A stretch of DNA of 64,000 nucleotides from Sipunculus nudus (taxonomy: Eukaryota > Annelida > Sipuncula > Golfingiida > Sipunculidae). Below the pieces are notes generated by a model. It saw nothing but the letters and a program-made list of their open reading frames with translations. It had not been told where the DNA came from and did not search any database. Made by a program: the position numbers and the translations under genes. Positions 1 through 64,000 of the stretch are shown here, in pieces (position 1 is the first letter of the stretch; the number at the start of each line of letters is the position of its first letter). The DNA lies in contig CM049320.1 in NCBI GenBank assembly GCA_026874595.1, positions 27,195,214 to 27,259,213 on the forward strand. The letters run 5' to 3'.

Positions 1-301
1 TTGACATATAGGCATCAGCAATTAAATGACTGACAATTTCACGGAATGATTAAAATTCATTTGACCAGGACAAATTCATTACTGAACGCAAAATCGTTAG
101 TCCACAATATACAAATATATTGACAATATTTTAATAAAACAAGTACAAGCAAAATTACCTGCTGCTTCCATATAGATAATGTGTTTACAGCAATAGCTTA
201 AAAAGCTAGTTCGTTTGTCTATTGAATAAACAAATATACGTGCTGATATGTCTGTCAGGAAAGGATTGAAAAATGGTATTAGAATCTGCTCGCTTATATT
301 G

Positions 302-347
302 TATATATATATATATATATATAAATAAATATATATATATATATATA
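302..347. repeat. (TA)n microsatellite
   Basis: TA dinucleotide run with a short TAAA interruption, read directly. Confidence 0.95.
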
Positions 348-1275
348 GTAAAACACTGTAACACCTTTACACTTTATTGTTATATCAAAGGAGCGGTACG
401 CCCAGCTTTGCATGTAAAACTCTTGAAACACAATGAAACATTCAAGAATGCCTTCAGATGAACAACTTTGTTACCCTATATGCTCAGTCACTTTGAATTT
501 TCTTTAATCTGTATATATTCTTTTTTTTATTTGTATTTAATTTTGGCCAAATTTTTATTTAAATTTGTAAAAATTACAGTTTATGCTTACCTGGTGATCT
601 AATGTTAAAGTCATTTTTACATGGTACAGTTATAGAACAATTGAGATGTACCGGCATTTCCCTTTGCGAGATGTACGTTTGTGTACGTGACTATTATTTT
701 TGTTCTTGTAACAATATACATATTTTACATATATCTTTTACATTAATTTATCAGGATGAGGAGCGCTAGTTTTATAAGCTTTTGCATTATTCGTTTACTT
801 TTTCCAAGGTTTTTCCCATTAAATCAATACAAAGAAAAGATTCTGTGCTTTGATTATGTGTGTGCGTGTGTAATCAAATTAATGTTTATTATCATATACA
901 GATACACAGTTTCTCTTTCATTAACACGCTGTACATGCATGGGTTCGATAGGGAAATTTGCGGCTGGCCACAGTTCATTACTAGACTGGCCCAGTCGACA
1001 AGCTTTAAATTAACAGTTCTCGATGAGCGAATCAGGTCGTAGGTGCTACCATCTAGCAGCAAGTTATATAAATAATTCAGAATCGTCACACTTATGGCCG
1101 ATTTAGGAGCCGTGGCCTACTTAGTACTAAATTGTTTGCCTTAGTGACGTCTATCCAGGCATTAATTTTATTATATTATTTTAGAGGCAAATATAATTAT
1201 CAGTGACCTGGCAGGTATATGCCGAAAAACAGCTGAACATGCTGAATGGGCCATCCTGGTAAAATATATGTATAA

Positions 1276-1278
<3 letters not shown>

Positions 1279-1316
<38 letters not shown>
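1279..1316. repeat. (TA)n microsatellite
   Basis: Nearly pure TA run, followed by a degenerate TATG-rich stretch to about 1350. Confidence 0.95.
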
Positions 1317-1318
<2 letters not shown>

Positions 1319-1421
1319 TGTATGTATATATATATATGTATATGTGTGTGTGTACAGTATACATACTACATATCTAACCAATGCAGTCTGAATTATGCTT
1401 TCACTTTTACGTGCAATGATT

Positions 1422-1482
1422 GCTCTCTCTCTCTTCCCCTCTCTCTCTCTCTCCCGCTCTCTCTCTCTCTCTCTCTCTCTCT
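1422..1482. repeat. (CT)n microsatellite
   Basis: CT dinucleotide run with two short CCC interruptions. Confidence 0.95.
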
Positions 1483-1553
1483 CACATTCTATCTCTCCCT
1501 TTCTCATATAGGCCTAACAATAAAATGAATAAATATATATTTAAAAATATGTA

Positions 1554-1828
1554 AAGGTCTGGTTCTCAGGCACCGCCCGCATCAATTTTATTTCTCAGCA
1601 TCAAAAATTTTTATTTTGATTTTCATCTTTCAATAAGATAAAATAAAATAATTTTGATAAGATTTATTTTATTATGAAGTGCTTTTACCTGTTTAGCAAA
1701 AAAAATCTGGTTATAATAATGCTTTTCCCTGAGCATATGACATTTTAATCGAAACATACAGAAACGGTGAAAAAAATTGCTCGCTCGCACTGATTAAAAA
1801 ATAAAGTGCCTAACAACAATACCTTTTT
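1554..1828 (+). mobile_element. Tourist-like MITE, diverged copy 1
   Basis: It starts with AAGGTCTGGTTCTCAGGCAC, shared with the copies at 13.2 and 19.5 kb, followed by the same ATTTTGATTTTCATCTTTC core and GCTTTTCCCTGA block. The right end is decayed (GTGCCT...ACCTTTT). The family assignment rests on the well-preserved copy at 19507-19837. Confidence 0.7.
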
Positions 1829-2757
1829 TGGCTCTATATTTTTCTCTTTTTAAAGGTACCAGTGAAAGCGGGATACTGCGAATGTTTGAAAAAGAAATAC
1901 TTTAGGCGTTTTTGAGCGGATATCGGCATATTTTGGGAAAATATAGCCACTCAAACTAAGAAAAATTAGTCTGATTAACGATAAGATATGCTGAAACGAC
2001 AGTTTGGGGTGGGGTCCTCCAGTGCCTATTTGTGACGAGTGTCTGTGTAATAATGAAAAAATAATACACATTTATTCCCTTATCGGAAAACAATAGACCC
2101 AGACGACTGATATATGAATCACAACATCCAGAGTGTGTACATGTAGCGTCACTAGCGTGGGTAGTGACATCCATGTTTGTGACGGATGACCATTTTTCGC
2201 ACGTCATGCATAAAACTTCGATTACTATTCTGTGCACAGTAGATCGCATATTAAACTGTTTTGTTGTAAATATTACTAACCAACTGATTGTTGGAACAAG
2301 GTTCATTTCATATCACAAAAATAACCTTCGTAAATAGTCAGGAAATAGTTAAACGCTACGTGGGGGCGACCTGGTCGTGAAAACTGACGACTTGTGTTTC
2401 TCGGAGTCGGGGTGCTAGGGGTTCCCAGCAGCGCATAACCGCGAAAGTTTGGCGTCAGTGTTATATACAGCGTCTCTCATTAATATTATCGCGGGGCCAA
2501 AATTGACTTAGGTTGATCAAATAACCGTAGCCATGAGCAGAGCTGTCAAAAATATACATGGAAACCCACCCACACGACGCTTAATAGCCTATCAGGCATA
2601 GAGTTCAACGGAGTCATTACTGTTTTCGTGTGCAAGCTCTATTATTCTTATCTCGTCGACTTCATTGCATATCCGGGGAGGATTGAGGGAAAGCGTGTGT
2701 GTGTTTTCTCTGGACAATTAAACAGGTATAATACTATACGTAAACGGACATTTAACC
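1829..2757. other. Upstream region of the 334-codon ORF
   Basis: No ORF is convincing. From about 2350 to 2480 the sequence is visibly richer in G, C and CpG than its surroundings, as is common near invertebrate start sites, and the ORF start at 2758 follows about 300 bases later. A promoter here is an inference only. No firm TATA box or splice acceptor could be fixed. Confidence 0.35.
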
Positions 2758-3762
2758 ATGACCAGTAAACGTTTCCAGCCCCAGTGGGCAATAAGTGGGG
2801 AGAATTTACTTCGGGTTCAGAGACGGAACCAAAAGCAAAGTCGTATTTTAAACAAAAAAGTGGAAGACTATGATCGGGAATGCAAACGGAATATATTCAA
2901 AATATCCCAGGAAATAAGAGATATTTACCTGCATGAGCAGTTACCGAGAGAAAGAGAGATCTTACAAAAACATCTAGATCGCAAAAACTCAGCTTGTGAT
3001 ACTGAGGGGTTTATTGAATTGACCATGGAACATTTTGGTCAAACTTACACGCTTTCTGAAAGGTTTTCTGAAAAGACAATGCTTTTACCTCCATTGCCGA
3101 ACAGTGGTTCTGCTGTAACAGGGCGCCATCTACAGCCGCAATTTGAAAAACATCTTGGAATGTCCCGTTCGGCAACCAGCGGGTCACGTGATTCGCTGAA
3201 ACGCAGTCCGCTGCAAGCTCATCCTTTGGTTAGAGAAATGGTTCGAGAGAAAATAGTTGAGGCTCATCATCAGAAAGACAATAAAAATAAATTAAAATCT
3301 TTCTTTAAAACTCTGGAAGAACACTATAAAAAGGAACGCTACGGGAAATACTGGATCTTAAGATCACAAGCAGACGAGAATCAAAGTGTGGTGTCAGAAA
3401 ATGGCGGGAGTGTAACATCAGATCACACAAGGAATTCTGGGAACGATCACATTGAGACGGATTCCAAAAGAGACGACACAGAGGTTAGTGAAGGCTTACA
3501 CCGGCAGAGGTCCTTCCCGCATGGTGCTTCTGTAGAATCCGCCGTGTCTCGATGGAAACATTTGATGAGCAAGAAAGATCAAAACGAGAAAGCTCAATCA
3601 GCGAAGAAAACCTCTAGTAAGACTAGTGAAAATACCACTGATTATACAAATGGTAGTAAAATATCTGAAGATAAGAGACCGTCAACATCTGGACACGCCC
3701 TCTCAGTTCCTCACTCAGGGCACCCACACCGCATGCGCGGACATAACTCTTCAGATTTATAG
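2758..3762 (+). CDS. Unrecognised 334-aa basic, partly coiled-coil protein
   Basis: This is the longest ORF in the window. It begins with an ATG in a fair context (ACC before it, A after it) and ends in TAG. I do not recognise the family. Residues about 15-80 are rich in R, K, E and Q with heptad-like hydrophobic spacing, suggesting a coiled coil. A second charged helical stretch lies at about 155-202 (LVREMVREK and KTLEEHYKKERYGKYW). The rest, above all residues 205-334, is rich in S, T, D, N and K and is probably disordered. There is no signal peptide, membrane segment or zinc motif. Codon use is mixed and free of the low-complexity runs seen in spurious ORFs here, which supports real coding. 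It looks like a single-exon gene or a large terminal exon, and 5' non-coding exons are possible. A fast-evolving, lineage-restricted protein is the simplest reading. Confidence 0.7.
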   Translation: MTSKRFQPQWAISGENLLRVQRRNQKQSRILNKKVEDYDRECKRNIFKISQEIRDIYLHEQLPREREILQKHLDRKNSACDTEGFIELTMEHFGQTYTLSERFSEKTMLLPPLPNSGSAVTGRHLQPQFEKHLGMSRSATSGSRDSLKRSPLQAHPLVREMVREKIVEAHHQKDNKNKLKSFFKTLEEHYKKERYGKYWILRSQADENQSVVSENGGSVTSDHTRNSGNDHIETDSKRDDTEVSEGLHRQRSFPHGASVESAVSRWKHLMSKKDQNEKAQSAKKTSSKTSENTTDYTNGSKISEDKRPSTSGHALSVPHSGHPHRMRGHNSSDL

Positions 3763-4009
3763 CAAACATTTGCCTATTAGCGAAAATTACGACTTTTGTG
3801 GTGGTGCGTTTAACAGGCACGTGTCTAATTTGCACCAGTATATTGATGCGCATGCATACGCTTTATCTAAAGAAAGTTTCGCACAAAGGGAAACATGATT
3901 AGCAATTTGTGGCGTTGGAAGACTTCATACTTGATAAGACTTAATTATATTCAATCAGCACTTATTCAGGATATAAGTTAAATGCGGCAACAGCATTGTT
4001 AAAAAACGT

Positions 4010-4073
<64 letters not shown>

Positions 4074-4097
4074 CTCTGAAGAAAAACAACACTGTTA
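3763..4097. other. Probable 3' flank with (TA)n tract
   Basis: Non-coding sequence after the TAG of the 334-codon ORF, ending in a pure (TA)n run at 4013-4072. No AATAAA was found before the microsatellite. The first clear one is at 4370-4375, beyond two TA tracts, so the transcript end is undetermined. Confidence 0.4.
4013..4072. repeat. (TA)n microsatellite, about 30 repeats
   Basis: Uninterrupted TA run immediately left of the hammerhead-like motif. Confidence 0.95.
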
Positions 4098-4145
4098 ATT
4101 CACAACAGTCTGTTTCACGGGATGCGACCCGATCATCAGGTGAAT
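4098..4145 (-). ncRNA. Hammerhead-ribozyme-like motif (type I permutation)
   Basis: Read on the minus strand in order: ATTCAC, then the core CTGATGA, then T-CGGG-TCGCAT-CCCG-T, then GAAA, then CAGACTGTT, then GTGAAT. ATTCAC and GTGAAT form a perfect 6-bp stem I. CGGG and CCCG form a 4-bp stem II. After GAA, ACA and TGT can form a 3-bp stem III with a GAC loop. The predicted cleavage site follows GTT, between plus-strand positions 4104 and 4103. The invariant CUGAUGA and GAAA boxes are both present in the right order. The weak point is a T-T pair at the base of stem II, where G-C is usual. Very short stem III is typical of hammerheads in Penelope-like elements and retrozymes. Activity is an inference. 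Confidence 0.6.
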
Positions 4146-4152
4146 GTGGTTA

Positions 4153-4154
<2 letters not shown>

Positions 4155-4190
<36 letters not shown>
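4155..4190. repeat. (TA)n microsatellite
   Basis: TA run immediately right of the hammerhead-like motif. Confidence 0.95.
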
Positions 4191-4192
<2 letters not shown>

Positions 4193-4199
4193 TGGATTT

Positions 4200-5520
<1,321 letters not shown>

Positions 5521-5526
5521 TCAAAA

Positions 5527-5722
5527 AGGTATATTTGGACCTTGACAGTCGAGGGGTAATACGCTCGGCTTTCTCCGCTGCTTGGCGACCTTTGTTCCAT
5601 CCCCGGAATGGCTACTGAGAGTGGGTCCTATACAGTGGCCCGTCAAAAGTCGTTGCTTGGATTTTTTCCGGGTGTTCCGGTTTCCTCCACCAGCACATCC
5701 ACTCCTCCGAGCCATGGATTAG
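5527..5722 (+). repeat. SINE with Nin-like core
   Basis: The left half looks like a decayed tRNA-related head (CAGTCGAGGGGTAATACGC, then GTTCCATCCCCGG, a degraded box B). The right half contains TTTTTCCGGGTGTTCCGGTT followed by TCCTCCACCAGCAC. That motif is characteristic of the conserved core of Nin/Meta-type SINEs found across invertebrates. The tail is not preserved. The long minus-strand ORF across it is a by-product. Confidence 0.6.
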
Positions 5723-5789
5723 TTATAATAAATAGTTGTACAATTCATGTCAAATAAATAAAGTTTATATAGGTATTTATGTATAAATG

Positions 5790-6360
5790 TGGCGCCGCTT
5801 GAAAATTTACTCGGCTGACCCTTATAGAACATAAAGAGACATCCATTTGTGCAAGAGCCCGGAGCTGTGAAAGCTACACATAAATGGCTGGCTTGGACAA
5901 AAAGACAGCTGACTTTAATAGTTAGCCGAGTTTCGTGGCTCGGCTCGGCTCATAAAATGTTGGCTGGCTTAAACTGACCTGAAAGCTTATTAATTTGGCG
6001 ATTTTACAAAGTACCAATTTTATTAAAAACAAGTTATTTGTTTTACATGCGACGCCTATATTTTTTAGGGGTGTCAGGCTTGACCATATATTACAATGCG
6101 GGGAATTTTATCTTTGCAGTCAGATTCAAAATCTACAAAACTAACTTTGTAATGATCTGTATATGTTTCGGACATTTTTAATTGTAAAGATTTATCTTTT
6201 TGTAATAAGTGTTCCTCAAACCAAGCAGAGCTGCCCAAAATCGGCTTAATTGAATATCGGCGGCGCCTCCTATAATAAACTCGGCTCGGCTTGGTCTTAA
6301 CGCGGCTGGCGGCGGCGCAAAAAGTGTGGCGGCGCCGGGCTATATAATTTGTGCGCTACA
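5790..6360. repeat. CGGCTCGGCT-rich degenerate repeat
   Basis: A local island with repeated GGCTCGGCT, GGCTGGCTT and GGCGGCGCC motifs between GTGGCGCCGCTTG at 5790 and GGCGCCGGGCTATATAA near 6335. The inverted GGCGCC-containing ends suggest a decayed mobile element, but no complete terminal repeat could be aligned. Confidence 0.35.
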
Positions 6361-6420
6361 TCGAGATAACTAGTGACTGGTTTCACTTTTACTGTGCGTT
6401 GTTTTCATTTATGTATATCT

Positions 6421-6534
6421 TTTTAGCAGGGGCGTCAATACAGGGGAGGGGGTGGGGGGTACATGTACATATACGTTGCCCGAACTGCGAGTCATCCCCC
6501 CAGCCCTGAAGATAATTTGACGCCACTGCTTTTT
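6421..6534. mobile_element. Small foldback/MITE-like element, 114 bp
   Basis: The left end TTTTAGCAGGGGCGTCAA is matched inverted by TTGACGCCACTGCTTTTTA at the right (one G/T difference and one extra base). Both arms are followed inward by G-rich or C-rich runs (GGGGAGGGGGTGGGGGG and CCCCCCAG). The palindrome is clear. The element class is unknown. Confidence 0.5.
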
Positions 6535-7338
6535 ATAGTGTTAGTTAAAACCAAGCTTAATACCTCATGAACTTACATGTTGATAACAGTGATCTTGTTT
6601 CCCGCACGACTCTTTCTGATTGATGCTAACGAATTTCATGTCAGGAACATTCGATATGTTTGAGCGCGGTACTGTATACATACCCTGGGGAGGTTTCGTA
6701 AAAAAGAAACAGAAAGTGTATTTTAATGCTTATCCAAACTTAACCCCATGCAAAGAATGTACGTATGCTGTGTCAGATTTCACTTCATTCGTAGCGGTGT
6801 GTTAATTATGTAAAGGTCAGACGGAAACTTCCGTTAACACACAAAAACACATACACTTACATATACTGTTGATAGCTAGGAATTGGTTATAAAATCATAT
6901 TCGATGATGGAAAAATAAAAAAGATCGATATCGATTATTAATCGCTAATCTTATGTACCTTCCTCATTGCCGTGAAATCTGCCGTGTATATTTACGAACA
7001 TGTACCTAAAATAATTACCGACTTAATTAACTTTTACTTTTAAATCTTGGTGAAACGTTAAGGTAAAGGCGTGGTTATTGACACTTGCTCGTTGCACAAG
7101 GTTAAGCTTTTATGCTATGTGTAATTTTTTATTAAAGAAAACGACCAATCATCGATTAAAGCAATTAATTGGCACACCACTAATATACATACTGACATAT
7201 ATTGTAATATAACCTCAGAGCTTATCTTTATAGACATATACGTATACAGCATATAACTATACATGTCATGTACCATATTGTGATAAACTGATTATATGTG
7301 TACTGAAAAACATTTCACGTTGTAAACAACCATGCATA

Positions 7339-7437
7339 AATATAATATAATATAATATAATATTATACGTGTATAATATAATATAATATAATATAATATA
7401 ATATAATATAATATAATATATGTTATTATATAATATC
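7339..7437. repeat. (ATAAT)n pentanucleotide array
   Basis: Tandem TATAA units interrupted once by TATTATACGTG at about 7361-7371. Confidence 0.95.
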
Positions 7438-7551
7438 ACACCTACTAACTGAAGATTTGTACATGAGTACAGTGACGAATATAAAAAAGGACGAAGGCGT
7501 GTAAGGGCCTCTTCTTTTATACCGTAGTTTTAAATGATTAATCGATCGATT

Positions 7552-7554
<3 letters not shown>

Positions 7555-7589
<35 letters not shown>
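7555..7589. repeat. (GA)n microsatellite
   Basis: Pure GA run. Confidence 0.95.
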
Positions 7590-7591
<2 letters not shown>

Positions 7592-7635
7592 ACGACCAAA
7601 TTAAGCCACGTCGATACAAATAATTATGTAATGGT

Positions 7636-7636
7636 A

Positions 7637-7705
<69 letters not shown>
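7636..7705. repeat. (TA)n microsatellite
   Basis: Long TA run with one AAAT interruption. Confidence 0.95.
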
Positions 7706-7707
<2 letters not shown>

Positions 7708-8375
7708 CTTTAATCAGTAATTAAAAGTTATTAAATTGTGAGTCATATATGTTATAGGCCTAGTACACAGGTGTTTTAATTATAACCACAACTGACCCGT
7801 CCACACGCAGAAACACGTACGTACTGTAACATAGTAACAAGTTAAGGCCAAAATGTTCATTATTCACATCAACAGATTCGGTCCCGTGATATATATAGTG
7901 GCTGGGTGGTTATGAATGCTACAAGTTAAGTTAAAGGCCCAGGCAAATTAAGGCAGACCGCGACCTCTGGTGGAGATTGTGCACCGGGAAGATAGTTTAA
8001 GAGAAGGGTACCAGACTAAAGAATTTCGCTTATTCGCAGTTATCATTGGATAATCAGCTTAGGGTAAAAGAGTCGTCCCGTTTTTCAAACAATGCTGTGT
8101 AAAAGGTGATCCGATTGGCCAATCCTGATAATATGGCCGCGCCCTTGACAGTTTGGACTGCATGAATGCTGTGTATTTCAGAAAATAACCAAATGTCATT
8201 CTCTCATGAGCAGTAGCGTGCGTAAGTATAGGTATATCACACTTATAAAAACATTTATTTTAAGACTGTTCTATATTGGATAGACATAAAAACTTTATGT
8301 ATGGAATACATACATTGATGTGCCCAGAATAATTTGAGTGCTGGGCGCGGCGGCAGTCCGTGCACTGCAAGTGGT

Positions 8376-8399
8376 GGGGGGGGGGGGGGGGGGGGGGGG
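8376..8399. repeat. Poly-G run, 24 bases
   Basis: Uninterrupted G tract. Its length in the assembly should be treated with caution. Confidence 0.9.
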
Positions 8400-8460
8400 C
8401 ACGGGAAATGTTTTTACTTCAATTTTTTATAGACGTGATATTTCAGCTTCAACATTTTAT

Positions 8461-8462
8461 TT

Positions 8463-8493
<31 letters not shown>

Positions 8494-8517
8494 ATGCCTA
8501 TATTTATATATATTATA

Positions 8518-8551
<34 letters not shown>

Positions 8552-8581
8552 ATGCCTATATTTATATATATTATAATATAT

Positions 8582-8624
<43 letters not shown>

Positions 8625-8640
8625 TAGGCTTATATATACA
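8461..8640. repeat. Compound (TA)n block with an internal duplication
   Basis: TA-rich block in which a segment containing TATGCCTATATTTATATATT is repeated twice at a distance of about 62 bases, followed by a pure TA tract. Confidence 0.9.
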
Positions 8641-9623
8641 TAGGCTATAGCACTTGGCCCCATCCCCCTCAGGGTTGGGATGATATCACTCTTGTTTATC
8701 ATAATAATAAAATAGAATATATCGTGATATATCATGGTATCGTAATATACATATCTGGCCATATCACAAATGTCAGTGCTATCTTCCATGTCCGACTTCT
8801 TCTAAGCAGGTAAATCGCCAGTTTTCAGAATATGATTCTGTCAGTTTGTCCACTGTCATTTTGAACATACCCATATTAAAATGAATGTTATCCCTGAAAA
8901 TATATGATTTTCTGAACACAGAAATAGCTTGGTGATGTCATAATCAATTGATATTAACCCTTAGAGAGCATGTGTGTTCCAAAACTGTGGACAAATAAGC
9001 ATATCATGATAACAGGGAAGTTAACAATACAATTATTGCAGCTGTCAGATATTGTGATAATCCGAGATATGTGTTATTGTCCTAACCCTAGCCCCCCCCC
9101 CCAACATTTTACCATTCGACGCAGATGACAGGGTGAGAATTTTCAGGGCTAGCTCTGTTGCCTCAGACAGTATGTTGCAGAGTCGGTTGGTTTAATCATA
9201 TTCTGAAAACATATGATTAATGTTAATAATAACTATAATAATATCCATATTAATAATAATAATAATAACATGATCATACCATGGTTTTGCACCAAACAAT
9301 TTTATTCTTATAAAAAAATATTATGGTAAGATCTTTTGAGTGTTAATATTTTAATATGTAGTATATTTAATTACATGTTGTTGATCTAAGGTTTGTTCAG
9401 TGCTGGTTCTGTTGCCCTGTACAGTATCCCAGTCAATAAAATTATATTCAGAATGTATATGATTAACAATAAAAGCGTGTACTTTACTTAAATAAGTGTC
9501 TGTATGCATTAAAGTAATAATTTTTAGCTAGTGCTGGTCTCAGATGTTTGAGCCCTGGACAGTATAACAGGGTCCCGGACGGTATTGAGGGAGGCACAGA
9601 CGTCCCGGACAGTAAACAGTCAC

Positions 9624-10936
9624 ACCAAAATCAGGGATGGGGTAATTGTAATGTGTAATTCTAATTACCTGTAATTAATTTAAAGTTTTTTTCAAGTTAT
9701 TAAATGTAATTTGTAATTGAACAAAATTCAATTTCAAGTAATTGTAATTGTAATGATTACAAGGGTAAAAATATATGTAATGCCAATTACTTTTCAAATT
9801 CATGACAGAGCACCGTACCTTATACCTCATTCCTTTGCACTGTTTATCAAAACACTCTTGGGTAAGGATTGTAAGCTATGATTATTGATTAAACAGTCCC
9901 CATTTATGTAATAAGCATGGTAATTAGTATGCCTTATACTGGGCTTTATTTTTTTGCAAATGCCTCCACTGCAATGAAGATAAAATAACAAGTTTTTTAT
10001 AATGTACACCTGTCCAGAGCTACACTAAAAATGTGGGCTTGCTACCTTTTCACAGAAATGGAGGCTGGAACATACTCATACTGTTCTGATTACATCAGTG
10101 CTTATCTGCTTATTAGCTGACACAGAGAGTCACAGGAACAAAAGAGGCTAATGATCTGGGAAAGCTGATATCAGAATAACCTCAAATCAGTGGCCCATGA
10201 GGTAAATGGAGATAGGTATCAAGATAGCAGGGCTGTCTCAATTGGCTGGCTCTAACATTTGAACAGTCTCCACTGTTTCCAGTGCCCAGAGAGTCTCGGC
10301 AGTGTATACTGGTTTTACTACCGGTCATACATAAGAAGCTAACCATGGTGAATTCACTGGATTTTCATTACCTTTTTCTATAAATAATTTCACTGCATCA
10401 AATTGTAATATATCATATATTCAGCATGAATATATATAGGAATTATTCACATGAAATGTTTGCATCAATGAGTTTAGTGAAATCACATTGTATTTAAAAT
10501 TCCAGTATTTATGACATAACTTTAATCAGCATTGATAGTAAAGAAATTAGGATTTATGAGTTGATTAATGTGTAGGATTACTGTTTAGGATTAAGTTAGT
10601 CGCTAAAAAGGTTTTTCCATCATCAAAGGTTTGAACCAAAAATTATTTCCACATGTGCTCTAATTGGCACACACCAGTTTTTTTTTTTTTCAGTTTTTCC
10701 TTTTATAAATTTAATCAATTGGCCTCTCTACCATGAATGATACTTTATATGAACCATGCCTCCGTATATTATAATTTATAATAAAGTAATTGAAAGTAAT
10801 TAATTACTTTTCAAAAGAAATTGTTATTTAATCATTACTTTGTAAAATTCAAGTAATTTGTAATTGTAATAGGGATTTTTGGAAGTAATTGTAATAATTA
10901 CTTTTCAATGTAATTGGCCCCAACCCTGACCAAAAT
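9624..10936. mobile_element. Non-autonomous hAT-like DNA transposon with 8-bp TSD
   Basis: The element proper is 9632-10928 (1297 bp). It begins CAGGGATGGGG and ends CCCCAACCCTG, which gives imperfect terminal inverted repeats (CAGGG[A/T]TGGGG). Both subterminal regions are rich in AATTAC/GTAATT motifs in opposite orientation. It is flanked on both sides by the identical octamer ACCAAAAT (9624-9631 and 10929-10936), a perfect 8-bp target site duplication. An 8-bp TSD with CAGGG-type termini is the hallmark of the hAT superfamily. No transposase ORF is present, so it would depend on an autonomous relative. Confidence 0.9.
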
Positions 10937-11805
10937 TTCAAATATGGCTTTATTAAATACTATTAAACACACTACTTGAGTGTGCACTTTGAAACTCCCT
11001 CGGTTCTCGCATCATTGTACACATGAACAGGAGGACCCATGTATGGGATTAGCACTAAAAGTGACAAGGTAAAACACTAGACATGTTTGATATTCTAGGT
11101 AATCCTTATAAATACTGCATTATTCACAACCTTTATCATCACTCGCTGTTCAAACAAATGTTGTTTTGGCAGCACATATGATTTTGATAGCGATATCAGC
11201 ATTAGCCTTTTTTATATTGAAGGTGGCGCTACCCTAGCAGCTACATTCACAACTTTCCGTAGCAAATTTTATTCATTAACAATAACCAAAAATGGCACAT
11301 TATGAAAGAGTACCTTTCATATTCATCTTAAGCGCCACTAGATGTCACCTAGCTTGGCACACATATGTTTCAGATATATCTTTAGGATTCACTAAAAGTA
11401 TTGCATTTAAACTACTGCAAGATAACCATACACCAATGTTTTTTTTTCACAGCTTAAAAATTTCAAAATATTATGATATGATAAGGACTGGACACCCCTC
11501 CCCCAACTGTCATTTTAGCATAGATCTTAATGTTATTCAAACTGTTTTTTTCTTACACTGAGTGGTTTATAACCTAAGATATGCTGTTATCCGCTCAAAA
11601 ATTACTTTTTTTTACAAAAAACACCTTAAATATTACTTTACACACATTCAGAATTTCTGCAGTGTCCCACTTCCACTGGTATTCATATGAAGAGTAAGGT
11701 ATCCTTGAAACCTGACATCTTGAAATGAGAGGTCACCCCAAGACTTCATCTTAAATGAAGATGAATATTCAACTATTATAAACACAAGGCCCAAGAAGGC
11801 CAAAA
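10937..11805. other. Intergenic, no feature recognised
   Basis: I see no gene or clear repeat here. The 89-codon ORF at 11292 is a chance ORF in AT-rich DNA with no recognisable domain. Confidence 0.5.
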
Positions 11806-12127
11806 ATATATATTTATATATGATCCTAAGGCACTGCGCATCATTTAAACCCCCGCATCAAACATTTTTATTTTGATTTTCAATAGAAACTTACCAATTT
11901 TGAGCTCCAGCTACTTGGACATTTCTTTCAAGGAGAAAATTTTGATGAGATTTCCTTTATTATGTAGTGCTTTAACCTGTTTAGCAAAACAGTTTTGTAA
12001 TTATCATGCTTTTCCCTGATCATATGACACATTTATCAAAACAAATAAAACAAGGTAAAAAATAAAAGTCGCCCTCCCACACTGATTTCTGAAAAAAAAT
12101 TGCCTGAGAAACCAACCTTTATTTTTG
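11806..12127 (+). mobile_element. Tourist-like MITE, diverged copy 2
   Basis: Shares CCCCCGCATCAAA, ATTTTGATTTTCAATAGAAA and the right-end block TGCCTGAGAAACCAACCTTT with the copy at 19.5 kb. The left terminal repeat is degraded to GATCCTAAGGCACTGCGC. Confidence 0.7.
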
Positions 12128-13169
12128 CCTAATTAAGATGTCTATAGAAACACAGGGATGTTTATGTTTGGAAGCATTAGGGAGTTAACCCATAAAGCTG
12201 GACTAGCATTTAAATTGCAATGTTTTCAGTAGCATCAATTTATCTTTATGGTTGGATGATTTAGCAGCATAGGAGTTTGGACAACTTTTTATAAAGCAAC
12301 ACATTTACAAATATATATATACCTTTTATTGTCTGTGTGACACATTTCAAATACATTAAAATTAAGTATAAGATTGAGAAATAAGTTATTTTGTTTCCAG
12401 TATATGTTAATTCTAAAGCAAGTTTAGATATATAATATTTCATAGTGAACTCAGAAATGGAACCGAAGTCTATTAATCTAATTTTTAATATATTTCATTT
12501 CCAATACATGAATATTTTCTCTGATTATAAAGGGGGATGTTTACGTTCACTACCCCACCCCCTTTGCTAAAAAGTGGGGGGGATCTTTACTGCCACAGCA
12601 CCTCCCCCAACCCTGTATTGATGACTGATTTATGTTCAGAACACTTACAAACCACTGCATATTCAAAAATGATATTGCCTGTAGTGACCATTTTTCTGGA
12701 TTAAATAAATTTTATATGCCATATATGGATATAACCAAACCTTGACACCTCGAATACATTTTATTTCAGCAGGATCAGTCTAGGCAACCTTCGCTGGATT
12801 CTCTGCTCTGTGGGCTGCAGATATATATATGAAATAAACTAAATAGTTACATGTATGGTTTATATATATATGTTGCTTTACCACTAGCTCTAAATAAAAG
12901 AGAATTATCCCAACTGGTATCTCATCTGAAGTCATTGCTCAGTTATATTTGTTTTATGTTTTACTCCTTACCCAAAAGTAATCCTGAGACTGCTGGTTTA
13001 ATCCTTGACTCAGAGGACATCATCTATTTATTGACTGTAACTGTATACATAAAAAGGACATGAAAGTACTCGGGGGATATTGTCCAGGCAAAAAACTGTT
13101 TAATACAGAGAGTTTAGTGGCCAGGGGACATCTATCAGCAAAATTCAAATGGTATAAGGCCCAAAAAAA
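12128..13169. other. Intergenic, no feature recognised
   Basis: AT-rich with a G/C-run island at 12535-12615 (inverted runs of C and G around GTGGGGGGGATC). No credible coding sequence. Confidence 0.5.
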
Positions 13170-13457
13170 AAGGTATGGTTCTCAGGTACCGCCAGTGTCA
13201 ATTAAACCCCACACATAAAAAATTTTGATTTTGATTTTCATCTTTCAAGAAGACTAAATAATACAATTTTGATAAGATTTGCTTTGCTTTGTAGTGCCTT
13301 TACCTATTTAGCAAAAAAAATTCTGTTGTTATCATGCTTTTCCCAGATAATATGACATTTTTATCGAAACAAACTTGTGAAAAAAAGGTAAAAAAATTGC
13401 CCGCCCGCACTGATTTAAAAAAAATGCCATTGTTTTTTTTTATGAGACCAAAATTAT
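13170..13457 (+). mobile_element. Tourist-like MITE, diverged copy 3
   Basis: Begins AAGGTATGGTTCTCAGGTAC, preceded by AAGGCCC and an A-run as in the best copy. The core matches the other copies. The right end has decayed to TATGAGACCAAAATTA. Confidence 0.75.
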
Positions 13458-14204
13458 AGTAGGATTTGAAGTTATTAGATGAGGTATGACTCTATATAGG
13501 GACATCTGCTGGAATGCATTGGACGTAAAAGAAGGTAAATCATCGGAGTTTCTTGATATTTATACGTTCAATTTTGTAGCCTGTGTTCTATATTTGCTCC
13601 AAGCTTATCAGTATTTTGTGTCTGTCACATAGATGCCAGTTTGGAAATAGGTTTGTTTTCTTGAAAATCACTGGGGCTTGAATTACAGCTAGTTTTGTCA
13701 GCAACAAGGAGTCAAAAGTTCTGAATGTATAAGCCAGGAGGTATTCCAGCCTTGTGATATATATAATAATAATCATCACCAAGCATTATAACACCTGAAA
13801 TTAAAAGAGTTTCTAGCATCTGTGGTAGAATAATTAAAAGGAAAGATGAGTTGGAATAAGTGGACTAAAAATATAATATGAGCTGTTCACAGGTATAATT
13901 AAAATTTTACATACTCTGTTCACTTAATACATAATAATACATGCACTTGCATGCACCCAGAACAAAATAATTCTTAAAAGTAAAATTCATTTCAGTCTGC
14001 TTTTTGGCAAAATTATATTTCTATATAATTAAATTTTTATAAAATCATATTTTTTTGTCAAGGCAGACCCCAAGACTCTACAATATGTCCTGGGTCAATG
14101 ACTCATACATCTGTGTTATGACCCTAGCAAGTCATTTGAACAAATTTGTTATAACCAATGATGTTTGGCAGAAAATTGCTAATGATTTTGTTCCCTTTTT
14201 TCAG
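13458..14204. other. Intergenic or upstream intron of the DUF1647-type gene
   Basis: No gene is supported. The stretch ends in a good splice acceptor (TTCCCTTTTTTCAG, AG at 14203-14204) just before the first coding exon of the DUF1647-type gene. At least one upstream non-coding exon must therefore exist, but I could not place it. Confidence 0.45.
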
Positions 14205-14641
14205 AAAATGTTGCAAGAGTAATCCCCGGACATCCTGATTATGAAACAACCTGGTCATCCATGATGCAATTGCTTCAGCTCTGTCGTATAAAAATCAAGA
14301 CTTGCTTTCATTTATTCATCATCTTAATATGGCTTGGGACATTGATATACTACACGCTTGCCCTGCTGCTGGATGCACAGTTCAAGTCGCACAAGGTTAT
14401 GTTTGACGGAAACATCGAAGATGTCGAGTCTAATGATTTGATGAGAGAAATCGGTTTCATCGAACCACCGAATCTGTTTCCCCAGGCTCATCATGAGGAG
14501 GATGGGCCTGTGTTTGTCATGACACTGACTTCTGCGGAATTCTACGATTTCTTCGGCTTCTTGAGAACTATGCGCATGTATTACCCAAATTATAAATTAG
14601 TCATCTATGATATAGATTTAACAGAAGAAGATTATAATCTA
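14205..14641 (+). CDS. DUF1647-type gene, exon A (5' UTR part plus residues 1-127)
   Basis: Acceptor AG at 14203-14204, donor CTA|GTAAGTG after 14641. The ATG at 14261 is followed at once by a second ATG, and I chose the first. The open frame runs past the donor into a poly-T tract, which shows that the longer ORF is not the true product. Confidence 0.85.
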
Positions 14642-17600
14642 GTAAGTGCATATTTCACTTTCATTTTTTTTTTTTTTTTTTTTTTTTGAGTGCTGTGCTC
14701 ATTTTGGTTCTTTATTTTGAGAAATCTCAAAGCCCATCAATTTGAACTAGTTGTCTATAAAATTAGGACTGAATTTTAAGATTTATAATTGTTTTAATTG
14801 GAGGTAAATTATTTAATATTTGAATTTTTATTATTGATAAAATATTGATTTACAATGGGTAGGAATACATTTTGAAATAAAACCATAAAATGACATCCTT
14901 GTATTATGAATAAATTTTACTTTTATAATTCATTATTATTATTTTCATCAGTATTATGATTATTATTTTGATTATGATGTAAATGATAATTATCATTATG
15001 CATTTTATGGGATGCCTTAGGTTTTATGAAATTTCTAAAAAAAACAAACTCGCTTTGTGATTTTGGGGGAAATATTACCTTAATTTAATTGTATCCGCCA
15101 AAACGAAGTTTTGCGGATACTATGTTTTTGACCAGGTTCCGCCGCCGCCGCATTCGTTTCCGGAGAACTCCTCTGAGACTACTGGACGGATTTTTCCAAA
15201 ACTTACACAAATTATCGGGTCACATGTGAACTGGTGCCTAACCAAGTGACCTTGACCTCTTACCTTTCCTCTTTGCCCAGCGTCCGTTTGTGCGTCTGTT
15301 TCCACACATAAACCCACATATCTCGGGAACCGTTTGACCGATCAGGAAAAACATTTTACACAAATGTAGCCCTGGGATAGCTTTATAACATACACAACAA
15401 AAGGTGGCGCCACCTGCAACCATGTTTACACAGTGTCCATCTGTTTGTCTGCCTTGGGTTAAAATCACTCATATCTCTGCAGTGGTTTGACTAATTCACT
15501 TAAAATTTGGCATGCATATACATCCTGGATAACTTTCTTGATTTTATGACAGGTGGCGCCACCTACATTCATGTTAACGCTGCAGACATCCAAGCTCATA
15601 TCTCGGGAACCGTTTGACCAATCAGGAAAAAAATTTTACATAAATGTAGCCCTTGGATAGCTTTATAACATAAACAAAAATGGTGGCGCCACCTGCAGCC
15701 GTTTTTGCACAGCGTCCATCTGTTTGTCTGCCTTAGGTTAAAATCATTCATATCTCTGCAGTGGTTTGACCAAATTACCTGAAATTTGGCATGCTTATAC
15801 ATCCGGCATAGCTTTCTTGATTTTATGACAGGTGGCGCCACTTGCATTCACATTCACGCTGTAGACATCCATGCTTATATCTCCGGACTAGTTCAACCAA
15901 TCAGGAAAAAATTTTTACTCAAATGTAGCCCTTGGATAGCTTTATAACATACACAAAAATGGTGGCGCCACCTGCACCCATTTTTGCACAGCATCCATCT
16001 GTTTGTCTGCCTTGGGTTAAAATCACTCATATCTCTGCAGTGGTTTGACCAAATTACCTGTAATTCGGGATTCGTATACATCCTGGATAGCTTTCTTGAT
16101 TTTATGACAGGTGGCGCCACCTACATTCACGTTCACGCTGCAGACATTATTGCTTATATCTCTGGAACTGTTTGACCAATCAGGAAAAAATTTTACACAA
16201 ATGTAGCCCTTGGATAGCTTTATAACAACCACAAAAATGGTGGCGCCACCTGCAGCCATGTTTGCACAGTGTCCATTTGTTTGTCTGGTGTGGGATAAAA
16301 TCACTCATATCTCTGCAGTGGTTTGACTTTTCCACATGAAATTTTGCACATGTATACATCTTGAATAGTTTCTCGTTCAGATAACAGGTGGCGCCACCTA
16401 CAATCATGTTTATTAGGCAGAGTCATTCTAATATGAAACATAGTAACTCTATATCCTCTTGCCACTCAATCCATGCCTCACTTCACCCGTCCTCTGATTT
16501 TGGCGGATACACGTAGTCGCTTGTTCACTACCCGTATTCTAGTTTCAGAAATGTTTAGCAGGACAAGTGAGCTATATATCCTTCACAAATTCTTTTCAGA
16601 TAAGAATAAACTGCTTTTGCGTAATCCGCAAGATACACTGGTATCGCTATCCTGATCATGTGCAAACACTGAAGTATCGTGCATACAAGCCTCTTCTAGT
16701 ACAGGTCAGTATTGTATGTTATGATTTGTTTTATTTTAAACTCAATACAGCATATGCATTTAAAGGTGCCCATTCACCTACATCTTGAAAAGAATTTAGG
16801 GATTTTTGGCTTCCTCTGTGTGTATATAAATGATTTAAGGGTAATTGTGGTTATGAAAAGATTTAATAATGCCTTTGTTGACAAACAGGAACACATGTAA
16901 CCTAAGGTAAACATGAGGACAGGCATATGCCATACAGGTAACTGGATGATTTCCTACTTTAACACCACACAGCAACTGAAGTTTTGCCATAGGAATGGAT
17001 TTTTTACTTTATTTTGTTAGCTTACATGCATTTATTTATGTTAATATGATCACTCATAGCCTATGTTAAGATGACCAACCATTTACCACAGTATTGATAA
17101 AACTGGATGGATAGCTATTTCAGTGCATTCTTGGGTATACATGACTTAAGTCACTAATCAAATACAGGCTTACCTACCTACTGGGTCGTGTATTCATAGC
17201 TAGGTATATATCCACTTGAGGTCTGTCAATACTTTAGCATCAGAAATTCTGGGTCCCTTAATATATTTTGTATAATTTTGTGGAGGTTGATAAGTTTTTC
17301 TTATTTTTTTCAGGAGACACTGGATGAGTTTGGTTCTGTGTTCTGGCTTGATGCTTCTGTCCGCTTCACCAGTAGTGACATCTGGATGTTGTTAACGGAA
17401 GCAAAAGATCTTGGCCTCATGGGTTGGCCACTCATTTATCCCACTTCCACACTGACCCACTACAACACATTCCGCTATCTTAACACCAGCCATAATAAAT
17501 ATTTCTTCCATCGAATGATTGACCCTTCCAGGACAGTTTATTACAACACAGAAAAAGTTCATCGAGAAATTATGCTTCCGTGGGTTAAATGCGCCTTAGA

Positions 17601-17844
17601 CGTTAACTGCATTGCCCCCTGGGGGTCACAACCACAAGGGTGCAACTTTATGCATAAACCTCGTTATATTTATGCAGGATGTCACCAGTATGAAATGTCA
17701 GCATTAAATGTTATTCTAGCCAAAGCTTACAATTTTGACACACCTTATATTACAGATAAAAAGCTCTTCAAAGTGGCACCTCCTAGAGGCCGAAAGCTGA
17801 TTCCACAATCGCGAAACTGGACCAGTCTTATGAAACTGTCATGA
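14205..17844 (+). CDS. DUF1647-family type II membrane protein, 3 coding exons, 338 aa
   Basis: The coding exons are 14261-14641, 16600-16704 and 17314-17844. All junctions are GT-AG and both introns are phase 0. They give 127 + 35 + 176 residues, a complete protein. Residues 15-37 form one hydrophobic anchor (FHLFIILIWLGTLIYYTLALLL) after a short basic tail, so this should be a type II protein with a luminal or extracellular C-terminal domain. That domain carries the hallmarks of the DUF1647 family (glycosyltransferase-like, function unknown, expanded in nematodes): VFVMTLTSAEFYDFF, KLVIYDIDLTEEDYNL, then YPDHVQTLKYRAYKPLLVQ and ETLDEFGSVFWLDASVRF, where W-x-D-x-S-x-R is the family signature. 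Conserved-looking cysteines follow in LPWVKCALDVNCIAP and AGCHQYEMS. A Golgi sugar-transfer role is an inference. Intron 1 contains a repeat element, and the transcript starts with two upstream ORFs. Confidence 0.85.
14208..14264 (+). promoter_or_regulatory. Two short uORFs in the 5' leader
   Basis: The first uORF, 14208-14222, encodes M-L-Q-E-stop. The second, 14241-14264, encodes M-K-Q-P-G-H-P-stop, and its TGA overlaps the main ATG as ATGA. Such an arrangement would make main-frame translation depend on leaky scanning or reinitiation. It applies if the acceptor at 14204 is the one used. Confidence 0.55.
15091..16555 (+). mobile_element. Non-autonomous element with 279-bp internal repeats (family F, copy 1)
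   Basis: The left end is a hairpin, GTATCCGCCAAAAC-GAA-GTTTTGCGGATAC (15091-15120, one-base bulge). TATCCGCCAAAA at 15092-15103 recurs inverted as TTTTGGCGGATA at 16498-16509. Copy 2 at 30.8 kb shares both ends and about 45 bases beyond the inverted copy, so I extend to 16555. Inside are about four 279-bp units, each with two GGTGGCGCCACC palindromes. It lies in intron 1 of the DUF1647-type gene and ends about 45 bases before the next exon. A terminal hairpin, an asymmetric inverted repeat and internal tandems resemble HINE/Helentron elements, but the class is not proven. The 65-93-codon minus-strand ORFs are echoes of the tandem unit. Confidence 0.75.
15403..16398. repeat. Tandem array of 279-bp units with eight GGTGGCGCCACC palindromes
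   Basis: Palindrome starts: 15403, 15552, 15682, 15831, 15961, 16110, 16239, 16387. Spacings alternate 149 and 130 bases (last values 129 and 148). Seven copies are exact 12-mers and one (15831) has T as its last base. Confidence 0.9.
16600..16704 (+). CDS. DUF1647-type gene, exon B (35 codons)
   Basis: Acceptor CTTTTCAG before 16600, donor CAG|GTCAGT after 16704, phase 0 on both sides. It encodes INCFCVIRK and YPDHVQTLKYRAYKPLLVQ, matching the family order C-x-V...YP-x-x-V...Y-[AR]-[WY]-KP. Too short to show up as an ORF of its own. Confidence 0.8.
17314..17844 (+). CDS. DUF1647-type gene, exon C (176 codons plus stop)
   Basis: Acceptor TTATTTTTTTCAG before 17314. The exon starts ETLDEFGSVFWLDASVRF and ends at TGA 17842-17844. 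The M at 17278 lies in the intron and is not the start. This is the most conserved third of the protein. Confidence 0.88.
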   Translation, partial: ETLDEFGSVFWLDASVRFTSSDIWMLLTEAKDLGLMGWPLIYPTSTLTHYNTFRYLNTSHNKYFFHRMIDPSRTVYYNTEKVHREIMLPWVKCALDVNCIAPWGSQPQGCNFMHKPRYIYAGCHQYEMSALNVILAKAYNFDTPYITDKKLFKVAPPRGRKLIPQSRNWTSLMKLS

Positions 17845-19503
17845 TTGTTGCACAGCTTGATCTCATAAATTAATCATATTCGAGGATTTGTGGCCAAGCG
17901 TCACTTTTATCAATATTTATTGGTGCTCTGAGAAATTAAACAGATTTGCTACATTGTATGTAACAGTATTTTATGTCATGTATGTCAGATTTTGGTCACT
18001 AACAGCTTCAAATCATGGTTACAGAGCTTTTGATATACAGTGTGTCAGTCAATATGGCCGCCCTTTTCTGAGTAAAGTTATCCAGCCATCGTAGCAAAAA
18101 TAAATTAAACAAGAACAGAATGAGTTATCTTCAAGGACATTTGCTGGGCAGTGTTGCCATTACACTTTCATTGTTACCAGTGCTGACACTGCGCAGACCT
18201 GGACTCACAAGGGCATGACTCTGCTGTTAAGGCTTTATGGGTGTCACAATCTTACCCCCACAATGCAACATGGCTTCTATATAATTCACCAATGTAGGTA
18301 TTAATGTAGTGAAGAGGTTAAAATAGTCCATTCAAATATCTTGAATAAGAATTGTTTCAAGGTAAATTTCATAAATATGGGTGTTTTTGTGGTTAGGACT
18401 TCACATAGTAAGTATTATTTTGTGAGCATACACATGAGAAAAAGAAAACAGAAGATGTTGTAATATAACAAATTTTGATTTTAAAGTTTGACAGTTGAGA
18501 CAAGTAGACCCGGCTATCCCACAGTGCCTACCAGGAAAAGGTTAGTTTCAAGTAGAAACGACATCTGGTGATATTGTGTGTAACCCTTTGATTGAGAAAA
18601 TCTAGACAGAAGTCCGCCATTGTACAATATTTCTGCAGAAGTGAATTTGCAGTACTTAGCGTCATTAAGTCCAAGACAACAACAAAATTTTAGAGAGATT
18701 TAATCTCAATGAATTTCCTTCACACCATAGAATAACCAAAATTTCTGGGCCAAAACAGGTCAAGAACAAAATGGGTGCCACATCAGAACAAGGTTACCTT
18801 GAATTCACCTATCTAACCATTGTAACATAATTTTACCAGAATAATACACGTTTTAGAGTATTGAGTTCATTATCAACATGTCTGCCTTAGAAAAGTGATG
18901 TTTCCATAACTACATGTAAATAACCACAGTAAGTGTTTCCATGACTACATGTAAATAACCACAGTAAGAGGCCAAAGTCATTTATAAACTGTACTGTTAC
19001 TATGACATCTTTAAAATATCCATATTAACTGGATTGAAACTAGCCATTTGTGTGGATGATCAGATTGGTTGCAGTGTCAGGTTGATGTTGACATTGCTTT
19101 ATTATAATCAGCATAGGAACATATTTTATTAAGCATTTGATCAAGATTTTTTTTTATCAAAGTTACCTGCATCAGATAACTGGCATCATCATGTGCTTTG
19201 TAAATATGGCTGCCACATGCTGTTACCATGACATCACAAGCATAACTGGGGTAACACACCTTTTCTGAAGATGCTACCAGGATCTACACACCTCACGCAG
19301 CGACTATTCTGCACTCATTCTAAATCTCCTTAATATTAGCCACTGCTTTATATAACAAGATTCTCAGTTTTACCACCAGGGCTCGCACAGAGCAAAGAAT
19401 TGTAATTTGACTAATGAGAGTATCATTGGTACATCCAGCTAAAAGTAAACCAGTGTAATCACACCAACCAGAGCTGGATGCACAATGCAATGCCACGCCC
19501 TCA
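17845..19503. other. 3' UTR and downstream intergenic sequence
   Basis: 3' flank of the DUF1647-type gene. An AATAAA at 18099-18104 is a candidate poly(A) signal, giving a 3' UTR of about 270 bases. A 35-bp direct duplication (core TACATGTAAATAACCACAG) lies at about 18899-18968. No further gene seen. Confidence 0.5.
18099..18104 (+). terminator. Candidate poly(A) signal AATAAA
   Basis: First AATAAA after the stop of the DUF1647-type gene, about 255 bases downstream. Confidence 0.5.
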
Positions 19504-19840
19504 TTAGGCCAAAAAAAATAAAAGGTATGGTTCTAAGACACCACCCGTATCAATTTTAAACCCCCGCATCAAAATTCTTTATTTTGATTTTCAATAGAAA
19601 CTTACCAATTTTGAGCTCAAGCTGCTAGGATACTTCTTTCAAAAAGATAAAAATTATACAATTTTGATAAAATTTCCTTTGTTCTCTAGTGCTTTTACTT
19701 GTATTGCATAAAAAATCAGTTATTGTCATGCTTTTCCCTGATCGAAACATACAAAAAAGGGTGAAATAAGATTGCCTGTCCACATTGATGTCTGAAAAAA
19801 AATGCCTGAGAACCAAACCTTATTGTTTTGTTTGGCCTTA
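19504..19840 (+). mobile_element. Tourist-like (PIF/Harbinger) MITE, best copy, with TTA TSD
   Basis: The element is 19507-19837 (331 bp). It starts GGCCAAA and ends TTTGGCC, flanked on both sides by TTA (19504-19506 and 19838-19840). Further in, AAGGTATGGTTCTAAGACAC at the left matches inverted TGCCTGAGAACCAAACCTT at the right with few differences. A GGCC-starting terminal repeat and a 3-bp TTA duplication are characteristic of Tourist-like MITEs. Non-coding. Three decayed relatives in the same orientation lie at 1.6, 11.8 and 13.2 kb. Confidence 0.85.
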
Positions 19841-20731
19841 GACTGATTGCAGTTCTTTGCCCTGTGGCACCCCCGGTGGTGAAACCTTGAAAATTTTGCT
19901 ACACAAAGCAGCAGTTAATGCAAAGGAGATCTGGAATGACTGCAGTGTATGATTGCTGTGTTTTTTTTTGTGTTTTCTTTTTTTACCAACAGAGGGCACA
20001 ATTGTATAGCTAATCAGTATGCAAAACCCATGGGACTTTAGTAGCACTTTGTCTTTTTTTTTGCTTTTTGAGTTCATATTCACAATATCTTCTTTATGTA
20101 TTGAAAGTATTCAAGATAGCTGCAGGATTTTTATAAAATTTCACACAGGATTGCTGTAAGCATATATATTAAGTGCATTTCAGATGTTTTTAAAAGTGTC
20201 GCTTTGTATGTGTAATTTATAACATTTTTACACCAAAATATTTACCAAGAAATAAATATTAAAAATGAGTTGTGATCAGTTCACCTGCTGTATGTGGTTG
20301 CTGTGACTGAGGAATAAACATTTCTCATACATCATGCTTTGAAAAACTGTGCTTGTTCTTTTTCCCTTGCAAGATGATAGATATAGTTCCATCCACACTT
20401 GTTTGCTACCGCATGCCTGTGGGATTCCTATTGTGCTACTACCAAGTCTCTGGCTACTGAGCTGTTGGATACCTTGCTTCATAAAGCTACTTGACCATGA
20501 ATAATGAACAAATATGTTTATGTTCAGGTCAAAATCACAAATGCCAATAAGATTCAACCATGTACAATGTACAAAATGGACTGTTTTACACACTTGTATG
20601 AAATACTAGTAGCTCAAGCCTGCCACCCAAACGTCAAAATTATAAATTACTGAAGACGTTAAGGTGGCAGTACAAGCTGTAAGGTTTGGATCAACTCTAG
20701 TATAAGTAGATCTGCATGACACTTCCACACT
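19841..20731. other. Intergenic, no feature recognised
   Basis: No gene or repeat recognised. The 105-codon minus-strand ORF at 20276-20593 shows no known domain and has no splice context I can support. Confidence 0.45.
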
Positions 20732-20736
20732 TTTTT

Positions 20737-20765
20737 AGCTCGGCTGACTATAAGTCATCTGAGCT
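20737..20765 (+). repeat. 5' terminal hairpin of element A1 (left copy)
   Basis: 29-bp imperfect palindrome with arms AGCTC..TGACT and AGTCA..GAGCT, the same as at 49133-49161 and 41737-41765 apart from one base. Confidence 0.85.
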
Positions 20766-23298
20766 ATAGTCGTGGTCCTTTGTCCGTCGGCTGTCCGTCC
20801 GTCCGTTAAACTGGCACGTTTTGAAACCGTAAGACCTAGGAATCCAAAATTCTGCATAATGTTAGATGTCCCCAAGATCTCCTACCAAGCCGAAAACTGG
20901 GTCTTTGCGACTTTGTTCCTTTGAGAAATTAAGGAAAAACCTCAATTTTTTATTAAAAACCTATTTTCACACTTCAGGACTGCCTAATATCAAAACCACT
21001 CATCTGTTTTTCCTCATATTTACCATAAATAATCCAGTATATAGTTCTATGTACATGCCAGAAATTAGATCTGTATTATATAAGTTAAAAAAGTTATGTG
21101 CCCAAACATAATGCATTTTGTAAAAAATCAGGAAAGATATTTGATCACTTAACACAAAACATGTTAAAGCTAAGGACTTTTTTCCGGTAATATAACTTAA
21201 ATTAATAAAAATTAAATTGTATACCCAAAATGAGATCAAAACCTTTTAAATTTTTTAAAATATTAGCAAAAATAAAAAATTGGTACCTTAAATTTTCCCA
21301 ACTTTCACCATGGCACGTTATTTTCCTGTAAGTGCTGTGGATTTAATTTTCACAGCATGTTTTTGTTAGCATTTCATCTGTTAACACTAAAAATTTGAAA
21401 GCAGTTGATCAAAAACTGTATTATTTTATAAAGTTTTCAAGCACCATGTCACATATTATTTACATCAAGCTAGTGTAATGCAGTTTGCTAGAGCTCAGCT
21501 CCCAAACTTCAGCTCTCAGTTCCTAAAATTTGACATACAGTTAGATGTCTCCAAAATCCCATACCATGCTAAGAATTTGGTCACTAGGACTTAATTCCTT
21601 TTAGATATTAATGAAAAACTTTATTTTTCCATTAAAAACCCATAGTTACACAAGACTGCCTAATATCAAAACCACTTATCTGACTTTGATCATATATAAT
21701 ATACATATTTTTCTATTCATTCGCTATGCACATGCCAGAAATGATGTCAGTATTGCGTAATTGTTTTAAGTTATGGGCTCAAACATAATGCACTTTGTAA
21801 AAAATCAAATTTATTTACTCCCTTAACAAGAGATTTTTTTGTCAGGGATGTAACATTATTTAATCAAGATTCATTTGAATACCCAAAGTTAGTTCTGAAT
21901 TTTTTAAATTTTATAAGTTATTAGTATAAATATAAAATTAGTACCTTAAATTTTGCCCAACTTTGACCATGGCACGTTTATTTCCTGAGAGCACTGTTGA
22001 TATAATTTTCATATCATGCATACATAGGGATTTCAGCTTTTTAGTTTAGAAAGCTGAAAGAAAATGGCCAAAAATTGTAGCTTTTATTAATGTTTTTATG
22101 AGACCATGTCAGAACCAGGCTCTCCAAAGCCCCTCTTCAGTCACCTGTATGTTGACCTTATTGACCTTTCAGCAAATTATGCACGCTTGAGGGAGGCATA
22201 CACTGGGGCAGCCAGGCAGCTTATGGCCAGCCACAGTTGATCCAGGTGTCCAACCCAACTTTTCTAGTAGTTGTTTTGACCAACAACATAACAAGAAACT
22301 ATAAATTAATAAATTTTTATTGGTTTTTAATAACAAATTTAAGAAAAATTAATAGAAAAGGAATTTGCAAGTTTTTAGTAACAGGAAATTAACTTGCAGT
22401 TACTGATGATGTAAGAATCTTGTATGGATGGATAGAATGTTAAGTATTCCAAATAACACCATGCAGTCACCTATGGTATTTTTCAGTTCAATTTTTTAAT
22501 GATAACAAAAATAAATCATATTATTCATTACTAATCATTAGGGATCATATGAAGGAAATAAATGATAGACAAAGATACAGTTGATAATATTAATCTAGAT
22601 TCCTACTGTGTCTATAGTGTAGATTGATGTTAAAGTAGTTCAAAGTGAATATATTACATTAATTTTTTTAATATAAATAAAAGCCATAAAACCAGGTACT
22701 TATTATCATTATTTAAATTTGTGAATTTTGTATATTCTGGATTCACAACATCATTGTTTGACTAAAACTGAATAAATACCAGACATGTTGCAAATTCTTT
22801 GCAAATGTATTTGAATATGAATATGAATCATTATGAAATTTCTTGCATAAGAATGGGAATTCGGGTAAAAATGAAAGTATTTGAATACCAGTGCAAATAC
22901 TTTCAAAATGTATTCATGAATGCATTCATGAATTTATTCTATAATATTATTTTAATAATCATTTCAGTTATATTTTATTATAAAAAATCATGATTTTCTT
23001 ATTATTTTTAATAAAAGTTATATTTGGCACAATATCTGTTATTAAATTTTACTAAATAGCTAAACTCTTATATTATATGTGCTGCTTATAAGTTATATGG
23101 CCAAGTCAAAATCTGTGTGACAATAGCACTCCATTTGTCAAAAAAATAAATGAAATCAATCCTCTTCCCTGTCTCCAAAGATACTATCAAAATCATATAA
23201 AAGCTAAACACCAACAACTCATAATAAAGCTTTTATTTATTACCACACAAAACCAGCATGTGCCTCATTTCCAAATCATATTTTTTTATCATATATAA

Positions 23299-23331
23299 CA
23301 GCTGAGCGCCGTGACCCATGGGTCCCTTGTT
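23299..23331 (+). repeat. 3' terminus of element A1 (left copy)
   Basis: AGCTGAGCGCCGTGACCCAT then GGGTCCCTTGTT, which contains the 12-bp palindrome GACCCATGGGTC. Confidence 0.85.
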
Positions 23332-24321
23332 CTTCACTTTCATTAGCTTGACGAGCTGTCATTTCTCTATGTTAGACAACAAGTGACATTGAATTGGGGA
23401 AAAAAAATATTACATTCACAGTTGAATTACGTATATTCATGTAGCAGTTTTTAATAACCAGACTGGTTTTACTTGGAAAGTTTATCTTTCCGTCCGTAAT
23501 CACTGCTTGACAGCAGAAAGTGCGGTAGCCGAAACTGCTTCAAACTAAATTCCTCTTAGCAAGGGTAACCACCTCATATTTTGTATTATTTGATCATATG
23601 ATAATTGGATGGGCTAGATCAGTTGCCTGGCGTACGAGGGAAGACTTCCAAGAAGGGAAGGTATATGAAGTTATACAACGGGATTGATTCTCATCTCAGC
23701 ACTTAATATATTGTCTTTAATTATACTTTATTTTATATTCTAAGTAATCATGTCTTATGTCAAATCATTCCATAGGGAAAGTTGGTGCGGTTTTAAAGGG
23801 GGGTTCTTAGTATTTGAGCCCTTCTCGGTGTCTCACCTGGGATTTTGGCAGAGACTGGGTGCAATTTTTATCGGACGCGGGGTTTTAAGTGGAGATCTTA
23901 CGGTTACAACACTTTTCTTCACAATTTAGCAAATAAAACATGACCATATAAGCCTCTGATGACAAGTACTACTTCAGAGCTAATATTTTGATCTGATCCT
24001 TAGAATAGTTGTTCTATTATGACTTGTATTATGACTCTCAAGCCCCTATCAGTTTACCTAAACAAGCCTGAATGTAAAAGCAACATCTGAAAAGAAACAC
24101 ATGCACCACAAACAGAATATGCTTTCAAGGCTTTATTTGACTGGTCAGATTCTTGATTAACTGCTAGTAATGCTAAAACTTGGATCTTAACGGTAGTTGA
24201 GTCTACACAAGTCATTTGGTTGGCTCTCTTGCCTTGTTCATTATTCTTGAAATAAAAGCCATGGCAGTTGTGTGAACCAAGTAATCTGTAGGTTAGGGAG
24301 GCCTGTTTCCAGTTTCATTTT
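23332..24321. other. Intergenic between two Helentron-like elements
   Basis: No gene is supported. Contains the solo end of the 29-bp-TIR transposon (23750-23906), listed separately. Confidence 0.5.
23750..23906 (+). mobile_element. Truncated right end of the 29-bp-TIR transposon
   Basis: About 155 bases align with the right end of the full element (45455-45610), including GTTGGTGCGGTTTTAAA, TTCTTAGTATTTGAGCCC and the terminal TTTTAAGTGGAGATCTTACG. The rest of the element is missing. Several mismatches show age. Confidence 0.75.
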
Positions 24322-24600
24322 TATTTAGTTCAGCTGACTGAAATCAACCGAGGTATAGGAATGGTGCTTTGTACGTCGCCGGTCTGTTAGCAGGGCACAA
24401 AACAAATCATAACCGCTAACCCTAGAAACTTGTAGCTGAAGATCCATGTAGGTTAACAAAAAAATCTCCTTGGAAACCTGAAATTAGGTCACTGTGATCT
24501 ATACCCTCCGAGCTATGGGGCTTGTAAGTACCCCCCCCCCCCCCCCCATATAATTAAACAAGGCCTACAGGCCTAATGCAACCTGCGCATTTGGATATAC
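24322..24600 (+). mobile_element. Fragment of Helentron-like family B
   Basis: A decayed 5' hairpin (AGTTCAGCTGACTGAAATCA) is followed by body sequence shared inverted with 43740-44172 and 34805-35037 (ACAAATCATAACCGCTAACC, ATCTCCTTGGAAACCTGAAA, TTAGGTCACTGTGA). It is cut by a poly-C run (24531-24549) and then by AACAAGGCCTACAGGCCTAA, a hairpin terminus that recurs inverted at 32079-32102. Confidence 0.6.
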
Positions 24601-24647
24601 ACGAGGTATAACGCTTCAATGCTGAACCATTATTTTTCATATATATG

Positions 24648-27600
24648 AAAATAATGTCCCCAAAATCTCCTACCATGCCGAAAATTAGGTCAATAGGACC
24701 TCGTTCCTTTGTGATATTAAGGAATAACCTCAATTTTTATTAGAAATCTATTTTTACTCTTCAGGACTGCCTAATATCAAAACCACTCATCTGGTTTTCT
24801 TCATATTTACCATAAATATTCCTCTATATAGTTCCTATGTACATGCCAGAAATTGAGTCAGTATTATTAAATTTTAAAAAGTTATGGGCCAAAACATAAT
24901 GCACTTTGTAAAAAAAATCAGGAAAGATATTTGGTCACTTAAGACCAAAGTGTTAAAGGTAGGGACTTTTTTTCAGTAATACAACTTTAATTAATCAAAA
25001 TTTAATTGTATACCAAAAATTATATCAAAATCTGTTAATTTTTTTAAATATTGGCAAAAATATAAAATTGGTACCTTAAATTTTCCCCAACTTTGACCAC
25101 GGCACGTTTTTTTCCTGTAAGTACTGTGGATTAAATTTTCACAGCATGTACACATAAGGATTTAATCTGTTAAAATCAGAAATTTGAAAATAAAAGCAAA
25201 ATTAGGCTAGTTATTGAATTTTTTTGGAGGCTTTTGTTGTTTTCCCTTACATTGTCAAGCAGTCCACTTTGATGACTGTAGGTCATTCAGTGCACATCTC
25301 TATGCTCCTCAGAATGTTGACATAATGCTAGATGTCCCCAAAATCTCCTACCATACCGAAAATTGGGTCATTAGGACTTCGTTCCTTCGAGATATTAAGG
25401 AAAACCCTCCGTTTTCCATAAAAAAGCCATTGTTACACTTCAAGGCTGCCTAATATCAAAACCACTGATCTGTTTTTGATCATGTTTAGTATTCACATTC
25501 TTTCATACATCTTCTATGAACATACCAAAAATTAGGTCAGTATTGGGTATTATTTTGAGGTTATGGGCCAAAATATAATGCCATTTTTAAAAAATCAGGA
25601 AATATATTTACTCACCTAACATGAGAATTGCTGAACCTAGAGACTTTTTATCAGGAATATAACTTTATTTAATCAAGATTCAATTGTTTAACCAAAATTT
25701 GATCTGAATTTTGCAAATTTTTCAAGTTATTAGCATAAATAAAAAATCAATACCTTAAATTTTGTCCAATTTTGGCAATGGTACGTTTTTTCCCAGTAAG
25801 CACTGTTGATTTAATTTTCACAGCATATATACATAAGGATTTAATCTTTTAAAATCTGAAATTTCAAAGAAATTGATTGGAAGGAATAGCTTTTATTCAC
25901 GTTTTCATACACCATGTCAAGTGTTGTTTACATCTAGCCCATCTAGTAGTACAGCCTTCACTTGCATTATGTAACCCACCCCAGGCAGCTTGCCTTGGCT
26001 CAGCTTGGCCACTACCAGCGAGCTTCCCCTCTGCCCTGCACTCCCCCCCCCCCCCCGATGGTGCATAAACTAGATGAATGTTATTATTTTCTGTATTTGA
26101 TTCATTCTTATTCTAGGCTATGCTACATTTTAGATTTTGTATTGTACCACCAGGGTTACAATAATTAAAGTGTACATTTAATTGTGTCCACAAAGTGGTG
26201 TTTTGCTATGAAAGTGTGGATGTTCATCAGATAAGTAATTCCTTACTTCAGAAGAGTAAAAACTTCACCAGGTGTGAAATTGACTATTAATTCCAGTAAT
26301 AAATTAAAACTGGGATAGTAATTAGCACAATGATATTGTTTGTCCCTCATTCAACTAACAGTGTGTATACTTTATTTGAATAGATGTTTTATTTTATCAA
26401 ATTTACTGAATCTTTTATTTTATTTTGGTGAATAAAATTAAGCATGTACTGAAAACTCCAATTTGCAAAACTGTTTAATAGTGATTCAAGGAATATTCTT
26501 GTAGATGCCATGTTGTGGCATTATTTTCTTTTAAATTCAGTTTAAACATTTATGATTTAAAAATAATAAAATATAAGTGTATGCATAATATGACCCAATA
26601 TGAGCTACACTCTGGATATATGATGATTGCAACTTTTTTCAATAATTCTAATATTTTAACTTAGAGTTTCAGTTTTTACTCTGTATCTATAATGATTGCA
26701 ACTTTTGCAACAATTCTATTATTTTAACTTATATTTTCAGTTTTTTTATTGAAAATTTATAAAAACCTGTAAATAAAAAAAATGATTCAGATAAAAACTT
26801 CTTAATGGAAAAAGTGGATATGCTAAAAAAATAGGCTTATATATAAACTTAAAAGCATTATTCCCTTGAAAGTGAAATAAAGGGAATTCTGTCCACTTGC
26901 CTGTCCATCTGTAAATTTTCATATGCATCACTGAGTGAGTATCTCAAAACTTTTACTGTTTTTCTTCATGACAGTCTTGTAAGAGTATTAGTTTGCAATA
27001 ATATATTTAGAACTTTACTATAACCAAGTAGGAGGGCCCCTTTCCTCTAAGCTTTTCATATTCTTATATAAATGAAAAACATTACAATAGAATATTTCTA
27101 CATCCACCTTCGTGCTGCCCTCACTTTTCCCTTCTCCGAACCCCATCCCAAAGTCAGCCTCAGTAAGCAAGAACAAGATGAATCAGATATATTCATACTA
27201 TTCGTCCATAGGTACCTATGTACATGCCAGAAATTATGTCAATATTGTGTAATATGTAGACATAGTGGGCATCACAATAATGTACCTTGTCAAGACTAAA
27301 GAGATATTGTGTCATACAGTCACAAATTCATAAATCACTTCATCAGCATAATTAATCATAACATCATATCTGTCAAATTGAAAGCTTGCAGACTACCATA
27401 CACTTTAGATCCTTCAACAAAGAAAGAGCCTTATCATCATTCTACTACTGCTTATTACTGCTGTCATTGCATTCATATTTGCTCAAATATATCACAATTT
27501 ACAACCCGTCCTAAATAAATAAAAATAAACCATTATATCTTACTCTATTAATCCATCAGTCAGGTAATTTCATTTATCATTTACTCACATATTACATTAC

Positions 27601-27730
27601 ATTCCTTTATAATAGCCCAACATGTCCATGATATTAATAAGCTTTATGGACTCGATATAGTATCACAGTGGAGAAACATTTATAGTCCAATCACGATCAG
27701 CTGAGTGCCGTGACCCATGGGTCCCTTGTT
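24648..27730 (+). mobile_element. Helentron-like element A2, left copy, 5'-truncated, 3.1 kb
   Basis: Two 680-bp units start at about 24652 and 25335 (GTCCCCAAAATCTCCTACCA). The element ends in the standard 3' terminus at 27697-27730 (TCAGCTGAGTGCCGTGACCC then ATGGGTCCCTTGTT). It lacks the 5' hairpin. It matches 38603-41590 on the minus strand almost end to end, about 95% by eye in the best part (25214-25400 against 40850-41030). The ORFs inside are shared between copies only because the DNA is, and they carry no known domain. Confidence 0.7.
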
Positions 27731-29489
27731 ATATGATAGAAGGAAACCATGTCCTAGGATATTTCTTTTGAAAAACTGAACGATTCAACATGACAGTTTC
27801 TTCATAAACATTTTTCAAGCTGAAAGAGGCTAAAATTATGAGTTTTTTGCCCATAAAAAACAGGTCAGTGTAAGTGGCACCACGAAATCTGCAATTTGAA
27901 ATATGACTCATGTTACCAACATTTGCACAATACTTGGTAATGCTAGCTTCTGTCATTTCTGAGATTACTATGTCAACTGGTATGCTTACTTGACCATATG
28001 ACTAAGTTCAAATTTGTGTAACTAAAATTTATCAAACACAAACCATTTTAACAAATTTGAGAGGGCTCGCCTCTGGGATCATTTCTGTAAAATATTGAAC
28101 AATTTGGCTGAGCCATTAATATGAAGAAGACTTTTTAAGGTTTTCAGCTTTTTTTCCTATACAAATAAAAGAAAATGCAGATAGCAAAAAAAAGCTGAAT
28201 CCCAAAACATTTGATATGTGACAGATAATTGCATCAAATCTGGGGATGGTAGCTCCTACTGTTCCTGAGAAATTATGAGTTAATATACAGATGATATCTA
28301 AATTCATAAATCTACATTTTTTAAAAGATTTTAAAAACATTCTTGTCAATATTTACCATAGATAATCTGAAATCTTAATATCAAGAGGCATGATGTAATG
28401 GATGCTGATATACTGGTGCCAGGCTAGATGTATCAGCTTCACACAGCTAACATATATGGTAAAATGACTCGATTCAATCTTTATAATTCAGCCAAGATTC
28501 ATTCTTTGGAACCATAAAAGACAATTACTATAAGAATTTTTCAGGGAATTATTCTTGTAAAATATATAACAAACTGGCCTCAGTGTTTTCAGTCGAAAAA
28601 CGTTTTGCAGGTTAATAACTCATATAGGAAAATACAGCAAAATGGCTAAGTTCAGCTTCCCATAACTTAGCCAAAAATCACTGATTCAATACCATTTGAA
28701 CAAACTTGAATTATCAACATATAAGGATAATGAATGTGTGAGATTTAAGAATTTGGCCCAGCGATTTTTGAGAAGGAGATCTTTTTAACCACTTAGCTTA
28801 AATGAGATGTTATGGCATATGACTAAATTCAGCCTCCCATAACTCGGCCAAAAGTCACTGAACTAGCTGAGACCATTTGAACAGACTTCATAAAGCACTA
28901 CCCTAGGATCGCTTCTGTGCCATATTGAACAATTTGGCCTTATGGTTTCAGAACAGAAGTTCTTTGTAGCCCTTAGTATGATAAGGGCACTGATGACCCC
29001 CGTACATAAAAGGCCGATGCAGCTGGCACCACCAATACCTCAATTTCAGATATGACTCATGTGAACAACATTGGCATAAAATTTGGTGATGATAGCTCTC
29101 ACCGTTTCTAAGATTGTAATTTTAGTATGCATTTTTTGACAGAAGACTAAATTCAACTTCCTATAACTCGGCCAAAAATCACCGAACTTAAACCATTCGA
29201 GCAAACTTGGGAGAGATTGTTCAAGGAATCATTTCTGTGAAATACTGGACAATTTTTATCACAAAGTTTCGGAGAAGATTTTTAAAGCTTTTTTTAGCTT
29301 TTTCCCTAGAAAATGCAGTTAGCCGAAAAATAAGCAAAATCTGATAGAGTTTTTTAGATGACTAATTTTTTGCATAAAATTTCGTGATGCTAACTCTTGC
29401 CGTTTTCAAGATAATATGGGTTTACGTACAGACGTTGGACGACGAACGCCGGACGACGCCACACTATCGCATAAGCTCATAGGTTCGCA
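27731..29489 (-). repeat. Dispersed repeat family E, copy 1, with internal repeats
   Basis: From about 27975 to 29340 a unit containing CATAACTCGGCCAAAA, ACCATTTGAACAAACTT and GAACAATTTGGC recurs about five times at roughly 190-270-base intervals. The right edge at 29409-29488 reads, on the minus strand, TTTGCGAACCTATGAGCTTA then TGCGA and a CGTCCGGCG-rich stretch. That is the 5' end shared with copies at 29805 and 30478. Non-coding. A Helentron-like origin is possible (T-run plus AGC or GC start), but I found no 3' hairpin. Confidence 0.6.
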
Positions 29490-29804
29490 AAAAATGGATA
29501 CAAAACCTCCAGGATCGTGATAATTAATGCATGCAATGGAATGCCATGAATCTTTCCTTGAATATTGACAATGACTAGTTTTGTCAGTTCATAAAAACTA
29601 GCGGCGCCACCTGTATTTTTTTTATTTTTATGATTTTTTTCTGTTTTTGAGACCATCAAATGACAGCAGTTATGTCAGTTTCTCAGCTGTGGCTTCATCT
29701 AGCTTCCTGAAACCCAGTGTTTTTATTGATTATGATTGTTGCCTTCAGTACCTGAAGACTGATGGCGCCATCTGTATTTTTTCTCTTTTTGATGCATTTC
29801 AGCG
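29490..29804. other. Spacer between head-to-head family E copies
   Basis: Contains two related blocks, GCGGCGCCACCTGTATTTTT (29603) and GATGGCGCCATCTGTATTTT (29760), each with a GGCGCC palindrome, about 157 bases apart. No gene. Confidence 0.5.
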
Positions 29805-30165
29805 AACCTGTGAGCTTATGCGATGGTGCAGCGTCGTGCGTCGTGTGTCGTCTGTACGTTAACCATAGCTATCTCAAAAATGGCAGGAGCTAACATCAAA
29901 TTTTTTTTCAAATGATCAGTCATCTGAAAATCTCTATCGGATTTTGCTTTTTTTTTCTAACTGCATTTTCTGAGATTTTATAGGGGAAACGCTTAAAAAA
30001 GCTCTTAAAATCTGTTTCTCCGAAAATGTCCAGGCAAATTGTCTAATATTTCACAGAAATAATCCCTGGAACAATCTTTCTCAAATTTGTTCGAATGGTT
30101 CCAGTTCAGAGATGTTTATGATGAAACAGTTAAGCTGATTTGTTTAACTTTACAAGAATTATTCT
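29805..30165 (+). repeat. Dispersed repeat family E, copy 2 (opposite orientation)
   Basis: Starts AGCGAACCTGTGAGCTTATG, then a GTCGTGCGTCGTG stretch, and continues with the inverse of the 29150-29480 sequence (AACATTTTC-type block, CACAGAAATAATCCCTGGAA). Forms an inverted pair with copy 1. Confidence 0.65.
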
Positions 30166-30477
30166 ATGGTAGGGTTCTGTTGGATTTATAAGAATAGATT
30201 GGGTAAATACAGCTTTTAAAAGGCAGTGTAGCCAATTGGGAAAAAGTCTGTGTTTGAAACCAGATTTGACAACATGTTGAGTTTCAGCAGCAAAGTCAAG
30301 AGGTCACTCAGTACAACCAGGTGGGGTCCAGAAATCACGATGGCAACTGTCCTGGCTGTGTCTGGTGTATAGACAATGTGTCTAGACGTCTAGACACATC
30401 GTCCAGACGCAGAATGCCCAGATTAAAACTATATCTTTAGAACTATATCTTTCAACTGTTTGAAAAAACTTTTGTGT
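30166..30477. other. Intergenic, no feature recognised
   Basis: Contains a short perfect inverted repeat, GTGTCTAGACG and CGTCTAGACAC (near 30377-30400). No gene. Confidence 0.4.
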
Positions 30478-30720
30478 GCATTTTAGCGAATCTGTGAGCT
30501 TATGCAATTGTGTGGCGTCATCCGTCGGCCGTCATGCGTCATAGCTATCTAAACAAATTTGTCATCTAAAAATTTCTATTTAATTTTGCTTATTTCTTTG
30601 CTAACTGCCATTTCTTTCTTAGATTTTATAGGGAAGAAGCTAAAAAACATAAAAAATGTTCTCCTCCGAAACCATGCTGCCAAATTGTCCATTCATCTGT
30701 CCCAATAATCCTCCCTGGCA
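30478..30720 (+). repeat. Dispersed repeat family E, copy 3
   Basis: TTTTAGCGAATCTGTGAGCT then TATGCAATTGTGTGGCGTCA and the same following block as copy 2 (GATTTTATAGGGAAGAAGC). Truncated on the right by family F. Confidence 0.65.
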
Positions 30721-30760
30721 AAAAGAACATATCCAAAATATCCTGACTGATACATCCTAG

Positions 30761-31942
30761 TTGTATCCGCCAAAACAGAGTTTTGCGGATATTATGTGTT
30801 CAGTAGGACGCCACGGCCGCCACTGCCGCATAGGTTTCCGGAGAACTCCTCCTTAACCACTGTTTTTTTAAATTCGGGATTATAATCGGGTCACATGTGA
30901 ACTGCTGCGCCCTCATTTTAGGTTGACCTCTTACCTTTCCTCTCTGCCCAGCATCCATTTGTGCGTCTGTTTCCACACATAAACCCACTTATCTTGGAAC
31001 CGTTTGACCGACCAGGGTGAAAAAACTTTGCACAAATGTAGCCATTGGAAAGCTTTATAACATACACTAAAATGGTGGCGACACCTGCAACCATTTTTGC
31101 ACAGCGTCCATCTGTTCATCTGCCTTGGGATAAAACCACTCATTTCCCTGCATTGGTTTTACTTATCCACCTGAAATTTTGCATTTGTATACACCCTGGT
31201 TAGCTTTCTTGATTTTATGACAGGCGGCGCCACCTACATACACGTTAACGCTGCAGACATCCAAGCTCATATCTCGGAAACTGTCTGACTGATTGGGCAA
31301 AATGTTGCATGTGTATAGATCTCACATAGCTCTTCATCATACGCAAAATTGGTGGCGCCTCCTTCAACCATTTTTGCACAGCGTCCATCTGTTATTCTGC
31401 CGTGGGAAAAAAAATCACTCTTATCTCTGCAGTGGTTGGACATTTCTGCCTAAAATTTTGCAGGTTTATACATCTTGGATAGCTTTCTGGCGTTTGTGGC
31501 AGGTGGCGCCACCTACATTTCTGTTTACGCTGCAGACATCCAGGCTTATATATCAGGACTGGTTTGACATATCCCCCCGATATTTTTTTGCATGTGTATA
31601 GATCTCGTATAGCTCTTAATCATAAACAAGATTGCTGGCGCCACCTGCCACATTTTTTGCACAGCATCTTTCTGTTTGTGTGCTCAGGGATAAAATCACT
31701 CATATACAAGTAGTGGTTTGACTTATCTGCCTAAAATTTTGCATATGTATACATCTTGGACAGCTTTCTGGAATTTGTGGTAGGTGGTGCTACCTTCATA
31801 CACATTTCAGCTCCAGACATCTATGCTAATATGCAACACTTCACTCTATTTCCCCTTGCCACTCAATCCATGCCTCACTTCCCCTGTCCTACGGATACAC
31901 GTAGTCGCTTGTCAACTACCCATTTTCTGGTTTCAAAATGTC
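30761..31942 (+). mobile_element. Family F element, copy 2 (diverged)
   Basis: Starts with the same hairpin as the copy at 15.1 kb (GTATCCGCCAAAAC-AGA-GTTTTGCGGATAT, 30762-30791) and ends with the same CGGATACACGTAGTCGCTTG stretch (31892-31911) and its flank. Six degenerate GGTGGCGCCACC motifs lie at 31074, 31223, 31351, 31502, 31634 and 31783 with spacings 149, 128, 151, 132, 149, so the period is kept though the sequence has drifted. Confidence 0.75.
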
Positions 31943-32078
31943 CTAGTCCGAAACTTGCAGGTCCAAAACGTCCATTTTGCTGAAATCATAATGACTAAGG
32001 TAGATATGCAGGACATAAGAGGATCAATATTAAATTTTAAAAATAAACCTCCATTCAAACTCCAAACTTTGGTCAGGT

Positions 32079-32102
32079 TTGCATAAGGCCTGTAGGCCTT
32101 GT
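32079..32102 (+). repeat. Hairpin terminus GCATAAGGCCTGTAGGCCTTG(TTT)
   Basis: The palindromic core AAGGCCTGTAGGCCTT is followed by GTTT. The same motif is inverted at about 24562-24585. Its layout, hairpin then CTTGTT, is the same as the 3' terminus of families A-C, so it may be the 3' end of another Helentron-like family. Confidence 0.5.
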
Positions 32103-32149
32103 TTTCTTTATTTTGAGAAAATTGATTCTATCAGATTGCAGCTGTGCTT

Positions 32150-32627
32150 TAATCTGCGTCCTGAAACCTTGTGTGGTTATTATATTAGGGCACAAATCAG
32201 TAATAATCCCGTCCTTTCCTCTTTCTGTATGTCTGTCAAAATTGTTTCCTGATGATAACTCTGGTTTTGATTGACATGGATTCAAAACTTGACCTACATA
32301 TGGCCTACCTCTGACGCAATAACTCTATTGATTTTGGGGGTCCAAGGTCACAGGACCCACTTATTATAAAAGACTGTGGATGCATTTTAAGCAAAACTTT
32401 TCATCGCAAACATTCCATCTTGCACACATAGCTGACCAGCCAATGGGGGAAGAACCTGAAGGTCAATTTGGCCATCTCCAGTCCACATTTGTTTCCGGAT
32501 GATAGCTCCAGTTTTGATTGACATATTTGTTTCTATCTGGACTTATTTATGAACTACCTATAATGAAAGAACCCTTTTGCTTTTTGGGTCATGATGTCCA
32601 AGGTCAATTTCACAGGACTCACTTTTT
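32150..32627. repeat. Tandem copies of a repeat that served as insertion target
   Basis: Two related units of about 245 bases, each with GATGATAGCTCCAGTTTTGA-type (32249 and 32496) and CCAAGGTCA...CACAGGAC blocks (32342 and 32598). The second unit is split by the element at 32628-35037 and resumes at 35038. No gene. Confidence 0.65.
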
Positions 32628-33418
32628 ACAAGTGACCCATGGGTCATGACGCTTAGCTGCCAAGCATGACCTGCGACATCATGGGCTGAGATTCACAACT
32701 TCCAGTCAAATTTTGAAGAACCAATTTGCCAATTTGTTGAAATTTTCTACGACAACAGAAATATATATCACCTATGTCTGGTTAAAACACAGTGAATTGA
32801 TGGTCTGAGGAAAATGTATGATTGTTAAGGTATCCAGAACTATTCCCATAGCTTACTTGATACCTGTCAGTCTCAAAAGGAACACCACAAAGGGCAAATA
32901 TAAGATCAAAATATATAGCAAAAAATCAAGGAAATCAATGAAAGAATTATTGAGAAACAGGTGCTTCTGTATGAATTTTTATTCAATACAAGCTAACTGT
33001 ACTGCACTTTCATATATGATGTTAATATTTATTAAGAAATATTTGACCCAATCCTTTGCAAGATTACATTAATATACGTCCGACTGCCTTCACTTTAACA
33101 GTTCTTGAGATAATATGATCAAAAGGAATTTAAAGATGGTTGCCTGGTGGCCATTTTGGACTTCTGACAGGTCTGAAATCAGACAACAACCATTCTCTAA
33201 ATCGGACCAAAATTTGAAGGAAAATTACTGAAACTGCACTGAAAAAAGGATTTCTAAGGTGGCTAACTGGCAGACATAATGGATTTCTGACAAGTCTGAC
33301 ATTTGATATCACACATCCTCCAAAAAGAGACCAAACTTGGGGCAAATTCTCCAAATGATGTTACAGTAATGAATGTCCAAAACAATTCAAAAGGCATGTT
33401 CAGGCGCTCATATCAGAT

Positions 33419-33511
33419 TTACAGATATGCAAATGTAAATGTGTAGGTCCAATATTTTTTATTATCACTCTGCTTTTCAATGGGGTCAGCAGGGTTGGTT
33501 AACTGCAAAAC
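33419..33511 (-). CDS. MICOS10: Candidate alternative last exon of MIC10 (low support)
   Basis: An acceptor (TTTCTTTTCTTTCAG on the minus strand) precedes an open frame of 30 codons. It begins V-L-Q, contains QLTNPADPIEKQSDN and ends in a stop, phase 0 as needed after exon 3. It competes with 36029-36058. Its position inside a mobile element and its length compared with other MIC10 tails make it the less likely choice. Confidence 0.2.
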   Translation of the reverse strand, partial: VLQLTNPADPIEKQSDNKKYWTYTFTFAYL

Positions 33512-34283
33512 CTGAAAGAAAAGAAATGCAGAAAGCATGACTAAGAGTCTTGTAATAAAATAAAGCCATCCTAAATCAAGTACACATCCACATATTATGA
33601 GAACAAACACTTGCTTTTATATGTGGTGATTTACATAAAAATATTCAGATATCTAGGAAACTAAGTTTATTGCTATGATTCCATAAAATAAACTGCAAAA
33701 TGTTCCCATCATCTTATAAATCAGTAGCTAAACCTTAATACTATACTCTCATAGTGTTAATTCCTGGCTGAAGTATTCCAACAACAGTGTTTTGTTATGC
33801 AGTAACGAGGTACTTATCACTCAGCCTTATCACTTAATAGCTTGATACAAAAGGGAGTCATATGTCACCAGTGTCACTCACAATAACAGCCACACGGTGA
33901 GATGTACCAGCTGGAGTGCAAGCTTATATATACAAGAAAAATAGAGATGGTCTACAAAATAAGTTGACCTGACCTATGACCTTGGCCTTTTGCCCACATA
34001 TCAACTGGATTCTTTCTAAATGATGGGTAACTACTAACCAATTACATCTGGCCGGGTGTAATTACTTGGCAACCAATGAGTGAATAACTTAGACCTGCAA
34101 ACTTAAATCTCCTGACCAGCTGACCTCATAATCAATTAGTTATTTCTTCATGCAAAAAGACCCATAAATATGAAGTTTGAATCACATTGAGTGATGCATA
34201 GATGTGGCATATGTGAAAGACTGAAGGTTTGGGTTTAACAGTTTCGCTTGAAATATGTTCACAAGGATTTAGAACAATATTGT

Positions 34284-34720
34284 GACCTTGACCTTTGACC
34301 TTTTGAACTCAACTTCAATAGGCTTCTTTCCCTATTGGTAAGAAAGCCATATATGACAGATGGAAAGTATAGATTGAAAAGTTTGTCTTAAAATGACTCG
34401 CAAGAAGAGGGTGCTGTGAACTTGACCTTTGACCTCAAAATCAACAGGTCTTTCCCCTGTTGGCAGAGAAGCGATATCAGTGCTGAAAGGTTTGGAATGA
34501 AAGGTCTAGCTTGAAATGTGTCCACAACCTTTTCAAAGAAGTGGATCCTGTGACCCTGACCTTTGACCTTGTGACCTCAACATCTATAGGATTCTTCTCC
34601 CACTTAGTAGGTGAGCTATATGTGAAAGATCAAAGAATTGGGATGAAAGGTTTGGCTTAAAATGCATCCACAGGCTTTTCAAAGAAGTTGGTTCTGTGAT
34701 CTTGACCTTTGACCTTGGGA
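34284..34720. repeat. Four tandem units with GACCTTGACCTTTGACC
   Basis: TGACCTTTGACC occurs at about 34288, 34423, 34557 and 34703, spacing 134-146 bases. The units also share AAAGA(A/T)..GGTTT and CTTCCCCTGTTGGTA(G) segments. A degenerate fifth unit lies near 33965. Confidence 0.8.
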
Positions 34721-35214
34721 CCTCAAAATAATTATGGTTCTTCCCCTGTTGGTAGGTGAGCTGTATGTGAAAGATGGGAGGTTTGGGATGAAAATTTTGG
34801 CTAAAAGAATTATTTCTGGGGGGTGCAAACACACCCCATAACTTTGAGAATATAGGTCGCAGTGACCTAATTTCAGGTTTGCAAGGAGATCTTTTTAGAA
34901 CCTCTAAGACTGCATAGGGTTCATGGCCCTAGCCCCTACGGTTAGGATTTGTGCCCTGCTAACGGACGGACGGCCGGACGGAAGGACAAAGACCCATCGC
35001 TATAGCCCAGCATGACTGAAAGTCAGCTGAGCTAAAAAGATTGTGGATGTATTTTAAGCCCAAATTCCATCCAAAACCTTTAATCTTTCAGATATTGTTT
35101 ACCTGCCAGGTCAAGGTCACAGGAGCCATCCATTCACAAATGTACTCTACTACAGTGCTATGCCCTACTTTGATTTCTGAACTCCTCCTGTACCGTTAAC
35201 AACCATGACTCGCA

Positions 35215-35387
35215 ACTTACACATCTGTACACACTTGCAGCTTACACATGCATCTGTACACACTTGCAGCTTACACATCTGTACACACTTAAAGCTTACA
35301 CATCTGTACACACTTAAAGCTTACACATCGGTACACACTTAAAGCTTACACATCTGTACACACTTGCAGCTTGCACACCTGTACAGG
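35215..35387. repeat. 25-bp minisatellite, about seven copies
   Basis: Unit CTTACACATCTGTACACACT plus TAAAG or TGCAG. Unit starts 35215, 35241 (with a 4-base insertion), 35270, 35295, 35320, 35345 and 35370. The TAAAG and TGCAG variants alternate in blocks. Confidence 0.95.
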
Positions 35388-36028
35388 ACAGGTTCATTGC
35401 ATAATCATGATTTTTTTTCCTTGGTTAATTAGTTAATGTATATTAACAGAAGAGGGAAATATATGCTCTAATAATAACACCAAAAATCAAACTTGTCAAT
35501 CTCAATTTTATTTTTCAATAAAATATATCACAATCCAGCATACCTTATATGCAAATTACCGATTAACTGAGATTGGCTAAAGTTCTGAACCTGTATATCA
35601 TCACTGGATTTTCTCTGTGTTGAGATTACAAGGACCAAGTTAGACTTACATGATTCAGAAAAATTGTCCTGACTGAAACTATGTCTGAATACCACTGTAC
35701 AAAAGGGATTTGCCTTGAAGTTCAAGACCTTAATCTGATGGTCGAGTATATTCATAGAAGTGAAGAAAGAAAAACATTCAAACCTACCAATCTTGTTAAC
35801 AAATATTCTAGTTGTCTAAACTTTCTTAGTATTTGGTATAGTAACAATTTAAGTTGTACACCAGTTTTACTTAATAATGGAGAGTTACAATTTGAGCATT
35901 AAAAAACACTTTGTAGGTTACATAATTGTTAAACACTGAAGCACTGCTTAATGTTTGCTTGGTCCAGTATTCTTGCACCAGGCTGCTGAAATCTATGTAC
36001 ATAATGTCCAACTGGTAGGACGGTGCTC

Positions 36029-36058
36029 CTAACTAGATTGTGACGGCTTCTGTAGGAC
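36029..36058 (-). CDS. MICOS10: Proposed last coding exon of MIC10 (9 codons plus stop)
   Basis: On the minus strand an acceptor (TTTATAATTTCAG) is followed by codons for V-L-Q-K-P-S-Q-S-S and TAG. The phase fits the phase-0 donor of exon 3. A short basic or polar tail after H-G is what the family has (human MIC10 ends ...HGKYVKEQEQ), so this makes an 88-aa protein against 78 in human. The evidence is only splice site, phase and tail character. The alternatives are the 33.5-kb exon or read-through of exon 3 into 13 intronic codons (stop at about 45790). Confidence 0.45.
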   Translation of the reverse strand, partial: VLQKPSQSS

Positions 36059-39000
36059 CTGAAATTATAAACAAATGTACACTTAGAATATGAAACAGAC
36101 AAGCAAAATAATAGTATTAATATTACTTTGATACCATATTTATATACTATACTAGTTAGATACCAACATATTATCAAAATTTTTAACAAGAATACCAGAC
36201 CTATAAGCCACCCACTAAATTGTCTGTATTGCGGTAAAACTTTGAGGTGTCAAACTGGGGTCATATGTAAGGAAGAAAGGTCAAAAGTGTGTCTAAAGCA
36301 GGGCTTTCAGAAACATGGGGGTAAGCGTATGTGGTGCTCAAAATCCAACTTGGACACTTAGATCTGGGAACCAAGTCTCATACTGGGCGTGAAAATTTTA
36401 GGCCGTTTGAGAAGGGGATAAAATTTTGTAGCAGTCAGTGACCATTGCCAATATTGCACAGAAATAAAGTTATATCCTCTGGAAAACAAGGGACCCATTG
36501 GTCACGACGCTCAGCTGTTATATATGATAAAAATATGATTTGGGAAAGAGGCACATGCTTGTTTTGTGTGGTAATAAATATAAGCTTTATTATGAGTTGT
36601 TGGTGTTTAGCTTATGTATGATTTTGATAGTATCTTTGAAGACAGGGAAGAGTATTGATTTTCATTTATTTTATTAACAAATGGAGTGCTATTGTCACAC
36701 AGATTTTGACTTGGCCATATAACTTATAAGCAGCACATATTATAAAAGAGTTTAACTATTTATTAAAATTCAATAAAAAATATTGTGCCAATATAATTTT
36801 TGTTAAAAAAAATATGAAAATCATATGATTTTTAAAAATAAAATATAACTGAAATGATTATTGAAATAATATTATAGAATATATTCATGAATGCATTCAT
36901 GAATACATTTTGAAAGTATCTGCACTGGTATTCAAATACTTTCATTTTTACCTGAATTCCCATTCTTATGCAATCAAATTTTTTAATGCAGTACATATTC
37001 ATATTTGTATTCAAATACATTTGAAAAAAATTCGCACCATGTCTAGTATTTATTCAGTTTTAGCCAAACAAAGATGTTGAGAATCCAGAATATACAAAAT
37101 TCACAAATTTAAATAATGATCATATGTACCTGGTTTTATGGCTTTTATTTATATTTAAAAAAATAAATGTTATATATATACACTTTGGACTACTTTCAAA
37201 TCAATCTACACACTAGACACAGTAGGAATCTAGATTAATATTATCAACTGCATCTTTGTCTATCATTAATTTCCTTCATATGATCCCTAATGATTAGTAA
37301 TGAATAATATGATTTATTTTTTTATATAATTAAAATTTCACTGAAAAATACCATAGGTGACTGCATGGTGTTATTTGGAATAACATTGACATTGACATTC
37401 TATCCATCAATACAAGATTCTTACATCATCAGTAACTGCAAGTTAATTTTCTGTTACTCATCATCTAACAAATTCCTTTTCTATTAATTTTTCTTTAATT
37501 TGTTATAAAAACCAATACAAAATTATTAATATATTGTTTATTGTTATGTTGTTATTCAAAACAACTACTAGATGAGTTGGGTTGGAGACCTGGATCAACT
37601 GTGGCTGGGCATTAGCTGCCTGGCTGCCCCAGTGTATGCTTTGCTCAAGCATGCATAATCTGATGAAAGGTCAACAAGGTCAACATACAGGTGACTGAAG
37701 AGGGGCTGGATTAAGCCTGGGTCTGACATGGTCTCATGTAAACATTAATAAAAGCTACAATATTTTGCCAATTTCTTTCAGCTTTCTAAACTACAAAAAT
37801 GAAATCCTTATGTGTGCATGATATGAAAATAATATCAACAGAGCTCTCAGGAAACAAACGTGCCATGGTCAAAGTTGGGTAAAATTTAAGGTACTAATTT
37901 TATATTTATACTAATAACTTATAAAATTTAAAAAATTCAAAACTAATTTTTGGTATTCAATTGAATCTTGATTAAATAATGTTACATCCCTGACAAAAAA
38001 TCTCTAGCTTCAGCAATCCTCTTGTTAAGGGAGTAAATATATTTCTAGATTTTTTAAAAAGTGCATTATGTTTGGGCCCATCACTTAAAACAATTACGCA
38101 ATACTGACATCATTTCTGGCATGTGCATAGCGAATGTATAGAAAAATATGTATATTATATATGATCAAAGTCAGATCAGTGGTTTTGATATTAGGCAGTC
38201 TTACAGTGTAACAATGGGTTTTTTATGGAAAAATGAAGTTTTTCATTAATATTTTGAAGGAATTAAGTCCTAGTGATAAATTTCTTGGCATGGTAGGGGA
38301 TTTTAGAGACATCTAACTGAATGCTAAATTTAAGGAACTTAGAGCTGAAGCTGGGGAGCTGAGCTCTAGCAAACTGCATAACACTAGCTTGATGTAAACT
38401 TGATGTGACATGGTGCTTGAAAACTTGAATAAAATCTACAGTTTTTGATCAACTGGTTTCAAATTTTTGGTGTTAACAGACAAAATGATAACAAAAACAT
38501 GCTGTGAGAATTAAATCCACAGTACTTACAGGAAGAAAACGTGCTATGGTCAAACTTTGGCAAAATTTAAGGTACCAATTTTATATTTTTGCCAATATTT
38601 AAAACAAGGGACCCATGGGTCACGGCGCTCAGCTGATCGTGATTGGACTATAAATGTTTCTCCACTGTGATACTATATCGAGTCGATAAAGCTTATGAAT
38701 ATCATGTACATGTTGGGCTATTATAAAGGAATGTAATGTAATATGTGAGTAAATGATAAATGAAATTACCGGACTGATGGATTAATAAAGTCAAATAAAG
38801 TGGTTTATTTTTTATTTATTTAGGAGGGGTTGAAAATTGTGATATATTTGAGCAAATATGAATGCAATGACAGCAGTAATAAGCAGTAGTAGAATGATGA
38901 TAAGGCTATTTGTTGAAGGATCTAAAGTGTATGGTAGTCTGCAAGCGTTTAATTTGACAGATATGATGTTATGATTAACTATGCTGATGAAGTGATTTAT

Positions 39001-42000
39001 GAATATGTGACTGTATGACACAATATCTCTTTAGTCTTGACAAGGTACATTATTGTGATGCCCACTATGTCTACATATTACACAATATTGACATAATTTC
39101 AGGCATGTACATAGGTACCTATGGACGAATAGTTATACAAAATATTAAAGTATGAATATATCTGATTCATCTTGTTCTTGCTTACTGAGGCTGACTTTGG
39201 GATGGGGTTCGGAGAAGGGAAAAGTGAGGGCAGCACGAAGGTGGATGTAGAAATATTCTATTGTAATGTTTTTCATTTATATAAGAATATGAAAAGCTAA
39301 GAAGAAAGGGGCCCTCCTACTTGGTTATAGTAAAGTTCTAAATATATGATTGCAAACTAATACTCTGACAAGACTGTCACGAAGAAAAACAGTAAAAGTT
39401 TTGAGATACTGTGTTGCATACAAAAATTTACAGATGGACAGGCAAGTGGACAGAATGGACAAATACCTTTATTTCACTTTCAAGAGAATAATGCATTTAA
39501 GTTTATATATAATCCTATTTTTTTAAGCAGATCCACTTTTTCCATTAAGAAGTTTTTATCTGAATCATTTTTTATTAACAGGTTTATAATTTTTTAATTA
39601 AAAAAACCTGAAAATATAAGATAAAATATTAGAATTGTTGCAAAAGTTGCAATCATTATATATACAGAGTAAAAAACATTGGGTCATATTATGCATACAC
39701 ACATTATTTTTAAATCATAAATGTTTAAACTGATTTTAAAAGAAAATAATGCCACAATATGGCATCTACAAGAATATTCCTTGAATCACTATTAAAAAGT
39801 TTTGCACATTGGAGTTTTCAGGACATGCTTAATTTTATTCACCAAAATAAAATAAAAGTAAATTTGATAAAATAAAACATCTTTTCAAATAAAGTATACA
39901 CACTGTTGGTTGAATGAGGGACAAACAATATCATTGTGCTAATTACTATCCCAGTTTTAATTAATTACTGGAATTAATAGTCAATTTCACACCTGGTGAA
40001 GTTTTTACTCTTCTGAAGTAAGGAATTACTTATCTCATGAACATCCACACTTTCACAGCAATACACCACTTTGTGGACACAATTAAATGAACACTTTAAT
40101 CATTGTAACCCTGGTGGTTCAATACAAAATCTAAAATGTAGCATGCCCAAGAATAAAATAAAATACAGAAAAATTATAACATTCATCTAGTTTATGCACC
40201 AGCTGGGGGGGATGAGTGCAGGGCAGAAGGGAAGCCTGCTAGCAGTGGCCAAGCTGGGCCAAGGTAAGCTGCCTGGGGTGGGTTACATAATGCAAGTGAA
40301 GGCTGTACTACTAGGTGGGCTAGATGTAAACAACACTTGACATGGTGTATGAAAACATGAATAAAAACTATTCATTCCAATCAATTTCTTTTGAAAGTTC
40401 AGATTTTAAAAGATTAAATCCTTATGCATATATGCTGGGAAAATTAAATCAACAGTGCCAAAGTTGGACAAAATTTAAGGTACTGATTTTTTATTTATGC
40501 TAATAACTTGAAAATTTGCAAAATTCAGATCTAATTTTGGGTAAACAATTGAATCTTGATTAAATAAAGTTATATTCCTGAAAAAAAGTCTCTAGGTTCA
40601 GCAATTCTCATGTTAGGTGAGTAAATATATTTCCTGATTTTTAAAAAAATTGCATTATGTTTTGGCCCATAACTTCAAAATAATACCCAATACTGACCTA
40701 ATTTTTGGTATGTTCATAGAAAATGTATAAAAGAATGTGTTTACTAAATACGATCAAAAACAGATCAGTGGTTTTGATATTAGGCAGCCTTAAAGTGTAA
40801 CAATGTTTTTTTTTAATGGAAAACAGAGTTTTTTTTCCTTAATATCTCGAAGGAACAAAGTCCTAATGACCCAATTTTCGGTATGGTAGGAGATTTTGGG
40901 GACATCTAAAATTATGTCAACAGCCTGGGGAGCATAGAGATGTGCACTGAATGACCTACAGTCATCAAAGTGGACTGCTTGACAATGTAAGGGAATACAA
41001 CAAGAGCCTCCAAAAAAATTCAATAACTAGCCTAATTTTGCAGCTTTTATTTTCAAATTTCAGATTTTAACAGATGAAATCCTTATGTATACATGGTGTG
41101 AAAATTAAATCCACAGTACTTACAGGAAAAAAACGTGCCATGGCCAAAGTTGGGCAAAATTTAAGGTACCAATTTTATATTTTTGCCAATATTTAAAAAA
41201 ATTTAACAAATTTTGATCTAATTTTTGGTATACAATTAAATTTTGATTAATTAAAGCTGTAATACTGGAAAAAAGTCCCTACCTTTAATACTTTTGGTCT
41301 TAAGTGACCAAATATCTTCCTGATTTTTTTACAAAGTCCATTATGTTTGGGCCCATAACTTTTTAAAATTATATAATACTGACTTAATATCTGGCATGTA
41401 CATAGGAACTATATAGAGGAATATTTATGGTAAATATGAAGAAAAACAGATGAGTGGTTTTGATATTAGGCAGCCTTGAAGTGTGAAAATAGATTTCTAA
41501 TAAAAAATTGAGGTTTTTCCTTAATATTTCAAAGGAACGAAGTCCTATTGACCCAATTTTTGGCATGGTAGGAGATTATGGGGACATCTAACTGTATGCC
41601 AAAAATTCAGATTCGTAGGTCCAACGGTGTTGAAACGTGCCAGTCTTACGGACAGACATCCAGACGGACAGACAGACGGACGGACAGACGGACGGAAGGA
41701 CGGACGGACGGACGACGGACAATGGACCATGAATATAGCTCAGATGACTTATAGTCAGCTGAGCTAAAAATTTAACAGATTTTGATCTAATTTTTGGTAT
41801 ACAATTAAATTTTGATCAATTAAAGTTGTATTACTGAAAAAAGTCCCTACCTTTAACACTTTTGGTCTTAAGTGACCAAATATCTTTCCTGATTTTTTTT
41901 ACAAAGTCCATTATGTTTGGGCCCATAACTTTTTTAAATTTAAACAATACTGACTTAAATTCTGGCATGTACAGAAGAACTGTATAGAGGAATATTTATG

Positions 42001-45000
42001 GTAAATATGAAGAAAACCAAATTAGTGGTTTTGATATTAGGCAGTCCTGAAGTGTGAAAGTAGATTTCTAATAAAAAATTGAGGTTTTTCCTTAATATCT
42101 CGAAGGAACAAAGTCCTATTGACCCAATTTTTGGCATGGTAGGAGATTTTTGGGACATCTAACTGTATGGCAAATTTCAGATTCGTAGGTCCAATGGTGT
42201 TGAAACGTGCCAGTCTTACGGACGGACAGACGGACGGCGGACAATGGACCACGACTTTAGCTCAGATGACTTATAGTCAGCTGAGCTAAAAAGTCTTCAA
42301 CAATTATCTTGTTATGTGAATAAATAAATTTCCTGATTTTTGACAATGTGCATTATGTTTGGGCCCGTAATTTCAAAAGTTTATGCAATATTGACCTAAT
42401 TTATGGTATGTACTTAGGAAATATATGCAGGAATTGTTATATCAAACATGAATACAATAACACCAGTGGTTTTCATAGTTGGCTTTAATATGTGTGAATT
42501 CTGCCAAGAGTTAAATTCAGGTGAGAAGTTGTATTGGTTAATATTTTTGAGTTTAATGAATAGTCATTAAATTTTTGGTAATGGGCACCATCAAAGTCTG
42601 GAGACCTTCAACTAGGACTGGCAACTGGAAGCTCATTTCATACCGATTATCAATAAATATCAATATTAATGTGACAAGAAATTTATTTAAGTATATAAGA
42701 GATGTGCACGAATTATTTTGTTGTGCAGTTCCCATGGCCCGAGTGGGCGATAATATAGGAAACTTAGACACTACTTTGTCTCACTTTTATCCAGCGAAAA
42801 TGCAACACAAATTTATAGCATGTTAAATATGAGAACTTAAAATTACTGAAAATAAGTGGTTCTTAGAGGAATTCTAGCCTGTTTCAAGCATCCCAAACAG
42901 CTAGAAGATCGACACTGAAGAATCAATTGTGGCAAAGGATTGTTGTGGCCCCTAATGTCATACAACAAACAACTGTTGGATTTACTGCACCTGCTATATT
43001 TCTCCTTTTTAATGTTGCTTTATGGCTGTGGCCATATTTCATGACAAAAACATTTAAAGCCCCGTATTTCTACTGCATTTAATTTGGGTTGATACTAATA
43101 TTATTAGTCATTACCATAATCTTAAAATAATTTGAATCAAGCACAACAAAGTAGACAAGAACCTCAACCAATTTATGGTATATCTTTATTAAAATTGGGT
43201 TCATTTCATCAGATGGATTCTTGGCAGTGTCATCGATAATCATTGTTCCACCCTTATCAACTGATATGATCAGACCTTATTAAATATGTGTGGATTTTGT
43301 CTGTAATTTAACTTGGGTGAGATAATCTACTGGTAAGTAGTTATCTTGAGTTTCTTGAAAATCTATCTATGCCCTGGTAAGTTATTGTGGCGACACTAAA
43401 GTTTACAGACAGACGGACCATTAGTATACCATAATATTCCCATCATAGAGAGAGCATATAAAACAAGTGACCCGTGGGTCATGATGCCCAGCTGACTGGG
43501 AAGAGATTCGCAAAAGGAAATTTTATCATCTGAATGGTAGTATATACCCATTCAACTGAAGCATCAAACAGATTAACCAACAGGCCAAGATTGTGTCTGT
43601 ATTTATATATCTCAAAAATAGAGAAAAATGTGTAAACTTTAAAAAAATACAGGTGGCTCCACCAGTCTGCAGAAACTAATAAAAACACTTAATGGTCAAT
43701 ATCCATGCAAAGATTCATGGTGATCTCTGCATTAGTTGTTCAGATATTATTCTGGGGGGTAATTGGGAGCCCCATAGCTCAAAGGATATGGGTAACAGAG
43801 ACCTTATTTCAGGTTTCCATGGTCTCTCACTGTGTCAAAAATTAAGATTCTAGGCCCAGTCTTTACGATTTGTGCCCTGTTAACAGATGTTCACATTTTA
43901 AAGGTCTCATAATAGAGAAAAAAATTCGTAAAAAAGTCGTATGAAATTTTTGACTATTCTGGGGGATACTTTGGGGCCCCATTGCTCAGGGGATATAGGT
44001 AACAGAGACCTAATTTCTGGTTTCCAAGGAGATTTTTCATAGAGCTCTCAGAATGTCAAGTTACAAGATTCTAGGTCCAGCGGTTATGATTTGTGCTTGG
44101 TTAAGGGATAGACGGACGACCAACAAAGATAGATCACTATAGCTCAGATGACTTACAGTCAGCCGAGCTAAAAATTGCATTGGTGGTTATTGCCAGGTAT
44201 TTCACTTCATAAACGTGTATACCGTAAAATCTCCACTTAAAACCGCGGTTTAATCAAGAAATTAAAAATCTTGAAATCAGGTTGATTTCCTGAAAACACT
44301 GTGCAGTTTATACTAGAAGGGTTTCCTCAATATCTTCCTGACAGACATCGTTTTGGGGCCGGCGAATGGGCGATAATATTGCAACTTTCAAAGGCCGTTC
44401 TTAGCAGCAGTCTCGCATGCATGGGAGCCGTGTGTAAATGTATTATTTACGATTATTTTTATTTATAAATTAAATATTGCTGAATAGTTTTCGTGTGATA
44501 TATAACTTGTTATGAAATTTTGGTAATTGTCACCAAATAATACGTTTACAACAACCCTGCTGTAACACACAGCCGCCCACTTCGTTGGGCATGCTCAAGC
44601 AAAATTGAAATAAAAGCCTACATTAAACCCATTTGCGGCATTATTTAGCAATGATTATTTGTTTAAAACGTAAAATGAATAAAAAGCTGACATCGTAAGG
44701 AATTACACAATGGCAGACGATTGTTTTAAAATCAAGTTTGAGTGCCGCCATGTGCTGAAACGCCCCGGTATTCTGCTATGAATATTTTGAACGGCTGTAC
44801 GCGGTGGGTGGTAAACAGAACAGCCACCTATTTCGTCCCAGCGTGCCTTGCGTGAACACTGCCTTGACAAAATGGCTCCCCACTTTCTTCAGGAAAAAAA
44901 ACTTGCTTACCCCGACTGGCCACTTTAATTTTACCTTAAAATTACTCGTTATCAAGCATCATGTTTCCTATACGTGCGTATCTCGACAAGGTTACTTCAA

Positions 45001-48000
45001 TTACTTTGATATTTAGTTAAGTTGACCAGCGATTTTTTCAAACGCGCCAGCAAATTGTGACATGGAGCGATGTCAACGTACGATGTGACAATGATAATAC
45101 CGAAGTAACCGGTATGAAAATGATTTGAATCTTCCGAGTAATTCCAGAAAATGGAATTTTCATCAAAAATTTTTAGAATTAAAATATACAGTGACTTGAA
45201 ATGGATCAGCAGAATATTTTTTCCAAAATATAATGACAAATCAGTAGCAAACAAGAATACGGCACGGAATATAAAATCTGTATAAACAGGCAGAGGTTCA
45301 CCGGCCCTTGCGTCTTCCCAAACTTCATGCTTGAGTGACCCTGCAAAAAAGTGTTATGATGTGTTTAAATAAAATGCCCAAGGAATTTAAAAGTGGACAG
45401 GAATGGCCGAGTCGCAACCTACGCGTGTTCATTTCTAGATGATAGCTTGATTGTGTCTTTTGTCAAATCATTCCGTTGCGAAAGTTGGTGCGGTTTTAAA
45501 AGGGGGTTCTTAGTATTTGAGCCCCTCGCGATGTCTCACCTGGAATTTCGGCGAAGTCTGGGTACGGTTTTAATCGGAAGTGCGGTTTTAAGTGGAGATT
45601 TTACGGTATATCATAACAAACAGCCTGTGTGTGGTAGGATCAGTGTTTCCTGGCCTATTCATAAGAAAGTATCAATGGATTATCTTTAGTCAGTGGATGT
45701 CAGATTTGTGGATAGGCCCAATTAAGGCAAGCAACCTCTAATACATACAACTCCCTGTCAGTGTCCATAATTTGGAGGTTCCACTGTATTTAGTTTTCAA
45801 ATTTATTATCTACTAAAGTATGTGTCCTTACCTTATTTATTGTTCCATGAAATAGATTTGGGCTCTGAAAGTCATGCTGACAATTTGCGTAGCCCATTCC
45901 CAGTCCGACTCCAGAACCAAACACGACTGGCCAAGGTCTTCCTGTAAACAGGCATTACATACATGAGAAGAAAAATAGTATAAAAGCTTGAAAATTGCCG
46001 AGGTATATTCAGATATGGTGAATTATTGTTAATGTTATAAGTTTTATGTTACTCAACACTAGCAAAACATTTGAATGATACATTGTTATCACCATATGGT
46101 TTACTAAATATAAAATTATGTTGAAGCATATATTAAAAATAAGTAGATAATAGAAATATGAAAACATTGTAAAGGAATATACTGTTATGTTCATGCATAC
46201 AATTTTTTAATATCATTTATTGTAGGAAAAGAATGTGTATTGTAAGAATTAATACAGTTCTGTTTCTTTTTACCTTAGTTATCTGAACAGGTATAATGTT
46301 TAAACCAAAGATTATATGTACCATGGTTCATACCATACTGAATATGTATTATTTAGAAAATTGTTCCTTGGTCACAGCAAATTTACACTTAATATTCTAT
46401 GATCCATTCTGTTTACTTTTAGTCATTCTACATATGGTAATATGAAAAAAATTAAGATAAAATTTCAAAATTACTTATGAAATAACTCAATACAAAGAGG
46501 CAGTTAAACTATGGTATTTGCAGGTGTTTTCACTTACTTTTGAAGAATATAACTGAAAAGACAATCCCTAGGCCAAGACCACTGGCTGAAACAAAATAAT
46601 ATAAAACATATAAGTAACATATATTCAAAAGAATCTTGCAAAAATACTTTAAATTCTAATTTGAACAAATTGGTTTTAACAAGAAAACACCTGAGCATTT
46701 TGTTCTTAGTAGCCCCTGCTCCCATACTCCCAGTGTCCCTATGCTTCGCCAATGGCCCATGCGTGAGGCCTTGATGATACTTTTAGAAAATTAAAAGATA
46801 TTCCATTTAATGATATACAATGATGAAATTTCAGCTATAAAGTGTTGTGTTCATCATTAATCAAAGATATTTTACTGAATGTGTGTTTTTTGCCATCAGT
46901 TCCCGCCAGCAAGGCAGGGCCAGCACCTACTGCTGTAAACTTTTTGTGTAACAGTGTAACTAACAGTAGGGCTCTCATCCCTAAATTCCTGCAGATCACT
47001 GACTGTGATTTCAGAACAGTTTCATGCATAAAGTGCCAGGTTCCAAAGTTTAAAAAGTGAGTTCTTTTTTCATTCATAAGCATGTAATATTTAGCTAAAT
47101 ATCTTGGTCATTTAATTACTCATTTCTGCCACAGGCCCATCTACTGAATGAACAGGAAACTATTTCAGATATTTATCTATGATACACACTTTAGCAACAC
47201 ACTTTCCTGCTTTTAAATGTCAAGGGGACAGGGCTACAGAACTGACTGTTCAGTACATAAAACTAATATAAAATTTGACAAGTGCTACTCTGACTGCTTT
47301 CCTTCCTGTGTTTAGGAAGATTATACACAAATCTGCCCAAAAAAATTAGGCTATCAATCCATTCTGCATTTAAATAGTAGGGGTAAATCAATGTGAATCT
47401 GTATGTAGTGTACCTGACCAGTGCATACAATTGACTGATCTGGTTGGGGGTTATTCACGTGGGTTTACCCTTCATATTTATTTTCATATTAGATGAAATA
47501 TTAATATAACTGGCCATTAAGGTGGGAACAGCATAAAACTTTGCAGATATTCAGAATATGGTTTACAATTCCCCATATGGAATAAGCCCACACCTGGAAC
47601 TGGGGAACCTGATTTCCCTGCTGGATTTTATTAATATAAAATATCTGAAATAGTTTCCTGTTTTGTCAGTAGACAGCACGTGGCAACTAGACATATATAA
47701 ACCAAAATTGCCCCATTCAGTATCTCTTCATCTTCAGCTCAGTTGAGAGCATGTGGGACTTCTCAACATGAGATGGTGGGTTCGAACTCAGAAAGTAACT
47801 ACTTCTGAAATTCATCGACAAAAATCATGTCAGGAACTCAGAGATATCTAACTAGTTATAGGAAGTAAATACCAGGAAATGAGCAGGGAAAAAATTGTCT
47901 ATTTTTCACCTCTAATCATGGCAACCTAATTCTGAACACACTCCCAACCCCCCCCCCCCCCATTCCCTCCCTGTGAATGGTGGTTTTGTTAGTAAACTGT

Positions 48001-51000
48001 TGTGAGCTTTTCTGTATTAATGAGAATTTTCTCTGTTAAAGTTTATACGCCAGAGTAAGCCAACCGAAATTTTTCCCTTATTGGGCCTATTATTGCCCAT
48101 CCCGCCTCGTTCCCGTGTATCTAGGTCACACTTCCGTTTCCTGTAATCACATTTTTCGAAGGCGAAAGGAGGTGGACTAGGAGGGAGCGTTGTTTGTAAT
48201 ACAGAAAAGCTCACAACAGTTTACTAACAAAACCACCATTCACAGGGAGGGAATGGGGGGTTTTTATTATGTAAACATAATCAGAGTATGCGAAATCCGT
48301 CGGTCCTGCGGACCTGACCGGCTGAAAACGTGCGGGTCCGATAAAATCTCTAATCCAGCCGGACCTGGTGTCGTCTGTTTCCCAGCATTACATATTATTC
48401 GAATTGGAGACTAACTTTCCTTAATTTGCTTTACTGTCACTGCGTAAACTGCTCCATGTGCATTTGTTGTCATAAATTTCATGGCAAAGCGAAGGCAGAA
48501 TACAGATGGCCGTGATTCGCCCGTGCATTTAATTTCTTTAAAAAGATAAAATCGCAGCCAATCAAAATTGCCATAAGAATTACTTATGAGCCATTCAGTC
48601 CGTCAGTCTAAACAACAGACGCTATTATTGGATAATTTGGTTCTCAGACATTTCGCAAGATGCCAATTCGCAGCGTCAAATGTGCCGTTTCGCCCCAGAC
48701 GTTTTCGCGACTTCTTGTCAACGGGGCCAGGAGCCTAAATTATTTTTAAATTGAAATGAGATAATCAACCATAACTCGCCAGTTTTGTATACTTGTGTGT
48801 CAAAAAAATTATGTACGGCCCCTCAAATGGGAACTATCTGCATAAGAAATTTCACACCTCGTGCGCGGTGTCTTAGAATATAGTGCCCCACTGTCCCGCC
48901 AGAGGTCGTTCCTAAATCAACGTGTGCTGCGTGCGTTGCGATCAGGACATCAGGGGGCGAATTTGATTGTACAAAACGTCATGGTTACAAAACAACATTT
49001 TAAGTTTAAACCGATCGGAAATGCAATAAAAGATTTAACTGATACAAGCCTTATTTTTTGTATTGACACTCACTGACTGTCCATTATAAATTAAATACCC
49101 AGGCATTTTCACCATATAAAATTTCAATTTTTAGCTCAGCTGACTATAAGTCATCTGAGCTATAGTCGTGGTCCATTGTCCGTCGTCCGTCCGTCTGTCC
49201 GTCCGTCCGTCCATCTGTCCGTAGATGTGGCACGTTTTGAAACCGTAAGACCTAGGAATCCAAAATTCAGCATAATGTTAGATGTCCCCAAGATCTCCTA
49301 CCAAGCCGAAAACTGGGTCTTTGCAACTTCGTTCCTTTGAAAAATTAAGGAAAAACCTCAATTTTTTATTAAAATCCTATTTTCACACTTCAGGACTGCC
49401 TAATATCAAAACCACTCATCTGTTTTTCCTCATATTTACCATAAATATTCTTCTATATAGTTCCTATGTACATGCCAGAAATTAAGTCTGTTAAGTGTAA
49501 ATTCTTTAAGTTATGGGCCCAAACATAATGGACTTTGTAAAAAATCAGGAAAAATATTTACTCACTTAACATGAAAAATTTTGAAACTAGAGTCTATTTT
49601 CCCAAGTATATAACTATGTTTAATTAAGATTCAATTGTTTACCCAAAATTAGATCTGAATTTTGTAAATTTTTTAAGTAATTAGCATAAAAATAAAATCA
49701 GTAACTTAAATTTTGCCCAACTTTGACAATGGCACGTTTTTTTCCTGTAAGTACCATTGATTTAATTTTCACACCATGTAAACATAAATATTTAATTTGT
49801 TTAAATCTGAAATTTGGAAGTAAAAGCTTGAAAATTAAGCTAGTTATTGATTTTTTTCTTGAGGCTCTATTGTAGTCATTTGCTTTGGTTACAGATTACA
49901 GATGCAGGGTCCCACTCCAGGTCACTGGAAGTCAGCTATGCCAGGGTTTCTGATTTGTTACAGTCACTGGGGGAAATCCCCTGCTGTGACAGGTGTACAG
50001 TTATTCTCATATCACCACCCCAATCACCCCCCCCCCCCCCCCCCCCGCGCAAACCCAACCCACCAAGTGTTATGTAGTATTGTTATTGTTTTCACTGTAC
50101 CCCTTAATTGTAATGCTGTTTCTACTCTGATATGCAAAAATTTTCCTTGAAAAAGGAATTTAAGGTGTAATCCAGAAGATGCAATGTTGTGTAATGTAGC
50201 ATTTTTAAAGAAATCATTTTTCTTTTAAATGATTTTACCAGTCATAATGGAACCCATCAGTATGCTTAAATTATGACAAAATATGAAGCACATTATGGAT
50301 AAATAAAGACACAATTAAAAACTGTGAAATTTAAATCAAGTATTTTTTTTAGATATTTATTGTTTTGCAGATTTAAAAGATATATTTTTGTGGTAAAAAA
50401 TAAATAAACATTTGTATGCATGATGTGGTGTTATCTGACAAGATTGAGATTTATGATGATGCAATTGAGAATTATGAATCAACTTTTATATTCAGATATA
50501 TATGTTATATTGAAAATGTATAGAAATATAAACTTAAATTTTAAAAAAAATTGATGTGATAAAAAAATGAGGATTTATTACAAACATGTGTTCATTATTA
50601 TCCTGCATCAGCAGAGTTTGAGATCAGGCTTTGTTTGCCATTTTTTATGTTGTTAATTAGTTATATTTCAACTGTATACATTTCATAAAAAAAACATATT
50701 TAATAATATATATTATACAAAAAAAAAGATTTGATTGAACAAATGTGTAAACTACTGAAATGTCAACAGTTAATCGAAAAGCCAACTAATGATCATGGTA
50801 ATTGTACAGATCATTTGTTCACAAACTGCTCACATGCTTCAGTTTCAACATTAGGAAACACATGGTCAGGTCACAAAATATTATTTGCAACAATTTCTTG
50901 CTCATCAATACAAACCAGTCATATAAACCAACCATGGCCTTTTTTTACCTCTTCCTCTTACACTTTATCTCCATTTGATATTATTTTAGATTTTTACCTT

Positions 51001-54000
51001 CAAGGTTAACGTCAGCTGAGCACAGTGACCCATAGGTCCCTTGTTTTTTAATTTCCATACAACATTTCCCCTTTGCATATATTAGAGATGTTAATTTGTA
51101 TTTATACTTCTCAGTATTATATGAATTATTCTCTTGACACAAGTTATTAATGATAATTTTTAATCATAGAAAAATATAATTGGGCATTAAAATATCCAAT
51201 AATATACTTCATGGCAGGTCCTGCAGAAATCTAGCAGGACCGGCTATAAGCCCTCTGCAGCAGGACCTACTGTCCTGCTGCCAACTGCAAGTTTTCGCAA
51301 ACTCTGCATAATTGTGAGCTGTTTCTGTATTAATGCGAATAGAACAGACAGAACTTGGGGAGGGGACACCTACCTGTAACGACGGAATGAGGAGAACGTC
51401 AGTGCTGGGATGGCGCAGAAGACGACGTCGCCGGGGGAACAGACGAAGAGGACGACGATTGCCTGGAAAACTGGAGGACCTCACCCGCGGCGATCACAGG
51501 GCCCAGGGAGTAAAGGCCCAAAGCTTATAGCTGAACATCCTTGAGATAAAAACGGGTGAATGTAGACGGGGTCTTCCAGTAGCCCTTCTCGACCAGTTGA
51601 TTTGGTGAAACCCTGAGAAGTGGCCCAACGATGTAGAAAGAGCTTGAATGTCATGTACCTTGATGTGAAGGTGCTCTAAGGTTGATGGAGAAGCCAATTC
51701 ATATGCGGCGACAATAGTAGCTTTGAGCCACGCACTAATGGTGATAGGGCTAATTTCCTTATTGGAAGTGGTGACTTTTGTTGAAATAAACAACTTCTTG
51801 CGCCCCCCCCCCCCCCCGTAAAGAATGAGTAGCTTTAAGATAATAACGTAACCAACGAACCAGGCAATTGGTAGCCCCATAACGATACTGACCGTTAGGG
51901 AGGGCCAGAACGCGCCAAGCTGACGGAGGATCATCGAAATTTTGGTTCTTTCTATTAAAACCTGGGGAAAATGGAGGGTGGCGCATGAACCGTCGGCCGC
52001 AATTTGTGTGAATTTCGAATCAGCCACGAGGGCATGAAGCTCAGAGCGGCGACCGGCAGAGGCAAGAGCGAGGAGGAAAACCGTTTTCCGAGACGTGACA
52101 ATTGTGAAACAATGCCCACTTGTCTGAAGACCATGTTTGACAGTAGAAACAGGGATCCACAAGACCCCGGCAGGAGTCATTGTTCGAATGGCAATTGAAA
52201 CAAGTGGGGTGGGAATCCCAAACCGGGATTAAGGAAACACAAGAAACACAAGTGAGGTTCTCCATGGTGGGAAGGGAAAAGAAACTCAACTTACAGTTCA
52301 GTTGGCAAACTCGACTGTACAAACCAAACAGTGGACGAATCGCGCAGAGCGTGATCACACGTCCATCATGGCTGACGCCAGAAGAAAAATGTGATTACAG
52401 GAAACGGAAGTGTGACCTAGATACACGGGAACGAGGCGGGATGGGCGATAATAGGCCCAATAAGGGAAAATTTTCGGTTGGCTTACTCTGGCATATAAAC
52501 TTTAACAGAGAAAATTCTCATTAATACAGAAACAGCTCACAATTATGTTTACGTAATAAAACTGAATATTTAACATACTGTAGTTCAGGGATTTACTTTT
52601 TTTATTGTAATTGTTTTATATTATTTGACAGCAAACAAGAAAATTCATGGAATTAATGTCCCCTGCTTTTTGTTATCTTGGCTTTCTGTGATCTTCATGC
52701 TTGCCTTCTGGATATGTTTTAGGTTTTCTGAGTGCTTCGTGCGACGGGGGTCTGACTTCTGGTGTAACATAGAAATGCAATCTCCGGGCGGAAAACCACT
52801 GCATGCCAATATTTCCCGCGAGAATATCGTGTTAAACCGGTCCATAAATTTAGGTGCTTAGTCATCAGTTAATATCTTTGCTCAATCATCAGTTAATATA
52901 TTTACATCATTAATGTCTTGTTCCATTGATATATTAGTGTGGATAAAGTTGTCGAAACATATTTTTTCGTTTTGTTCTTAAGCTTCCATGTATCTGCGAA
53001 AAAACGTATCCGCAAAAGACGTACGTACGTTCTATAGTGCGCAGTCCGCAAAACCTGTTTCCATAAGTACGTACGTTTTTTCTTGCGGATACCCTTTAAC
53101 GTGCCTCTTTTGAAACTGCAAGGAGGACAGGCAGGAAAAAGGTCAATATATAGTCTCATCACATCTGGCGCCGGGGCACTGTTGGGGAATGTAGGTATTT
53201 TTGCCATCTGTAAAACGGATGAATCGCTCATTGATCCGTTTCGATGCTGTCCGTTTTTGTGGATACGTATGCGGAGCACGTTAAAACGGACATATGGAAA
53301 CAGTTCATCTTAAAAAGAGGGATCCGATTTTTTGCGTACGAGACGTACAAGATTTACAGATGAATGGAAACCCAGCTTAAAGCTGTTATCTTGTCATAAT
53401 AGATGATGTATGAGTAAGATGTGCATATTTTGTGTCCTTGCTATCAATGTATGTGCTGACCAGATGAACAATAAGTGTGTGTGTGTTTCTTTCAGAGAAA
53501 TCAGATAAAATTCTCCATTATTCATACTCGATACACCATAACCTAAAACTGGCAAAAAAATCCAATGCTAAAAGTTGAAAATGAACTCTAAAAATGAAGC
53601 CATTTTTCCTCACTCCATGGACGTTATTATGAATTAATTTTTTTTTTTCTTTGATGATGATCAAATATGCGCAACTTATACTTGAACAAAATCATCCCCA
53701 TCAAGTTAAAAAATGAATGGTCAAAATTATGCCATAGCCTACATGCTATGAGGAGCTATAAAGCATTTTCTGGTGATTATATATGAGCAATTAATACCAG
53801 AAATAAATAATCCCGATCACTATCTAATCACTTTGATCTCATTAATAACGGTCGTCTGCAAGGCTTTTAACGTTAATCTTATTAATGACCGCCATCAGGT
53901 TAATCCCTCTGTCCAAATAACCAGGCATAATCAGCCACGATCCTAGACCCCCGTCGCACGAAGCAAGTCCACTGGTGCGACCGGGTATCGTGGTTGCACT

Positions 54001-54831
54001 AGTCCACTGAAGCGTAACTGGTCACGTGGGGGGGTCGCAGGAAGAGGCCTTCTTCCTGCGCCCCCCCCCCCTCCCCGGTCGTAGGAAGGACGGCCTTAGT
54101 TTTTATTTTCCCCTGAAGATGTCTCCACTTGTCATAGTGCTGGTGTTTTAGTTTTCATAGTCCCCAGGAGATGTCTCCACATGTCGTTATTTTTGTTTGA
54201 ATTTGGAACCAAAGGGAAAATGTTTTATTTCTTTTAGAGCTGGTGATAATAAATTTTCAGACAGACACTCCAAAACTAATCCCTACCATGGTATGCATGA
54301 GCGCAATCACTGAACAAAATTTTAATGAAATGGAATAATATTTAGGAAAGTTATCACACAGAAATAAAAACCTGAATGATGGACAGACATAGGGACACAC
54401 AGACATACAAACCCAAATCAATACCCTCCGATACACAGAAGGGGGGGACAATTAAACAACAGTAATAATATAATATTCTCATATATGACAAAGCTTAAAT
54501 ATGATGTAATACACAGTGTATTAGGCTATGATGATCCCCTAAAACAGACTCCAGTTAACGAAATAATCACCAATACTGTCATTAGTGTCAAAGTACAGTG
54601 CCAAGAAATTCCCTAACATGACCTTAAAGATTCATTCACATATTATCGCCCAGGACCGGTTGTTTTCTTTCCGATTATTTTAGCACGCAGGACTTTTCCA
54701 AGTTATAAATAGTTTATACATCTCCACAAAAGTTTCTTAAATTCCATCTTACCAACTTTGATGCTGGTATCGGCCAGACATCGGTCCCACTTCAAACCAA
54801 GTTCGTCCTCTGATCTGACGGCACCCGACAT
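36029..54831 (-). CDS. MICOS10: MIC10 (MINOS1), MICOS complex subunit, split over about 19 kb
   Basis: Small inner mitochondrial membrane protein that bends membrane and builds cristae junctions as the oligomerising core of MICOS. The exons on the minus strand are 54753-54831, 46538-46585 and 45832-45941, then a proposed 36029-36058. Junctions are GT-AG, with phases 1, 1 and 0. Exon 1 gives MSGAVRSEDELGLKWDRC and LADTSIKV. Exon 2 gives SGLGLGIVFSVIFFK, the first membrane segment with its glycine motif. Exon 3 gives KRRPWPVVFGSG (basic loop) then VGLGMGYANCQHDF, the second segment with the GxGxGxG motif needed for oligomerisation. The human protein has the same blocks in the same order. No mitochondrial presequence is expected. 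Introns of 8.2, 0.6 and about 9.8 kb are filled with transposons. The first three exons are near certain and the C-terminus is not. Confidence 0.88.
36485..42292 (-). mobile_element. Helentron-like element A1, right copy, interrupted by A2
   Basis: The 5' part is 41771-42292 (hairpin AGCTC..GAGCT at 42259-42287 plus A-run) and the 3' part is 36485-38602. Without the insert this is about 2640 bp, against 2600 for the inverted copy at 20732-23331, and the two align throughout (for example ATTTGAATACCAGTGCAAAT at 22877 against its complement near 36925). The 3' terminus starts AACAAGGGACCCATTGGTCA at 36485. Non-coding. Confidence 0.75.
38603..41770 (-). mobile_element. Helentron-like element A2, right copy, complete and nested, 3.17 kb
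   Basis: The 3' terminus AACAAGGGACCCATGGGTCA lies at 38603 and the 5' hairpin at 41737-41765, with TAAAAA beyond. It sits inside A1. The A1 sequence GCCAATATTTAA stops at 38602 and TTTAACAGATTTTGATC resumes at 41771. The same stretch is uninterrupted inside this element at 41189-41220. A (GGAC)n-rich segment follows the hairpin (41640-41720), as in the other copies. Confidence 0.8.
42293..43461. other. MIC10 intron 3, no further feature
   Basis: Lies within the proposed intron 3 of MIC10. An 83-codon plus-strand ORF at 42575 has no recognisable domain. No gene supported. Confidence 0.4.
43462..44174 (-). mobile_element. Helentron-like family B, short complete copy, 0.7 kb
   Basis: The 3' terminus AACAAGTGACCCGTGGGTCA lies at 43462 and the 5' hairpin at 44141-44169 (AGCTCAGATGACTTACAGTC with its complement), then A-run. 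Between them are two tandem units of about 190 bases (43745-43900 and 43955-44130), each with GGGGGATA/GTAA, ATAGGTAACAGAGACC and GATTCTAGG(T/C)CCAG. It is the most compact full-length example of the terminal architecture in the window. Confidence 0.75.
44218..45610. mobile_element. DNA transposon with perfect 29-bp terminal inverted repeats
   Basis: The left end TATACCGTAAAATCTCCACT (then TAAAACCGC, 44218-44246) is matched exactly inverted at 45582-45610. If the outer TA is the target duplication, the TIR is 27 bp and the element about 1.39 kb. TA duplications are typical of Tc1/mariner-like elements, but the superfamily is not certain. No transposase is recognisable. A truncated right end lies at 23750-23906. 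It sits in intron 3 of MIC10, about 220 bases from exon 3. Confidence 0.8.
45700..45790. repeat. hAT-type terminus (GAGGTTCCACTGTA)
   Basis: GGAGGTTCCACTGTA at 45771-45786, complement TACAGTGGAACCTCC, is the common end of many invertebrate hAT-like elements. The same end is at about 62311-62326. No matching opposite end found. Confidence 0.4.
45832..45941 (-). CDS. MICOS10: MIC10 exon 3
   Basis: 110 bases. Acceptor TGTTTACAG, donor AAG|GTAAGG. Encodes RRPWPVVFGSGVGLGMG then YANCQHDFQSPNLFHGTINK, the second membrane segment and the invariant NCQHDF block. Confidence 0.92.
46538..46585 (-). CDS. MICOS10: MIC10 exon 2 (48 bases)
   Basis: Acceptor GTTTCAG, donor AAAA|GTAAGTG. Encodes the end of A plus SGLGLGIVFSVIFFK, the first membrane segment. 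Phase 1 at both ends. Confidence 0.9.
47733..47800 (+). repeat. tRNA-derived SINE head or tRNA pseudogene
   Basis: CAGCTCAGTTGAGAGCAT is a good box A and GGTGGGTTCGAACTC a good box B, about 35 bases apart, as in a tRNA. The acceptor-stem pairing is absent and unrelated sequence follows, so a SINE head fits better than a functional tRNA gene. Confidence 0.65.
47956..48260. mobile_element. Foldback element with perfect 64-bp inverted repeats, related to the DIRS-like element
   Basis: Arms 47956-48019 and 48197-48260 are exact reverse complements. They start with CCCCCCATTCCCTCCCTGTG and end inside TGTGAGCTTTTCTGTATTA. The inner 48001-48158 is nearly identical, in inverse orientation, to the leader of the DIRS-like element (52388-52540), including TATTGGGCCTATTATTGCCC-type and GGTCACACTTCCGTTTCCTG segments. 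It is a non-autonomous derivative of that element's 5' region. Non-coding. Confidence 0.8.
49128..51045 (+). mobile_element. Helentron-like element A3, 1.9 kb, complete ends
   Basis: A T-run plus hairpin at 49133-49161 (AGCTCA..TGACT / AGTCA..TGAGCT) is followed by (GTCC)n-like repeats. A single 680-bp unit starts near 49280 (GATGTCCCCAAGATCTCCTA). The 3' terminus at 51012-51045 reads TCAGCTGAGCACAGTGACCC then ATAGGTCCCTTGTT. Just before it lies an endonuclease-like ORF relic. Poly-C at 50031-50046. It lies in MIC10 intron 1, antisense to the gene. Confidence 0.7.
50719..51009 (+). pseudogene. Endonuclease-like (EEP/APE type) relic of a mobile element
   Basis: About 95 codons. MCKLLKCQQLIEKPTND fits the conserved '...L-x-Q-L-I-x-x-PT' block of exonuclease-endonuclease-phosphatase domains carried by retrotransposons and Helentrons. 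It is followed by CTDHLFTNC (usual form [L/I]DH[I/L][Y/F]TN) and TWSGHKILFATIS (usual SDHK-[I/L]). The catalytic D of SDH reads G, so it is probably dead. It lacks the N-terminal part and starts with no good ATG. Helentrons carry such a domain at the C-terminus of Rep-helicase, and this ORF sits immediately before the 3' terminus of A3, which fits. It could instead come from an inserted non-LTR retrotransposon. Confidence 0.5.
51525..52105 (-). pseudogene. DIRS-type tyrosine recombinase, C-terminal part, broken
   Basis: On the minus strand KTVFLLALASAGRRSELHAL is the first conserved box with its catalytic Arg (52085 to 52030). ISPITISAWLK and then KVHDIQALSTSLGHF follow. The expected H-x-x-R reads H-D-I-Q, so the second Arg is lost, in a pattern fitting CpG decay. 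Downstream the frame shifts: the box GYWKTPSTFTRFYLKDVQL with the catalytic Tyr (codon 51548-51546) and a TAA at 51527-51525 lies in a neighbouring frame. A poly-C run at 51804-51817 also sits in it as a glycine run. The longest single frame here is 228 codons (51494-52180). Not functional. Confidence 0.75.
52105..52265 (-). pseudogene. Gag-like cysteine-rich N-terminal fragment of the DIRS-like element
   Basis: Starts at an ATG (52265-52263): MENLTCVSCVSLIPVWDSHP, then TCFNCHSNNDSCRG and CFYCQTWSSDKWALF. The C-x2-C, D-x-H-x3-C-x2-C, C and C-x2-C-x-x-W pattern resembles the N-terminal part of gag-like proteins of mollusc and cnidarian DIRS/Ngaro elements. After WALF the frame runs into the recombinase in another frame, which marks the deletion junction near 52105. 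Confidence 0.55.
52970..53385. mobile_element. Possible MITE, about 0.4 kb
   Basis: CTTAAGCTTCCATGTATCTG at the left resembles the inverted right end CTTTAAGCTGGGTTTCCATT then CATCTG with a gap. Inside both arms are repeated ACGTACGT and GTTTCCATA motifs and GCGGATAC. The arms are imperfect, so this is tentative. The 125-codon minus-strand ORF across it looks spurious. Confidence 0.4.
53386..54740. other. MIC10 intron 1, 5' part, no further feature
   Basis: No gene or clear repeat. Poly-C run at 54061-54071 with an inverted GGTCGCAGGAAG / CTTCCTGCG(C) pair near 54024-54063. Confidence 0.4.
54753..54831 (-). CDS. MICOS10: MIC10 exon 1 with start codon
   Basis: ATG at 54831-54829 (minus strand, context GAAA-ATG-T). 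26 codons plus one base, donor GTTG|GTAAG. Encodes MSGAVRSEDELGLKWDRC then LADTSIKV, matching the human LGRKWDRCLADAVVKI block. Confidence 0.92.
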
Positions 54832-55034
54832 TTTCACCAGTAGCGAGAGGAAGGCGTACCATTATATGCGTGTCCTTTATTTAGTATTTTTTTTTTAATT
54901 TTTGTATGCTGCGATAGGATACGTTCATTGTGAAACATGAAACGAAATTTTGAAATTTTAGGATAATTATAACAATGAAATTTTAAAAAAATTGATGTGT
55001 ATAATTAAAAATTACTTTTTATTCAATAATAAAT
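54832..55034 (-). promoter_or_regulatory. Short 5' flank and presumed promoter of MIC10
   Basis: Only about 200 bases separate the MIC10 ATG from the edge of the inverted-repeat element at 55035. The first 40 bases are moderately GC-rich, the rest AT-rich. No TATA box is convincing. The promoter must lie here or inside the mobile element, unless there is an upstream non-coding exon. Confidence 0.4.
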
Positions 55035-55388
55035 GTCGTGCGTACGGAGCCCGGGAGACGATCGAGTTTGTGAAATATATTTATTAATTCGTGCGCACGA
55101 ATTACTAATCCTTGCGCACGAATTACTCGGTGTGAAAATAAATTTCCAAGGTGGAAAAAATATTTATTAATTCGTGCGCACGCATTACTAATCCGTGTGA
55201 AAAATATATTTCTAAGGAGTAAAAATATTTATTTCAATAGGATAACAAAGTAGCCGATAAGGCTAATGCAACTGCTCTCCTGCATATAAATTAAAAGAAA
55301 GTGAAAAATTAACATGAATGTATATATGTATATATAAATGGTAAGATTGGAAAAGTGCACATATATTCACACACGGTAAGATATAGGC

Positions 55389-55391
<3 letters not shown>

Positions 55392-55462
<71 letters not shown>
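55392..55462. repeat. (TA)n microsatellite
   Basis: Pure TA tract inside the inverted-repeat element. Confidence 0.95.
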
Positions 55463-55467
<5 letters not shown>

Positions 55468-55615
55468 ATATACGTTAAAACAGATTGACATTCCACATAC
55501 ATTGATACTTATATATATATATATTATTACTGGTAGGCGTAATATAAAAATAAACGCCTCAGTCCATATCAAGCATATCAAATAGATTAAAACTATCAGT
55601 CTTTCCAACTGAATA

Positions 55616-55909
55616 TTAGTATTGATTTAATTGACTGGCACCTATAGTCGTATGGATAATTTCATCCTGACGATGATTGTCGCAATAATAACTGTATATT
55701 TCTCGAGAGGCAGGGTTTAAATAGTCACGAACATTTTCCTCAAAGGAATCGATTGAAGTAGACTGAATTTTAGGAAACTGTTCCAAAGTTTGCAGGCTAT
55801 TGAAAGGAAAGAAAAGAAAATTGGAAGGAAAGAAAAGCGACAATCTTTCCGTGTTAACCTCGGTATCTTTAGCAAATGCGATTTGCGCGGACTGTACAGG
55901 GCTGAGCAT
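55616..55909 (-). CDS. Unrecognised 97-codon ORF inside the inverted-repeat element
   Basis: Starts with ATG and stops normally. The composition is balanced (no low-complexity runs), with SIDSFEENVRDYLNPASRE in the middle. I recognise no domain. It could be cargo or a fragment of the element's own protein. Chance is possible. Confidence 0.25.
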   Translation of the reverse strand: MLSPVQSAQIAFAKDTEVNTERLSLFFPSNFLFFPFNSLQTLEQFPKIQSTSIDSFEENVRDYLNPASREIYSYYCDNHRQDEIIHTTIGASQLNQY

Positions 55910-56219
55910 GAGACAGACTTTGAGTTAATATATTTGAAGATAATCTTGAGCTAATCCGTTAATCATTTCATAAAATGTGGATTGTATAGCCAGCTCTCAT
56001 CTTATTTTTATACTTGACCATTATAGCTCTTTTACCAGAGCTCCATGCAGTGCTTGAAGTCGAGAGCGCTCCAGTACATGTTAAACATGCTTTCCGTTGT
56101 GTACTCTCCAGTTGGTATGACTGTCTGACAGAACAATTGTTAAATATTAAAACACCACATTCCAGTACTTAACGTATTAATGATTTGTACATACGATCTA
56201 AAACTTTCATAGAGAAATG

Positions 56220-56759
56220 GAATTTATATATTTTTTTTCAAAATTTCCAAACGCTTATTGGCTTTCAACATATCATGTTTATGTGTTCCTGTCAGGAAAG
56301 CGAATCCAAAATATGACATGAGAAGTTCTTTGAAGTTCATTTCACTTAGTTTGTGTAATTTGCAATTGAGCATCATCGTCAAATGGCGATTGAGAACTGT
56401 AACTGTTGTTTTAATTACTTTGTGAAGCAAATAACTGTTAAAGTTTTCAGCCTGGTCGGCTTTGTCTATAATAATGTTCCCATTATGCCCCGACGATGAT
56501 GAGGTAGGTTGTTGTTTTTTTTTACCAGAGAAAGCCTTTGAAATTTTCCACCATGCACGGCAAATGGGTCTGTGAGTTTTATGTTTATATTCTTTAAGTA
56601 TCGCTTAAAGGCCTTTCTAATTTCAATATACAGAGTTCCGAAAGTTAGGAAGTCACGGAACTGTCGGAAGTGGCTGGGCTCCATTTTGACAACCGTGTGT
56701 GCCCCCTGAAACTGCCAACCTGTGCCTATAGACTGAGTCGATGTGTGCCTGCTTCTCAT
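56220..56759 (-). pseudogene. Frameshifted ORF relic inside the inverted-repeat element
   Basis: The 97-codon frame (56466-56759, starting MRSRHTSTQSIG) ends in a stop, while a neighbouring frame that opens just upstream of that stop (HNGNIIIDKADQAENFNSY) continues for about 90 codons to 56224 (KLHKLSEMNFKELLMSYFG). Continuous coding character across a frame change suggests one decayed gene. The family was not recognised. Confidence 0.35.
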
Positions 56760-57238
56760 TGGCTAGTAATTCGTGCGCACGAATTAATAACTTGTGCGCA
56801 CGAATTAGTAGCCAATGAGCAATGAGCCAGCAACATAAGAGAGCTGCTCTCATGGTCACTAATTCGTGCGCACGGATTAGTCATTCGTGCGCACGGATTA
56901 TAGTCATTCGTGCGCGTGAATTAATAAATATTTTTTCCACCTTGGAAATATATTTTTCACACCTAGTCATTCGTGCGTACGGATTAGTAATTCGTGGCAA
57001 CGAATTAGTTATTCGTGCGCACGGATTAGTAATTATTTTTCACCATGTCGTCTCCCGGGCTCAGTACGTGCGTGCTCGTAGTGCATTTTATTTTTTTTTC
57101 TGGTGACAAATATATTGATTCGTCTTTTACATGAACTGACTGCAGAACTTTGTGACATGACAATATGAAGGGTTAAAGAATTTTAGGTCAAACCAAGCAG
57201 TTTACACAGACTAGAAGCTTCTTGGTTAAACTGAGCGA

Positions 57239-57240
<2 letters not shown>

Positions 57241-57298
<58 letters not shown>
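57241..57298. repeat. (TA)n microsatellite
   Basis: Pure TA tract. Confidence 0.95.
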
Positions 57299-57301
<3 letters not shown>

Positions 57302-57670
57302 CCTATATAGAAAAGCTTTTTATATGCAACCCATATCTGTTACAACCTATCCGAATTTTAGGACAATCAAGAATTTTTAAGACAACCCATTAGGGAAATG
57401 ACTATAAGAAATTTCTAGGAAATTTTCCCATACTTAATAAAAAAACACTTATTAAATTTTTAATAATAAAACATATATCTCATCGACATTCGAAATTATA
57501 TATGTTGATTTTTTTTATTTACATAGACTATATATTACCGGTACATAAATTAACCATGTCTTTTATTTTTTGTTAACTAACAAATTTTACAGTGCTAGCT
57601 GCTTGTCATTTCAAAGTATTTTATCAGACAGTTAAATATTTAAACTAAATATTCTGTTCAGTAGCCTAAC

Positions 57671-57674
<4 letters not shown>

Positions 57675-57741
<67 letters not shown>
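57675..57741. repeat. (TA)n microsatellite
   Basis: Pure TA tract. Confidence 0.95.
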
Positions 57742-57743
<2 letters not shown>

Positions 57744-58799
57744 CTCCTCAACTGTTTCAGTTAACAGGTGTACTGATTTACCCCTTTTTATTCGTTATTT
57801 CTCAGAACCGACAAATCATATACATGCACTTTTAATTTCAAACCCACAAATTCACGTTTGTTTTCCAAAAAGCATTTTTTTTTCTTTTCCTAAGTATTAC
57901 TTTAAAATAAGTCATGGGTGTTTTTACTTGAAAAGTTAATTCTTACAGGAGCAACATTTTATAACTGCATTTTAAACAAGAACGGTACATGATAGGTCAG
58001 TAAATAAAAAATAAGTTTTTTTTTAATTTAAAAAAATCGAACGTCATTGAAGAGATACAAAAATAAATAAGATCTCAACAGATAGATACTTTTATAAGGG
58101 TCAAAATAATATATACTTTTTCAGTGGGGGTTTGCATGCAAGAATATAGACTGACTTATTGGCATTTTATTGAGACAAAAGTGCACAATGAATGCAGAAT
58201 ACTGGTGCTACCTTAAAAGCCTTCCAGTGCCCAATGTCCAATAGTTTGTAAATGCAAATATAATGATAATGAATTTTTGTCCAATGCTTTAAACAGAAAC
58301 TTATAGGGGAAAAACACATTGGTGGTAAACATAATATTGCATGGAAGAAATATACCGAAACGTTTCTTTAAAAAGTGCAAAAGCATTAGCAACGATGAAG
58401 GTTAATTCGATCATAAGCTGTATTTTAAACATGATTTTATTATCTTCATTTGATTGAGTTTGGTAATGTCCAGACCATTATAAACAGTTTTAATTTGGGT
58501 ATGCAGATAAACATATACTAGTATAGCCTATATAACTATAGTAGAATATAAGGTATCAGTCATGAAATCAAATTAATTTGCCATCGTTCATTTATTTCCA
58601 TTAGATGATGGAGGTAATCTAGATCATCATAAACAATTTTTAATTCAAATGATTCTTCAATTCGGATTGCTACGTTTGACTATTTCAGATTTTGATATAA
58701 ACGTTTATAGATAATATAGTAATAATAATAATGATAATAATAATAATGGGATTCCGCTCATGATTGCGCGAGTTATGTTGTGTACAAACACAAAAACAC

Positions 58800-58848
58800 T
58801 CCCCCCCCCCCCCCACACACACACCCCCCCCCCACACACACACACACA
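58800..58848. repeat. C-run and (CA)n block
   Basis: Two poly-C runs alternating with CACACA repeats. Confidence 0.9.
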
Positions 58849-59599
58849 AAGTACAATGAAACCAACTGGGGGATTTTCTTGTGCCTCATCCAGTCATCTA
58901 ACTGGATTGTTATTTGTTTTTTTTTGTTTTTTTTTTATTAAATTTTCATGGTAGCTCACTAGACAGATATTTCTTGAAATCTTTGCATGTACATAAAATA
59001 TCTTATGCTTCTCCGGAACTTAAGGAAAAGTAATATTTTTTTCGAACATACATTATAATACTATTGGTGAACGCATGGCAAATATTCAATATTTTATAAA
59101 TGTGATAATTATATATAGTTACCAATAACTCCTAGGCTCATTATGATTTGTTTTTATTGCATAGTTAAAATGATTCGGGCCACAATTTTCATTCATTAAT
59201 CAGTGTAATGTTTGTAAATTATTGGCTTCTTTAACATGTTCATCAAATTTAATTTACCCTGATTTAAAAATTTAACATTTTTATTATTATTTAATACCCT
59301 TTTTGTAGTTTACCGAGTAAATGTGTATCGTTATACTTTTACCGTCTCACCTCCACTTCCCCTCTCTTATTCTATAATTTACATGATTTCAACATTCCCA
59401 GAGAGTAACAATTTTTATATGAATATTCAGGGACGCACGCTGATTTAATTAAGCCCGATGACTGCCAAATGTCAAGAAAATAACAGCAACCTGTCATCGG
59501 AAATATGCATGAATTTTTTTAGGGTGGTAAACTAATTAAACAGCGTAACCAGCATTGAAGGAGGGGAAGGGGCCGAAATATTTGGCAAAGGCATTTGAA

Positions 59600-59601
<2 letters not shown>

Positions 59602-59655
<54 letters not shown>
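59602..59655. repeat. (TA)n microsatellite
   Basis: Pure TA tract. About 270 bases on is a poly-G run at 59930-59947. Confidence 0.95.
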
Positions 59656-59657
<2 letters not shown>

Positions 59658-60545
59658 CACCTCACATGTTTTAATTCAAATTAGATATATCAGTTTAACA
59701 AGATGAATACATAAAAAAAAATCACATTTGCAGGATCAAACCTAAAAAAAATGTAGAATTACGAATAAACAATACATTAATTACAGTATGAACAATCCTT
59801 TATATTGAAATAAGTCTGCTGACAACAGTAACAGGAAATTCATGATTGTGTTTTAGAATAGGGGCCTATATATCATCATTATTAGAATAGGTGAAATTGC
59901 GGGAGGACGGGGAGTAATGGATGCGAAGGGGGGGGGGGGGGGGGGGGATGGCCTACCTTGGCTACGCCCCTGTTAAATGTAATTAAAACAATAAAGTATC
60001 TATTATATATAGAGGGAGGACGAGGCCCTATATATACTCCATTACTGCTGTAGGCATATATACTCATATATACTATAGTATGCCACAATTTTAATTTATC
60101 AACAACAGAGAGTTATTGTCTTTTTGTCGAATAATGTCATGTAAACAACATTGGTATGTCTGAACTGAGATGTAATGAATTCCCAGCTTATAAAACACTT
60201 CTTCAATGAAACTGAGTTTAAGTACTATATATAGCTATAAAGTGCAGATAAAATAATCTCTTGTTTTTTAAGAAAGTTGCCCAAAGCGCAGACAAAATGA
60301 CATTATAAAACATGTTTGTTTTCTTTGAGCAAATTACTATATGAAAGAAACAATTAAGTTTTTTTTTTTTTTTTTACTTAATTTAATTAGCTCTAGCATC
60401 TTTCGATCAAGTCGTCCATAAAAGTGCACAGTGAACACCAAATGTGTTTTTGTGTATAACTGTCAAACAGTGACATACAGGAAAAATAAACTGTTGCCTC
60501 TTTTCTTATTTTAGGATTTTCTTCAGATATTCCCATAATCAAATT
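59656..60545. other. Intergenic, no feature recognised
   Basis: AT-rich, with a G-run at 59930-59947 and a T-run at 60360-60375. No gene supported. Confidence 0.45.
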
Positions 60546-60575
60546 TCAGCTGAGCGCCGTGACTCACAGGTCCCA
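60546..60575 (+). repeat. Decayed 3' terminus of a Helentron-like element
   Basis: TCAGCTGAGCGCCGTGACTC then ACAGGTCCCA, the families A/B 3' end with two changes. No partner 5' end was found in the preceding 3 kb, so the rest is lost or diverged. Confidence 0.55.
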
Positions 60576-61527
60576 ACTTTCACAAGAGGAGTTGCCCCCA
60601 AAATCGGTATTTTGCGCAAAGTACAAGTCTACGTATTTTATGGATATCAACATTCACTGCACTGCCCCATTACCTCCCTTCAAATGAATGCAAATTTACC
60701 GAATGATGTGTGTATTGGGATTTCCCTTTTTGAGCACATGACTGGTGTCATCAAGTTGAAAACAACCACCATACCAGGATGTCAAACTAATAGGGGCACC
60801 CAATACCACAGGGTCCCAGTTTAAAACTGCGGGCATAGATGACGTGACAGCCGTGCCGAGGCCTACAGGTACAATAAACAAGTAATCAGGTATGTTAATT
60901 TTCATACATTGACCAACTGTTCGTGTTAATTTATTGGTGAACAGTGGTGACATGATTACAATGTTCAGCCCATATACATTTTGTCAGTCTCGCATCCGAG
61001 TTCACTATGCATGCCGTGTACTTTGTGACTGTGTTGTCCCACAGACTGGGGACCCATATGTGTGTGTCATCATATAATATATTATATATGTCCCTGTGAA
61101 ATAATGTCTCATTTGTCTCAGTGAATTTGAACTGGACAAGTGTAGCACAAATAGGTGACGTGTGCCTTTCAACATTATTTCCATACAAGTCAATAGATCA
61201 AATGTGTCATATCATATATAGCCTAATTTGATTTTCACATTCTAGTTTTCGAGAACGATTTATTTGGATTATAAAATATTCAGTTGATTTGGTCCACCAT
61301 TATGTATCTACACCAAATCAATTGATTATAGTTGATATATACTGAAAAATTACCGATTGGATCAACATACATAATGACTGAATAGCCCAGCAGAGGAGAA
61401 TTTAACAGTAAAAAAACAGACGTGGATGTGTCTGAATTCTGTACACAGCAGTGAACCTAGAACCACAAAATTGGATCTATATTTGTAATAATATATTAGT
61501 GGGATTTGACAATTCCATTCAGTTTTT
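60576..61527 (-). other. Region with two overlapping unrecognised minus-strand ORFs
   Basis: ORFs at 60931-61188 and 60696-60953 (85 codons each, different frames) have balanced composition, for example TETNETLFHRDIYNILYDD in the first and INIPDYLFIVPVGLGTAV in the second. They may be remnants of one frameshifted coding sequence, but I recognise no family and see no certain splice sites. Confidence 0.25.
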
Positions 61528-63029
61528 ATGGGAGCAAAAAGTGGAGGATCGTGTATACATCGTCTGCTACACGTAACAATTGTTATCCCATTTGTGTGTT
61601 TTATGATGGCAATGTATGATAAAATTCAGTTTGGACGTATTTTCCCATCGCTGCAGGCAGATCCCAAAGCAGCAACAGGATCCAGAAAACAGGATACGGA
61701 AAAACAATGGTAACTTGCATGTAATATGTACATTATGTATATCATATTGATACTGGTATATCTGCATATATTTCCTGAGTTTTATGTATATATTTTTAGA
61801 TTTGTATCAAGTATAAGTAGCAAAATCATAATTTATGTATATACATAGGCATATTAATCTAATTAGTATGCATGCACCCCAAGCTAAGTCTTGAGTCAAG
61901 TAGATTATAATAATTATTATGCAATCTTCACTTGTACACCTCTAAATTTGGTTCATTTGTTTTGATTGTAATTATTAAAATTGATGAATATTATTTATAA
62001 ATAATTAAGATTTATATTATCTTAAAAACTTTAAAAGTGCTGTAAAAAGGCTTACAATGTTGCTATAAGGAGATAGTTCAACCTTGAAAATCTGTGAAGT
62101 GCCCACATGGAAAACTGCCAACTTTACAGATAATAGAGGTGCCCAAATAAGATATATATAATCAAGAAAAGAAAAAAACAGGACTGCCCAAAAGTGCCCA
62201 CTTTATAGAGGTGCCTACCTTATCAGCTGCTTATAGAGATGCCAACTTTATAGAGGTGCCCACTTTATGGAGGTGCCCATTTTATAGAGGTGCCCACTAG
62301 GAGAGGTTCCACTGTATGTAGCCCCAAAACTTGTCTTCCACATGATCATTATTTGAGATAATGACGTACTAAATTTCAGCTAGGTCATATATATACAGTT
62401 ACACTTTGCCTACCTACCATCTCATGTATTTTAGTGACCATCTCAAAAGAGTAATTGATCATCAATGTTTTTTATCCTTCTTTCATGGAGTGTAATAAAA
62501 CATCCTAATTATCTCTACTGTCATTTTTTTTCATTTTATAAAAAACAGCAAGTATGTCTAAATAACTTTTTTTTCTAAAAGAGGAAGCTTTGTCCAATTC
62601 ATGTATATCTAGGCAACACATGCCCTCTGTACTTAAAAAAATATGTACAGTGTGCTGCTATAATTTTATTGAGGGACTGAAACAGCCATATTGTGAGACC
62701 GAAATGGACATGACATGCATTCAGCCAGAACAGGCAGTGATACTAAAACCCAGTCATTCTCCAGGGTGGTATATTACACCGATCACTGTGCAGTAGGCCT
62801 GTTATGTATAAAACTGAAAGTTTAATTTGCTCTACACATATTTCTCTTTCTTATTCTTAATCCTTTCCTTGGAATAGTAGTTTACTCAACATGAGTTGGT
62901 AATTTGAAAGAACCAATGCCTGTGCAAACAAAGAAATGCGTCTGCAGCAATGGCGAAATTTATCTTCAAGGGGGGGGGGGGATGACTCACAGGTGTGGGA
63001 GGGTAATCAAAATTGGGACAGTTTATATA

Positions 63030-63103
<74 letters not shown>

Positions 63104-63623
63104 TCTCTTAATGTCATGGAGAGGTGGGGGGGGGATGATTACATTGACCATCCTCAATGGTAAAAAGTGGGGGAGGGGGGTAATGTATATATATATATAT
63201 ATATATATATCTATTGATGCCCCTGGTCTGCAGTCTCCTTCGACAAAATGATCATTTCACCTTATAAATAACTTATCAATAACATCAATGAAAAACAGAG
63301 AATTTATAACTGGTCTGTGATATCTGGGGTTTTATTTTTACCCTGAGCTGACTTTTACCCTTGGTAATACTGGGTACCCCTGCTAGTATATTATATCATT
63401 ATGTATGTGTATGTCACTTATATAGTAAGCTTATCTTTCAACAATCAGTAACCACAATCTTTCCTTTCTATTACTTTTCCTTTTAGTTTCTTTTAGGTCT
63501 ATCCTTGATGTCACAGTGATGCAGATTAACTTTCTGTTTCTCACTGGATATCACATGGTCAAAGTGCTTCTATATGGAGCTGTTATACAACCATCATGTT
63601 CCCATATTGTAAACATAATCACT
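61528..63623 (+). CDS. Candidate small membrane protein, two exons, partial (weakly FAR-17a/AIG1-like)
   Basis: Exon 1, 61528-61709: ATG, then a hydrophobic segment HRLLHVTIVIPFVCFMMAMY-D, a polar linker, and a donor ATG|GTAACT in phase 2. Exon 2, 63497-63623: acceptor TTTCTTTTAG. The joined codon is W, then SILDVTVMQINFLFLTGYHM and a second hydrophobic helix, ending in a donor ACT|GTATGT. If spliced, the pattern helix-YD-linker-W-x-x-L-(5 or 6)-Q-x-x-F-[LF] resembles the start of FAR-17a/AIG1 proteins (fatty-acid-ester hydrolases of the endoplasmic reticulum), and the remaining exons would lie beyond the window. The resemblance is faint, so treat the family as a hypothesis. Confidence 0.3.
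62095..62326. repeat. Degenerate 17-bp repeats ending in a hAT-type terminus
   Basis: TTTATAGAGGTGCCCAC and variants occur about eight times, ending in GAGAGGTTCCACTGTA. On the opposite strand this is CAGTGGAACCTC followed by GTGGGCACCTCTATAAA repeats, a known style of hAT subterminal region. Confidence 0.6.
63034..63087. repeat. (TA)n microsatellite
   Basis: TA tract. A second, shorter one lies at 63184-63210, with G-runs between them. Confidence 0.95.
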
Positions 63624-64000
63624 GTATGTTTGTAGAGATGGTATGTATAGAAAAATTAGAGTTGTTTAATAAATATATGTAATTCAGTTGCCATGCTGAT
63701 GTCTTAACCACTACAATATTTGATTGTCTGATATCACATAATTTATGAGTTTGTCAAAAGCCCTGAGCAATTAGACTAGATCGAGTGATTAGATATTTAC
63801 AGCAAGGGTATCAGGATACTTCCTGTTTAGCATGCAGCAATGATAGTAGACCTAGTTGTGGCTGTGTGGTATATACACAGCCACAGGGCAGTGCCTTTAT
63901 TTGTATGTGCTCCATCCACTAAGCAAATCAAGGGAGTGGTCTGTGGCTCTGTATATATACTACAGAGCCTCAACTGGGTCTTACACAATGGGTCAGAGTA
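63624..64000. other. Window end, no feature recognised
   Basis: Near 63857-63881 a perfect-looking inverted pair GTGGCTGTGTGGTATATACA / CACAGCCAC, and near 63936-63968 GTGGTCTGTGGCTCTGTATA / ACTACAGAGCC. These are small hairpins with no assigned role. Confidence 0.35.

Follow-up and report, generated by a model that had tools for sequence, protein, structure and literature searches.

The hammerhead ribozyme (HHR) motif analysed here most probably (a probability of about 0.8) belongs to a solo tail left by a young Penelope-like retrotransposon (PLE), whose RNA would carry a minimal hammerhead of type I close to its 5' end. This reading is based on sequence comparison between the window, that is, the whole 64-kb stretch of DNA that was analysed, and the copies of the same motif elsewhere in the genome. 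The relevant features of the window are as follows.

4145-4098, minus strand: type I hammerhead motif, from sequence and a mechanical scan
4140-4145/4098-4103, minus strand: stem I, 6 bp
4133-4139, minus strand: C3-A9 core box, CTGATGA
4117..4132, minus strand: U10.1 (4132) and U11.1 (4117), the stem II closing mismatch, constant in the sampled family
4128-4131/4118-4121, minus strand: stem II, 4 bp
4113-4116, minus strand: GAAA box
4111-4113/4105-4107, minus strand: stem III, 3 bp
4104, minus strand: H17, in the triplet GTT
4103..4104, minus strand: predicted self-cleavage site GTT^GTG, position from sequence
4073..4154, minus strand: putative solo 82-bp PLE tail, from (AT)TCTAACC to GAGT(TATA), the bracketed letters being common to the TA tracts
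4013..4072, no strand: (TA)30, the presumed target microsatellite on the side of the element 3' end
4155..4190, no strand: (AT)18, the presumed other half of the split target, on the element 5' side

Read on the minus strand, positions 4145-4098 are ATTCAC CTGATGA T CGGG TCGCAT CCCG T GAAA CA GAC TGT T GTGAAT. By sequence, this is confirmed as a genuine hammerhead motif of type I, with a CUGANGA...GAAA...UH core, three stems and an open end at stem I, and the mechanical scan found it to be the sole such motif within the 64-kb window. The two invariant boxes and three stems that a preliminary description had placed on this strand are present at the coordinates it gave, its cut between 4104 and 4103 is borne out as a position in the sequence, and the (TA)n tracts that it had reported on both flanks were recovered as (TA)30 at 4013-4072 and (AT)18 at 4155-4190. 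It had left unmentioned that stem II begins with a U10.1-U11.1 mismatch (4132/4117), which sets its 4 bp apart from the core. The ATG inside the HHR core is followed by 13 sense codons and then a stop.

Simulation of 14702 windows of 64 kb (third-order Markov, same composition) produced 13 motifs of at least this quality, a rate that is small for a single window and not decisive across the many windows read. The 1.43-Gb assembly (153 contigs) was then searched with the core/stem II pattern CTGATGANCGGGNNNNNNCCCGNGAAAC, in which stem II was fixed while 10.1, 11.1 and loop II were unconstrained. This search returned 2163 exact matches (1126 forward and 1037 reverse), against 0 matches for the reversed control of the pattern. 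The window motif is thus a family trait rather than a product of chance. Copies were sampled as 97 distinct contexts among 98 of the first 100 listed of the 2163 places, all on contig C1. In this core-selected sample 95 of 97 copies were in register, and instead of a base pair beside the core all 95 had U-U at 10.1-11.1; loop II was TCGCAT in 79 of them. H17 was T in 83 copies, A in 9, C in 1 and G in 2, so that a cleavable H is retained in 93/95. All six pairs of stem I were formed in 77/95 copies, and the changes observed were one-sided. Genome copies with compensatory stem changes, proposed earlier as a check on the ribozyme, were not found among these 95 near-identical copies, in which stem II was set by the search pattern. 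A scan of IMG/VR for the core/stem II pattern gave 0 matches. A DNA search of the genome with 4050-4200, in a mode that passes over simple repeats and common words, gave 0 candidates and missed even the window.

Elsewhere in the genome, the same 82-bp stretch heads tandem units of 2.87-2.92 kb, in which the HHR lies ~150 nt upstream of a long open frame. This position at the head of tandem PLE units supports the earlier proposal of a short-stem-III hammerhead of the Penelope-like kind. At locus L031 (contig C1), three HHRs are spaced by 2874 and 2867 bp, and adjacent units are 99.6% identical. The inner HHRs of this locus are followed by GAGTTATACCGCTCTGG and the last one by GAGTTATATATA...; inside arrays the HHR region runs ...CTTCAGAGTTATACCGCTCTGG into the ORF. 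Where the L031 array ends on its 3' side, the region reads ...CTTCAGAGTTATATATATA instead, and the 82-bp stretch is the last part of the array before (TA)n. The frame is split in two in the first L031 unit and is open over 703 aa in the second, and a second array has two open frames of 713 aa each. A protein search found 63 of 63 scored matches (63 scored of 4165 candidates) to be open and 99-100% identical, which indicates that the element is young. On contig C17, a very large PLE tandem array occupies 42.72-42.86 Mb and holds 25 of the 63 scored intact frames, many of them at steps of ~2.92 kb.

Read by eye, the 703-aa frame holds FDIVDFYPSI and YRDDGLG, which we take to be reverse-transcriptase motifs A and C, and its C-terminal stretch presumably resembles the GIY-YIG endonuclease of Penelope-like elements. 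Searches with this ORF gave, in Pfam, Dam as the best match (E 0.096) and no reverse transcriptase or GIY-YIG; in PHROGs, four matches of unknown function (E 0.16 or worse); in NCBIfam, no match; in PDB, two irrelevant matches (E 0.62 and 1.3); and in IMG/VR, no relatives. As the profile searches were without a usable match, the name PLE rests on the motifs, the architecture and the HHR. By analogy with the element described in PMC11167929, the architecture would be that of a PLE, with a single frame, tandem units headed by an HHR, ends set by the tail, and AT targets. Two traits expected of a PLE were found, namely tandem or partial-tandem units with pseudo-LTRs containing the HHR, and insertion into AT-rich DNA with ends defined by the tail.

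Within the window itself, removing the ORFs in which a single residue made up 20% or more left 41 with a length of 90 aa or above; Pfam, run on 10 chosen ORFs, named no PLE coding fragment. The minus-strand open frame at 51497-52228 (244 aa), which had no Pfam match at E up to 0.05, contains ALASAGRRSELHAL, a stretch that we take to resemble a tyrosine-recombinase (DIRS/Ngaro-like) element. Two plus-strand frames, at 14186-14686 and 17200-17841, resemble exons of one glycosyltransferase-like gene, with a weak, sub-cut-off match to DUF1647 in the 14186-14686 frame only. Two further tandem arrays, at 15317-16410 and 31061-31832, each have a period of 279 bp, and their units seem to be related; the window also contains, at 55081-57034, several clusters of a short repeated palindromic unit, in variants of ATTCGTGCGCACGAAT.

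The 82-bp stretch spans from the preferred 5' end ATTCTAACC to GAGTTATA within (TA)n, and the window copy starts at ATTCTAACC, its first letters overlapping the TA tract. Among the 97 core-selected copies, 30 continue into the element on the ORF side, and 62 of the remaining 67 termini have (TA)4 at most 75 nt 3' of the motif (five do not), compared with 429 of 9133 (4.7%) 75-bp stretches of the window that hold (TA)4. An alternative regular expression applied to the same 97 copies gave 59 TA, 29 internal and 9 other. Both options raised in the preliminary description are supported, a solo remnant and a TA-targeted insertion, the latter by the excess of TA repeats at non-internal termini. Exact junctions number 875 genome-wide for the 3' end, CTTCAGAGT(TA)8, and 68 for the TA 5' junction, ATATATTCTAACCACATTCACCTGATGA, among them the window copy as C15:27199346-27199373. 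Junctions were sampled by exact patterns on contigs C1 and C2, where 4 of 14 exact TA 5' junctions have an exact TA 3' junction 76-79 bp away; with exact TA junctions at both ends, these four are solos like the window copy. The 10 others are without an exact 3' partner, and part of them may be heads of longer copies or variant tails. Many small copies consist of little beyond the ribozyme region, and 17 of the 97 core-selected copies are arranged head-to-head, their arms meeting near the preferred 5' ends. Some PLE clades reportedly prefer microsatellites. Our literature search found no paper on the targeting of TA microsatellites by PLEs or on solo PLE tails, which is not a claim of their absence from print.

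To look at 5' ends, a second set was selected by the tail and not by the HHR core (1479 in the genome; 67 distinct copies examined, out of 100 listed). Of these tail-selected copies, 24 continue into the pseudo-LTR, 25 start 55-65 nt from the probe, including 12 precisely at ATTCTAACC, and 18 start closer to the tail. From this distribution we infer that ATTCTAACC is the 5' end of the RNA; TTCATTCT presumably resembles an initiator.

A plan like that of PAc, the Poseidon PLE of Anolis carolinensis, would by analogy explain the main junction classes found here. A tandem PLE locus would be transcribed from a start near ATTCTAACC, giving a transcript that bears one HHR tail at its 5' end and a second HHR tail one unit further on. 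The element protein would cut a (TA)n microsatellite, and reverse transcription would begin inside the RNA at GAGTTATA, where TTATA could pair with the TA target. A start at the second tail would lead to the copying of a full unit, whereas a start at the first tail would run for ~80 nt to the RNA 5' end and leave a solo HHR in a split TA tract. If both target strands were primed, the products could be joined by their 5' ends, which would yield the head-to-head pairs. The transcription start, the TTATA priming and the two-strand priming are all deduced from the junctions, and the TATA common to junction and target could be a coincidence. Directly downstream of the proposed start of reverse transcription, at L031:4499-4530, there is a strong hairpin, GCTCTGGCCTA...TAGGCCATAGAGC, which could be a protein-binding signal.

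Other origins for the window feature were considered. A solo copy might be the deletion remnant of a full PLE rather than a primary short insertion, and truncated and rearranged copies do exist in this family (for example, L149 and L150). However, deletions would be expected to scatter, while the 5' ends of the tails pile up on one nucleotide, and TA borders the window copy at either end, which makes a deletion origin unlikely. The preliminary description had also suggested a retrozyme, a non-autonomous circular-RNA element of metazoans with a type I hammerhead. Hammerheads of this type are indeed found in retrozymes of a mussel and other animals, according to the account of these elements in PMC7229834, but in that account the retrozyme repeats measure ~170-400 bp; in the present case the solo is 82 bp, and the tandem units, which include a long open frame, measure 2.87-2.92 kb. 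No tandem HHR repeats of 170-400 bp were seen, the window holding a single HHR, and since what is repeated in tandem is a coding element of 2.9 kb, the retrozyme is left unsupported, and very unlikely.

The last alternative, that unrelated DNA lying between two microsatellites happens to look like a hammerhead, could draw on three observations. The covariance-model check proposed in the preliminary description gave no hammerhead: no Rfam match reached its gathering threshold over the whole window, and the 17 matches at E up to 10 on 3990-4260 (271 nt), which we read as AT-rich chance matches, all under their own gathering scores, included no hammerhead family; a genome-wide RF00163 search, in which 73 of 150758 candidates were scored and the control was missed as well, carries no weight here. 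A U-U mismatch adjoins the core. Finally, folding of the segment gave a minimum-energy structure other than the hammerhead, whose probability with nearest-neighbour energies was 0.003 for the 48-mer, ~2e-7 for the 86-mer and 1e-4 for 401 nt; in the competing hairpin, the GAAACAG...CTGTT side pairs with AACAG...TTGTTTTTC. The fold is not counted as refuting the hammerhead, because the models are without tertiary energy and the PAc HHR is protein-dependent; the competing fold would fit protein-assisted cleavage, though it does not count as evidence for it. As to the mismatch, Perreault et al. 2011 (PMC3088659), in their treatment of position 10.1-11.1, report that, of all mispairs there, U10.1-U11.1 is the one that permits most cleavage, and that natural hammerheads with it are found; hits with a mispair at this position were dropped from their final alignments, yet U-U cases are reported. 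The genome copies outweigh the Rfam result: with 2163 occurrences of the core and stem II, at a constant place in the PLE unit, a one-off chance event is refuted and a chance origin becomes extremely improbable. The solo tail of a PLE is the reading that we retain.

The 5' ends closer to the tail may bear on whether the ribozyme is used. The predicted cut, GTT^GTGAATTAA, lies 9 nt from the tail probe, and four tails (L150-, L149, L136 and L152) start 6-8 nt from it, at or just inside that cut. The head-to-head arms of L134 start 6 nt from the probe in an ungapped comparison and 10 nt in a gapped one, and 11 other ends are scattered over positions 10-54 (L134 excluded; L100 is ambiguous, at 9 or 13). 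It is conceivable, if doubtful, that the HHR is active in the animal, cutting ahead of reverse transcription or in its course, and that its genomic footprints are a second, smaller cluster of 5' ends. The cluster is a lead only, as it comprises four to six tails, some of them rearranged and two with identical junction letters, in a range of positions picked afterwards. If this were true, the genome itself would record the activity of a PLE hammerhead.

Taken as a whole, the interpretation offered in the preliminary description is partly supported, for a PLE-type solo and not for a retrozyme. A PLE with a minimal hammerhead is a known kind of element, and it is the junction rules of this family that are informative. 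As PMC7761336 relates in discussing minimal hammerheads, many animal genomes contain thousands of them, mostly dispersed in non-coding DNA, and their role in PLEs is termed a "mystery". For the solo copies a simple origin is proposed here, as the short product of internal initiation of reverse transcription near the PLE RNA 5' end, inserted into TA microsatellites. In this young family at least 63 frames are open and near-identical and the junctions follow two clear rules, so that it lends itself to direct tests of target choice, of two-strand priming and of the use made of the ribozyme. It is also a naturally occurring family of hammerheads whose unusual U10.1-U11.1 mismatch is constant in the sample.

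Minimal type I hammerheads of PLEs are credited to Cervera and de la Pena 2014 and Lunse et al. 2017 in the relevant sections of two reviews (PMC6155905, PMC7761336). The hammerheads outlined there resemble ours in being of type I with stem III weak or missing, and in lying within the pseudo-LTR of tandem units and in many dispersed copies. The family described here differs from them, as they are presented in those sections, in its U10.1-U11.1 closing mismatch, constant among the sampled copies, and in the association of its copy ends with (TA)n and with a single preferred 5' end. The non-LTR animal retrozymes, as portrayed in PMC7229834, share with this element the type I hammerhead and a high copy number in animal genomes; they are short tandem HHR repeats, whereas this is a coding element.

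The closest likeness in mechanism is to PAc (PMC11167929), which cleaves and extends both DNA strands and prefers AT-rich DNA. In vitro, its reverse transcription starts within the RNA, near the ORF start; its HHR requires protein for cleavage, and cleavage is dispensable for insertion. PAc and the present element have in common the position of the HHR next to the start of the ORF, insertions defined by the tail, AT-rich targets, extension of both strands (for our element, as proposed above) and tandem arrays. However, the PAc HHR overlaps the start of the open frame, while here it lies upstream of the frame, and the start of reverse transcription in PAc is non-homologous to the cut DNA, whereas the 3' ends here coincide with TTATA, a match to the (TA)n target. 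For such a match between RNA and target there is a precedent, by analogy, in the Terminon PLEs, with RNA 3' repeats complementary to telomeric overhangs. For transposable elements as a whole, PMC12477314 describes microsatellites as landing pads. In its account of the Terminons/Athena of rotifers, the 3' end of the RNA is complementary to the simple repeat that is targeted and adjoins a hammerhead, as would be the case here. Their target is a G-rich telomeric overhang and their units can exceed 40 kb, whereas the element described here has units of 2.9 kb and is found at internal TA microsatellites.
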